Below are positions 1-64,000 of a stretch of 64,000 nucleotides of DNA, in pieces. The translations under genes and the position numbers were made by a program. The notes under the pieces were generated by a model that was given only the letters and a program-made list of their open reading frames with translations, had not been told where the DNA came from and did not search any database. The DNA comes from Taiwanofungus camphoratus (Eukaryota > Basidiomycota > Agaricomycetes > Polyporales > Taiwanofungaceae): assembly GCA_003999685.1 (NCBI GenBank), contig CP021227.1, positions 992,001-1,056,000 of the forward strand, in the 5' to 3' direction. Position 1 is the stretch's first letter. Each line of letters begins with the position of its first letter.

Positions 1-1586
1 AGTGACTTTCGAGATGGTCGTGAACTAGTCCTATTCATCTATCACTGTCTCACTGGTGAGGAAATACTCCTTGTTCTGCGACTGACTTTCTGAACATTAC
101 TTTATAGCCCATGAACAAGCAGTAGAACGTGCCAATATCATGCATAGGGACATTAGTGCTGGGAATATCCTAATTATTGAAAGACCGGGCAACGGCGGGC
201 AGAAGGTCTTACGCTTTGGAATGTTGAACGATTGGGAGCTCTCAAAGCCAGTGCCCAAAACTTCGTCGAACCAGCACGAACCACATCTTGGAGACAACGA
301 TCAATTTCGCGACAAGATCAACAGACCGGTTGACAGCGACTACGATGAAGGCCGTCGTGAACAGTATACCGAGTTCCACGATGAGAACCACGACGGAAGG
401 TACGACGGACAAAATAGTGAATTAGACGACGAAGAGTACAGTGAAGAATCCAGTGAAAAAGACGAAGAAAACGATGGTGAAGGTTACGGTGAAGGTGAAG
501 ATAATGAAGGCAGTGATACATTCGGCGAACCATGGGAAGACGGCTACAGCGAAGGGTATAGTGAAGGTGAAGATGAGGAAAGCAGGAGTGTTCAAGAGTT
601 TGACGGGGACCACGACCGCAAACATTCTGAGCAGAACAATACAACCAGAGTGAAGGATGGGCAGAGACAACCTGATCGCACGGTAAGATTGTCCATTCAT
701 CTCGGGTGTTGATTGATACAGATATAATCGCTTGCAGGGTACATGGCAGTTCCTGTCGGTGAGGCTGCTGAACGAGCCATGGATGGCCGTCGAGACCGCA
801 GATGAACTCGAATCATTGTTCTACGTTCTTCTCTTCCATGGAATGCGATATCTACGCCACAACTGCGACGACGTTGGGTCTTTTATGTACAACTTCTTCG
901 ATGTGGGGACATTCCAGAAAGGTCGATGGACGTGCGGTGCCAGAAAAGAGATGTCCATGACGTCTGGAAAAATCAAAACGGCGGAGACTATTCTCAAGTT
1001 TAAAGGATGGAGTAATCAAGATCACCCTTTGAACCATATTATCCAGACTATGTTGACATGGTTCAAGGCGCGCTACTACATCATTGACTCCGAAGAGGCT
1101 CAGGTGCCGTCCTTCGACGTGCGACCTGGTGCGAACCCAGAGGACCCATTGGATCCGACGTACCTGTCTGGCATGCCGCCTGATGAAGACAAAGCGCTGG
1201 ATGAAGATTTGCCAGTGACGGAAAATGCAGAGGCAGCAAGTCGTACTGCTGCAGTCTTGGATTCGCATCTGAAAATGCGTACCTTACTGTCGCAATGGGT
1301 GAAGAAGAATGACTGGCCCTCCGATGATAAAACACGCGATCAGCTACCTCCGAACTACAAGCCTCAGCAAGTGGCAGGCTCAAAGCGCGGCAGCTTCGCT
1401 GTGGAAGACGTTGAAACTTCTGAGAGCAAACGTAACCAACCCTCTGCTTCGACATTACCCAGTCTCCCCATATCGCGTGGAAGATCCAGCACAGCGAAGG
1501 CTTCGAACAAACAATCGACATCGAAAGGCGCTTCAAGAAGCGTAGGAAGCGTTACAAGACGGCGACGCAAGAGCGGCGCCCGATAG
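1..1586 (+). CDS. FunK1-type fungal protein kinase, 3' part of gene (5' end outside window)
   Basis: Three exons fit in frame: before 55, 108-682 and 738-1586, with introns of 52 and 55 bases. The translation has the FunK1 signature: an HRDIS catalytic loop followed by GNIL at about 140-170, then a DWELSK segment in place of the usual DFG, then TGTWQFLS at the 683-737 splice. FunK1 kinases form a large, poorly understood family of mushroom-forming fungi related to eukaryotic protein kinases. Between DWELSK and TGTWQF lies an acidic stretch of about 130 residues rich in E, D, S, Y and G, whereas I expect only a short linker there. The C-terminal tail is basic and serine-rich, ending in an RRRRK run that could be a nuclear signal (inference). 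The N-lobe is outside the window, so I cannot judge whether the enzyme is whole. Confidence 0.88.
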
Positions 1587-2521
1587 AGTGTAGGATGCGG
1601 GTACGGTTCCGCTCAGTCTGATTTTCGTTGCTTTATCATCCGTCGCCTCCGTGTGTTCTCCGCCTCTTCTGCTTTACTAGACTTTGGATGGACTTAAGCT
1701 GTGCTTTATGTAACGTTACCTAGAATCTGTTGGTGCTTTATTGGCCATTAGTATATATCATGTAAGACACTGCAAACGGTCGTGCTCCAGTGTTTCTGTA
1801 GAGGCTCGAACAAATCGTAATGGTTATCGCCGTGCGCTATTAGTATGGCTCAATGTAGCCTCGTCATTCATACTCCTCGAGAATGTGAACCAATTTGAAT
1901 GCATACACCATGCGAAGGCCATGCCGACCAATCACGGGAGACGGCACACCATATCTCACCTTGAAATATGCTCGGCAAATACCATTGCATATTGTGACTG
2001 ATGCCTGAGAGCTTTATTCACACGGCCTGCAAACTCTAGATATGTAGATGAATATTCATAAATTCTAGGGCGCAATTTATAAATTCTTATTGTTCTAATA
2101 TATAGCATTTGCCAGTTCAAATATGTGAACACCTGATGGCATTATGCATATGGTAAATGTGGTGTTATATATGGCATCAACCCATATGTTCTCCCAATTT
2201 TATGAATATGCAAGCTTGAATTATTCTGAATTTGTCCACTCACTGATGTTAGGATATGCTACAACTAAATACATAAAGAGATATTATAAATGTGGATTTA
2301 CATATGTCAGGGTGTGATAGTGATTGGCACATGCAGAATATGTAGACACTGCAAATTGAGCAGTCCACTGAGTGGTCTGCTGAGGTTAACTTAAGTGGCC
2401 AAACCATGTTTTGCAAACTCATCAGATGGCTCTACGTATGATGCAATTTGTTCACACATCTAAGGCCATCATTCTACAGGCTGGGAACTAGTTTTGCTGT
2501 ACCAGAGTGATCTTACCATGC
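1587..2521. other. Intergenic, AT-rich, no gene seen
   Basis: The first 150 bases should hold the 3' UTR of the kinase gene. After that the DNA becomes AT-rich, with short open frames that show no codon pattern or recognisable domain. It leads into the repeat island. Confidence 0.6.
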
Positions 2522-2800
2522 TGATACAAATTGGTATCTTGGATCACATTGTCTCACACATGAGGGCCCGACTGAAACATTTACTCCATTTTCTTATCTT
2601 CATGGTCACTATTACATACTGGTTGCTTACCTTATGAGCCCCAGACTGGCCCCACTGATTCACAAACTCTGACTCATATCGGGCCCACTAACCACATTCC
2701 TATTATGCATACACATTGCTAATATGGCCTGATAACTCACACTGCCTTTGTACTCATAGTCGTACCACTTGACAACCACCCTGCCCCACACAATCCAGTA
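2522..2800 (+). mobile_element. Decayed LTR fragment of the same Gypsy family as at 7205
   Basis: The stretch opens with TGATACAAATT, like the LTR start at 7205. It then shares a stretch with 7340-7440 (CTCATATCGGGCCC, TTGCTAATA and GGCC-rich blocks in the same order). The match is imperfect and the 3' end is unclear. It is an old fragment with no coding part attached, clearly more diverged than the LTR at 7205-7747. Confidence 0.6.
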
Positions 2801-2808
2801 AGAAAACC

Positions 2809-3020
2809 CCGTTGCAACGGGCTGTCCAACGTTGGTCGACCATTGAAACAAGCCCCATTGCAATGGGTTGGCTGGACATGAATGTATTTCCGTTGCAACA
2901 GGTTGGCCGGCCATGACACTATCCTATTGTAATGGGTCAGCTGGCCATGGCATTATCCCGTTGCAATGGGTTGGCTGACCATGGCACTATCCCATTGCAA
3001 CGGGTCAGCCGACCATAATA
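2809..3020. repeat. Minisatellite of about 34 bases, six imperfect units
   Basis: Units follow the pattern CCCGTTGCAATGGGTTGGCT, then GACCATGGCACTAT. The CCCATTGCAATGGG core is itself a near-perfect palindrome. The last unit merges into the left arm of the palindromic element. The right arm carries only about one and a half matching units (6170-6218) before repeat X begins. Confidence 0.75.
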
Positions 3021-3180
3021 CTAGCCTGTTGGTGCTAGTTAGAAACATTTTCTCACTGGTCAGAAAGATTTCAATGCTGATAAGAAACATTGTGGCACCA
3101 GTCAGAAACCCTTCAGTGCTGGTCAGAAACATTTTGGTGCCGGACAGCAACTCTTTGGCACTGGTGGAGAACATCCCAGC

Positions 3181-4090
3181 ACCGAGCCTTGGGACCCAGT
3201 CTGATAGATGGTACAGCCCCAGAATCCCATCTTTGTTGGCCTTTTCACAATTTGAGTGACAATGCCCCTTTTAGTGTAATTGGCACCTCTGGAGGGGATT
3301 CCCACTTCACTGGGAATTGTGAAGCCAGGAACCTTCAGCACCAGTGGGGAACATCCCAGTGCCGTGCCTTGGGACCCAGTCTGATAGGTGGTACAGCCCT
3401 GGGATCCCATCTTTGTTGGTCCTTTCACAATTTCAGTTACAATGCCCATTTTAGTGTAATTGGCACCTCTGGAGGGGATTCCCACTTCACTGGGAATTGT
3501 GAAGCCAGGACCCTTCAGTGCCAGTGAGGGACCTCACAGTGCCAGGCCCTGTGACTGGGTCTAATAGGTGGTCAAGTTCTGGAACTCCATCCTCACTGAA
3601 AGTTCCACAACTTCAGTAACAATGCTCATTGTAGTGTAATTGGCACCTCTGAAGGGGATTCCCACTTCACCAGGAATTGTGAAGCCGGGACCCTTCAGCA
3701 CTGGTGGGGAACATCCCAGTGCCGTGCCTTGGGACCCAGTCTGATAGGTGGTACAACCCCGGGATCCCATCTTTGTTGGCCCTTTCACAATTTCAGTGAC
3801 AATGCCCATTTCAGTGAATTCAGCACCCCTGGAGGGATTCCCACTTTGCCGGGAATTGTGAAGTCAGGACCCTTCAGCACTGGTGGGGAACATCTCAGCA
3901 CTGTGCCTTGGGACCCAGTCTGATAGGTGGTACAACCCCAGGATCCCATCTTTGTTGGCCTTTTCACAATTTACATCACCATGCCCATTTCAGTAAAAAT
4001 GATGTTTTCTCTGAGGATGCTCTTGTCACTGGAAATTGTGAGGCTGGGACCGTCTGATGCTGGTGAGACACTTTTCAGTGCTGGGTGTCC
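3181..4090 (+). repeat. Left arm: about five tandem units of 180 bases
   Basis: The phrase TAGTGTAATTGGCACCTCT and its variants recur at 3272, 3452, 3632 and 3812, exactly 180 bases apart, with a weaker unit near 3990. Each unit also carries GGGACCCAGTCTGATAG and GGGATCCCATCTTTGTTGG. Open frames through the array are by-products of the repeat, not genes. Confidence 0.85.
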
Positions 4091-5099
4091 TGACTGGGAT
4101 GAATAGGTGATCACATATTGGGATTGCATTTTCACTGGTTTTCAGCACTGATACTGTTCTGAATTTCCCCACCTTTGGTTGATGTTTATGATGATTGTTA
4201 GAAAACATTAACTCAGTTGTCATGCTATCTCACAATATTCTATTGTATTTGAATGCTGGTTGTTTTAAACCCTGCTGACAAGATCCTATTGTTTCAGACC
4301 ATTATTGATTCAGATGGTGTATAATATACCTGATTTCACTTCTCTTCTGTTATATCGAATACACATCTTTGAATGCAGATGGCTTTGAAATTGGTGTTCA
4401 AGAAAGCTATGTATTGAGTTTATATGCTTGTGAACATATATTGAATTGGCTTGTTGAATATTTTCATTTTAAATAATGTACACAATCATATATTTGACTT
4501 TTATGGTACAGATTTCAACAGATACATAATGTAATGAGTGAGAATCCATTTTATTTAAGTTGAGCATGTCTGAAGTGAAGTGCAAGCAGATGTGGCTGTA
4601 ACTGCAAGTGTGACTGAGCCACATTCCTTTTCAGGAAACATGAAGTGCAATCTGCCAAATGCGTCTCATATGCAATCATCTAATGTACTTTTTGCCTGTT
4701 ATGCACTTATATATGATACAATATTTGAACAAGATGTAGAAAGAGCACAGAACATCGTTGACATTGTTGAACATTGGAGGACTGTGCCAGGCAATATGAA
4801 TGGAGTGAACCTTGCAATCTATTCTAAAGATACAATTTTATAATGTCACATATTGATACAGATAGTGACACTCTCAATATACAGAATATATGACTGGACA
4901 GGGAAAAATACAGTGACAGAGCATAGACTCATGTGTCAACAGATAAAAAAAATCAGTACCAAGAGGGTCCAGAACAGCAAAATCTGCAATAACTCTGGTG
5001 TTTATGTAATTTTTTATAAAACACAGACAGATTCAATCATGAAAAGGATGGGACAGATGGGATCCAGGGCTGGAACCCCTGAATGATTCCATCACAATC
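4091..5099. other. Central spacer of the palindromic element
   Basis: AT-rich single-copy DNA between the arms. The longest open frames (4580-4843 and 4853-5086, plus strand) encode 87 and 77 residues with no domain I recognise. They could be remnants of a gene once carried by the element, but nothing in them supports a function. Confidence 0.5.
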
Positions 5100-6005
5100 T
5101 CTGATGTCAGTAAAGCACATGTCAGTGCTAGAGGGTCTTCACCACACAATTTATAGTGAAATGAGAGTCCTTTCTAAATATGCCATAATGACTGAAATGA
5201 GCATTGTGACTTAAATTGTGAAAAGACCAACAAAGATGGGATCCCAGGGCTGTACCATCTATCAGACCGGGTCCCAAGGCACAGTGCTGAGATGTTCCCC
5301 ACCAGTGCTGAAGGGTCCTGACTTCACAATTCCCGGCAAAGTGGGAATCCCTCCAGGGGTGCTGAATTCACTGAAATGGGCATTGTCACTGAAATTGTGA
5401 AAGGGCCAACAAAGATGGGATCCCGGGGTTGTACCACCTATCAGACTGGGTCCCAAGGCACGGCACTGGGATGTTCCCCACCAGTGCTGAAGGGTCCCGG
5501 CTTCACAATTCCTGGTGAAGTGGGAATCCCCTTCAGAGGTGCCAATTACACTACAATGAGCATTGTTACTGAAGTTGTGGAACTTTCAGTGAGGATGGAG
5601 TTCCAGAACTTGACCACCTATTAGACCCAGTCACAGGGCCTGGCACTGTGAGGTCCCTCACTGGCACTGAAGGGTCCTGGCTTCACAATTCCCAGTGAAG
5701 TGGGAATCCCCTCCAGAGGTGCCAATTACACTAAAATGGGCATTGTAACTGAAATTGTGAAAGGACCAACAAAGATGGGATCCCAGGGCTGTACCACCTA
5801 TCAGACTGGGTCCCAAGGCACGGCACTGGGATGTTCCCCACTGGTGCTGAAGGTTCCTGGCTTCACAATTCCCAGTGAAGTGGGAATCCCCTCCAGAGGT
5901 GCCAATTACACTAAAAGGGGCATTGTCACTCAAATTGTGAAAAGGCCAACAAAGATGGGATTCTGGGGCTGTACCATCTATCAGACTGGGTCCCAAGGCT
6001 CGGTG
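5100..6005 (-). repeat. Right arm: mirror copy of the 180-base tandem units
   Basis: The same 180-base units as in the left arm, on the opposite strand. The phrase GTGAAA..CCAACAAAGATGGGA recurs at about 5218, 5398, 5758 and 5938, with a variant unit at 5578. Order and unit variants mirror the left arm, so the whole arm was inverted or duplicated as a block. Confidence 0.85.
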
Positions 6006-6218
6006 CTGGGATGTTCTCCACCAGTGCCAAAGAGTTGCTGTCCGGCACCAAAATGTTTCTGACCAGCACTGAAGGGTTTCTGACTGGTGCCACAATGTTT
6101 CTTATCAGCATTGAAATCTTTCTGACCAGTGAGAAAATGTTTCTAACTAGCACCAACAGGCTAGTATTATGGTCGGCCGACCTGTTGCAACAGGATACTC
6201 TCATGGCCGGCCGACCCA

Positions 6219-6764
6219 TTGATGAGTCCTGTAGTCTCCTGGGCTCCAAATCACGATTTTAGAAGCTTTTTAATCCCCTCACAGACCATCCTATGACCCT
6301 TCTACAGCTGACGACAGGTGGAATAGGTCCCTATGATGTTTCTAACACCTCCTTTGTCTCCTAAACCCTTCTAACACCCTACGAAGTCCTGCAAAGTCAC
6401 ACGAGGTGCTATGAAGCTTCAAACGCTAGCCACAAAGTCCCTAACTCCTACTAAGTCCACTATCGGACACTGCTGGCCCTCCCATATTGTTCTATTGGGT
6501 CCAGGCCCCAGCTACTACGTCATTCATCCTGGGTGTAGCTAAGAAGGCTTAGCTGAGTCTCTCCAATCTCTTGTGACTGCAGGCACCTCCGATAGGCTCC
6601 GAAACGATCTGAAGTTCCGAAGGCTGGACTTAGGAAGCCTTGCGCACCCCCTGGGTCTCAATCCATTGCCATAAGGTCCTTCTGTGGTGCGTCCATATGA
6701 TCCACTACCTATTTAGGACATCTTCTATCTCAATTAGGACAAGTCCCGCTACTAGAAACTTTGT
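6219..6764 (+). mobile_element. Repeat X, first 546 bases, forward orientation
   Basis: It begins TGATGAGTCCTGTAG and follows the start of the full repeat X copy at 15139 for about 545 bases, then stops abruptly near 6764. It is more diverged from the 15139 copy than the two full copies are from each other, so it is probably older. Confidence 0.75.
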
Positions 6765-6768
6765 ATGT

Positions 6769-7204
6769 TGATACAACCTAGGGGACCCTGGTACCTAGAG
6801 AGTGCTCTGCAATGTGGCTAGGAGGTAGTGTGTGAACTGTGGGGATGTGAGGGGAGGAGCTACAACCTGTATGATACCAGGAAACCTGTATGTCTTGTTT
6901 TTGTAAGTGGGGGAGTAAGGGGTCAAGGGTCCTGCACAACAGGATCTTGTTCCTAAGTGCTATACGATCCCTAAGGCCTTGTGAGGCCCTCTGAAGTACA
7001 TGAAGTTCTTCGAGATGCTGCGAAGTCCTTCGAAGTTTTAGCTAAATCGCGCGAGCTGACTTTGTAGGCTGTATGGCGTTAGGGGGCAATAAGCTAATGG
7101 ACTATAGTTTCTACTTAAGCGGCAGAGGGTACGAGGCTGCTGCGAAGTCCTTTTAGCTAGAGTTAGCTAAAGGGCGTAAGGCTTAGAGGTTTGTTAGAGC
7201 GAGG
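6769..7204 (-). mobile_element. Repeat X, other terminus, reverse orientation
   Basis: It begins TGATACAACCTAGGGGACCC, matching the reversed X copy at 8469 for about 436 bases, until a Gypsy LTR starts at 7205. Together with 6219-6764 it makes a chimera: the two ends of X joined head to head with the middle absent. Confidence 0.75.
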
Positions 7205-7747
7205 TGATACAATTTCTTTTATCGCATATCTTATCGGTCGGACCTCAGATCGGTCCCATGACCCTTTGCTTCTAGGACGGGCCTCGGGTAGGCCCGGCTT
7301 CTCCGTGCAGCGTCTTGACTCATCGCTGCTTATGGTACGGGCCCCGGTTACTCATGGACTCTGACTCATATCGGGCCCCGCTTACACATTCCGTCTTACG
7401 CTTACTGATTGCTAATACGGCCCGATGACTCATATCGCCTTACTTACGCTTACTCATGCTGATTCTTAGACCACGTGCCATGGTCCGTGCGCAGAGTAGA
7501 ATACGTATATAAGGCCCTGTACTTTGTAGGTCGGACCTTAAGTTCGATCTGGTTACCAAAAAGCTAGTTACCACTAGCAATCTTATACTCGTATCTTGCG
7601 ACCTCTCGCTTCGTACCTGAGTACCCGCTCGGCTCTATCGACTTCGCCCAGGAGGACATACGCAGTGTCCATAAAGCCTCACTACTATCCCTAGTAGCCA
7701 GGTCCTCACGTTCGAGGCTTTCTGGTCGTTGATACCAGCTTGTATCA
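7205..7747 (+). repeat. 5' LTR of the Gypsy element
   Basis: 543 bases bounded by TGATACAA and TTGTATCA, perfect 8-base inverted ends of the TG...CA type. It holds a TATA-like GTATATAAGG near 7505. It sits within the repeat X remnant at 6769, so X was there first. Confidence 0.75.
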
Positions 7748-7848
7748 AAAGATCGAACTTACGCTAAGTCGCCCCTAGTCTTATCTAGTAGGGCTAACCG
7801 TTAGACACCACGTCTACCATCGAGACAGTCGACCTCACCGCTTGGGGA

Positions 7849-8468
7849 TTGCCAACTCAAGTAAACGACGCGCTTCTGTATGATCGTCTTCGTTGGACTT
7901 TCGTTGATCAGAACCTCGATCTGATCTACCCGAACTCTCCACTCGCGTGGGCAGGGACAATTTCAAATCGACGAGCACAGGAGAAATTAGCCTCCTATTT
8001 CAGACGTAACCCTCCGCCAGACGGAAGAGACCCAGCTGGTTTCTTTCCCGTGTCGATACCTTCGACACCGTTGATAGCCACTCCGACCACTCCCACCTTC
8101 CCATCACTTCCTTCCACCCCCATAACACCTACTACCCCTACCACGATGGCTACTATCGCAACAATGACCAGGGCGGAGCTCGAGGCGCTCATAGCGCACC
8201 TTTCGGCGCAACAGCAACAGGAGAGTCGACCCCTTAAGCTCGACATTCCTGCACCGGAGCCGTTCACCGGGCAAGGAGAAGACCTGGAGCGTTTCCTCCA
8301 GCGGGTGGAGCATTACCTCACTGCCACCAACAATCAAGGGTTAAGTGATGATGCAAAGATCGCTTACACAGTCGCTCTCATGAAAGGAGGGCAGGACGCA
8401 CGTATCTGGCGCAATACGTTTTACGAACGGGCCGCGGGAGGGCATGCTCTCTACGCTAGCTGGGACGT
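7849..8468 (+). mobile_element. Gypsy gag region
   Basis: The translation has a proline/threonine-rich linker, a Q-run, then the typical fungal Gypsy gag block with PEPFTGQGEDLERFLQ and a YFEA-like capsid helix region (retrotransposon gag family). It ends where reversed repeat X begins. Confidence 0.8.
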
Positions 8469-10233
8469 TGATACGACCTAGGGGACCCTGGTACCTAGGG
8501 AGTGCTCCGTAACGTGGCTGGGGGTAGTGTGATAACTGTGAGGGTGTGAGGGTAGGAGCTACAACCTGTATGATACCGGGAAACCTGTATGTCTTGTTTT
8601 TGTAAGTAGGGGAGTAAGGGGTCAAGGGTCCTGCACAACAGGATCTTGTTCCTAAGTGCTATACTATCCCTAAGGCCTTGCGAGGCCCTCCGAAGTACGC
8701 GAAGTCCTTCGAGATTCTGCGAAGTCCTTCGAAGTTTTAGCTAAATCGTGCGAGCTGACTTCGTAGGCTGTATAGAGTTAGGGAGCAATAAGCCAATGGA
8801 CTATAATTTCTACTAAGCGGCAGAGGGTACGAGACTGCTGCGAAGTCCTTTTAGCTAGAGTTAGCTAAAGGGCGTAAGGTTTAGAGGTTTGTTAGAGCGA
8901 GGTGGGCGAGGTTTGGCTAGCGTAGGAGACTTGTAGGAGAGGTCAGATGGTTCGGAGAGCTAATACTTGGAATAGGAATGAGGGAACAAGGTTGCTGGAA
9001 GCTCTGAAGTGTCTGATGACTTCGAGGTGTGGGTCGGAGAGTTCGAGGGCGTAGAGAGATGTACTATAGCCTGAAACTAAGGCTATGGGAGAGTCGTAGG
9101 GTTATTCGTGGGATGTAGGGATGACACAACGTGAGCCTAAGGGTATAACTAAGGCGGAGGCCCACCGGGTAGATGCTATATGAGGTGCCGAAAGGTGTGA
9201 AGTCACGGCGACTTCGTGGATCGTAGTGCGTAGTTCGGGAAGCGTAGACGTGGTTCGTAGATATATCGCGAGCGTAGACATAGTTCAAAGGTACTGAAAC
9301 GGAGCTGGGGTGGAGACTTAGGGACCTTGGGACCGTTCCTAAGGTTGTACTCGTGGCGCTTTCCTGAGATCGGAGCTACAGGGGAACTGGTATTCCAAAG
9401 AGAGAAGTGTGCACTGAGGGGTCTCTCTGGTACATAGTAAACTACCTCTGACTAAATAGGGGAGCGTGAGGTGAACTATTCTTGCGCGAAGTGATCCTTA
9501 CGAGTCCGAAATGTGTACTAAAGTGCATGGACTCCGAAGTGAACACGAGGAGGATAGGAACTAATTAGGAACTGAAACAGGGGAACTACGTACGGTAGAA
9601 AGGTGACCAAGTTCATTCACGAGGGCAGGATGACTATCCGAGAGCAGCCATGCGCCGTGATCACCTATCTTAGTGGGCTAAGAGCGCACGAAGTTCTTAG
9701 CAGCGGGACTTGGCCTAATCGGGGCAGGAGGTGTCCTAACTGGGTGGAGGGCCATATGGGTACGCCCTAGGATGACCTTATGGCATAGGATCGAGACCCA
9801 TGGGGGTGCACAAGGCTTCCTAAGTCCAGCTTCCGGAACTTCGGACCGTTTCGGAGCCTATCGGAGGTAGCTGCAATCACAAGAGCTAGGAGAGACTTAG
9901 CTAAGACTTCTTAGCTAAGCCCGGGATGAGTGACGTAGTAGATAGGACCTAGATCGAATGGAACAGTATGGGAGGGCCGGCAGTGTCCGATAGTGGACTT
10001 AGCAGGAGTTAGGGACTTCGCGTCTAGTATTCGAAATCTCGTAGCACCTCGTGTGACTTCGCAAGACTTCGTAGGGTGTTAGGAGGGTTTAGGAAGGAGA
10101 GGGGGCGTTAGGAATATTATAGGAACCTATCCCTCCTGTCGTAGGCTGTAGGAGAGTCTTAGAGTGGTCGGTTGGGGGATTAGAAAGCTCCTAAAATCGC
10201 GATTCGGGGCCCAGGAGGCTACGGGACTCATCA
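8469..10233 (-). mobile_element. Repeat X, full copy, reverse orientation, inside the Gypsy element
   Basis: 1765 bases that are the reverse complement of 15139-16902. In its own orientation it runs from TGATGAGTC to GGTCGTATCA, with the TG...CA ends of an LTR. No coding potential is recognisable. It separates gag from the polymerase region. Direct flanks (GACGT on the left, CCGGT on the right) are not a clear target duplication. Confidence 0.75.
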
Positions 10234-10236
10234 CCG

Positions 10237-11325
10237 GTGTATCGAGACACCCCGCTCACGGAAACGAAGTACCCCCTCAGCGGAAACTATCGTCGTCTCG
10301 AAAACGGTCTTATCTGGCAGGTCACGCACGACATCGGTCGACTCACCACGTCCACGGAACTTGCTATCAAGGAACATGCCAAGAAAGAGGAGAAACCGGT
10401 CACGGAACTCGTCCCTGAGTACCTCCACGATCTCCTCCCGGTGTTCGACAAAGCTAAGGCAGCGAGACTTCCCCAGCATTCGGAGTTCGACCACGAGATA
10501 AACCTCAAGCCGGATTTTAAGGACTTCAAGCAGACAACGTATTCTCTTAACCGGGATCAACGAGCGGAACTGGACAAGTTCCTCGAAGAGAATATAGAGA
10601 AGGGGTACATCCGACCGTCCAAATCGCCACTCGCAAGTCCGTTCTTCTTCGTGGATAAGAAGGACGGTGGATACCGACCATGCCAGGACTATAGGGAACT
10701 CAACGAGGGAACGATCAAAGACAGATACCCTCTTCCCCTCGTAACAGAACTTCTGGAACGCCTCAATAATGCCACAATCTTCACAAAGATGGACCTTCGT
10801 CAGGGATACAACAACCTTTGCATCAAGGAAGGAGACGAATGGAAAGCGGCTTTCGGTGTTCCAGCAGCTGGGGAGGGACCTCCCTCGTTCTACGAACCCC
10901 TGGTAATGTTCTTCGGGATGTGCAACTCACCGGCAACGTTCCAACGGATGATGAACACGGTCTTCGCAGACATGCTCAAGGAAGGATGGTTGGCAATCTA
11001 TATGGACGACATCCTTATCTACTCGACAGACCCCGAGGAGCATAAGAAGCGAACACGGCGAGTTATTAAGCGACTTCGAGATACCGATCTGTATCTCAAA
11101 CTGGAGAAATGCAAATTCGACGTGCAAGAAGTCGAATTCTTAGGCATGATCATCAGACCCGGACAACTCGCCATGGACCCAGTCAAGGTAGCTGGCATCA
11201 AGGACTGGCCGATACCTAAGAACCTCAGGGAGGTTCGATCGTTCATCGGATTTGGGAATTTCTACCGCCGGTTTATACACAGCTTCTCGCATCTGGCCCA
11301 GCCTCTGGTCTCGCTTACGCGATGT
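10237..11325 (+). mobile_element. Gypsy reverse transcriptase region
   Basis: Recognisable reverse transcriptase blocks include FFFVDKKDGGYRPCQDYREL, TKMDLRQGYN, MFFGMCNSPATFQ, the YMDD catalytic motif in IYMDDILIYS, and EFLGMIIRPG. The block is Ty3/Gypsy type and most like fungal chromoviruses. Confidence 0.92.
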
Positions 11326-11330
11326 TGTGC

Positions 11331-12290
11331 ACTATAACACTCTAACCCCTACTGGGTACGACCTAGAGAAGCTGGAATGCTATAGAACAAGTTAGTGTGG
11401 AGGGGAGAGTCAGCAGCAAAGGGCTCCCGATCTCAAATGGGTCGAGAGACGTCTACGAAGGTCTTTGACGACCCTCTACGTGTGTCGTGACTGCTTGACG
11501 TAGCTTCGATGCGCTACTATGCTGTACTATACTAGGGAGAGGCTTAAACGTGAGAACTTAGCTGATGTACAGCCCTTCGAATTTCTGTAGAAGGCGGACT
11601 TGGGTTAGAGAGAGATGCTAGCGCAACCCTTCGATGTGGCTCGAAGGCGGGCGTAAGACTGAACGCAACTTCTTCGACTGATGTCGAAGACGGACGAGAC
11701 GCAAGCCTTCAAGATACTGTAGAAGGCAGATAGTAGACGCAACTCTTCAAACGTAATCGAAGACGGAAGGACGCAGTAGAACGCAGTAGGTGACTAAATT
11801 GAAGGTGCTCTTCTTGAGCTCTGCAGGATAGGGGAAAACTTCTCTGTTGTTCCGAGACACCATACATCGCATTTATACTACTGCACTATAATGTAAGGCG
11901 CATCGGGAGTGGCATAGTACGAGTGGCATCCTAACTTCTTGCGTACTACGAATTATGGAGTGGCATGAAGTATACTAAGACAAGACCTGGGGCCATAGCG
12001 TTATTGAGTACATCGAGTGGCGCATCGTAGCAAATCGAGCGATATCGGAGTGGCGAGACCGGTCACGTGCGAGGACCTTGAGTGGCAACTGCGTGTGGCG
12101 TATTGTGCATAGAGGGATCGGTACACCGGAACATCGGACCGGAACTGGCGGAGTGGTGGTGGCGTGATTCGAGGCTATCGGAGAGTCCCGCGGTGGCTTT
12201 TCGGGCTGTATCGGACATGTCGAGTGGCGTCGAAGCCATGACTAAGGTCCTAGGGTCGAGTGAGGGTGCTCTGCGGGGCCTAGAAGGGCC
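11331..12290 (+). mobile_element. Segment interrupting pol, copy of the element's 3' flank
   Basis: About 840 bases starting at ACTATAACACTC closely match 14258-15133, which lies just after the chromodomain. This copy extends roughly 120 bases further than the downstream one. It lies between reverse transcriptase and RNase H and is foreign to that position. It may come from another copy of the family. Confidence 0.7.
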
Positions 12291-12299
12291 TGGCGCCTA

Positions 12300-13790
12300 T
12301 CAGCGAAAGGACGTCAAATGGCACTGGGACGACGAACAGCAGGAAGCTTTCAAGGCACTGAAGAAAGCTTTCCTGGAACAACCGGTTTTACAGATGCCTG
12401 ACCCAGAGAAGCCATTCGCATTGGAAACAGATGCATCAAAGTTTGCCACAGGCACCGTCCTCAGGCAAAAGGACAACAACGGCGATTGGCACCCGTGTGG
12501 CTATATTTCCCAGAGCATGACGCCAGCGGAATGAAATTACGACATCTATGACCGGGAACTCATGGGTGTCATGAGGGGACTCAACGAGTGGAGTCACCTC
12601 CTCATCGAAAGCCCGTATCCAGTCACGATCTATAGCGACCACAAGAATCTGACATACTGGAAGACGGCACGGAATCTGAATCGAAGGCAAGCGCGATGGG
12701 CTCTTCGCTTGTCCGAGTTCGATTACAGGTTAATTCACGTCCCGGGCACACAAATGGTGCAAAGCGACACGCTATCCCACCGCCCTGACCATGACGACGG
12801 TTCATCAGACAACCAAGATGTAACCGTCCTACCAGACAAGGTATGGGCAGCAGCAATCAACACGAGTCTAAGGGCTTCCATCGCGGAGGCATGCGTAAAT
12901 GACTCGGGGTATACAGAAGGGATGTGCAATGCACAAAATGGCTCAAACGACCACTGGACAATTCGAGACGGAGACCTCCTCTAAGATAATCGGGTGTATA
13001 TTCCCCTGGATGAGGATCTACGACGACAAACGGTCTCGAATTATCACGACCTCCCCTCCGCCGGCCACCCCGGAATTCAGAAAACTCTCTTGTCTATCCG
13101 ACGAGACTACTGGTGGCCTGGAATGGCTGACTTCATCACACGATACGTCAAAGGTTGCGGCACTTGCCAGCAAATGAAGGTTAACACGCACCCCACCCAA
13201 CCAGCCCTCCTCCCAATCAAATCTGCACAGCATGCCACTCCGTTCAGTACATTCTGCTGCGATTTTATCACGGATTTACCGACTTCAGAGGGCTACGATT
13301 CAATTTTGATCGTTGTGGACCATGACCTTATGAAGGGGGTAGTTTTCATTCCATGCAACAAAACGATTGACGCATTAGGGACAGCCGAGGCTTTATATCA
13401 CGAGGTATACAAGTGGTTTGGTCTTCCAGATAAGATCATCAGCGACCGAGGACTGCAATTTGCATCAAAGGTATTTCAGGAGCTCTGCTGTATGACCGGA
13501 GTCAAGTCGGCGATGAGCACAGCATTCCACCCTCAGACGGATGGAGAGACAGAACGAGTCAACCAAGAACTCGAAATCTATCTGCGATGCTTTACGAGCA
13601 ACAACCCGGACAATTGGTCATCGCTGCTGGGCTCAGCACAGTTCGCTCACAACTCACGTGAGCACTCTACGATTAAGGCATCACCCTTCAAGATCATGAT
13701 GGGCTATGAACCTCAAGGGATTCCTGTCATACACCCCGGATCGGACACACCAGGGGCTGCCTATCGACTGCAGAACTTACAGAAGATTTG
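12300..13790 (+). mobile_element. Gypsy RNase H and integrase region
   Basis: RNase H motifs appear ([21 protein letters not shown]), followed by an integrase zinc-binding HHCC-type segment around CGTCQQMK and a core with DFITDLP, ISDRGLQFAS and FHPQTDGETERVNQELE. The family is Ty3/Gypsy. Confidence 0.9.
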
Positions 13791-13809
13791 AGAAGACGCA
13801 CACTCAGCA

Positions 13810-14322
13810 ATGGAGCTAGCACAGGCGGTGTTAGCAAAATGTGTGAAACCCAAGGGAACGGGTTTCTGCAAAGGGCAGAAGGTATGGCTAGACTCACAAA
13901 ATTTAAAGCTGCCATACCCGATGAGGAAATTGGCTCCCAAGCGTGAGGGACCCTTCGAAATCACGAATGTTCTAGGACCGGGGTCTTACAAGCTGAAACT
14001 CCTGACGACATGGCGAGTGCACCCCGTTTTTCACACTGCACTTCTTTTGCCATACACTGAGATGGACACCCATGGTCCCAACTACACGGAACCACCACCG
14101 GAGCTTATCAGCGGTGAAGATAACTATGAAGTCGAAGCTCTGGTCGGACATTGTGAGAATCACCGAAGAAACTGCCGTGAATACCGAGTCAGGTGGAAGG
14201 GTTACTCATCCGCCGATGACTTGTGGGAACCGGAAGAAAACTTAGCCGGTGATGCGTACTATAACACTCCAACCCCTACTGGATACGACCTAGAGAAGCT
14301 GGGAGGCTATAGCACTAGTTAG
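13810..14322 (+). mobile_element. Gypsy integrase C-terminus with chromodomain
   Basis: The GPFEITNVLG and VHPVFHTALL motifs of chromoviral integrase tails are followed at about 14110-14260 by a chromodomain (YEVEALVGH, YRVRWKGYSSADDLWEPEEN). In chromoviruses this domain is thought to steer integration toward heterochromatin. Confidence 0.9.
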
Positions 14323-15138
14323 TGTGGAGGGGAGAGTCAGCAGCAAAGGGTTCCCAATCTCAAATGGGTTGAGAGATGTCTATGAAGGTCTTTGATGACC
14401 TTCAATGTGTGTCGTGACTGCTCGACGTAGCTTCGATGCGCTACTATGCTGTACTATACTAAGGAGAGGCTTAAACGTGAGAACTTAGCTGATACGCAGC
14501 CCTTCAAATTACTGTAGAAGGTGGACTTGGGTTAGAGAGAGATGCTAGCGCAACCCTTTGATGTGACTCGAAGGTGGACGTAAGACTGAACGCAACTCTT
14601 CGATGGATGTCGAAGATGGACAAGACGCAACCCTTCAAGATACTGTAGAAGGCAGATAGTAGACGCAACTCTTCAAACATAATCGAAGACAGAAGGATAC
14701 AGTAGAACGCAGTAGGAGACTGAATCGAAGGTGCTCTTCTTGAGCTTCTGCAGGATGGGGGAAAACTTCTCTGTTGTTCCCAGACACCATACATCACATT
14801 TATACTACTGTACTATAATATAAGGTGCATCGGGAGTGGCATAGTACGAGTGGCATTCTAACTACTTGTGTACTACAAACTATGGAGTGGCCTGTGCTAC
14901 TTGTCGTCACTAGAAAGGCTGAAACAAAGGAACATACATGAAATATACTAAGACAAGACCTGGGGCCATAGCGTTATCGAGTACATCGAGTGGCGCATCG
15001 TAGCAGATTGAGCAATATCGGAGTGGCAAGACCGGTCACGTGCAAGGACATTGAGTGGCAACTGCATGTGGCGTATTGCGCATAGAGGGAACAGTACACC
15101 AGAACATCAGACTGGAACTGGCGGAGTGGCGGTGACGT
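14323..15138 (+). mobile_element. 3' flank of the Gypsy element
   Basis: Non-coding, with repeated short phrases such as GTAGAAGGNGGAC and GAGTGGCATAGTACGAGTGGC. It is duplicated at 11331-12171. A 3' LTR matching 7205-7747 is not seen here. Confidence 0.65.
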
Positions 15139-16902
15139 TGATGAGTCTCGTAGCCTCCTGGGCCCCGAATCGCGATTTTAGGAGCTTTCTAATCCCCCAA
15201 CCGACCACTCTAAGACTCTCCTACAGCCTACGACAGGAGGGATAGGTCCCTATAATATTCCTAACGCCCCCTTTCCTTCCTAAACCCTCCTAACACCCTA
15301 TGAAGTCTTGCGAAGTCACACGAGGTGCTACGAGGTTTCGAATACTAGACGCGAAGTCCCTAACTCCTGCTAAGTCCACTATCGGACACTGCCGGCCCTC
15401 CCATACTGTTCCATTGGATCTAGGTCCTATCTACTACGTCACTCATCCCGGGCTTAGCTAAGAAGTCTTAGCTAAGTCTCTCCTAGCTCTTGTGATTGCA
15501 GCTACCTCCGATAGGCTCCGAAACGGTCCGAAGTTCTGAAAGTTGGACTTAGGAAGCCTTGCGCACCCCATGGGTCTCGATCCTATGCCATAAGGTCATC
15601 CTAGGGCGTATCCATATGGCCCTCCACCCAGTTAGGACACCTCCTGCCCCGATTAGGCCAAGTCCCGCTGCTAAGAACTTCGTGCGCTCTTAGCCCACTA
15701 AGATAGGTGATCACGGCGCATGGCTGCTCTCGGATAGTCATCCTGCCCTCGTGAATGAACTTGGTCACCTTTCTACCGTACGTAGTTCCCCTGTTTCAGT
15801 TTCTATTTAGTTCCTATCCTCCTTGTGTTCACTTCGGAGCCTATGCGCTGTAGTACACATTTCGGAAGTGCAAGGATCACTTCGCACAAGAATAGTTCAC
15901 CTCACGCTCTCCTATTTAGTCAGAGGTAGTTTACTATGTACGAGAGAGACCCCTCAGTGCACACTTCTCTCTTTGGAATACAAGTTCCCCTGTAGCTCCG
16001 ATCTCAGAGGAGTGCCACGAGTACAACCTTAGGAATGGTCCTAAGCCCCTAAGTCTTCACCCCAGCTCTGTTTCTGTTTCTTTAAACTATGTCTATGCTT
16101 GCGATATATCTACGAACCACGTCTACGCTTCCCGAACTACGCACTATGATCCACAAGGTCGCCGTGACTTCGCACTCTTCAGCATATCCTATAGCACCTA
16201 TCCGGTGGGCCTCTGCCTTAGTTATACCCTTAGGCTCACGTTGTGTCATCCCTACGTCCTATGAATAGCCCTACAACTCTCCCATAGCCTTCATTGCAGG
16301 CTATAGTACATCTCCCTACGCCCTCGAACTCTCTGACCTACACCTCGAAGTCATCAGACACTTCAGAGCTTCCAGCAACCTCGTTCTCCAATTTCTATTC
16401 CAAGTATTAGCTCTCTGAACCATCCGACCTCCCCTACAGGTCTCTTACACTAGCCAAACCTCGCCCATCTCGTTCTAACAAACCTCTAAGCCTTACGCCC
16501 TTTAGCTAACTCTAGCTAAAAGACTTCGCAACAGTCTCGTACCCTCTGCCGCATAGTTGAAACTATAGTCTATTTGCTTATTGCTCCCTAACTCCATACA
16601 GCCTACGAAGTCAGCTCGTGCGATTTAGCTAAAAACTTTGAAGGACTTTGCAGAACCTCGAAGGACTTTGCGTACTTCGGAGGGCCTCGCAAGGCCTTAG
16701 GGATCATATAGCACTTAGGAACAAGATCCTGTTGTGCAGGACCCTTGACCCCTTACTCCTCCACTTACAAAAACAAAACATACAGGTTTCCCAGTATCAT
16801 ACAGGTTGTAGCTCCTACCCCCACATCCCCACAGTTCACACACTACCTACCAGCCACGTTGCGGAGCACTCCCTAGGTACCAGGGTCTCCTAGGTTATAT
16901 CA
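15139..16902 (+). mobile_element. Repeat X, full copy, forward orientation
   Basis: 1764 bases from TGATGAGTCTCGTAG to GGTTATATCA. It is an inverted copy of 8469-10233 and also matches the two partial copies at 6219 and 6769. No protein domain is seen on either strand. The TG...CA ends, size and lack of genes suit a large solo LTR or a non-coding LTR-derived element. A DNA element with very short inverted ends cannot be excluded. Confidence 0.75.
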
Positions 16903-16909
16903 ACAGTTA

Positions 16910-17247
16910 CAGCAATTCTAAAAATAATAGCTCATTTTGAGAAAAACTGCATTGGAGCCAGATGCCATCTGCCAGCCCCAAACGCTGCAGCAGATCTGAA
17001 AGCCCATCTTCATTTGGACCTGCTCATATATTAGTGGCTAGTCTATGTCATCATTGATTCTATAGAATCCTATTATAGATTTTCCTCTTCTTCTCATCAC
17101 CACCAGTGGATATGATCACTGCTATATGAGGATGCCGATGCATCAACACATCTCACCCGAGATTGCCCCCCACACATCGTGCTCACCAGCACCACCTAGC
17201 TCCAATGCAGTTTTTCTCAAAACGAGCTATCATTTTTAGGATTGCTG
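16910..17247. mobile_element. MITE, 338 bases, TA target duplication
   Basis: The first and last 50 bases are near-perfect inverted repeats (CAGCAATTCTAAAAATAATA at the start, matched by the complement of 17228-17247). The ends are flanked by TA at 16908-16909 and 17248-17249, as expected for the Tc1/mariner superfamily. No coding sequence is present, so it is a non-autonomous element. It starts eight bases after repeat X ends. Confidence 0.85.
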
Positions 17248-17249
17248 TA

Positions 17250-18073
17250 AAGTCTGAAACATTCACAGCAAAGGCTAAGAAAGACATCATATGTATCCAG
17301 TGGACTCTTTTGTTGTGCAAAATGACATTTGAAGGTTGGATATTCCTGCACCACTGGCAGGTCCACAGCCCTAGCTAGCTCATAGGCACAGGTGGCATGG
17401 TTGAGGTGGGCACGAGTGACAGCCTCAAGGCCTGAGACACCCAGTGCATTAGACTGTGTTTGTGTGGGCGCAAGCACGGAAGAGAGGAGAAGCAGCCAGA
17501 GCCGTGCAGAGGGGATCAGCCATCTCGGAGTGTATCTCGGCGATGTTGCGACGGTGGAAAGCAACAACATGCACGCCGGCACTATAGAATCTATTATAGC
17601 ATCGAAGCCCATAAGCGCCGGCCTTGAGACCTAAGCGCCGGCATGACGCATTGGCACGTGTACCACGTGGCCAGGCCAGTGGTTGACGTCGGTGCCTTGA
17701 AGCGGAGTGCGGGATGCCCGATAAGGGAGCGTGTATTCTGCCTCGCTTTTGCACACAGTGGGGCCCGCTGGTCCGCCTCAAAACGTGTATCTCATCAAAA
17801 ACAAACCCAGCATCCGTTCATTACCTCCCATTTACTAACCATCACTATCCTCGAAATTCTCGTCATGTCAGTCTTGTTCAACCGTTGCCATTGTTCCGCT
17901 ATCGCCATGAGGCCTTTATTGACAAATTCGCACCCTTCAATTCAGTTCCATTTTGTCTCCATTCCATCACCACCAGCCCTCCTTCTCTTAATCGCCCGAC
18001 GTCTGCGGTAGCAATATGTTCGTACTGCTCCTCTCTTCTGCTCTCATCAAGAAGCGTCTGACGCACCGTTTAG
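17250..18073. other. Upstream region of the CSC1-like channel gene
   Basis: No convincing gene. The right part should hold the promoter, 5' UTR and first short coding exon of the channel gene. The channel frame has an in-frame stop near 18009 and no ATG after it, so the start codon must lie upstream of an intron. I could not fix it. ATGs at about 17863 and 17908 are candidates. Confidence 0.5.
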
Positions 18074-21000
18074 GTCGTCAAACATCTCCGAGGCCTCGAG
18101 TGCATCAACCGCCACCTTCGTCACTGCCCTTGTCTTCAACGCCGCAGTCTTCGGAGCAGAGCTGGGAATATTTACCCTCGTCCGACCTTATTTTCCCGCT
18201 ATCTACCAGCCCCGCTCATATGTCCCCCCAGAAAGGTGAGCTTATCTCCCTCGCAGACCAAAAAGGCGGCCGCTCGCGAGTTTCCTGGCCATTCTGGTCG
18301 TTCCCTGTGCCACATGAATGTTTCCCGGAAGGACTTGGTCTGCGCGTAATACCGTGTGGAAACTGTTCACAATCCCGGAACATCTTTTGTGAGCTCGTGT
18401 TGTCATCTCGCACCTTCTCTGCGTCAGGGAAGGATGCTTGCATACGACGCTTCCAGATCCGGCACAGATGGATGGATGTGACCTGCCTCTCAGCCGAGCT
18501 GTATATGACAGGTTTCGTCACCGATATGTCTGCAGAGACAAAGGTAGGTTCTGATACGGCCTCTTGTCACGGGGGCTACCAGTCCGCCCTTATATTGCCA
18601 CAGAAACAGTCTGCATATTATGCTGCTGAGAGCACATGCCCGTTTGTTGCTCGTTGAGTGCAGACCTACCAAAGAGCCTGCTGTGGATTCCCTGTGGTAG
18701 TACATCAGCTATATGATCCAAGATGCATCTTGAGGATTCCCACCGTGGTTTCCGTGGCATACATGCGGCTTTGGCGGAGTTATGCGTTTTTATGTGCATC
18801 GAGGTTCTTGTCAGAGTTTCAAAGCAATTGGACTGTGCTATGCGGCTCGCCGCTAGCAGTGCAGTAGTTTCCCGTAGCCTTTTTGCAGACCTCATGACCA
18901 TTCTGGTCAGGCCACTGGCGGTCACAGTCTGCCAGAGGAAATCCAAAGTAAGATGGAACCGCCCTGCCATGTGCTCGCGAGCGGCCTACCTGTTTAAGTT
19001 TCTGTACAATGCCACTCTATGCGCCTGTTACTCACCTCTTGTCTCACCTCCAGCCGGCGCTCCCCGCCGCTCTCCCCAAACATTTTCCTCTGGCCGTACG
19101 CTGTGCTCCGCGCGGACTACCGCGACATCAAGCACACGAACGGGCTCGACGCGTACTTCTTCGTGCGCTTCCTGCGCATGATGGCGCGCGTGCTGTTTCC
19201 GACCTGGCTCGTCTCGTGGCTCGTCCTCCTCCCCGTCACGAGCGTCGGCACGAGCGCCGGTCAGAGCGACGGCCTCACGCAGTTCAACTTCGGCAACATC
19301 GGCCCGAACCAGAGCGCACGCTACGCCGCGCACCTGATCCTGGTATGGATATTCACTGGTGAGTGCGCTTGCGGTCCTTGGTACCTAGCGCGTGGGGGTA
19401 TGTGAGAGCTGAGGTGGACCTACGAGTCGATTTAAGCGTTGATCGGGTGCGGGTGAGCCGACAGGGCGGTCTGTCTTGCTTTGTTAGCTCGGCTCACGGA
19501 GAGAATTGCCTTCCGGGTTCTCTTCCGTTCCGAGTCGTATATATGCACGACAGGATTGCCCTTTGTGGCCTTGAGCATAGTTCGGCTTGCGGCTCCAGCC
19601 AATGCGGGCTGCAGAACCATACCGTACCCATGCATATCAAGCTCCCCTTGGCCTATGTATGCGCATATAATCACCTATTCCGACTGCAACGTGAGAGCCT
19701 CGTATTGAGCTTTCGACGGTTTTACCCAATCGTCTACGATTGAGTCCATCGTGCTGAATTTGATCTAGTTTGGCTATGGTGGAACATCGATTATGAAATG
19801 AGCCATTTCGTTTCGGTCCGTCAGCGATGGCTCATGGACCCTGTGAATGCGTCCTCTGCACAAGCCAATACTATCTTGGTCACCGGCGTGCCACAGCGAT
19901 ACCTCACCGAAGCCGCACTCAAAAACGTTTTTGCGTACTTACCCGGTGGGGTACGCAAAGTCTGGCTTAACAGGTTTGCCTCGCCACACTTTCAAAATTC
20001 GGATGTGTGATCTGACTCTGTCTCAGAGACTTGAAAGAGATGCCAGACTTATACGACCACCGCGTTGCGGCGTGCAAGAAGCTCGAGTCCGCAGAGACCG
20101 ATCTCGTTAACACTGCTGTCAAGTTGTACAACAAGGAGCTCAAAAAAGAAGCCAAGAAGGCGAACAAACAAGCCAAGAGAGCTGGAAAATCCAATCGACA
20201 GGATTTCACATACAACGCCGCTGAGGATCCGTGGCACCAGTCGGATCCCAGCATCGCTGACACAGACGACATCATGCTTACAGAGGAGTTCGTCCCGCGC
20301 GACAAGCGCCCGACACATCGCCTCCCACTCTTCTCGTGGATGCCATTCTCGCTGCCTCTTATGGGCAAGAAGGTCGACTCTATCGAGTGGGCGCGCCAGG
20401 AGATCGCCGAGACCAATGCGGCGCTACGCGAGAGCCGCCGCACGCTCGCAAGGGACGTGGCGCGGGCATCGACGATCCCGGCTGCGGACGAGGACAGGCA
20501 AGCAGGGAACAAGCTAAAGCCGGACAAGGACGGCCCGCAGACGTACCCGCCGCTCAACTCTGCGTTCGTGCTATTCGACCAGCAGATTGCCGCCCATTTG
20601 GCGGCACAGACGCTCACGCACCATGGGCCCTACCGCATGGCGCGCAAGTCGATCAACGTCGCGCCCGCAGACGTCATTTGGGGCAACCTGAACATGAACC
20701 CATACGAGGCGCGTGTGCGGACCGCGATCGGCTGGTGTGCGACGATTGGGCTGATCATCCTCTGGGCCTTCCCCGGTAAGTCGCCTTACATGGTTGCGGG
20801 CGTATCGATGATCTAACGTAGACTTTCACCCGATGTACAGTGGCGTTCGTTGGTGCGGTCAGCAATATCCACTCGCTGTGTTTGACGTATGGCTGGCTCC
20901 GGTGGATCTGCAACCTGCCCAGCGTCATTGTGGGAATCATTTCCGGTATCCTCCCGCCGGCGCTGCTCGCGGTCCTCATGATGCTCCTCCCGATCGTGCT

Positions 21001-22455
21001 GCGTCTACTTGCGCGCTTCGAAGGCATGCCCCAGCGGACGGCAATCGAGTTGAGTCTCATGGACCGATTCTTTTTGTTCCAGGTCATCGTGAGTGGCTGT
21101 TCTGCGTCCGTTGATCATTTCGGTCTGTGTTGACATCTAGTGTAGCACTCCTTCCTCATCGTCTCTCTGAGTTCAGGCATTATCGCGGCTTTGCCTTCTC
21201 TACTCAATGACCCGGGCTCAATTCCTACGTTGCTTGCAAATAACCTGCCGAAAGCTTCTACTTTCTTCCTCACGTGGGTTTATATCCTCTGTGACGCGTA
21301 AACTTTTGCTCACTTCATTTATAGTTATATCATTCTTCAAGGGCTATCTGGAACGGCATCAGGTTTCCTCCAAGTCGTGCCTCTTGTTCTATACTACGTG
21401 AAACTGTTCATCCTCGGCAGTACACCGCGCTCAATCTACAAAATCAAGTACACCTTACGTTCCGTCCAGTGGGGCACCACGTTTCCCACAATCACACTCC
21501 TCGTTGTTATCAGTGCGTTTTCCTGCGCTTTTACAGTTACATACTCCTGACACATATTCACTGCCTAGCTGTCGCGTACTCTATCATATCACCAATCATC
21601 AATGGCCTCGCTTTCGCCACCTTCTTCCTTTTCTACCAGATGTGGAAGTATTTATTCCTCTGGCAGCTCGACCAGCCGCGTTCGAGCGAGACTGGCGGGA
21701 GGTTCTTCCCCAAGGCGATTCAGCATGTCTTCGTTGGGATGTACCTCCAACAGATTTGTCTTGCAGCGCTGTTCTTCCTTGCACAGAATGACGCCCACCA
21801 CCCGTCTGCTGTGCCAGAAGGCGCTTTGATGGTCGTTCTGATCGCCTTCACCGTAAGCAAGCCCCTTACCGTCCTTGCTGCAAGTTAGTTGGCTTACATC
21901 GATGTTTGTTTGCTTTCGTAGGCGTTCTTCAACATGATCATCAACAACTCATACGGCCCGCTGATCGAGTATCTCCCTTTGACGCTCGCAGACAAGATGC
22001 AAGCCGTAAATGACGCGAACCGCGACGCGGCAGAGCAGCACTTGAACGACTCTGCATCGGTGCGAAGCATCAGCGTGGAAGAGAAGCGCCGCTCGCAGGC
22101 CATCTCGTCGTCAGAGAACAAGCGTGATGAGAAGGCGCGCACAGCAAACATTGAGGAGGCAGAACGTGGTGAAGCAGGCTCCGTTGGGGAGCAGAGTGTA
22201 GGCGGAGCAGGCGGGACGCTAGAGAGTGATATAAAGGGCGTAGACGAGGAAGCTGGCCCGAAGGACTTCTACCATCCTGCCAGCGTGGAACCACAACCCG
22301 TCATCTGGCTTGCGCGCGATCCACTTGGCCTTGCAAAGGCGGAGGAGGCGGCGATCAGAGAGAAGGGCATCTTGGTATCAATAGAGAACGCGCGTATGGA
22401 TGAGAAGGGGCACGTTGATATCTCAGGCCGTCCGCCAGATGAAGTAGAGCTGTGA
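18074..22455 (+). CDS. CSC1/OSCA/TMEM63-type calcium-permeable stress-gated cation channel (first exon not resolved)
   Basis: Nine phase-consistent exons: 18074-18235, 19054-19358, 19769-19973, 20027-20775, 20841-21088, 21146-21273, 21325-21512, 21569-21852 and 21922-22455, giving at least 933 residues. The N-terminal helix (FVTALVFNAAVFGAELGIF) and YQPRSYVPPE are typical of the RSN1_TM segment. Then come ADYRDIKHTNGLDAYFFVRFLR, a cytosolic RNA-fold-like domain (TGVPQRYLTE) and the channel core, with FVGAVSNIHSL, SLSSGIIAALPSLL and PLVLYYVKLFILGSTPRS. The tail is charged and presumably cytosolic. Family members are osmo- or mechanosensitive cation channels of the plasma membrane or endomembranes. 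Two introns, 818 and 410 bases, are far longer than the other seven (51-65). Confidence 0.9.
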
Positions 22456-22802
22456 TCAGGTGGGCGCATGTGCTTTGTCGCATTCCAACTCAATCTTTGT
22501 GCATTTTGGAGATCGAACCGGAAGCCGTAGACTACTTATGACCATCAGCTGGAGGAGTTTGCAGGCCTGTGTAAGATAAGGTGCTTTTTACTAACATCTA
22601 CTTCTGCGTGTATACTAAGATTTCTCGAATTGCTTATGATATCCATTGCATACCTATTTTCTGATATACACCATGCATTTCTTTCCGTGTGTATCTATTC
22701 ACTGTAATTGTACTCATGCTGAAGCATGATCTCTACTTGTGCAATCGACTCCCAATAGACTTATATTGAAGCTCCACTAACCATGCTACATAGCCATAGA
22801 AC
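22456..22802. other. Convergent intergenic region
   Basis: AT-rich. It lies between the 3' ends of the channel gene (plus strand) and the bZIP-PHD gene (minus strand) and should contain both 3' UTRs. No other feature is seen. Confidence 0.6.
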
Positions 22803-25800
22803 TTACCAACCTACAGCAGCAGCCTCATTGAGGACTACGATATCATGTGGATCACTGAGATCATGCCCCTCAAGCTCGGCAGCCACTTCGAACTCGGTCA
22901 CATACCGCGAACAATCTCCTAGGTTGCTTGGTAGCGTCCACGTAGCATCCAGAGCGTTGAAACTAGAAGTGTTTTGATTAAGACCGGCCTAAGAGGGTGT
23001 TATCTCAACGTACCCATCCCATTTGACTAGCCACAAAAATCCAGCCGGAGTTTCGCTGCGATCATTGGATAACTCGTTGGGCCTGCGGCCGATGATTCGG
23101 TCCACGAACCATTCATTCGTCTCAGACCCATGCCCCGAATGGTCGCAGTCCGGACGTGCGCACGTCGCACCGAGAACAGTCATTACATGGCGCCGTTCGC
23201 CTGCAAGGTGAAGCAAATCAGGTCAATATAATGGGCGATAGGATACTCAGAGCAGACAAGGACGAGACTTGGGACATACGCTGCTCTCTTCAAAAACACA
23301 AGACATAGGAAAGATAGAAACAGTCAAATATCACAAGCATGAGTAGTAGTTAAATCTTCGAAAAGAAGGGCCAACATACTGGGATACCTCACACACAGGA
23401 CAAATAAACTCCGCGTTCGCTTCGAGGCGTGGATCGCCCGTGGTGAGGCCGACACAGCCAAAATGATACCACGCATCGCAACTGTACGTTCAATATAGCA
23501 GTGTCAAATCCAGGTGTCAAAACGAAACAGCCCATGATATACACACTTGTCGCATTGCACAAACTGCAGATCAACTAGAGTGAGCCGCATAAGCACAACT
23601 AAACATTTTTTACCACTGACCTCACGTTGATACGTAGCGTCTCCGTTGATCTTCTCCGGCCAATTGCATACAAGTGCATCGTCAACGCGTGTTATTACTT
23701 CTGCAAGGCTGGTATCCCCCATCGTATTGTGTGCTGATACCGCGCCCGGAGTTTTCCGCGAACGGCCACGGCGCTTGGGAGACAGACTATTGATATTACG
23801 AATTCCAAGCAAATCTCCTTCCGTCTTGCGTCTTTTCCGAGGCCGGCCTTCGTTCTCGCCTCTCTGCCTGCCCCTGCCGCCGCGTCTTCCTGTACTGCTA
23901 GAATGGTTCTCTATGATTTGAATCCCAGAAGAAGACTGTCGTTCCGAAATGGCAAGCTGGTCCTGGAACTGCAACCTGGTCAGTTCGCGAACCCCTGAGT
24001 CTGACGGGGTGAGGGAAGACATGCTCGAGAGCGAACCAGTCCGCCCACGGAGGGAAGTTGCCCTGAGATTCCCTGGTAGAGGAATACGGACAGGAGAGGA
24101 CCCAGCTGGAGCAACAGCTTTCGTGTCACAAGGGGAGCTTGAATGTAACGAGCCGGGGTGAGACGATCCGACAGCAGTGGAAGACGAAGTGATTGGCAGT
24201 GACAAAGGAGCAATGGTTATGTGAGATGTACTGCTAGATGGTAACCCAGATGATCGGTTAAAAGGACTCGGAGGTCCATGGGCGGATGGTATACGGGAAG
24301 GAGCAGAGACAGGACCACTCTGGCATCCCGCAGGTGTTGTACCACTCAGCAGGGGCTCGGCAGACGTTGAAGATCGTCTTTGCCATGCATGCCGCCCGTC
24401 ATTTTGTGACAAGCTCTCATTATAACATTCCTGACCCAGCAAACCGAAAACATTTGGATCGTCCAAACTAGACTCGGGGTGAACAGCGGGAATCTCATCT
24501 TTGGTGGTGGTAATAGTATCATGTGTTATATCCGTGAGGACCTGGTCACCGATATGGCCTGATTGAGGAATGCCCCTTATCGGAAGTTCACTCACCTGTA
24601 CATATGAAAGCTCTGTGTTGTATGTTGCACGTCACATTCAAATCATTTGTTGAGATGAAAAATTCGACTTACGTGAAGCTGGCGATTCCAGGCTTGAAGA
24701 ATCAGGTGAGTCACTACCTGCAGGAAGTAAAAGAAAGCTGATAAGAAAGGGAAGCGCTTCCATAATGAAGGTAGAATCATACTACTGTCTTCGTGCCGAG
24801 ACCACGTGGCGGGTACCATGGGATCTGAATGAAAAGGGGAGGAGGGAAAGCGAGACTGTAGAGATACGGCTGAATGTCGATTCCACAAGACGTCAAACCC
24901 ATGGACGAAGATGATTCATGGCAACACTACCTTGTTGAAACAGAGGTGGCACTAAGGGTGAACATGATGCGTGCTCAGGTATCCGTGGAAAGTCGTCAAA
25001 GCACGCGTGCTCTGCCTCATCAGCATCTGCGGTTGTAGAGCCATGGCTAGGCGCACAGGAATCAACTGTAGCCTGCAGTGCACCAGTTGATGTTGGAGTA
25101 TGCGCATCAATCGACAATTCTACCAAGGCCATTTGTTGCTCGGGAAGTCGCTCGGCACAAAGCTGCGACTTGTCATGATGTTCCTTTTGCGGCAGTTGAC
25201 CTGGATTCCGCACGAGTGCAAGTAGCTGTGCATTCTCCTCAACGAGCTGCGCCACACGGCTGCGAAACAGAGTGACGACAAATGGCATGTGAGCAAAAGA
25301 TCACTACCGTGAAGACAAGGAGAATAAATGCAAGAGAAGGGGAGGAGCAGAAAGCGACGTACGTTTCCATACTTTCGAACGCGTCGCGCTTCCTTTGCCT
25401 GCTGAGAAATGCAGACGTGCGATGTTTGAGACGGCGTGCCTCCGGCTTACTGAGGCCCGCGACGTTTGGTGGTACAAGGGTTCTTCTGGAGGCACGCTTG
25501 CCCCAACCGTCGACCTTCACGGTACCACGCACATTCGATGGCATCTTTGGTGATACATCAATCGGGCTGTCAAAAGCTGAACGCCAATGTTGCTGAGGCC
25601 CTGAGCGCTTAGGACTCGTCTCGCCGCTGTCAGACAGTTGTGGTCCATAGACCCCCACACCTACGTCCACGTATGCCGAACGACGCGAGTTAAAGCCCAC
25701 ATTACCGATTTGCGGTACATATACGGGGTCTAAGTGGATCGGATCAATCCCTTCATCAAGATCTTAATTACGAAGTTAGCCAACTAACGGAATGAAGACC

Positions 25801-26438
25801 TCGCTCACGACACCTTTTGATAATAGACATGGGCTGGTGTTAATTCCCGTTTCGTGACTGATTACTTCTTTCCCTGACGCTGAGATGAATATCAAATGTG
25901 CATATCTTATGACGAATGGCTCACGTGCGATGTCTCGAACATTTACAGACTCCAAAAGCTCGCGAAGGATACATTCAGTTCTTTCAAGGCGACCTGTCAA
26001 GGCAGCATTCTGATCTGCAGGTGGCGCATTTCCGATCAGACTGCGCAGCTCTTCCACCCGACTGAAGACACATTGCGTGGCCTTGATCTGGAGTATGTGC
26101 GACCGCTCGAGCCACTGAGCAAGCCGGTCTGTCTCGGAGCATGTCTGCTTTTTTATACCCGTTAGCGTTTCCAAAACATTCTGCATCGACGACTCAAGCT
26201 TGTCGAGCCGCTCCACAGTGTGATCTTGCAAGTTGCTCAGCGCAGTTGTCAAAGTGGGGAAGATGTTCTGGTTCTGGTTAGTATCAAGTCGAGATACTGG
26301 ATGTGGAAATGGAACGGCGGCGGGCTCCAATTGATATTGACCACGTTGTATAACATGCGTCGTTGCAGGCGCAGACTGTGACGTTGTGGTTTGGGCGCGA
26401 CTCGACATATTACCGACCTGAGACGCCGTAGGCTGCAT
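22803..26438 (-). CDS. Nuclear protein with coiled coil, bZIP-like region, PHD-type finger and chromodomain
   Basis: Ten phase-checked exons give 938 residues: 25925-26438, 25363-25762, 24931-25259, 24786-24869, 24673-24717, 23621-24612, 23547-23563, 23393-23481, 23014-23200 and 22803-22962. Residues about 60-170 form a charged, probably coiled-coil region. Residues about 281-330 look like a bZIP: basic part RLKHRTSAFLSRQRKRDAFE, then RVAQLVEENAQLLALV with only two to three heptads. A long S/P-rich linker has a basic GRPRKRRKTEG and KRRGRSRK nuclear signal. Around residue 790 a PHD finger shows FVQCDNCDAWYHFGC and FICPVC, but I see only one cysteine where the first zinc pair should be. The C-terminus has a chromodomain (WFVDRIIGRRPNE, FLWLVKWDGFNALDATW). 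It probably binds chromatin and DNA; targets are unknown. An alternative is two adjacent genes, but the splice phases join cleanly. Confidence 0.75.
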
Positions 26439-26832
26439 GTCGCGCTCAATGGTCGAGCCGCCAGATTAGTTCAGGCAGAAATACCAAAGCAGCTTCAAGG
26501 CAGAGGCTAAGCGTCGATGAGCTCGAGGAGATGTAGACCGTAGCAGTCAGCGGCCCCGCGCGGTAAATTGTGGGCGTATATAGGTCCTAGAGCACGTGAT
26601 ATTCGGCAAAATCATGGATCCTGTAATCTGCTGCGAAAATCAGTGGTACCGTATAGTTTTGAGAGTAGGTGCGAAATCGAGTAAGATGAGTAATAGTATA
26701 TTCAGCCATATCCCCACAACTTGTACAGGAAACTAAGAGTACATGCTTTCAATAAGATGGTGCGACTCTAGAGAAAAATGGGGACTCAAAATGGGATAGT
26801 CGTGAACATATGAGTCAATGCACGCCCATCGT
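26439..26832. other. Upstream region of the bZIP-PHD gene
   Basis: It lies between the 3' end of the FYVE-RING gene and the start codon at 26438, both on the minus strand. It should hold the promoter of the bZIP-PHD gene. No motif stands out. Confidence 0.5.
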
Positions 26833-27903
26833 TCATGTTCTATAGATTCTCAGCAGCCGCTGCTCGGTCACAATGCGTGTACGACATAGTGGGCACTCCC
26901 GCGTGCTCTTCATGATGAGGTCGGAGCATGGACGGCATAACGCCAGATGCCTTCGTTAACATCGAAGGTATTAAGCATCCAAGCACGCAAGCAAAACACA
27001 ACCCATACTCACCCGCAGTCAACAATGGCAATGTTCGCCTCTTCGTCCTGGCAAATAACACATAGCCCTGTACGTTCTAGACGGGATGCCATGGCCTCAG
27101 CCTTGGGCGATAATCCTCGGGTAGGTGGAGTTGAACCGGAGGTAGGGGTTTTAGGAGGGGGAGGTGGTATATTCTCGTCCGATCCATCCTCATAGCTCTG
27201 GCTATGAGTTTCGTCAACCTGCATGGTATCACCCTCCGTCGACCTGGTAACCTCTCCGTCTGCATTGCTGCCACCCAGCTCTTGCTCCATCGTGACATCC
27301 TGTTCCTCCCACTCGCTCTCCTGTCTTGTCCTTACCTGCTCTCCCTCCCACCTCATCGCTTCCTCCGCCATCCTCTCTGCTTCTTCCTCCCGTGCATGTC
27401 GTTCCCTTTCCCGCCGCTCCTCCTCCAGCAAGGTCCGCACCTTCGCAACCAGCTCCTCCTTTTCCACCACTAGCCGCGCGTTCACATGATTCTGAAACAA
27501 CACTGCTTTCAGCGTGCCGATCGACAGTGCCGCCAGGCGCTCGTCCGGCATCTGCAACAGTTCATCCAAGGTCGGCACCGGTGGGGATGGAGATGCCATG
27601 CGCGGAGCAGGTGCAGGTGAGGCGGACGCTGCCCGCGGGCGTCCGCGCGCTTGTGCGCTCCCACCGGGCACATTCAGATTCGCGGAGCTCGATGAGGATG
27701 GGTGAGAAAACGGTGGATGCGGAGGGTAACCTGCAGACGGGTACGCCTGCGGGCGAGAGTTGCGTGGTTGAGGTGGGGGCTGACGAGGACGCTGCGGGCG
27801 AGGCGGAGCCTGTCGTTGTTGCCGTTGCCTTCGTGGATCAAGGTCTGGCCGAGGGAAACTGCTCGGGCCCGATGTTGTACGCTGACGGGGCTGATACGGT
27901 GGT

Positions 27904-27938
<35 letters not shown>

Positions 27939-28784
27939 AGGTGGGGGTTGTGTGGAGGGACGGTCGGGACCCATGGCGTCCATCGCACGAGTGAACAGCC
28001 CGCGAGGACGGCCAGATCTACGATTTGGAACGGAGTACTTGCGGTAGTAGTCCTAGAAGTGGGCAATTCATACTGAGTTAGGGCGAAATTCTCGCTGAAA
28101 GATGGCGCCTAGACTTGCCTCATGAGCTGGTAGAAGACACCCATTTCGCCCCTATAATATCTGTCAGTACTTTCCATACAAACGAACACAACAGAAGAGA
28201 TCAAAAAAGTGTTATTAGACAGACTCCCATCCACAGAGTTGCAAAGGGGTGCACAGGGCAATCAACGGACTCACTCTGGCCGAGATTAGAGCGTCAATCA
28301 AGTCGTCCTTCTCAAAAACACCACTAGTTCTGATATTATATGCATTGGCATATTTCTTCAGGCGTGATAACGGTAGCTGCCTCAGATGTCCTTTGCCGCC
28401 CGCAGTGACTACGCTGTAACAATCAGAATCCGTCGCATCGTGCGCATGCGTACGATATATTTGTATCAACTCACTGGTGAGATTATCTATGCAGAACGCA
28501 CAAACGGGGACCACATCGTATCCAGACTCTGTACCGCCGCGTGGCATCAATGCCTGGAAATCCGTACATGAATGACAGTACGAATAGCCTATCAGGATAT
28601 TCGCCACATCACGCTAGATGAGAGACAAAGTTGAGACGCGGCACCCAGACATACCACAATGGTTGCATCTCCTTGATCTTGAAAACAATATGTTGAATTC
28701 CTTGTCGCATTTCCTACAAGATTGCTCATTCATGTGGTATTCTGGCGGTGGGCCACTGAGCAACGGTACACCTCCCGCAGACAT
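26833..28784 (-). CDS. FYVE-like, SAP-like and RING finger E3 ubiquitin ligase
   Basis: Six phase-checked exons give 522 residues: 28655-28784, 28475-28588, 28275-28408, 28119-28151, 27013-28052 and 26833-26950. An N-terminal FYVE-type zinc finger has CRKCDKEF, RRCNHCGYSYCHSC and VCAFC. A SAP-like helix pair follows (LPLSRLKKYANAYNIRTSG), then YYRKYSVPNR. A polyglutamine and proline-rich stretch comes next, then a second short helical segment (LDELLQMPDERLAALS) and an acidic coiled region. The C-terminal C3HC4 RING has LCVICQDEEA, DCGHLALC and ECPLCR. The order matches animal RNF34/rififylin-type ligases, which act at endosomal membranes; the same role here is inference. The fourth intron (28053-28118) appears to use GC-AG ends. 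Confidence 0.88.
27906..27936. repeat. CTG/CAG trinucleotide run, polyglutamine in the RING protein
   Basis: About ten consecutive CTG triplets (CAG on the coding strand) encode an uninterrupted glutamine run inside the proline-rich linker of the FYVE-RING protein. Such runs vary readily in length. Confidence 0.9.
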
Positions 28785-30234
28785 GTTGGCCGTCGTGGAA
28801 GAAAGATAATCTATTAAGTCAGAGCGGAGAATATGAAATAATTAAGATCGATAGTTGTAGAATGTGTTCCGGGTTCGGTGTTGTAGTCAGCGGTAAGGCG
28901 GCTTCCAGCATCTTCCAGGCAGTGTCCAGCCACGTGCAAGCGCGACGGCGGCAACGCGTCTGAATTCAATTGCGTGTTCGTCACCCGAAAGTCAAGCGGG
29001 GTCACTACTACTGTACTTGATGCAAATCATACTGATAACTCTTTCATTTGAGAGAAAAGTGACTGCTTCCGGTCAGAGTAGACAAACTGAATTAACCAGG
29101 CTCGCATGTCTATCTGCAGATTGCTTTCTCACTATTCATCACATGCACTGCATGCCACTAGGTCGCGGCGGGCGGGCATTATCGAAGCTGGGAACGGGCC
29201 ACTGAAGATTTTACCAAGATCTGAATACGCACTTTCGCTCCTTCGTAGTCAGACACGCACTCGTATGCGCATTTTCGATCAGTGAGCACTCCTCACTTCG
29301 AGACCTCTTCACTATCCGAGAGCGATCAGATATAAAGCGCTGTGAATGATCTGAATGAAGTCAAGCGATCGGAACAAATACAACACGAACGATATTGGTC
29401 TAAATTTCAGACAAACTCCCAAACTCCTGATAACCGCTGGGGAAGGGGTAAAGCTTCATTGCTTCAACTGTCAAAGATCAGCCACGCAATTTCATCGCCT
29501 AGGGCAAGGCCACAGCCAGTGGTGCCCTTTACCAGAAGTAAGGCTGTTCTTAGAGAGGTCAAACATTGGAATAGTTCGTATGTAGCCGCTTCTGAGCACA
29601 AAAAAGGAAAAGCTGTAAAATATACTTTCCATATCCTCTAGATATTTGCTTTGTTCGGCGATTCCCCAGTCCTAATGGAGTCAACGAGTCTCAGAGACAT
29701 GCACGACTGCGATGGCCCACAGAACCATATTATCTTCGTTCGAGACCCGTCCCGCGCTGCATGAAAGTACGTACATGTTCTGGAGACTCGACCCAGCTGC
29801 TCACCTTTACGAGACCGATCCAGCGTTACAACGTAAGTTTCCATGTGCATGATGGGATAGACGTGCATAAGCTTCCCGTCTGGAGTACAGCCCTTGAACA
29901 GGTCCCTTGTATGTGCAGGGTAGTATAGGTCCTAAAGCATTGGGCGCGTAGTCAACAAGGGTTATTTCTGCGGGAGGTTGATCTTGACCAATGGGACCAA
30001 AATTGTCTTGAGAGCCTGAACAACGTTACCCTCCTAAGTGAAAAACTATGGTCTCATGTCTCATGGATCGTAGCAGTGATAGAGATGCTGAATAGCGTCG
30101 AATACACTGGTGACGATCCAGTCTGATCGGAAGGAAACTGACGGCATTCCCGATACGGTGAACGTGGGGTAAGAGAACATCACCTCGCGGCAACATCACC
30201 GACTCAGCAGTCCTCATCTCTTCCTCCTGCTGTC
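28785..30234. other. About 1.4 kb with no supported gene
   Basis: It should hold divergent promoters for the FYVE-RING gene (left) and SEC20 (right). Minus-strand frames at 30217-30026 and about 30000-29780 could be exons of a small gene (PIGQDQPPAEITLVDYAPNA can be read). However, that start would lie only 17 bases from the SEC20 ATG, and no domain is recognised, so I do not call it. Confidence 0.45.
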
Positions 30235-31471
30235 ATGCCACCAATTCCCAGTACTCTTGACGAGCAAATAACAACCGTGATAGATTCATTGCGCAGGCGA
30301 CAAAAGGATCTCTCAGAGTTTCAAATTCCTCGCTTGCGAACATGCAAAGGACCTCTAGCTACTCAGCAGGGCTTCGCAGCCGAGCTGCGTGAAGACCTTG
30401 ACACCTTCTCCAAACAGGTTGAGGTAGGCATACTGTGGACCGTCGTTAACCACTATTGAAGACCTGAATAGACTCTGGATGTTGCAGTAGATGACCAGAG
30501 AACTGAACGCAACAGACGAGAGTTGAGACAGATCGTCGAAGAGTTTCGGGATTCATTAACAAGGTGAGAATGGCGTGCTAATTCGTGTAACTCGCTCTGA
30601 CTAGCAACAGGCTAAAGAGGGATGTTCGCACAGCTCTTCTCGTGTCCAAGCGTACTATCGACGCAGACCAGCTGTCGAACCGCGATGAGCTACTACGCTC
30701 GTCTGCAGTTAAAGAGAAACAAGACTTGAACGAGAAGGTTGCGTAAGTTGTCTTCTATGCCATATCGATGCCATCTCTGCTCATTTACGTTTAGTGAGGA
30801 TGCACTCATGAAAGCAAACAATGATGTTACGCAGTCCCTGCAGCGTACAATCAATCTGATGCAGGGAGAGCTTGAACGATCAGTTCTCTCCACACAACTG
30901 TTAGGTAATCTAACTGACTTGTCACCCTGCTCTATCATTGAACCGTTCACGAACAGATACATCTACCGCCGCTCTGCGCTCGACGTCGTCCACGCACGAT
31001 GTTCTTGACAGCCTGCTGGTGACCTCAAAGCATCTCATCACTGCACTTGAGAAATCCGACTGGCTCGACCGTCTCCTTGTTCTTGCGGGCCTCGCATTCT
31101 TTGTGCTAGTGGTGCTGTTCATCTTGAAACAGCGCCTTGTCGATCGCAGTCTTCGGATTGCCCTCTGGTGGACGCGGTTTGTTCCTAACTTTAGCGGGGA
31201 TGAGGTCTTAATGCAGATGGAAGAAGGCAAGGAAGTCGTAAAAGGTGCTGCTGGCGCGGTCACAAGTGTTCTGACCACCGTCGCAACCGCAGCGAGTTCG
31301 GTGTTAGAAGCTGCGCCATCTGCGATACCAGGTACAGACACGGTTGAGCCGTCTCAATCTACAGCACCCGACGTCATTGCCGTAACTTCCTTGCCTTCCT
31401 CAGATACAACATCATCCTCTGCTATTTCATTTTTCAGTAGCGTGGAATCTGGTATGCGTGACGAATTGTGA
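30235..31471 (+). CDS. SEC20: Sec20-like ER SNARE (BNIP1 family)
   Basis: Five phase-checked exons (30235-30423, 30472-30563, 30611-30742, 30795-30904 and 30957-31471) give 345 residues. The N-terminal half is helical. A SNARE-like heptad segment runs through STSSTHDVLDSLLVTSKHLI, followed by the membrane anchor LVLAGLAFFVLVVLFILKQR and the conserved lumenal-side start DRSLRIALWWTRF. Sec20 is the Qb-type SNARE that acts with Ufe1 and Use1 in fusion of Golgi-derived vesicles with the ER. The serine/threonine-rich C-terminal tail of about 110 residues would lie in the ER lumen. Confidence 0.85.
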
Positions 31472-31729
31472 TGTTACACTACTAATTTGTTGTGCCTATA
31501 CTGTAAGACCCTTCTGCCAACAGTGTGCACTCCTGAATGCATATCCTGTGTGACGGCAGTCTTCGAACATATATGCACTTACCGGTCTGAAATGAAATTC
31601 GTCCTTCAACTTTCCCTTTGAATCTGGCTGTCGAAAAATAGACTTGTCATGCACGTGAGGTTGTATGATTATGTAAAATATTCTAAGGCTTCATAACAGG
31701 ATAGGAGACAGAAATCTATATCAACGACC

Positions 31730-34364
31730 ATGGATAGTGTTGTTTCCAGTGCAAATGTTATTGCTCAATTAAAGAGCGCACAGGCTGATTCAGATCAGCA
31801 GCCAGACGCTGCTGAATCATCTGTACAGGCAGCCCCTAAACCTCGGTCCTCCAAGAAACGAGCTCGTCGAGGTCCTGCTGAGGGAGCAGACACGCAGCAG
31901 CAAGTCTCTACATGCCATCTCGGCAAATTGCCTCTTGAAATCTTGGCAGAGATCCTGTCATATTCGCCATCGCCTCAAGATGTGCTCGCTCTCGCTCGCT
32001 GCAGCAAGTACTTGTGCGCAACTCTTGTTGACAACCCGACCACTACTTTCATCTGGCGATATGCACGAGCTCGCTGCCAGCCTGATCCTATCCCGGATCC
32101 TACGGCGAATTTTACTGAGGCTTCATATGCCGCTTTCCTGTTCGACTACGGTGAATGTGATGTAGGAATAAGTTTCTTTGATTATGGTCTCGCGTTTTAA
32201 CGGCAGGTATGCTGGTGCTTATAACAGGTCTGTAAGCGCAAAACTAAAGCAATGTATCAATCGTTCGCTCTCCGCGTTCGTTTATGTGGGAAGGTGAGTC
32301 CGCAGGATATGGAACGACGTGCATATCTTATTTCAGCTCTTGTTAGTCGGATTGTGCCCGGGATTTTGAGTAAGTTGTATTCAAACTTTGTCATTCACGA
32401 CCTGAGACGATTCTTTTGCAGCAAGTCTGCCCTGCTCGTTGTGGGGCGCAGTGTTCCGGCGCGATATGAGAATATCCTCTCATGGATACCGAGAGCAGAA
32501 GCCAATTTGAGTATGTTGTTGCCTTAATGGTCGCTTATGTGTCATTAATATCGCTCTCTTGCAGACACTCCTCGGATTTGGGATTGGGATGATTTACCAC
32601 GCCCGATCGTTAAGAAGCGTGATTGGGAAGCAGCGGTTGATGAATGCAACAAGGCCATGCTATCTAATACAATGGATGAACATCTCCGCAAGAAACAAGC
32701 CATGGCTGATATATTACCTGCCCTCATGCAAGTAGGCAGGCCATTTGCATGTGGTAATGGCTGGACAACCGTTGACTTCCTCCCATATAGCTTTCGGAGG
32801 CATTGGTCGAATGGGCTCGAAAGCGGAAGACGCGCCAAACTGAAGTCAAGACATTCAACGATGCCCAGTAGGATTGCCTCTCAGCAAAGTACTGGCAACT
32901 TCCTGACTTGCACAAATACAGGGCTAGGTCTATCGCGATTCGCGAAGGGTGGACGACTTCGGATCTCGCTCAAACGGAAAGTTATGGCTCATTTCATCGT
33001 GCAATGACTGCTATACTGGAGCCGGTGACGATCAAACGTATGCATATTTTTATTCTCACTGCGATTAGGGTAATGGAACTATCTCACAGAGTATGCACTG
33101 ATTCGTCCCACGGTCGAACAAGACATGATCCGCATCAAGGAACGTCGAGAACGAAAGGAGCGTGAACATGCACTTCAGAAGCGCCGCGCCAACGTTACGC
33201 AGCACTACGACCGCCTGAAATCTGCAGAAGAGAAGCAGGTGTTGCCAACCCTACCAGAATTCCGCAAATTTTCTATCATGAAAGTATTTCAAGCAAGCGA
33301 CACCACCGAGGAGCTCTCTAAAGAGCTCAAGAACTCCAAGTTCATCGAACAAGTCCTCGCAGACAACTTGGAGAAATGGAAAGAGAACGCAAGAGCATCC
33401 CTGGCTGGGGTATTGGGCTTCTCTGGTTGGAAGACCGCGAGCAGGAAGAAGCTACATCCTGTTGATCGACTAACAGCAAGGTTTAGTTGTAAGAAGTGCC
33501 ACAAAGTAGCTAAAAAGTATCGCGAAGAGGATTGTCTTGGCTTCGCGGGTGTCTGTGAGCATACATGCCCGGATCTCAATAAAAGGCAAAGAGCCAAAGA
33601 GATCTGGAGTGCGGACAATTTCGAGCCTGATCATCATGTAAGTGGCTGAATCTTGCTCGCCATCCGATTGTCTCCAGATGAAAAATCATGTTTTCTTTGA
33701 CAAGGTCATTGATGCTATCACCCAAATCTTGACTCTTTGCGGAACAAATGCAGAAGACGTGAATTCCTTGGACATGATCGCCGCCCTTGGGTCGCGTATC
33801 GTATGCCTGTCATGTCCGCCAGCAATTGTCATGAATTTTAAGACCATGGTGTGTATTCTCTTTGTCAACGCGACTTTCATCCTGATCTCGAAGTCAAAGA
33901 TTCGCCACTGCAAGCGTCATGACGAGAACAACTTCATGATACTCGCAAGTGAAGACCTACATATGGGCCACTTTCCGATCGAATACGGGGTAGCTGCCGA
34001 TTTATTGAGCTCATTTCCTGATTCCGAGAAACGGCGTGCATTAAGGATTTACGGCTGCAGGCATTGCCAGGAAATCAGGCAGTTTTTCAAGAAGATTCCT
34101 GCTCCTTTACAGGATCCTCAGACGCATAGCAGAAACAGGTTAGCTCTCAAAAATAAGGTTTACAACTTTGATGGGCTCAGGTCACATGCGAAAGAAAAGT
34201 ATGATCAGCATTCTCCTAGTCCTCGTTATGCTGACTTGCCGGGCATGTCAGGCACGGCATCGTACGCATCGGAGACGAAGACTTTTTCCGCAAGAAAGTT
34301 CAGAGTACTGCTTGAGACCACTGCTATAACTATCGTGTATCGGTATCCCTGTTGTCTTGTTTAG
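31730..34364 (+). CDS. F-box protein of the large Agaricomycete family
   Basis: It opens with a charged tail and a basic KKRARRG stretch, then an F-box at residues about 64-102 (LGKLPLEILAEILSYSPSPQ, DVLALARCSKYLCATLV). Cysteine motifs follow (VCKRKTKAMYQSFALRVRLCGK, later FSCKKCHKVAKKYREEDC and IYGCRHCQEI). Later exons read RLKSAEEKQVLPTLPEFRKF, SKFIEQVLADNLEKWKENAR and FDGLRSHAKEKYDQHSP near the C-terminus. The pattern matches a repeated, lineage-expanded mushroom family with F-box plus zinc-like cysteines. The F-box would bind Skp1 in an SCF ubiquitin ligase; the substrate is unknown. Several introns are clear, but the first one or two junctions (about 32150-32230) and the exact stop are uncertain. 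Confidence 0.75.
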
Positions 34365-35090
34365 GGCTACTATCATTTGACCAGTGTTTGAAGATTTCCG
34401 TCATTCGATTTTTAGCTCCACAACGACTGGATGGATTGCTCTCGGAGCAGTTTCATTTTGTGGTTATGGATCCTGGTTACATGGCCATATACTTACATTT
34501 TTGATTATTTTCATAGTGAGGTGCCCAAGGACATTCTGGTGGAGGGGACTAGTGTTTGATGATTTTTCCGAGGAATGTCACAAAGAGTCACCATACCAGG
34601 ACAGTGCTGCAATGAAGCTCCGACATGGCTTTCGGGCATCTGCCTGCAGCATTGCAATGACAACGAAGTGTGTCTGCTGGCAGAGTTCAAATCCAGATTG
34701 AGGAAGTGTCACTCTTGCTCATGGATTGTAATGCACAGCGACACATTTGCTGCTGTACACTCATTGCTCCCATGATAAGCTTCGGAAAAATTGGGAGAGT
34801 GCATGTTATGGTGTGCTTGAGTTAGACACAAGTGCAGGAACTAAGCGGCCATGGTTTGAGATGAGGTGAGAGGGTAGAAGAATGGTGATCGGCCTAATTA
34901 ATAGATTTTCTGACACTCATATTGAACTTGTTCTCTACACACTCCCTCTCTTTAAAATTGGAGAACACAGTTGTGTTGCATGATTTTCTAGACTATTTTA
35001 GACACCATCTGATCTTGAGAATATCCCAAGGAGAGTTTGCAATAAGCCATTCTCAAACACTGGGTCCTTCTCAAAGTGGTGTCACACGAT
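34365..35090. other. No supported gene between F-box gene and MITE
   Basis: Short open frames, one of 105 codons at 34384, have no recognisable domain. DNA becomes AT-rich toward 35000. It may contain remnants of an old insertion, but nothing specific is seen. Confidence 0.45.
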
Positions 35091-35837
35091 AGTACTGTAC
35101 TGGCACGACCATAGGTTCAGCCGGTGTGACGTGTGACACCCTTGAACCACATTTTTTCTAGTTCAAGGGCCCGTGTGATGCAGGACAGAGCCCTTAGTTC
35201 AGTTCAAGTGTGGGTGTGACACATTTGTGACTGAACTAAGGACCTAAGGACCATCCTAAGCTGGTGTGACACTTGCTTTTGCAATTGAATATTGAGCTAG
35301 CAACCTACTTAGTGCGATGTCTGCAGGTCACTTAGCAAAATGTGGAGAAAAACAGCATAAACCATGAGACCCAACTTATGTATATAGTAATTTACAAGCC
35401 ACACTTGAACAGTACAGACTTACTCTCTGCCACTGAGCATGACTTTGGTACCTGAAATGCAACCATAGATCAAGATGAGTGAGCAGCTTTCTCAATATAT
35501 CTGTGTAATGTCATTAAGGAGCTGGAAGCCTTTGCAAAACTGTTTGCAAATAGGCTCCAAAAGACATTCAAGCCACCTGCAAAAAGACAAAAAATTACAG
35601 TGGTTTTCATTGCAATTGTCTTATTTGTTACTTCTATAGGACACCACTAGAGTTTACAAGCTGTTTTGAGTCTCAACTGAAGGCTGAACAGCCAGGAAAC
35701 AGTGTTTTTCGCCTGTGTGACCAATGGTTCGGACCCCAGTTCAGACCCCCTTGGGACGCGTGACATTTGAACTAACTGCCCAGTTCAAGGGGCCCTGTGA
35801 CGCGTGACTGAACCTATGGTCGTGCCAGTACAGTACT
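35091..35837. mobile_element. Non-autonomous DNA transposon (MITE-like), 747 bases
   Basis: The outer 30 bases are perfect inverted repeats: AGTACTGTACTGGCACGACC, then ATAGGTTCAG, with the complement at 35808-35837. Inside, sub-terminal phrases containing GTGTGACACNNNTGAACC and TTCAAGGGNCCNTGTGA also mirror each other. No transposase is encoded. I could not identify a target duplication, so the superfamily is open. Confidence 0.8.
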
Positions 35838-36530
35838 TTCTCTCATATCAAACAATGATTGCATGAGACTGCGAGTTCGATCGGATTGAGATAGGCATTT
35901 GCTCCATTTATACCCGAACATCGTTTACGTTCGCTAGCACGCTTCCTCCAATCCGATCATGCGTCTTCGTATCACGAGTGTATCGAAGACACTTGGTTAT
36001 CAAGCTGATGCCGTTTCTAGTATGGCCGAGACACGATACACTTTATGTATAGGGCGAGGTGAACAACATACACCTTTTCCGGAGTCCTTCGCATCATCTT
36101 CCGCGCCGCACTCAATGCGGACGACGTCCACTGCTACGCATTCAGACATTTGGCGGGACACTCAAATTCCATTGATATGCATATGATACGCCAAGCATCA
36201 GAACACGTCGTGCAGATGGTCGTCGGCAACGGTATCATGTGAGTACTATCTCGCTGCAAGTCAGCCCAGGTCGGTACTGAGATCTGACTGGAAGCAAACA
36301 GTCCAAAAAAAACTTTCCTCACCTGCTCTCATGCGAGTCTGTCAACGGGTCAGTTATCGGGGATTCTATTTATCAACCTTGAGGGCAGGAAGCGTGGAAG
36401 CCGGTGTCACACAACGACTTCGTCAGATGGAATGCAAGAGAAGCGGATTCGAGCATAGTCCCTATATAACCGGCGTGCCCGTTGATCCCGCGTTTTTTTG
36501 CCCTTCACACTAGGGCTGGTCGCGTTACCC
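35838..36530. other. Upstream region of the GH47 gene
   Basis: It should contain the promoter. A 75-codon frame at 35959-36186 has no recognisable domain. The TATATAA at about 36473 sits 58 bases before the GH47 start codon and is a candidate core promoter element. Confidence 0.5.
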
Positions 36531-39019
36531 ATGGTTGGCCGTCGCTTCGGAACGCTTGCGATCGTCGTTGCCTGCTCCTTGAACAATTTCGGTGTTCTCG
36601 GAGGACCAGTCCAGAGTCCTGTCTTGGTCTTACCTCCAGAGGCGGCGACATATCGCCAAAATACCATCAACGTTTTCAATACCAGTTGGCAAGCTTACAA
36701 GTTTGTTCTTCAAAGATGCTCCGGCGGGACAAACACTGAAGCTGGATTATACATGGCAGAACATACGCATTCGGCCACGATGACCTGAGTCCAGTGAGCT
36801 TGAGCTACTCGGACAGTTACGGGGGTTGGGGTGCATCCATCGTGGATGGCTTGGACACTATGGTCAGTGCGGACCCAGTTTGAGTTTCCCAACTTTTAAC
36901 TCATCCGATCATTATGTAGTACATAATGGGCCTTACTGTGCGTTGCACTATGAATAGTCCATCTGTCGTCCTAGAAGTCACTGAGATCTGATTGAAGGAC
37001 ATCTTCGAGGAAGCTGTGAACTTCACTTTACAGGTTGATTTCAGTGTCACGCCCACTGACGACCAAATCGAGTGATTGTTCGATGCTTTTGGCCCAGCGC
37101 CGTCGTTGTTTCTCATATACCACCCATGTGTTCCACAGTTTGTTCGAGACGACGATTCGGTACGTCGCAGCCACACTCTGCGCATACGAGATGAGTGGCC
37201 AGCAATACCCTGAGCTCGTGAATCAGGCGAAGGTACTCGTTGACAAGATGACGAGCGCGTTTGTGGGGGTGAGCGCGAAACGTTTCGTTTGGTTTGACCA
37301 TTTCTCATAAGCATCTAGAACAACTCTATTCCATACGGCTACTTGGACTGGAATACTAGCACCCCTTACAGCGGAACGGTAAGGGTACATGTTTGTAGCC
37401 TTTTTCCCCCCTGATATGGTCTGTCTAGTCGAACATTGCCGAGGCAGGGACTGTATGTATCCTAGCATATCTTGCATGGATCATATTGGATTGATTGGCA
37501 TAAATTAGCTAACCCTAGAATGGTATACCTTGGCGTACGTCACTATTCCGCGTCCTAAAGCTTTCTCATTAACTTATAAGAACACAGTCAATACACCGGA
37601 AATGACACATATCGTGTGCTAGCCGAGAAGCCTGTCAGATGGATTACAGCTTTGGTGAGTTCTTATGGACCCATCGTTTGGATGAGGTAGAGCTTAAGTC
37701 CATTTTCTGTTAAGCCTCCACCTCTCCCCGGTCTCCCCGCGCAAGGCATCGACCCCTCCACCGGCGAATTTGTGGGGTCGTATGTGGTAAGTATATCATC
37801 AGTACTATCGGAAGCAAAACGCCTGAAGGAGCGATGTTCGATCAGACTTGGGGCGGCGGCTCTGACAGTTATTTCGAGTACCTGATCAAATACGCTCGCC
37901 TGTCAAACACCGATGACAACCTATTCGCGGATGCATGGGCCACTGCTGTAGACTCTTCCATGCACAACCTTGCAAGGGTAAGCATGCAATACAATGTCCA
38001 AAATAGATACATAGGTTAACTAGTCGCCAGAGTTCGACCGTAGACGGTTGGCAGTATCTTGCGGATTGGGACAATGGGACCATCATTCACATTGGATCGC
38101 ATCTCGAATGCTTCCATGCAGGTAACTGGCTACTCGGTAAGTCCACCTAGTTGTCCCCGGGCATCTGTCGGTTGACCCGGTCGAAATTATGTAACAGGTG
38201 GCAAGTTGCTCAACAACGAGACCATCGTTAACTTTGCGCTTGGGCTCATGGACGCGTGTTGGAACACGTACGCAAGCACTGCGTGAGTGTCTTCTATTCT
38301 CCCCTCGCCGGCGTTGGACCTAAACTAGCACGCCCAAATAGCACGGGCATCGGACCTGAGGCGTTTGGATATTTTTCCTCAGATGGAAACTACACCGGCT
38401 CAGATCCGAGCTCAGGGGACCTCGCTTTCTATGAGAAGCACGGGTTCTTCGTGTACCCTGGCGACAGCGACTACTACTTACGTCCAGAGGTGCTCGAGTC
38501 GAACTTCTATGCCTGGCGTGTGACCGGCGACCCCAAGTATGTCGAGCGCGCGGCGAGTGCCCTCAATAGCTTCTTGACCTACCTGCCGGCGCCTGCCGCG
38601 TACGCTGGTATCGACGATGTGGATGCTACGGATTCTGCCTTTATCGACGATATGCAGAGTTTCTGGTTCGCAGAGGTGCTCAAATATTTGTGAGCCATCA
38701 CCCGTTTCCAACTCGTGCATGGAATTGAGCAGACTTGGATGCAGGTTCCTGACGTTCGATGACCCGAGCAACTACAGCTTGGATGACTGTGAGTGCCCCT
38801 ATGCGTACAGTACCCGGCTTCCATAATCATTGTGCATATGTAGACGTTTTCAACACGGAGGCACATCCGTTCAAAGCTCCCGCTGCGAAGCCAGTGTACG
38901 GTAGTGGAAGCCTGTTGAACACGAATCCCTCGTCATTCAAGGCAACGACTGGTCCGCTGCCGCAAGTCAGTCCGGGCGTCATCGCTGCTGCGCCATCGCC
39001 ATCGCCATCGCAGGGCTGA
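36531..39019 (+). CDS. GH47 class I alpha-1,2-mannosidase, secretory pathway
   Basis: The ATG at 36531 opens a hydrophobic signal peptide (about 25 residues), then PVLVLPPEAATYRQNTINVF. The first intron is 36701-36759, leading into YAFGHDDLSPVS. GH47 hallmarks follow in order: GWGASIVDGLDTM, LFETTIRYVAATLCAYEMSG, IPYGYLDWN, LEWYTLAYYTGN, GGGSDSYFEYLIKYARLSN, GSHLECFHAGNWLLGG, GIGPEAFGYF, YYLRPEVLESNFYAWRVTGD, and VFNTEAHPFKAP, whose threonine binds the catalytic calcium in this family. These enzymes trim alpha-1,2-linked mannose from N-glycans in the ER or Golgi; some fungal members are secreted. The short serine/proline tail lacks an obvious anchor. About a dozen introns interrupt the gene. 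The coding parts look complete. Confidence 0.9.
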
Positions 39020-39300
39020 CTACGGAGTGGTCTTGGGACTTTGTTGTGCCGCTCTGGAACAGTGGTGTGTATACCCGAAAATTGAGGGACTTACGGACTT
39101 TCAAAAATGTAGTGTCGTAGCCGTAGCTGTAGCAAGTGTGTATGTGTCTGACAATCAGCACTTGCGTTGTACCTCGATGGCTCATGATAGACTATTTTTT
39201 TGCTGTTCGCTGACGTGCGCGGAAGAGAGCAGAGAGTTGCAACGACACGGAACATATTACAAAACATGTCAATTATCTGAGATTTTGGTGTCAGTAAGCA

Positions 39301-40299
39301 TCACTTTTTACCCATTCTCCACTGGCCCGATTTGGACAAAGCTTGGTTTCCAGCAAGCGCGGTGAATACGCCGAGAATGCCACCGTACAGAAGTACCTGT
39401 CCCAGCTTCAAATCGATCCAGTACCACAGCAGAAGCGCTTCGAATGCGCCCAGGGTTACAATAAACGGAAGGATGTAGGGAGAAAAGATATGCGGGATGC
39501 GCGGGTGTATCTGTGCCCACTTTTCGGAAATGAGCATCACCGCAGTTACCATTGAGGGAAGGGGGCTACATACCAAGCCTACAAGAACGAACCACGGCCA
39601 GAAAACAAAGGCTGCGAAGAACGCAGAGACGGCTTTGGCAGGGATCCTTTGTTCGGGGCGGAAGGTGTGCGCGATTGGCGGCAACGGGTGGAAGGAGGCC
39701 TCATCAGGGTGTTGCGGGGCGGGCTGGGACTCGGGAAGGTACAAATCGAAGAGCTCGTACTTGGCAGGCGAGTGCACGAATGAACCGAGCAGAAGGGAGA
39801 CTTTGAGAGGGCTGGTGGAGGTAGGCGGGAGCGACGCAGGCGGACGGGCCATGCTCTGCAAGTAAAGAAGTCAGCGAGTAGTATAAGCACGTATCACAAA
39901 TTATGCACAAGCTCAAACTTGGCCTTTCCCCCTGCGGTCACCCGAACGGGTTGTATACCCTCCTCACCAGAAACCTCATCATAGAAACGGAGGAACGTCT
40001 GATGCGGCTGAACACCTTTTCCCTCGTCATTTTCAACGACTTGGAAAGTCAGTTTGAGTACGTCGGCAGGGCCTAATGTGAGTGCTGGGCTGGCTTTACC
40101 CTCAAGAGATATGCTATAACAAAAACACGGATACGCGTCAATAACTGCGGAGGATGCGTCGAGGGAAGGCATACGGTTCGGTACGCAGTTGAGCGGCATC
40201 GGGACCTGTTATTGTGAAACGAGGGGAGTGGAGAGTTAAGACTGAAGCATGCACCCCGAGTGACAGAACTGCAAGCAGGGCCCAGGAAAGCACGGTCAT
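39301..40299 (-). CDS. SWP1: Oligosaccharyltransferase subunit Swp1 (ribophorin II family)
   Basis: Four phase-checked exons (40175-40299, 40114 side from 40113 down to 39909, 39574-39855 and 39301-39519) give 276 residues. A signal peptide (MTVLSWALLAVLSLGVHASV) leads into LTLHSPRFTITGPDAAQLRT and EPISLEGKASPAL. The lumenal beta domain includes LKLTFQVVENDEGKGVQPHQ. The C-terminal membrane part has AFFAAFVFWPWFVLVGLW, PYILPFIVTLGAFEALLLWY and LGQVLLYGGILGVFTAL, and ends in a basic GKK that resembles a KKXX-type ER retrieval signal. Swp1 belongs to the complex that transfers glycans to Asn-X-Ser/Thr sites in the ER, the step before GH47 trimming. It is transcribed toward the GH47 gene, with 281 bases between the stop codons. 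Confidence 0.9.
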
Positions 40300-40415
40300 G
40301 GTACATATATCAGTTGGCGGACGACAGCTACTTTCAGGTCGCTGGTCTTGACAGATATAATTACCGAAAAAGAGTGACTGCGTCTATGATATTTCAGACT
40401 CCACCATGCAGTGCT

Positions 40416-40508
40416 GGTCCTATAGCTCAGTGGTAGAGCATACGATTGCAGCCTCGGGTCCCTACACTCGTTATCGTACGGTCGCGTGTTCGATCCACGC
40501 TGGGACCT
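40416..40508 (+). tRNA. tRNA-Cys (GCA) with a 21-base intron
   Basis: The acceptor arms GGTCCTA (40416-40422) and TGGGACC (40501-40507) pair along all seven positions. The D arm is GCTC/GAGC, the anticodon stem TACGA/TCGTA, and the T arm GCGTG-TTCGATC-CACGC. The anticodon GCA is at 40448-40450. The extra bases 40452-40472 fit a standard tRNA intron one base after the anticodon. A T-run at 40510-40514 can terminate RNA polymerase III. Confidence 0.92.
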
Positions 40509-40752
40509 ATTTTTCACCCTTCCTTCCGCTGGAAGTTTCCATAGCTTCAGGGAGTCCAGCCTCGTACGTGCATTAATTGTTCCTCTCAATGTCGACAATG
40601 GCGAGTCTACTGCCACACATTGCATACGTTCCGTAGAATGTATCAGCGGGGTCTCAAACATTAGCATGCGAGTGCTGCCACACATAAGGAATGTTTCATG
40701 ATCACACATGCATCAGATGTTCGAAAGCGATCAATATTGAGACAGCAAATAT

Positions 40753-42492
40753 TCAAAAGCCTTCTCCAAGGTCTGGACCTTCGTCGTCCAAATCACCTCC
40801 TTCTTGGATCTCTTTTGCAAGCTCCTTTTCACGTTCACGAGCTCCTTCGGCTGCGGCCAGCTCTTTCCTGTGCGCATTTAGCGGATAGCGCATGGCCTTG
40901 AAGAAAGTCTGTGAGCGGCAGCGCCCCTACTTCGTCAATAAAGACAACTGACCTTGACACTCTGGTTGTGCAGCTCCAAGCAGTACTGGATCCGCCTCGC
41001 AAACACATCGCTAACTTCCGGACCGTACCCACTCTTCTGGCCCCCGCACTCCATCCAGCCCTTCTCGTGCACAATTCTACCTTCAATAACACCGTCCCGG
41101 ATTGCCTTTCCGACGATGTACTCCGCATCTTCCTCCGAGTCAAGGTGCAACTTCACGCAAATGTCTCGCAGCGAGATGCGTGAGTACGACAGTGACAGCC
41201 GCCGGATGCCTGTTTTGATCACGTTCTGGCGCAGCCGCACAATCAACGTATAAGTCTTGTCCGCCTCGAAAAGCGCAGCGTGCTTCGACAGTGTGGACTG
41301 GAACTGCGAGAGTGAACCCATTCGGACAGCTACCAAAAAAACATCAGGAATGTACAGACAGATTATAAAATGCACCGACCCTTCACAATCTCGAAGTACC
41401 CACTCAGTGCCTTCTCGAGCACCGGATGCCGGAACAGGCTGCGTTCTGGGATGTCACCCATCAGCAACTCGACCACGACCGAGAGTTTGTGGACAGCTTG
41501 ATAAAATCCCGGTGCCGTCTTAGCGGGAGGAGCACGTCTAATGGCTTGTTGCAGATTTGTGTGTGCTGCCGTGTAATTGAGCTGCACAGCCTTAATTCGA
41601 CCCAGATAATAGTGGTAACGAGCAAATTGAGGGTTGCCTGCAGACACAGGGAAAGACGTCTTAGACACAAGCTTGTCTGCTTGGTCATATAGACTGTATT
41701 GAATGTAACTGCGAAGAAGACGATTAATGAGCGATGCTTGCGTCTCGTCGTCGTGGCGCAAAGAGGCAGTCCGCTGTGCAGAAAGGAAAAGCCTTGAATT
41801 TCCGGGTCAGAATGTCCCAACATATTCCATGACTTCATTTTACATACGGTCTGGCATCTGCAAGTTCCCCACCTAGCTCGTATGCCCGTTCTACCGCGTA
41901 CCACACCTTAGCAGCGATGGGGTCCATGCTCCGGCGATTAAGGGCCTGCATTTTCTCCACCGTCTCATGAGCAAGCTTCATTGCCGCAGGATATGATGCG
42001 GGGGACGCGAGAAAGTGGTGTATGATAAGAAGACGAAAGTAGACTTCACACTCAGGGACAGGTTCTGGCTGGCTGTGCTTTGGTGATACAGGAGCGGGGT
42101 CGACCTCCATGGAATGTTCAGGTGGAGGCGCAGCAGGCAACCAACCAAGCAGGACCTTCCTAGCCGGTGAGTCCGCTACCATGCTCGTTCAGCATCTGGA
42201 GCACGAATGCCTAGATGCACGAGGACTCACGATTGGTATAAACATCCTCCACCGCATCCCTGAGCACCTTATCATCCAATCTCTTGCGCAAAGATGTAAG
42301 GGAACGGAGAACGCGGTGCGTGAATCGGGGCTCGAGAGTCGACACTGCTCTCTCGATGAGTGCTGCATTGGACTTGATTTCAGCGACCGGGGATGATGGT
42401 TTCTTGTCTTTCGACTCTTCTCCGGTGGACTTCGTCTCATCTCCCTGAATTTTTTTCTCATCGACCGGCGGTTTCATCTCAACGTCGGCCAT
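40753..42492 (-). CDS. RPN3: 26S proteasome lid subunit Rpn3 (PSMD3)
   Basis: Start ATG at 42492. The N-terminal acidic and lysine-rich tail precedes AALIERAVSTLEPRFTHRVL, then SLRKRLDDKVLRDAV. Helical repeat exons follow (LLIIHHFLASPASYPAAMKL, RLLRSYIQYSLYDQADKLVS, YYLGRIKAVQLNYTAAHTNL). The PCI domain is next, with ALSGYFEIVKAVRMGSLSQF, LIVRLRQNVIKTGIRRLSLS and YSRISLRDICVKLHLDSEED. The tail reads AMRYPLNAHRKEL and ends acidic. Rpn3 is a lid subunit of the 19S regulatory particle that docks near Rpn7 and Sem1. At least six exons; boundaries in the middle were not all phase-checked. Apparently complete. Confidence 0.9.
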
Positions 42493-42694
42493 AGCGAGAG
42501 ACGAGATGCAAGACGGAAACAAGGACTAAATGTGTGAGCACTCGGGATGCACTCAGGCTGGCGGGTGACGCGTCCTGGTGGGCGCGTACGCGTCGCCATC
42601 TATGGTATCTGTTCCCACGCTCGTCCTACCGTATTGCAGGTCTGTAATTATAGCGATCCCACAACGATTCAGTCGAGATTCGATATGTTCTGAT

Positions 42695-43560
42695 ATGTCT
42701 GTCCTGCGTCGTATATGGGAAAGTTTCTCCAGCTCGGTGAGTCGACTGGTGCTCTGCAGAACCGCCAGTAGTTGACCTTACGCGGCTGCTCAGAGATATC
42801 TTGTAGGGAGGGATCTGGAAGGTGCGGACTCATTGCTTACTATTGAGGAGCCGTATCATAGAGTATGCCCAACAACACAATTCCAACAGGCAATTGTTTC
42901 TATGAGTACCCCAGTGTGTCAGATGGTGCGTCACGTTTATCCATCCGTTTCATACCATTTAATGGCTTTCCTTGGGCTACGCGTACAACAGACATCAGGA
43001 GAACGAAACGGATTGTGAAGTACAAACACGGCCAGGACATGTTGGACTACGCCTCTGGGGGAAGAAGGCTACCAGGTAATTAGCGCAGTGCAGCATCACA
43101 ATACTGTTCATTGATCCAACCATCACGTTGACCAGTACAGTGGTCATCCTGGTTGACGCACACTCGTCCGCATCCGCCCACTCTAGAGGTATTTGCCATG
43201 TAATATCATGTTCAATATCACAATGTCATCTCAACAAAATTATAGGAGCTTCACGCTGATCTGGAGCGTCAAAAACGTGTGCTCCTCAATGCTGCCCTGA
43301 TCGCAGCGCGCGACCGCGAGGACAGTGGCCCCAAGCACGTTACTGCTGCACAGCAGGATGTTGCCAAACTTGCAGCCGGAGCTTCCCAAGCTAGCGGCGA
43401 CAGCTCCGTTATTCGCCCTAGTCCCACTGTTAGAGATACTGTACGTCACAAATCAGAACGTGATATTGTCACTCGAACAGACATTCAGGGACAGTCTATG
43501 AAACCGTCGGACGAGCCCGAACCCTGGCAACCTCGAACGACACGGAGGGGCGGAAATTAG
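42695..43560 (+). CDS. NDUFA12/NDUFAF2-family mitochondrial complex I protein
   Basis: Six phase-checked exons (42695-42736, 42794-42821, 42890-42925, 42992-43075, 43136-43188 and 43246-43560) give 185 residues. Motifs include YLVGRDLEGNCFYEYPS, RRTKRIVKYKHGQDM, and RLPVQWSSWLTHTRPHPPTL followed by EELHADLERQ. The family includes complex I subunit NDUFA12 and assembly factor NDUFAF2 (mimitin). The YLVGRDLEGN start and the long hydrophilic C-terminal tail of about 80 residues after the core make the assembly-factor branch more likely. It should act at the matrix side of mitochondrial complex I. It is head-to-head with RPN3, with 202 bases between the start codons, so the two may share a promoter. 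Confidence 0.85.
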
Positions 43561-44402
43561 TACTGCTTGGGGAACGTAAGTTTTGAATTTACCCGTTTTG
43601 TGCTTGATTGTGATAATGTCGGCCCTTCTGGGACACTTTAGTCGCCCAGAAAATGGCTTTCGAATGCCATGTACATGACAGCAATTTCAAACTTTCGGGG
43701 CTAGCTGTCCTACTGCACCATCCAAGTTACCCAAAGACGAGGGCTAATACCGCTGTCCGGGATGTTTTTGACCGAAGCATCCCATCTGCATACTACAGCG
43801 TGACCTATCATGAATGCAATTTCCGCTCTTCCTTGCACAGTGTTCAACAGTAGGTAATTTTATCAAAGCTTCATTCAGCACATGGCAGCTCGTAGTAGTG
43901 GTAAGCAGGAATCTGGTATTTGGACTAGCTAGTCTACTTTCGTGATAATGTCAAGCGCAAAGCGCCGGAGAACTGTAGACATTCGATAAATGAGATTCTT
44001 TGGTTTTCTTTCCAATCCTAGAAGGGCGTATATTCCCCGCTGCACTACTTGTGCATCCATATTGCACCGGTACTCTTAGTCACAGGCCATAACCCGCACA
44101 CCCTTCGGTCAGGTGGACCAGCTGTTTGTATATTCGCCCGCTTTGCCATCAACTCGGATGAAGAAGTACACTTCAAAGCGCTTAAGTTTTGGCAAGCGGA
44201 GCCCACGGGTTGATTGGGAAGACTTGGATGTTCACTAGCCGCTTATTGGAGTGCAGTAAGCCCAAGGCGCAATATCTGATGAGATATGCATTTAGAACGC
44301 CTCATGCTGCACTAGGCCGTACAGACGCTACTCGGATATTGGTCCCCCTTGCCACTTGCTGTTGAGCATATGAACCCTCTGTGTCACTAGAACTTTCAGG
44401 CT
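43561..44402. other. Intergenic, no supported gene
   Basis: Only short frames without domains. The right end should contain the promoter of the WW-like gene starting at 44403. Confidence 0.5.
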
Positions 44403-47400
44403 ATGCCTCCTGTGAACTTACTGTCTTCAGTCTTGGAAATTCTGCGGAAGCTGTCGCCTTTGAGGTATCTTCACCGTTCAGTGCAGCGGCTGTTGTTGAT
44501 ATGGCTGTATATCAAACGCAAAGTTTTTCGAGTAGGGTGGTCTGGGACGGCAGGAAGAGAGAAAGCAGTAGGAGGTCCGACATTCAAGCCCAACACGATC
44601 GGGAGTGGCGGCGAGGAAAGCAGGCGGAACATTATTTACTCAAGCAAAGAGCCTGTGCCACGATCCTATCAACATTTCCATTTGGACCGGAGTACCCCCC
44701 AGTTACTTCATCCAAACGACAATCCAAGTCGACCAAGTTCAATCGTGCTTCATGCGAGCGATGGTCCCAGCCGCCCAAACTCGATCATACTTCATACCGA
44801 TAGTCCCCCAGACTCGATCGCACTTCATGGTAATGAAGGCCCAAGTCGACCAATTTCTATCGTGCATCCAGTACCACGAAGAGCAAGCGATACCCTCGAT
44901 CCATACACATTCACCGTCCAAAATGCCTCGCAATCGTCCATTGATATTGGAACTACGACGTTAAGTGAACACTGGGCCGATGATCATGGCCGACGTGACG
45001 CAGCTGCACAGAGTCGTCTCGCGCCTTCACGTCCCTCTTCACGGACATCTGTGCGAGCCTCTCAGCGAGGAATCATACGAATTGCCTCGGCTGCCACCGT
45101 GGCATCACGCCGTACAGCCTCACACTCGAGATCGCGACCAAGCTCGGTTCATTCGGTTCAGTCAGCTTTAAGATCGGCGCTTCATATTCCGTCGGCAGCG
45201 CACAGTCCACACGAACTGGCTGTACCCGCTGGTGACACTCCATTTTGGCATTTCCCTCATCTGCAGAGAGGCGGAAAGAAGATGTATCCAGTTATCACTG
45301 TGCAGAGATACGAAAGGAACGTTGTCTTGTGCGTGTTTGAGTATTCTCCTGAGTGCCTGCACTGACTTTATGTGGTGCATAGGCCCAGGACTCAATCGTC
45401 ATGGATCATCGAGCCACTGAAAACGCTATATTCTCTGTGCGTTTCCTTTTAACACTGTATCTCGGTTGTTTATCGAACAAAACGGTAGTGAAAACGTTCC
45501 GAGCGGTTGGGTTGCATGTACACATCCAGAAGGGGCGTTATATTTTTTCAACCCAGTCAAGGTGAGTGATACCCTCCATTGTGTATGATAAATGAGCGAT
45601 GTACGCTCAATCGCCTCCATCCAGCGGATCTATACTGATGCCTATCTATGCGATCCCAAAGTTTTATATGAAGTGTCAAGCTTCGGTGACGCGATTAATG
45701 ATCTTTTACAGAGAGATAGCATGCGACTCCCAGTTGATACTGAGCTTGTTCTGGAGCTAGAAGACGAAGGAGAAGGCGAGTATAAGTGGTGTTATTACTT
45801 TGTCTGCCACCACACCCGCACTCTGTTCTGGCTCCATGAACACGATGTAAGTGAATACATAGATTCTGTGACAGGAGTACGATCTCCTGCCCATCTCAGT
45901 CAGTTTAAGAGCCCCATCGCAAGTCGGTGTGAAGGATTAACACTTGTTTCAGAACACCAGATTGAATATTATTACTGGTAGTCGTCTCTCATTGCGGTTA
46001 GTAACCTCGTATCATATGGGGTCAGCTTGGTCTCACTTGGTCTCATCCAGTGACCACTTCATTTTGTTCACGTAGTCAACTGCAGGATGCATTGGGATTA
46101 CTTTCCGTACGGACACAAAGCGAGAGATAGTATATTCGACGAGATCACGGGAATACTCGTGCATGCTGACCTCGGTAAGTTGGCGTGTATGTATTCTCAA
46201 CCGCGAAAGTTGATTGAATATGGTGCCGGCAGACCAAATGACATCAGCCACATCTACAGTTACATACAGTGCCGACGATTTGCATAAGATGTTGACAGTA
46301 GTACAAAACGCCAGAGGTGAATATTTATCATCATACTACGGTTGATGTTCTTACCGTGTGTGATCTAGAGATAGGAAATGACCAGCAGCAAACGATCTGT
46401 ATTGTGGGTGAGCTCAATATCCTCTGAGCAATATGAGCAGAGCTTAACCTGTATGGTATCAGGACGATTGATGTGTATATTCGGTGCGGAGGATTGGGTA
46501 TTATGCCTCAAGCCATACTGAAGGATTATTCTCCAGCTTATCATAGATTCTTAAATTTTCATGGTGTAAATGGGGCACGTCTCTCTCGGGACCAAAGTGT
46601 ATATGGGGAATCAAAATCGTCTAGATCACCTCTTATTACTTTACTCTCACCCCTCCTCTTCAACGCTCCGGAAGTGCATCTACGAGGCTTGGACAGTATC
46701 TGGGTTGACAGCATAATATGCATCCTGCCTTGGGGTCAATTCATCGAGAGGCTACAGACGGATTGGCAAGAATATATTCTCTATGTGCGTCATGGCTTTG
46801 CTAACAAGGGAAATTGATCACACTAATTTTCTCACAGGCTACTGTATTGCTGAATGCCAACGTCGCATTCTTGACTGTTCCGGATGTTGACCCTGGCAAA
46901 GGTCCTCGCACGTCGGCACAAATAGCAAGTTTCGTCTCGATAATAGCTAGCATCGGTAGTATCATCATCGGACTGTTACTCGTCCGTCACTACCGTGTTA
47001 AGCCTAAGGACACAGCGGATGATGCTGTATGGTCAACGTTAGCCTGTCGGGGAAAGGTTTACTGAAACTATGTCTTTAGACAAACTACCTACTTAGTAGG
47101 CGACATCCTACCCTCGGTTTGGAGACGCTTGCCATCACGTACAGTCTTCCCTACGCACTCTTGATGTGGGCGTGAGTACTATCCAGAACCTTTAGCCGGT
47201 GCCAAGCTCATTCACATTCGCTGTTTGATCCATAGGATGGTCACCTTCCTTGTTGCATTCGCATTCGAATGCTTCCTCAAACATGATGATGCTTCAACAT
47301 ATACGAGTGCCGTATTCTGGATTCTGGTCGGGCTGCTCGTCGTTTGGTGTATTTATACGGTTTGGGAAGGAAACGACACACCGGCACTGGCTTGGAGTTC

Positions 47401-47545
47401 TGTGCGTTCTGCATGGGAGGGCGCTCTCCGTGAATGCCAGAGAGTTTCTGAATCTCTGAAGTGGGATAGCGTCTTCAGCCGAGGTCGTTTTACATATGGA
47501 AATAGACAAGGCCCTCCCCCAATTCCAGGTTTGGCGTCCGAGTAG
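44403..47545 (+). CDS. WW-like domain multi-pass membrane protein, copy 1
   Basis: The first exon encodes about 305 residues of S/R/P-rich sequence with an imperfect internal repeat (GPSRPxSIxLH, at least three times near 44730-44870). A WW-like block follows at about 45500-45620: VPSGWVACTHPEGALYFFNP, with the first W and the YFF present but no clear second W. The middle reads EVSSFGDAINDLLQ, LELEDEGEGEYKWCYYFVCH and HTRTLFWLHEHDV. The C-terminal part has hydrophobic segments (TVLLNANVAFLTV, SIIASIGSIIIGLLLVRHYR, MVTFLVAFAFECFL and AVFWILVGLLVVWCIYTVW). The same architecture occurs at 48956-50987 and, on the other strand, at 62903-64000. Function is unknown. Many introns; most boundaries are approximate. 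Confidence 0.65.
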
Positions 47546-47783
47546 AGCAGGTATCTCCTCACCACTGTTTTTATGTCGGTGTATGCACTGGACTGTGCGT
47601 CTCCATGCAGTCACTTCCGCTATCACTGTACCAACAAAGTAGTCATCTTTATGATTATGCATGTAGCTATAAAACAGATAGCAAAGGTATTCCAAACGTA
47701 CACATGGTGGGCTATAGGATATGAAGTCGTAAAGTGTGCTATCTGTTGACGTTTATTGAATCACGTCGCCAATGTGCCAGACT

Positions 47784-48246
47784 TCATCTAGGCTTGTTAG
47801 GGGGTTTGGATGAAGCCGAAGAGTGCGTAACCTTTCCACGGGGCCTGAAGCCGGCCCAAGCTAAGTCTTCTGACGGTGTTTCAGAACTATGAAGGCTATG
47901 AAATTAAGAATGATCATTAGCATTACAAGGCTGTCTTACCTTGACAGCGATTCCGGTACGGAACTGTGGTCAATAATACATCAGCAGGGAACTTAGTAAT
48001 CATTACTTGAGGTGTACTGACCTAGGCGAGCGATGGGGCTCAAGGGCCGGTGAGCTATCTGGCTGCGTCTCGGGCGTCGGCGATACGCCCGCATGTCCAT
48101 CGTCTGCGGGTTCCTTGGGCGTGTTTGGCTGCTCACTAAAACGAGGTCAGGAACTTGTTGAAACCAGAGTTAGATGCGACTCCACACCTCTCATGCAGAA
48201 CTTGGTTTTCGTGCAGGACCTGTGGCTGGGGCTCTGGGGTAGTCAT
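47784..48246 (-). CDS. Small hypothetical protein
   Basis: Starting at ATG 48246, the frame reads MTTPEPQPQVLHENQVLHER. After an intron with clear GT-AG ends it continues EQPNTPKEPADDGHAGVSPT and HRSPR. After one or two more introns it ends EDLAWAGFRPRGKVTH and SSASSKPPNKPR with a stop at 47784. The result is a proline/serine-rich protein of roughly 100 residues. I recognise no domain. The GFRPRGKVTH tail looks conserved in style, but this is inference. It lies convergent to WW-like copy 1. Confidence 0.4.
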
Positions 48247-48955
48247 CGTTCGAGATAGGGCCTATGGAAACTCGAGACGGGCTGATATAGGCGTATGAGG
48301 TCTTCGAGAACACTTGAAAGGCGCGCGTCCATCGGCGCCTAGGAATAGCCATGTTGGCTGGCGTTCACAAGTTCCGTGCCTTACACTCGTGCATAGTATG
48401 CGATTGATCAATGTCACTATGTATGTAACGTTGCCTATCGTGAAACATCTCCGCCCGTATCGTCTTCGTATCAAAGTTCCTTGCAACATGTCAGCATTCG
48501 TTCTGAAATCACTATCAATGCTCAAGCCTAGGGTATAACAAACACACCTCAGTCGGCAGAAACACGTACCTACCGAAGTACGTACTCTACGGTCTCACAA
48601 GAGGCACTGCGCAGAAACATCATGCCGACAGCAGACTGGCCGACGTCTACACAGCCCAGGCTGTGCTCCGACGTGTTGTCACACTGTCACAACCAATAGC
48701 CGCAGCATAGCACTCTAATTAGTAGGCTTCGGTGTATGTTATGAGTGGCCATCAGATCTGAGCATTGACCAAAGTCAATTCTCTCGTCAGTACTTCTCAT
48801 GCTATCCCCGGGCGTGAAGTCTTCTCTCGAAAGGCGGAGTGGATATCGATTTCATGTTCGGTGACAAGGTATGCGAAAAAACCTGTACCGTGACGGTGTT
48901 CAAGCAACGGGATCCGAGTATCACGAGGCGGTGGCCAAAGTATTCAAATAGTGTC

Positions 48956-50987
48956 ATGTCTTCTGTACGCTCCCGTCTTCAACCAACTACTGCCATGGTC
49001 CCCTCCAAGGAATGCACCACTGAAGGCCTCAAGTCTCTTCGGCCGACAACGTCTTTGCTAAATCGTAGGTACTCGAATTCGAGCAGGTTAGTTCTCATAC
49101 TTTGTACATGATGGCCATTGTCAAATTGACGTGCTCGACGCAACCATCAGGGTGGCACCATCATATAAGACTGTACCATCGGGGTTTTGTTCGTATGCTG
49201 TGGAATCGAAGTATGCTCCAGCTTTCAGCCCGCGATGACGATGGCTTACCATGCAGCATATTAGGCCGTGCTATCTGCCTCCTCACTGGTGGGCCTACGT
49301 ACACCCTGAAGGACAGGTGTATTTTGCACACGAATCATCGCTGAGAATTGTCACTGAAGCATATCTATACTCGCCCGAAGTTCAGGAGAAGATCTCCTAT
49401 TGGATACAAAGGATTAACGATCTTTTACTTGGAAACAAGATCAGCCTCCCTGAGACCGTCGAGCTCTTCCTGGAGCTTGATGATACAACCGACTCATGTC
49501 TCTACTACTTCGTGGATCATGCGACTCGGACCGAATTCTGGCTAGAAGAGACACCTATGGATCTCTTGGGCCTTCCGCTTGTTGTTTCCGACTCGCATCT
49601 ACAACTGGTTTTGGAGGAACTATACTGGTGTCACATCGAGTTTTTTCCTTCACATCGAATCAGAGAGCTACATCTTTCTTGTGATGAACTGGTCACTATC
49701 TTTGTTCATGCCAGAGCCGGTGAGTTGCTGTTTTATAGACAGCTTCTCACAGCAGACTCAATACCTTTCAGATCAAATGACTTCGGAATATTCAACGTTT
49801 CCATGCAGCGCAGAGCAGTGCGCGCAGACTGTCGATCTTTTGAATTCCCTTCAGCGTATGTCACTTACCCCATTGCATTCAGCCCCAGGACTTATTCATT
49901 GGTCCAGGCTGCGTTGTTAATGGCCATACTGTCTGTGTGATCGGTGAGCAGTTTGCCAGAGTACGCTATCGAGTGACGAGAGCGCTCATGGTAGTCTTCT
50001 TTAGCTCGACTTTGGGTCATTGTGTGTAAGTATATGCTAGTATTGCACGCTTTTCTAATCTAAATCGCAATGCCATGTAGCCCGCCACAGAGTCGATATC
50101 CACTATGGTCAACAACACGCCCGGTTGTCTAGGGATCAAACCATACTAGAAGCCCCTCCAGTTCGCCGAAGCTGGACATTTGCTTCGATTTCTCGCCTTC
50201 TGTTCCATATCCCGGACGAATATGTAGAGCTTCTTGACGCCTTGTTCGTCGATAATCTGGTCTATGTAGACCAATGGCGCAAGTTTTTGCAGGCTTGTCA
50301 AACTGAATGGGTGTTGTGTGCATCATGGGTCAGTCTACCCGTTGACGGCAGAGAAGAGTACCACTGACTTTCTTTTCCGTTTCAGGCTCTTGGTCTAACA
50401 ATGTGCGCATACATCACTCTTCTATGATTTGAGTGACAATCTCATTTGGGCGATGTTCAGAATCAATGTCTTACTTCTTGTGCTACCTCAAGGTTCTCGA
50501 CTGATCACTTCGATTTCTCTGCTCACGTGCTACGCCGCGCTTGTATCTGCTTCTATTCTTCTGCTCAGACATAAAAAAGCTATGACATACCATGCGGAAA
50601 ATGCGGTGAGTAAATGATGATGTTACAAAATTTCTTTCGTAAATTGACGCCGACATGCAGGCGACGTACCTCGGAGACGCCCGTCGAGAAACAACAGGCT
50701 TCCAATGCACGGCAGTGGCGTTCAGCCTCCCTAAGTCCCTGTTTTTATGGGCGCTAGGCACGATGTCGTTGCAAGGACTTGTCTTGGTCGCCGATTGGAC
50801 CAACGTCTACGTGGCGGCCGCCCTGGTCGTCCTAATACTTTTGTTTGGTCTGTTTTCTCAGAAAGTCACCCTTCCATTGCGATGGTCAGAGGATACCAAT
50901 AATGGATCATCAAGTGGCTTTTGGCGGTTCTTTCCTAGATTACGCCGTGGTAGCCCTAATGTTAGTCTGATACACTGCGCAGTGTAG
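48956..50987 (+). CDS. WW-like domain multi-pass membrane protein, copy 2
   Basis: The likely start is ATG 48956 (MSSVRSRLQPTTAMVPSKEC). The WW-like block PPHWWAYVHPEGQVYFAHES at about 49270-49340 aligns with VPSGWVACTHPEGALYFFNP of copy 1. It is followed by the same EAYLYSPEVQ, RINDLLLGNKISLPETVELF, LELDD and YYFVDHATRTEFWLEETPMD series. The C-terminal membrane part has NVLLLVLPQGSRLITSISLL, LVSASILLLRHKK, SLFLWALGTMSLQGLVLVAD and VYVAAALVVLILLFGLF. Copy 2 has a much shorter N-terminal tail than copy 1. Tandem duplication is the simplest origin. Exon edges are approximate. Confidence 0.65.
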
Positions 50988-51248
50988 GCTATTCACATAT
51001 GAAACAAAGATTCTTGGAGGTACTATTTCTGTGTATGATACATACAAGTTATGCGATTGTTTTGATTGGAAACTAATGCGGACCTGCGGCACGAAGGATT
51101 GGCAATAGATGGCATGGATACATGAAAGTTCTCAGTGGAATATGGTAAGGTGAGCCGCTATTGGGCATAGCGGACTAGCGCTAGCTGGTTGCAGAACGCC
51201 ACACTGAGACATCTTCCAGTCCTGTACCAGTTGTTCATGGCAGGCTTT

Positions 51249-51291
51249 CTCGGGCGTGAAAAAAAAAAAAAAAAAAAAAAAACTCGGGCGT
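51249..51291 (+). repeat. Poly(A) tract of 24 flanked by a 9-base direct repeat
   Basis: CTCGGGCGT occurs at 51249-51257 and again at 51283-51291, enclosing a G and 24 adenines (51259-51282). This is the footprint of target-primed reverse transcription that added only a poly(A) tail. Confidence 0.8.
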
Positions 51292-51357
51292 TGGTGTACT
51301 GCACAAGCCAGGCGAAATTCATGCGACATAATGATGTGTGGTTCGTGAAGACCGCTT

Positions 51358-52141
51358 ACGGTCGCCGAGGAGAATCAGGTCATAAACTGAGATTCTCGTC
51401 TCAAAATCAATGCGTGAAAACCTCGGCTAGGGGCCGCTAACACCAATTTCCGCGCTAATTCTGGTGTCACGTGCCTAACTTCTCGGGTGGCCCAACTTGC
51501 TCACCTAGGCTCCAGGATCTTCTGAGCGTAAATTTCCATTGTAAACTGACTTATGTGTCTATCTTAAAATCTCTGAGAGATGTAAGGTGTAAGAAGTGGG
51601 CCTTCAGTGTTATGCGCTCATGAGGTGCAGCCTGCCAGAGTGCGGGGGTTGCCGAGAGTTACGTGTGATGGAGTCACATTCGGGTAATATACCACTCCGG
51701 ATCTCGGGCATTTATTATTTACATAAGACAGCTCTAGATCCTGCCTGCTCACTATTCCGCCCTCGGCGATGGCGCCAGTGTGCTCCTCAATGTCTGTTAT
51801 GATGAGCACAAGTATTCCAGCGACATGCTCACTCAATTCATCATCAGGGAGATGATAGGATTGATTACTGAAGATGAATTAAATAAATAGTATCACATAG
51901 CAGTTGCTACATACATAGATATCACTTTCCCATGTGTTGAGCTCAATGGATAAGACAATGAGCTCGACGGTGTGGACGATGAGCGGCCAGAAAGGCCGCT
52001 GTGTGCCGATGGCACGGAAGGCACGGGTACCAAAAATAGCACGGGAAATGAGATCCGAGAAAATAGCCGAGAGGTCGGAACCTGAGCTTGAAACTTGTGA
52101 TGAGAATCTCAATTTATGACCTGATTCTCCTCGGCGACCGT
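51358..52141. mobile_element. Non-autonomous TIR element, 784 bases, 7-base target duplication
   Basis: The terminal inverted repeats are about 40 bases, beginning ACGGTCGCCGAGGAGAATCA, with only a couple of mismatches to the complement of 52102-52141. They are flanked by direct ACCGCTT at 51351-51357 and 52142-52148. No transposase is encoded. Confidence 0.85.
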
Positions 52142-52672
52142 ACCGCTTGAGTGCAGTGATACATCACGTGTTTCGGAGGCTTCGTCTGGGCAGCCAATGT
52201 CTCAAAAATCTACCAATTCAGTCAAGGTTTGCTTAGTATCATTCCAGTGTTATCGCTGTGCTGAATGATAACGTGTCTGGTCTTGGGAATCGCCGTTCCC
52301 GTACTCGGTGTTTCTCGACAAATGTGGGATGGTGGACAAATCTGTACCAGCGCTCTCAGGAGGCTGCGCAGAACCACCGGCCTCATTGTCTATCTTCCGT
52401 CGTGTTCTGCATTATTTCGTTGCGCGCCGATCAAGCCACGCTATTTGAAGCTTGAATATCGGATTACATCGGTATGCTGCTATTGTATGGTAGATGTCGT
52501 CGACAATATGATTACCGATCAATCGAACTCGGTCTCAATGCGATCTTGCTATCTCCAAGTGGCTGTTCGATGCTTCATGTCACAGGCGGATCAGCCGGAC
52601 GTTCACTCACTATATTACTAACCCAATGTTCAAAAGCCCCTTCTCGTACGCCGTCACGAACTCAGTGCCGCC

Positions 52673-54487
52673 ATGTCTGACGCAGCCAGTCCGCGTGTGG
52701 GGCCCGTAAAAAAGGCTCTCAGTGTCGCTGTGCAATATTCGTGCCTTAAACAAGCTGATCCTATGCTTGAACTAGAGGGAACGCACAACGACACACTAAC
52801 AGTTCGTAGCCTTTTGGTTGGTGAGTGCGGTCAGCCGATCTTTGAGTCAGTGTTGATATTGACTCGGAGGCACATAGATGTTTATGGTTACAAGGAAGAT
52901 GATGTCCTTATTATCATGGACAATGAGAGTGATCACGATCATTGGCCCACGCGCGAGAACATTGTAAGGCTGCTGGTCATATTCTTCATCGTCCACAGTC
53001 CAGCTGAAGGCCTTGCTTTACTTAGCTGGCTGCCATGCGGGGGCTTGTCACCGGTGCCCAGCCAGGAGACCATTTCGTATTCCACTGTAAGTCGAGACCC
53101 TGTCGCAACTGCTGCTTCACCTATCACAAGTCTTTGACAGTCTCTGGACATGGGTCGCAAGTACGTAATCTGGACGGCACGGAGAAAGATGGCTATGATG
53201 AAGGTGAGAGCTATCGCCATTGTCAGCTTTCGCTTCCGACGTGACAATGACATTCGTCAAGTGATATGGCCCATCGATATTGTGCTTAATGGGGATGACG
53301 AACCCGGAAACTATATCAAGGATGACGTGGGTTAAACAAAATGAAGCATTGTCGGTATGGCTCTGATAATCCGCCATGTCAATAGGAGATTCACGATATT
53401 TTGGTCAATCACGTCCCCGCAGGAGCTCATTTCATGGTAAGTAGCATTGTGCTGATGACACAATAATATAGATCAATTTTGTGTATAGATGATATTCGAC
53501 TGTTGTCACTCCGGGAGTGCCGCCGGTGCGATTTCTTTTCAATAGATGTCAAAAATTTCTGTTTATCACCCGACCCTAGACTTACCTTATTCTAATGAAG
53601 AATATATCCCTCCTACGCCGTCTACTGTATCCACTTTATCAGCTGCTAGTGTCAAGAATGGTTCGTTGGTGTCAACGACTTTATTGATCCACTGGTTTAC
53701 TCAACTATCATCGTAGTTCGTATACGAGGGTCGGAAGACGGTGCGTGGCTGGTGTATGTAATTTGCATTCGTCTTCACTCACTCTCAGCAGTCGTTTCTG
53801 GAGATGAACAGAGACGTACAAGGAAGGAGACGTATACGCCAGTCTCGCAGTTGCCGAGCGACAACCCACCTCCATATGCAGATGTGGTCAGCTCACAATG
53901 AGTCTCAGAAATCTCGTATTTGTGCTCAACCGGTCGTTTAGACATCCTGGGCTGCGTGTGAGGATGACCAGTTGGCGTTGGGGAACTATAATGGCGGGTT
54001 GTTCGTCACTGTACGTACCTGCGTTTACGCTGGAGGTGCGATCTAACTTGAGCACAATCTACACTTGGAGATAGGCATTTGCCAACGCTCTTCGTAAGTA
54101 TCGACATTGCATCATCTAGTTGTTTCAATGGGTGTCAACTATTGGCAGGCAAGAATCCCATTGTCACGCACAAAGAATTGCTTCAATACCTGACGTCAGT
54201 TTTCATGTGCTTGTAATGATGATTTATCTCATACTTTGGTTTAGTCGCGAACTAGCTACCATCACGGCTACAGTCAATGCACACAGACCGGCTGATAGCG
54301 AGGCTTTTGATGTGCCGAAACCCGAGGTCAGTTCGTTCACGCATGATACATGAGTGGAAATTGACACCACTCGCGGCAGTTGGAAAGCCTCCAGCCAATG
54401 GTGTGTAGTCTTCGCAAGTGTTACATGGTTTGTCAGGCTAATACTGACTTCCAGGATAAAGTGTATGAAGTCTCGCTGGAGATTTAG
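52673..54487 (+). CDS. Metacaspase without prodomain, copy 1
   Basis: The sequence MSDAASPRVGPVKKALSVAV starts almost at the caspase-like fold. In order: LEGTHNDTLTVRSLLV, DVYGYKEDDVLIIMDNE, WPTRENI, then the catalytic histidine block FHFSGHGSQ (across the intron after 53089), DGYDEVIWPIDI, and the catalytic cysteine block MIFDCCHSGSAAG at about 53490-53530. Later exons encode SWAACEDDQLALGNYNGGLF and TREL/AHRPADSEAFDVPKPE. The end is LESLQPM plus DKVYEVSLEI, with a stop at 54487. Metacaspases are Ca-dependent Arg/Lys-specific cysteine proteases of fungi and plants, linked to stress, protein-aggregate clearance and cell death. Both catalytic residues are present. The Q/P-rich prodomain common in fungal type I enzymes is absent. 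About eight introns. Confidence 0.88.
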
Positions 54488-55139
54488 GTGCTTTCGTCCT
54501 CAAAATTGTGTTTTCACTTCTATATTTCTATTCCATTCGTGTGAATTACCATAGAGGACACAGATTGCACTAATCGCTTGATGTGGCACAGAGACAAGCA
54601 GTTAACGCTCAGTGGTATTGTCAGTTGTACGGGGACCGGGGCATACTACATAATCGATACAAGCCAGTCGCCAATAATCCTAGCTCTTTTGTTATTACCA
54701 TGGCATATTTTAGGATGCTATTATATGTATTTCATCTCAGAATATTTGAGCGAGCAGTTACATATGTTTATAATGACTCGGAAGGCGGGGGCCCTATGGT
54801 AGACAAATACAGCCCGTATCTAGCTACGTAGTTTCTCATGGCAAAAGCCCACCTACGAGTGGGCGCCGTTTCACGGCGCTGTTCCAGTGCAGCACGACTG
54901 GAAGACGTGAAACAGCACTTATTTCAGTCCGCATTGTTTCCGAGAATCCAAGCGGCAAAAACTGTTTGCGGAGCTGCGGCTGTGCCATGCCCCTGGTAAC
55001 AGCGGATGGCCGATCTCAGCGAGCAGGATCTTTGATTAGGGCTATCCAGCTATTCATGCCAAGCGCCCGCCCCATCCTGTGCATCAATCCTCACTCATGT
55101 ATATAACCCATTCTTCAATGCGCCCCTTCCTCCAGTGTC
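54488..55139. other. Region between the two metacaspase genes
   Basis: No supported gene. A GC-rich stretch at about 54850-54900 can form short hairpins. The last 100 bases should hold the promoter of the second copy. Confidence 0.5.
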
Positions 55140-56979
55140 ATGCCAGCCCTCCTGAAGAGTCTCCTACCTGCCAGGAAGGCTCTCAGTATTGCCGTGAAAT
55201 ATTCCCACTTGGCGAAGGACGATCCTTCTCTCGTGCTGGAAGATTCGCATAATGATCCTCGGACTATCACCAAACTTCTAATCGGTGAGGGATTAACGCA
55301 AGGCTGATTGTCATGTCGACACTGATAGTAGGTCATAGACATCTATGGGTATAAGGAAGAGGACATCACAGTTCTTATGGATGACGAGAGTGGACAGTAT
55401 CAGTGGCCCACGCGTGACAATATTGTGAGTGAGCCGATCCTGATCGTCTCTCTTTAGGCATGAGCGTAGCTCATAGGCAATCTGATCTACGCAGTTGAAT
55501 GCAATGCGAAATCTAGTCGCCGAGGCACATGCTGGAGACCATTTTGTGTTCCATTGTAGGTGGAGTCAGACCTGTAATTCCTGCTGGACTGACTCGTCGT
55601 CTCTTCGAACCGTTTAGTTTCGGGTCACGGTTCACAGATAGTAAACACGAATGGCACTGAAGAGGATGGTTTTGATGAAGGTATGAGCAGTGTCAATGTC
55701 GGGCCTGCCTTGCTGACGGGTCCGTGTTGATGAAGTCATATGGCCTGTCGATGTTGAGTACGATGAGGACCCTAGCAAGATCCGCAACTATATCATCGAC
55801 GATGTAAGTATCGGAGACTGTAGTGGACTGCAATCTCTGATGCTGACCATGTTCACAGGACATACATGACATATTAGTCAACCCCTTACCTGCTGGTGCT
55901 CATTTGGAGGTGTGTGTATTTTCATTTATTTATATATTGCCAGTTGCGAGTCCAATTGTGCAGATTATCTTCGATGCCTGCCACTCGGGTAGCGCCGCAG
56001 GTGAGAGCGCGTTGACACAGCGACAACTGTAAAAATACTCAGTGTCAATCGCAGACCTTCCTTATTGCAATGGAGACTTCTGCCCTCCAACACCATGTTC
56101 ACCATTGCAAACAACCAGGGTTCAAAGCCGTCAGTTCTAAACATTTGATGTGATGGATATATCAGACTCACGCATATCTTGCAGTTCGGATACGTGGGAA
56201 ACAGGGCGATTGTATGTATCCTGCGCAAGATCTTCATTCATCTACTTAAACATCGCCTGCTTAGCAACGACGGATGCCCTTGCTGTTGAGCATGACTTGC
56301 AGACAGGGGTCATGGAAGAGAAACCACTGAAGCGTAGTGGTTCTAAGCTTGATAAGGTTGCTAGACGGAAGAGTATCTCTAGCTCCCCTGCTCTTCCGGA
56401 TGTCGTAAGTTGATTTATTTCACTGGCAACTAGTGCTTAACTATCCTAGGTATCATGGGCTGCTTGCATGGATGATCAGGTCACACTGGAGAGACGCGGT
56501 GGAGGCCTGTTCGTTACAGTGAGTAGCATATTATCCTTGCGCGTGAGGGGTAATGTCGTACTCATTTTACTTATCGCGCCCTAGGCCTTTGCGAATGCTA
56601 TTCGTAAGTCGTGGTGTGACTAAATTAGATGGGCAGATACTAACTTTCTGTAGGCCGGAATCCCCATCAAGAGCATGGAGACCTACTCCGGTCTGTTACG
56701 TGAGTTGCATATCAGTGGTGAGATAATTGTCGATCTGACTCTTCTTTCAGTCGCGAGCTCGCTCGCATAACTGCCATGGTAAATGCCCATAGACCAGCTA
56801 ATTGGGATGTTTACTGCACAGCGAAACCACAGGTAGGTTGGCATAGCTATCTGTTACTGAGAAGAAGGCTGAAAATGCATGTCGATGCAGCTGGGAAGCT
56901 TGCATGAAATGGTTGGCGATCTCCTCCAGTGCGATAGCGTTGTTCATGCTGACAGGTCTCCTTCAGAACGAAGTATTAG
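55140..56979 (+). CDS. Metacaspase without prodomain, copy 2
   Basis: Start ATG 55140 (MPALLKSLLPARKALSIAVK). The exons follow copy 1 block for block: LEDSHNDPRTITKLLI, DIYGYKEEDITVLMDDE, WPTRDNI, AGDHFVFH joined to FSGHGSQ, DGFDEVIWPVDVEYDEDPSK, LPAGAHLE, and the catalytic IIFDACHSGSAA at about 55960-56000. Later come SWAACMDDQVTLERRGGGLF, ARITAMVNAHRPANWDVYCT, and the end LGSLHEM plus VSFRTKY. The same intron positions and a gap of about 650 bases point to tandem duplication. The two differ at many residues, so the duplication is not recent. Catalytic histidine and cysteine are both present. Confidence 0.88.
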
Positions 56980-57408
56980 ATGCCCCTCTTGACCTTTAAA
57001 GGACTTCTCAACATATACGATAACCCGTCTGGCTTTGCTGTAACATAAAGTCCGTTACTCCTAAATAATTGTTTTGAATCTTTGTATAAGAAATTCACCT
57101 GGGCTGAAGGATCATTCATTTTACTTCCCCTGTATTGATTTACTACCAGTACTGACACTCTGCTCGACATGCGTTTATCTGTGTGCATAATGTATAATAA
57201 AGTGGTTTTGTAGTTCGAATACCTTTGAAAATGCTGTGTTCAACATGTTCGTCTTGAGAGAATGGCCCTCCGTTTTGTACTCGACAAGAGTTTGTTTACG
57301 CGTTATTTATTTGAAACCATGTCGGAGAATGAAACTCATCGAATCCTGGCTCATCTCGTACCAATTTTTGCGTTTTATTTGCATCTCTTTCAACAGACAA
57401 GCAAGTAA

Positions 57409-57923
57409 ATGACGCCCCCCACAAGCCCGGCGCCTTCAAGTCCAGATACCTGCAATAATACGGATCGTAGCCAGAAGAGAGCCATTTCTGAAGTAATCTC
57501 AAAGACTTTTCCGCCTTTCGACCATCGAACTACGGTCGTTGAACCATTTGATAACGAAGCCAAGAGAGACACTGAGTTTCTCGAGAGTGAGTACGATAAC
57601 TCATACCTCAAAATGTATAACATATCGTGCGATTCGTATCTCACTGGTAAACGAACGGTGCATTAGAACTCAATCTTGTACTCCTTGAACTTATGCTCGA
57701 GTTCCACGCGTGGTCTACCGCCCGCCCTACCTACGAAAGCGATCGTACAGCAGACGAGCTGGAGAAGGAAGTCAAAGCCATGATCGAACTGGAGAAAGAA
57801 CAAGGCATGTCTCTACTATCACCGCCTATGTCTTTCGTTGGTAGGCTGGTATTCCTTACCGATAAACCTCATTTCCATTTGAACCTCGCTTTGAAGAGGA
57901 AGCTAACTTATCCTTCGTTATAA
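57409..57923 (+). CDS. Hypothetical protein or gene remnant
   Basis: A frame from ATG 57409 encodes 85 residues (MTPPTSPAPSSPDTCNNTDR). A second frame at 57693-57923 encodes 76 residues with a charged helix (TADELEKEVKAMIELEKEQ). Spacing and phase would need an unusually short intron. No domain recognised. It may be one small gene, or the remains of one. Confidence 0.3.
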
Positions 57924-58419
57924 AGAGAAGACTCGCCAGCGTTTGAACGACTTTGTAACTCGAATCAAGCTAGCTCTTGCTGCTCTGACCGGATTGACTC
58001 CATGATTTCTCTTCGGCCGCCTGCTCCCCTTCATTCGGTATACGCCTCGTTGGCGACCCCTACTCAAGAGTTTCGATACTGCTGCTTTTCCGTACTTGTC
58101 GTTGGATTTTCCAACAAATTCCATGCATGTATGCGTTTGGACTGAGTATTCTGTGCTGTCATGTATATCATAGCTAAACATGAAAGCTGGTATACACCAG
58201 CAGATATTTGACGAAAATTCCATAAGACGTGTAAGAAATGGCATTCGCCAAGTGTGTACTTCAATAGAGTGTTGGGACTTCCATCTTTCGGGGTGATCGT
58301 TTCCATTTACGACTAGTCAAGTTGCTCTCGCATCGGTTCTTGTACGATAAACTTCAGCTTGAATCAGGATTGGTTGCATTCTTTTGACTGCTTGTCTAGT
58401 GTGAAGCATTGCCCATGCA

Positions 58420-61400
58420 ATGTCAAGCGATGCTCAACACTGCTCTTTCGTGCTGCTCGCTGACTTCGACATTGACCGCGGCGCACAACTCACGTATCAG
58501 TTCCCGCAGCCGCTAGGTACTGATGAAGGGTTCGTATTGCTTCAGTTCTAGCAGTTGTGATTTACGCTGACATGCACAGAACTGTCACAATGAATATTCC
58601 ACGTCTGTTGCTGAGAGTAGCCTTCTTGCCAATCTGATGCTCCCAGACGGCGCTGAGAAGCAGCCCGAGGACTGGACCATTTTCTTCCTTAACCAGTCAC
58701 CGTTCAACACCATTGCACCTGTCCTCGCGCTAGAGACCCCAGAGATAGATGGTCGTGGCCTTCGGATTAATAGGGACGGACAAGCCAATGCTGATGATGG
58801 TCAGCCAGAACTATTGTACGTGTTGAATTTAGTGCGGACTAAGCTGGATAAGACGGCGCGCAGGTATGCCGAGATTTATGCTCCAGGAATTTGCTAAACA
58901 TGGATTTGAAGAGGTGCTGTCGTGAAGGCAATGGCAATATGCACACGTCACCCCTTCATACAGATATTTAAGGCATGTACGCCCACATTTGCACCTGGAA
59001 ATTCTAATATTGTGATTGTGTAGCCGGTGCTACTGATGGCCTTAGACGACTACTTCCAAAATCCAACTCAAGACTGCCTGGCGCGTCTGTTCGATGCCGT
59101 AAACTCCATGGATATCTCGATGGCACCATGTTTGACTCGCCATGAGAAGCTCATAATGCGCACATCTGAGCGGAAGGAAGTTTTTCTCGAGAAATTCGAC
59201 GACTACTTGCAGAGCGCGTTAGGGGACCCGGCTACTGCGACACAGCAGTCTACGAATTACGCCTCTTCCGCGCGTCAGATGCATCGGACAAGCACATCTA
59301 TTGATTCTCAGTACAGTCTTGAGGACGGTACCATGTCGCGCGTTCGCGAAGATAGAGCGAGGGACAACATGTATCGATCAGAGGGCCATAAGGCAAGTGT
59401 GCGAGGACGGGGTCAATACTCTCCCTCGGACGGCTCCTTCTCACTCGATGGTAGTGCTGTATGGGTTGGAGACGAAAGTGGTTTCGAACAGTATGGAGCA
59501 GGTGCTAGCGCAAACGGTCATAATGGTACCACTAGCAATGGCAATCTCTACCGTGGCAGGACGTCTACGGATGCGTCCTCCTCCTCATCGCAAGCTCATG
59601 GAAGACGTGATGAAACGGCATCCACTCCAAGCGCTGCTAGCGTTGCCATGTCGTTGTTAAAGGATTCGCATTTTTTCCCCGCAATGGTTGATTTTAATGA
59701 CCATCATTTACCAATCAAGATTCCGCTGTCGACTTTTCCGGAGGAAGTTGGTGATGTAAGTCCAGCTCTTCATGCTTTGCTTGTATCATTTTTTGTTGAC
59801 ATTCCTTGTTGCCTTTATGCAGTACTCTCTGATCCAACTAGTCCAGACGTTCCAAGCTCCAACGCCAGTTCTGAGTGGGCCGCTTCATCCTCATTTACAC
59901 ACGAATGGGACTCTTACACCCCCGATCATGGTACTTTTTAATGCGCTTGTGACTGGCAAACGAATTATTTTCCTGGGTCACCATAGACCTGCTGGTCAAG
60001 TATCGAGTTATGTGCTGTCTGCGTGCGCACTTGGTTCTGGGTGCGGGATAGTGCTGAGGGGCTTCATCAAGCGAGCTTTTCCGTATGCAAACCTGACAAA
60101 TCGGGAGGAATGGGAGTCTATGTCAGTCTACAACATGTTCTTTCCTATAAATAGAATTGGATACTGATTTGGTTTTTTCACCCCACGGTGCAGCCCAGGG
60201 TATATTGCTGGAGTCACCAATCCAATTTTCGAAGCCTCTGGTTCATGGGATCTCTTATGCGATGTCGGTTCTGGACGCATGGTTGTCTCCAAAGACATTC
60301 ATATCAACTATCCTGGGACCACCGTACCTAGCCACAGCCAGTTGATCATACGTACTGGTACCATTAGGGCCGAAGGCTCTGGTGGTAGCGAGGAGGACAT
60401 GGTGCGCTCAAGCAAGGAAGGAAGCGCTTCACAGAAGGGCGATTATGTGAGCAAGGCGGACAGTACCGATAATCTTTTCATTGAGGATGTCAGTCTTGAC
60501 CGTCATTTTTACTGTGACATATCTCATAACATGTTTTCTAATCTCATTGGCATCTAGATACTGTCTGCCATCTCGTTCCATTATGGAGAGGCACATGTAC
60601 GGGCACGATTCACAGAGTATCTGACCCGCTTTGTCCGCCTTGCTGCCCGATATGAAGAGGATGTTATAGGATCTACTACGATTGGTTACCCTAGTTCGAC
60701 GTTTTCTGAGCGGCCTGGAGAGTCTCGAAATCTGGGAGGTGGGATTGGCTTCCCAGACGAGGCATCGTACGTCAGGGAACTGGCAGTAAATACCAGTAGA
60801 ATTGAGGCATGGAGAAAGACGGATAGCTATAGGCTGTACCAGATAGTGAGTATCATGACATGCCTGTGATGCAGCCGTTTTTTCAAAAATATTTTGTATC
60901 CAACAGGATTTCAAGAATGATCTGGCTACAAATCCAATACAGGGCTTTGATGTAGCTCATCAATTGTGGCGACTTCGTCATGCTAAGAAGATGTCTGACA
61001 CAGAAGCTGAGCTCATCATGCGAACTCTCGCAGAGAATCTTCAGACTTATGATCAAGTAACAGAGGTGTGTGATGCAATGGTTCATGCAAATTCAAAAAT
61101 ACCCATACAAGTTGTCAGCTTCTATCATTATTACCCCCACACCAGAACGGGTTGTTGCCTCTTAGCTTTGGACTTTTCCACCAACAGGAGGTAGTACGAG
61201 ATTTGACAGTGGATATCTTCAATCAATTACGTGCATATCCCGTGAGTATTTTCTAACTCGACAGTACTTCTATTTTCATACCGGGTCGTGCAGATTGGAG
61301 TGCAATTTTTGCAAGGACTAAACCACTTTCAAAGATACGCATATGTGAGACAAGCACATGCCAGGGAAGCTCGACTTCTCAGAGACCAAAACACCCTCAC

Positions 61401-61461
61401 GATACCCCCGACCTCCTACATTTCACGGACGCCTTCCAATCGTAGTGAATCTAGCTTCTGA
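58420..61461 (+). CDS. Afi1/MesA-type DENN-family trafficking protein
   Basis: The start MSSDAQHCSFVLLADFDIDR plus GAQLTYQFPQPLG is the N-terminal Afi1 signature. It continues LLANLMLPDGAEKQPEDWTI, FFLNQSPFNTIAPVL, and YVLNLVRTKLDKTARRGAVV with KAMAICTRHPFIQIFKPVLL. Then come a serine-rich variable linker (59230-59640), LPIKIPLSTFPEEVGDYSLI, MVLFNALVTGKRIIFLGHHR, and PGYIAGVTNPIFEASGSWDL with LCDVGSGRMVVSKDI. The last part reads ARFTEYLTRFVRLAARYEED, and RTPSNRSESSF precedes the stop at 61461. Yeast Afi1 binds the GTPase Arf3 and marks polarised cortex; Aspergillus MesA is needed for stable polarity. The exchange activity of DENN proteins toward Rabs is known, but not shown for this branch. 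About eight introns. Looks complete. Confidence 0.85.
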
Positions 61462-62902
61462 GGAGGATAGCTATGGGTTGAGTGTGATAGCTTAACTCCT
61501 TCCGTACTGTCTGTGCACCATCTTTGTCAGCGTTTTGCGTGGTATTCATTTGCAGACCTTTAGCGTTGTTTTTTGTATTTTTATCCCAGTTTATGCCCTT
61601 GCCTCCACTGCTATTGTTATTTCTCCACTCTAGCCACGGGTTGCACCTCGATGGCTCGGCATGTTGTTCCCGTATCGCAAACTGAACGCGCGGTAGTATC
61701 GTCTTGAGATGAAGCAGTCGGGTTCGAAGACAATCCAAGCTGCGCTAACGGTAAATATGGCGTGCGAATAGTCTCCTTGTGATCCTGCTTCATGAAATTG
61801 CTTATTACTGGAAATGCACGCAGAAATTATACAGCTAGACTCGTCAGGCTCGTCATGCTCAGTGCAGCATGCCGGCCTTTCCCAGCGTTGCGCAGACTGT
61901 CAATGGTCTAGATCTTACCTGTGATGGGACCTGCACGACCAGGCAGTCTCGCCCGTACGCTTCGGCCAAACAAGTGTTTCGAGCCGCTCTCCCAACTGAT
62001 GCATTCACATCTGGGACTCCAGGATCTATATCAAGCACCGCAATCTGACGGGAATAGGTAGGATGCGAGATGATAGACGGTTTGAATTGCAGCCTGCAGT
62101 TATTATTGCACTGAATTACAACCAATCCTGTGTGACTGACCACAGTGCAAAGTTTTGATGATCTAAAGAAACACGAGTTGCAATAGTGGGATACATTCCC
62201 CTGAGTCACCGAAAGGTCTAGGGCGAAATGTTCGATCGCAGACAGTGCGGCAGACGGGGGCAATACAGCACCGTGCGTGACTGTTGGTTTCTTCCGGTAG
62301 CAAATGTGATTGTTGAAGTTCATAGATGTTTATCCATCTGTAAATTCGATAAGTTTTGTACGAGGCTTCGTTCGAGGGATTCGTCGAACTACACGGAGAC
62401 GAAGCTCAGCAATTTGCCAATTGCCATGGACTTCGTGAACCAGTCTCGTAGTCTGTTTCGATTCGTAGAAATTTTATGCTTCGAGTCATGGGCCTGCAAT
62501 TCTTTATAGTAAAGGAGCTCAGTCCTTCCAAATTCCAATTACAGAGCCTTTCCATATCGAGGTACTACCACCGCGCGACACAGATGCATCGGTACAAGGT
62601 AGACTGCTAGCCTAAGTGTACAGAGTGTACTCGTTTGAGTCATGCCGTTATTTTGGTGTCCTCTGCAGTATTCCACATGCCCACGTACTAGTGTCACAAT
62701 TCTTACCTATTTACATAAATACAATAGGCAGCATATTTGCGAGATAGGAAGGTGGTTCATATAGATGCCAGCCTAGAAGATCGCTCGCTTAGATACATAA
62801 CATGAATTCTGCGAGAAATGATAAACATCAATGGATCGCCCAAAGCCAAACGTACACGCGATAATCCCCTTCGAATGCTCCCAAGCACATCCCTGTAAAC
62901 TG
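61462..62902. other. About 1.4 kb without a supported gene
   Basis: A minus-strand frame at 61859-62323 (154 codons) and others have no recognisable domain or clear splice pattern. The region should contain the 3' UTRs of the Afi1-like gene and of the convergent WW-like gene. A genuine lineage-specific small gene cannot be ruled out. Confidence 0.4.
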
Positions 62903-64000
62903 CTATGGAAGATTATAAATATCGACATTTGTATCACGTCTGCGACTCCTAAACGAGGGATATTTCATCCATCTAAGTGACCATGGCTTTGATGTTCCAG
63001 TGGTGGCTTTCTGAGGACGAAGAAGACATATTGCAGTTTGTTTGAGTATGGCGAACAGCCGAACCCGTAGTGAAGGGTGTTTTGGTTCCATTTCCAAGTC
63101 GGCGGTCACTACGACCAGGACTAGCAGACTTACGAGGGCGAACACTGTCGCTGAGAACAGCCTCGTCCACAGATTGGTTCCTGCTAGACAGACCCAGGCC
63201 ATTGCCAAGTAAAAGGTCACCATCCTAGACAATACCAATTGACTAAGCAAATCTGACACTATGCATTCATGCTACGACCTTACCCCCATAAGAACAGGGC
63301 GCCAGGGAGACTGAGGATGATCGCCAAGAGCTCCAGTCCCAGAAGTCTTTCCGATCGCTTGCCTAAGTATTCGGCCTGCATGGAACCATTTAGATCATTT
63401 AGATATTCATTGCCACACTAATTGAATTACTTACGGCTTCGTCTGCGCCGTTACGTGACCGGTGCTGTCGGGATAGTATTGTGCAGACTATGATGTTTCC
63501 AAGACTCAAAAAGGTCGATATATAGCTCGCGATCTGCGCAACACTTCGAGCTGGACGATTGGTATCTATGCTCTGGATTGCGAGTAGGCCTACATTAGCA
63601 GTCAGGAGCATTGTTGTCTATCAGACCACTATAAGCGTTCGCCCAGCCTTTTAATAGTCACATACCGGAGTAATCGAGCTTTCCCAGTCCCTTTGGAGTC
63701 CAGTGACAAAGACTTTCCACGGCTGATAATTGACTGTGTTGTCAACCCAAAGTTTCTCAATCTGCCCCATGTAATCGTCAGGCCACTTGAATAGAAGCAT
63801 AGATATGATCGAAAAGGTAAACGAGCGTCCTCCGGAGGGTTCACTATGTACGGTCTGCTGGCGGTCGAGCCTCGCCTCGCGCTGGCCATGGAAGTTGAGA
63901 AACCTCTCCCACTCTTGAAATCGGCAGGGTTAGCAATGATAAGCAGGCCCATGTACCTTGAACCACTTACTGAAGCTATACATGATCCTTGCTATGGTGA
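62903..64000 (-). CDS. WW-like family membrane protein, copy 3 (5' part outside window)
   Basis: Only the C-terminal membrane part is inside. Exons read MLLTANVGLLAIQSIDTN, ARSVAQIASYISTFLSLGNI with IVCTILSRQHRSR, AEYLGKRSERLLGLELLAII with LSLPGALFLWG, and MVTFYLAMAWVCLAGTNLWT. The end is TADLEMEPKHPSLRVRLFAI and RRRDTNVDIYNLP, with a stop at 62903. It aligns with copy 1 at NANVAFLTVPDVDPGKGPRT, SAQIASFVSIIASIGSIIIG and GLETLAITYSLPYALLMWAM. It lies on the opposite strand from copies 1 and 2, about 12 kb away. Confidence 0.65.

Follow-up and report, generated by a model that had tools for sequence, protein, structure and literature searches.

Does the minus-strand locus at 26438-22803 of the Taiwanofungus camphoratus stretch examined here encode a single protein in which a bZIP, a PHD finger and a chromodomain are joined, or are these domains the products of separate neighbouring genes? 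The stretch, referred to as the window, is the whole 64-kb piece of DNA that was analysed (C8:992001-1056000) from a genome of 33.2 Mb in 15 contigs, and coordinates are those of the window unless a contig is named. A preliminary description had proposed a ten-exon gene linking all three domains in phase. Splicing and translation of these exons reproduced the model base for base, giving 919 codons plus a stop in one open frame that runs from an ATG at 26438 through all ten exons to a stop codon ending at 22803. The nine introns are all GT-AG and range from 51 to 213 bases in length, and their G+C content (0.35-0.48) is on the whole lower than that of the exons (0.43-0.62).

In this model, all of which lies on the minus strand, exon 1 (25925-26438) provides the start codon and a helical, possibly coiled-coil N-terminus. 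For the N-terminal coiled coil of the preliminary description, AlphaFold, run on the single sequence of exon 1, gave no more than a helical prediction at low confidence (residues 59-164, mean pLDDT 51). The bZIP basic region (KPEARRLKHRTSAFLSRQRKR) lies at the end of exon 2 (25363-25762), and exon 3 (24931-25259) carries the short zipper (RVAQLVEENAQLLALV) and a tail beyond it. Exon 4 (24673-24717) contributes 45 bases, and exon 5 (23626-24612) encodes a Ser-rich and Arg/Lys-rich linker followed by the first PHD cysteine, Cys745 (23668-23666). The core of the PHD finger, FVQCDN, falls in the 28 bases of exon 6 (23547-23574) and its remainder (CDAWYHFGCVGL...FICPVC) in exon 7 (23380-23481). A microexon of 8 bases, exon 8 (23280-23287), then puts the PHD finger and the chromodomain in one frame. 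Exon 9 (23014-23200) encodes a knuckle-like stretch, CARPDCDHSGH, and the first half of the chromodomain, the second half of which is supplied, together with the stop codon, by exon 10 (22803-22962).

Some borders of the model are ambiguous, namely those of introns 1, 3 and 5. Exon 1 has an alternative end at 25814, and reading through intron 5, before exon 6, likewise keeps the frame open. A gene finder using a flat coding score preferred to extend exon 1 to 25814, to begin exon 2 at 25750 and exon 4 at 24869, and to read intron 5 through; at a higher flat score it also added two exons beyond 22803. Intron 3 (24718-24930, 213 bases) is the critical join between the bZIP half and the PHD half, and may either hold an extra exon or mark the boundary between two genes. 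A possible exon within it would use an acceptor at 24824 (score 5.76) with donors at 24785 or 24782 (0.92 and 1.81, respectively). The order of the domains is left unchanged by the alternative borders, that is, by an exon in intron 3, by the extension of exon 1 to 25814 or by read-through of intron 5. The octamer AGGTAGTG occurs at both ends of intron 3 (24932-24925 and 24719-24712) and resembles a target-site repeat; a search of the genome for intron 3 as a repeated introner returned only intron 3 itself, with no second copy.

The domain assignments were examined by profile searches with Pfam models, and all three of those made from the sequence proved right. A bZIP_1 match was found at 25220-25448 (residues 277-318), interrupted by intron 2 (25362-25260), a PHD match at 23391-23569 (residues 761-798), interrupted by intron 6, and a Chromo match at 22887-23105 (residues 837-892), interrupted by intron 9. 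In the full protein of 919 residues the PHD scored 32.3 bits (cut-off 24), while bZIP_1 at 25.3 (cut-off 27.6) and Chromo at 24.2 (cut-off 25.1) fell narrowly below their cut-offs. As excised pieces each of the three passed (bZIP_1 33.7, PHD 33.6 and Chromo 27.4), including bZIP_1, for which the profile search had been set beforehand as a possible refutation of the model. The unspliced open frames scored only 13.5, 23.7 and 12.7 bits for bZIP_1, PHD and Chromo, respectively. Every domain match therefore improves on splicing, which supports the splices at introns 2, 6 and 9, each of which lies within a domain. Genome-wide searches with the bZIP_1 and PHD families did not list the 26438-22803 locus among their matches, nor did that with the Chromo family among the 150 matches scored of 271 candidates, as would be expected with each of the three domains interrupted by an intron.

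When the bZIP part was used to search the genome, a relative emerged on another contig, with matches at C11:1354910-1355017 (E 7e-6) and C11:1355115-1355252 (E 0.1). Read as three exons, this gene (L044, C11:1354406-1356284) encodes a bZIP protein of 558 residues that scored 33.5 bits against bZIP_1 at full length, as compared with 25.3 here. In a two-sequence comparison, residues 247-352 of the present model were 49% identical to it over 106 residues (E 3e-23), and the intron after the basic region lies at the identical codon and in the identical phase (phase 2) in both genes. On account of this identity and the common intron position, the bZIP is genuine by descent. The best match among solved chains was CREB (E 0.003). 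Similarity to the relative ends on either side of residues 247-352, where the next matches had E values above 4, and no Pfam match to PHD or chromo was found in the C11 protein. One further resemblance, between ALPFLIS in the region of exon 4 and ALPTLLS in the third exon of the relative, was equalled in 16 of 300 shuffles when a hand-chosen piece of 50 residues was compared; with the whole tail, this pairing was no longer the best match and 119 of 300 shuffles did as well.

The bZIP signature is N-x7-R-x9-L, and the invariant Asn of the basic region contacts DNA bases. The present protein reads H-x7-R-x9-M and the C11 relative N-x7-R-x9-M, such that His (KHRTSAFLSRQRKR) stands here where the relative retains Asn (KNRAAAFLSRQRKR). 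Because of this replacement, sequence-specific DNA binding, which the preliminary description had attributed to the protein, is doubtful. Its observation of a short zipper was accurate: three heptads carry Met, Leu and Leu, with Pro at the next heptad position, and the zipper is short both here and in the C11 relative. It is conceivable, at somewhat below even chances, that the bZIP has lost DNA binding altogether, that the duplicated segment serves only for pairing and that the protein effectively acts as a reader through its PHD finger and chromodomain, a view compatible with the others considered below. The His, the zipper terminated by Pro after three heptads, the lower full-length bZIP_1 score and the confinement of detectable similarity to residues 247-352 are all consistent with such a loss. 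Against it, the basic region is intact apart from the change from Asn to His, and the excised piece still reaches its 33.7 bits against bZIP_1.

PHD fingers have eight zinc ligands in a C4HC3 arrangement, seven of which are present here. As had been pointed out from the sequence, the first pair is reduced to one cysteine: Cys745 precedes Asn-Trp-Pro, which stands in place of the second Cys, and the six later ligands (CDNC, H, C and CPVC) are intact. The profile match begins at profile position 11. Among solved chains the nearest were those of the H3 readers DIDO1, BPTF and TAF3, with EBS and SHL also among the matches. We take Tyr757, the Phe of FVQC and the Trp of AWYH to occupy the cage positions of BPTF, the alignment with BPTF itself spanning only the Phe and the Trp and not Tyr757. 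With these aromatic residues in place, the domain would be predicted to read the H3 tail, probably at K4me3.

For the chromodomain the nearest solved chains were Rhino and CDYL, followed by HP1 forms among others. The Trp of EWFV and the Trp and Phe of KWDGF align with Tyr, Trp and Phe of Rhino, and presumably form the aromatic cage. The domain can thus be envisaged as a reader of H3K9me3 or H3K27me3. Between the PHD finger and the chromodomain, the translation of 23130-23162 (minus strand) gives the CARPDCDHSGH stretch, with a C-x4-C-x-H-x2-H spacing; it is a possible zinc knuckle, for which Pfam returned no profile match.

Copies of the individual parts were also sought elsewhere. A genome search with the PHD-chromo part, which covered the best 3 candidates and which distant kin could escape, revealed no second copy; beyond the locus it gave two matches resembling PHD fingers, with E values of 0.014 and 0.033. 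Recent capture of the chromodomain from the many chromodomain-bearing elements of the genome was considered and rejected, as this search at E up to 10 gave only these two other matches. For the N-terminus, the genome yielded no convincing second copy, its two matches having E values of 1.5 and 2.5, and of 12 pattern matches to the PHD-chromo part in viral_contigs none was confirmed.

Whether the domains belong to one transcript depends on the joins between them. Each join was assessed by holding the exon ends fixed and dinucleotide-shuffling the DNA between them, with 500 shuffles at each of three settings. The join inside the PHD finger, exon 5 to exon 7, was equalled or bettered in phase in only 13, 15 and 16 shuffles, and that from exon 1 to exon 2 in 37, 27 and 36, the top path of the latter differing from the earlier model. 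For the critical join from the bZIP to the PHD finger (exon 3 to exon 5), an equal or better in-phase join arose in 106, 105 and 97 of 500 shuffles (19-21%), and for that from the PHD finger to the chromodomain (exon 7 to exon 9) in 130, 136 and 158 (26-32%). Hence, of the earlier statement that the exons are each in phase, the frame itself holds and its value as evidence is weak; likewise the single gene proposed to join all three domains is favoured, with critical joins that shuffled DNA matches in about a fifth to a third of cases.

The PHD-chromo join depends on the 8-base microexon (23287-23280), and it could be argued that this microexon is spurious and that the two domains lie on separate transcripts. 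The frequency with which shuffles matched the join is in keeping with this, as is the ATG at 23183 that opens the chromo frame. However, the microexon of the earlier model was the top path at all three settings and its splice sites scored well, all being positive (donors 4.76 and 4.60, acceptors 4.39 and 5.68). A separate chromo gene would begin about 147 bases after the stop met on reading through exon 7 (ending at 23331) and would encode a protein of only about 109 residues. We thus regard separate PHD and chromo transcripts as improbable.

A more serious rival is that of two adjacent minus-strand genes, in which exons 1-3 would form a divergent bZIP gene ending at the stop at 24893 and exons 4-10 a PHD-chromodomain reader starting at an ATG at 24763 or 24819, the single model then being a chance in-phase join. 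The shuffle frequency of the exon 3 to exon 5 join would fit this, and the C11 relative is itself a bZIP protein devoid of PHD or chromo matches. The ATG at 24763 lies in a favourable start context, with an A at position -3 and a G at +4. However, the product starting there begins MEALPFLISFLLLPAG, which resembles a translated pyrimidine tract ahead of a CTGCAG acceptor (score 6.46). The gap from the stop at 24893 would also be only 129 bases to the ATG at 24763, or 73 to that at 24819, as compared with a minimum of 477 bases between predicted same-strand neighbours in the gene-finder set of 41 genes, a minimum biased upward because that set is incomplete. A start within exon 5 itself, where the earliest in-frame ATG is only at 24022, would not account for the 196 codons without a stop that precede it. 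From base composition the probability of such an open stretch is about 6e-4, and the PHD half is therefore very likely spliced from upstream.

Gene finding was also used to compare the joined and the split structures. A codon model self-trained on the surrounding 264 kb found 41 genes and missed many; it listed 8 genes within the 64-kb window, and the bZIP-PHD-chromo gene was not among them. Six of the ten exons scored below zero (exon 5 at -14.7 and exon 10 at -8.8), the sum being about -23.5, and the model called no gene there at its own start cost. At relaxed start costs a bZIP fragment appeared, and at a cost of 0 the output was two fragments, one for the bZIP (25544-24714) and one for the PHD finger (23722-23183), a separation that accords with two genes. 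In training, the locus was left out of the coding set and included in the background, which biases the model somewhat against a gene there. The silence of the codon model consequently means little, given its yield of just 41 genes from 264 kb and the presence of the locus in its background.

Under the flat coding score the joined parse reached 59.2 and the two-gene parse 55.1, an edge for one gene of 4.1-4.7 units that is small enough to be cited in favour of two. For comparison, a middle intron was barred in those 21 of the 41 genes that scored at least 25, had no fewer than four exons and, flanks included, spanned up to 7 kb; this cost a median of 7.8 units (range 0-14.4), and the edge of 4.1 at the locus lies below that median. 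Fusing 5 pairs of neighbouring genes cost 0-1.5 units. The flat score thus hardly resists the fusion of neighbours, and its preference for one gene is accordingly weak. Taken with the gap, the product of ATG 24763 and the open frame of exon 5, we consider two separate bZIP and PHD-chromodomain genes unlikely, and conclude that all ten exons and their three domains probably form one gene and one transcript.

The single transcript would encode a nuclear regulator, some 920 residues long, whose placement is set by chromatin state through readers of the PHD and chromodomain kind, a reading we hold to be probable; the finer steps of its mechanism are less sure. From a helical N-terminus the protein would continue into a CREB/ATF-type bZIP whose zipper is short, then a long basic linker of low complexity, next a PHD finger of the type that reads H3K4me3 and, last, an HP1/CDY/Rhino-type chromodomain. 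The PHD finger and the chromodomain would select the chromatin state, while the bZIP would mainly dimerise, its contact with DNA being presumably weak or altered because the invariant Asn is His. The protein may in this way join active and silent chromatin or discriminate between them, much as SHL/EBS of plants and EPR-1 of fungi do by means of BAH and PHD. A more elaborate and rather doubtful version is that, in a fungal lineage, a duplicated bZIP was joined to a dual reader made up of a PHD finger and a chromodomain, that zipper pairing and DNA contact became gated jointly by H3K4me3 and H3K9/27me3, and that the change from Asn to His retunes the contact with DNA. If the locus does encode one protein, a bZIP-type dimer and two methyl-lysine readers would be linked directly, with no need of partner proteins, offering a simple route from chromatin state to target gene, and it would become possible to trace how the protein relates to a bZIP retained elsewhere in the genome.

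The marks that such a chromodomain would read can probably be written in this genome, since it contains two preSET_CXC (EZH2-type) matches, at C10:1607052-1607162 and C11:631399-631485, which suggest two EZH2-type genes, and one Pre-SET (Clr4-type) stretch. At least 150 chromodomain matches (150 scored of 271 candidates) occur on many contigs, many of them in open frames of 1300-1780 codons that may belong to chromodomain-bearing Ty3-type retroelements. At C5:367929-368649 a BAH match is followed, 271 bases on and on the same strand, by a PHD match, and this may be an EPR-1-like BAH-PHD gene. Next to the locus, the upstream neighbour on the minus strand (26833-28052) consists of a glutamine-rich open frame and then a RING-type finger piece (zf-C3HC4_3), probably parts of one gene, and the convergent neighbour on the plus strand (predicted span 19019-22455) has RSN1_7TM and PHM7_ext matches of the CSC1/OSCA-like channel type.

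The combination of bZIP, PHD finger and chromodomain was not found reported in a search of open-licence PMC papers by titles and the starts of abstracts, and the closest known systems each share a part of it. In CHD3/4/5 (Mi-2) and similar remodellers a PHD precedes a chromodomain in one chain, as in the present model, which differs in having a single PHD finger and a single chromodomain and no helicase or ATPase match in its 919 residues (Pfam, E up to 1). The BAH-PHD proteins SHL of plants (PMC6013494) and EPR-1 of fungi (PMC7348808) are reported to carry an H3K4me3-type PHD finger next to another domain that recognises a repressive mark. The present model pairs a PHD finger with a second reader as SHL/EBS/EPR-1 do, although the second reader there is a BAH domain and here a chromodomain, with a bZIP added. 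Judged by its sequence the T. camphoratus protein is not a BAH-PHD family member, as Pfam (E up to 1) gave no BAH match anywhere along its 919 residues. Its basic region and short zipper are those of a CREB/ATF-type bZIP, with the difference that His replaces the invariant Asn, and the similarity to the C11 relative does not extend to the rest of the protein. The chromodomain resembles those of HP1, CDYL, Rhino and Clr4 in having aromatics at the expected cage positions; in contrast to CDYL and Rhino, the alignments place about 8-9 extra residues after its first strand, and in contrast to all four it stands at the C-terminus of a bZIP/PHD protein.
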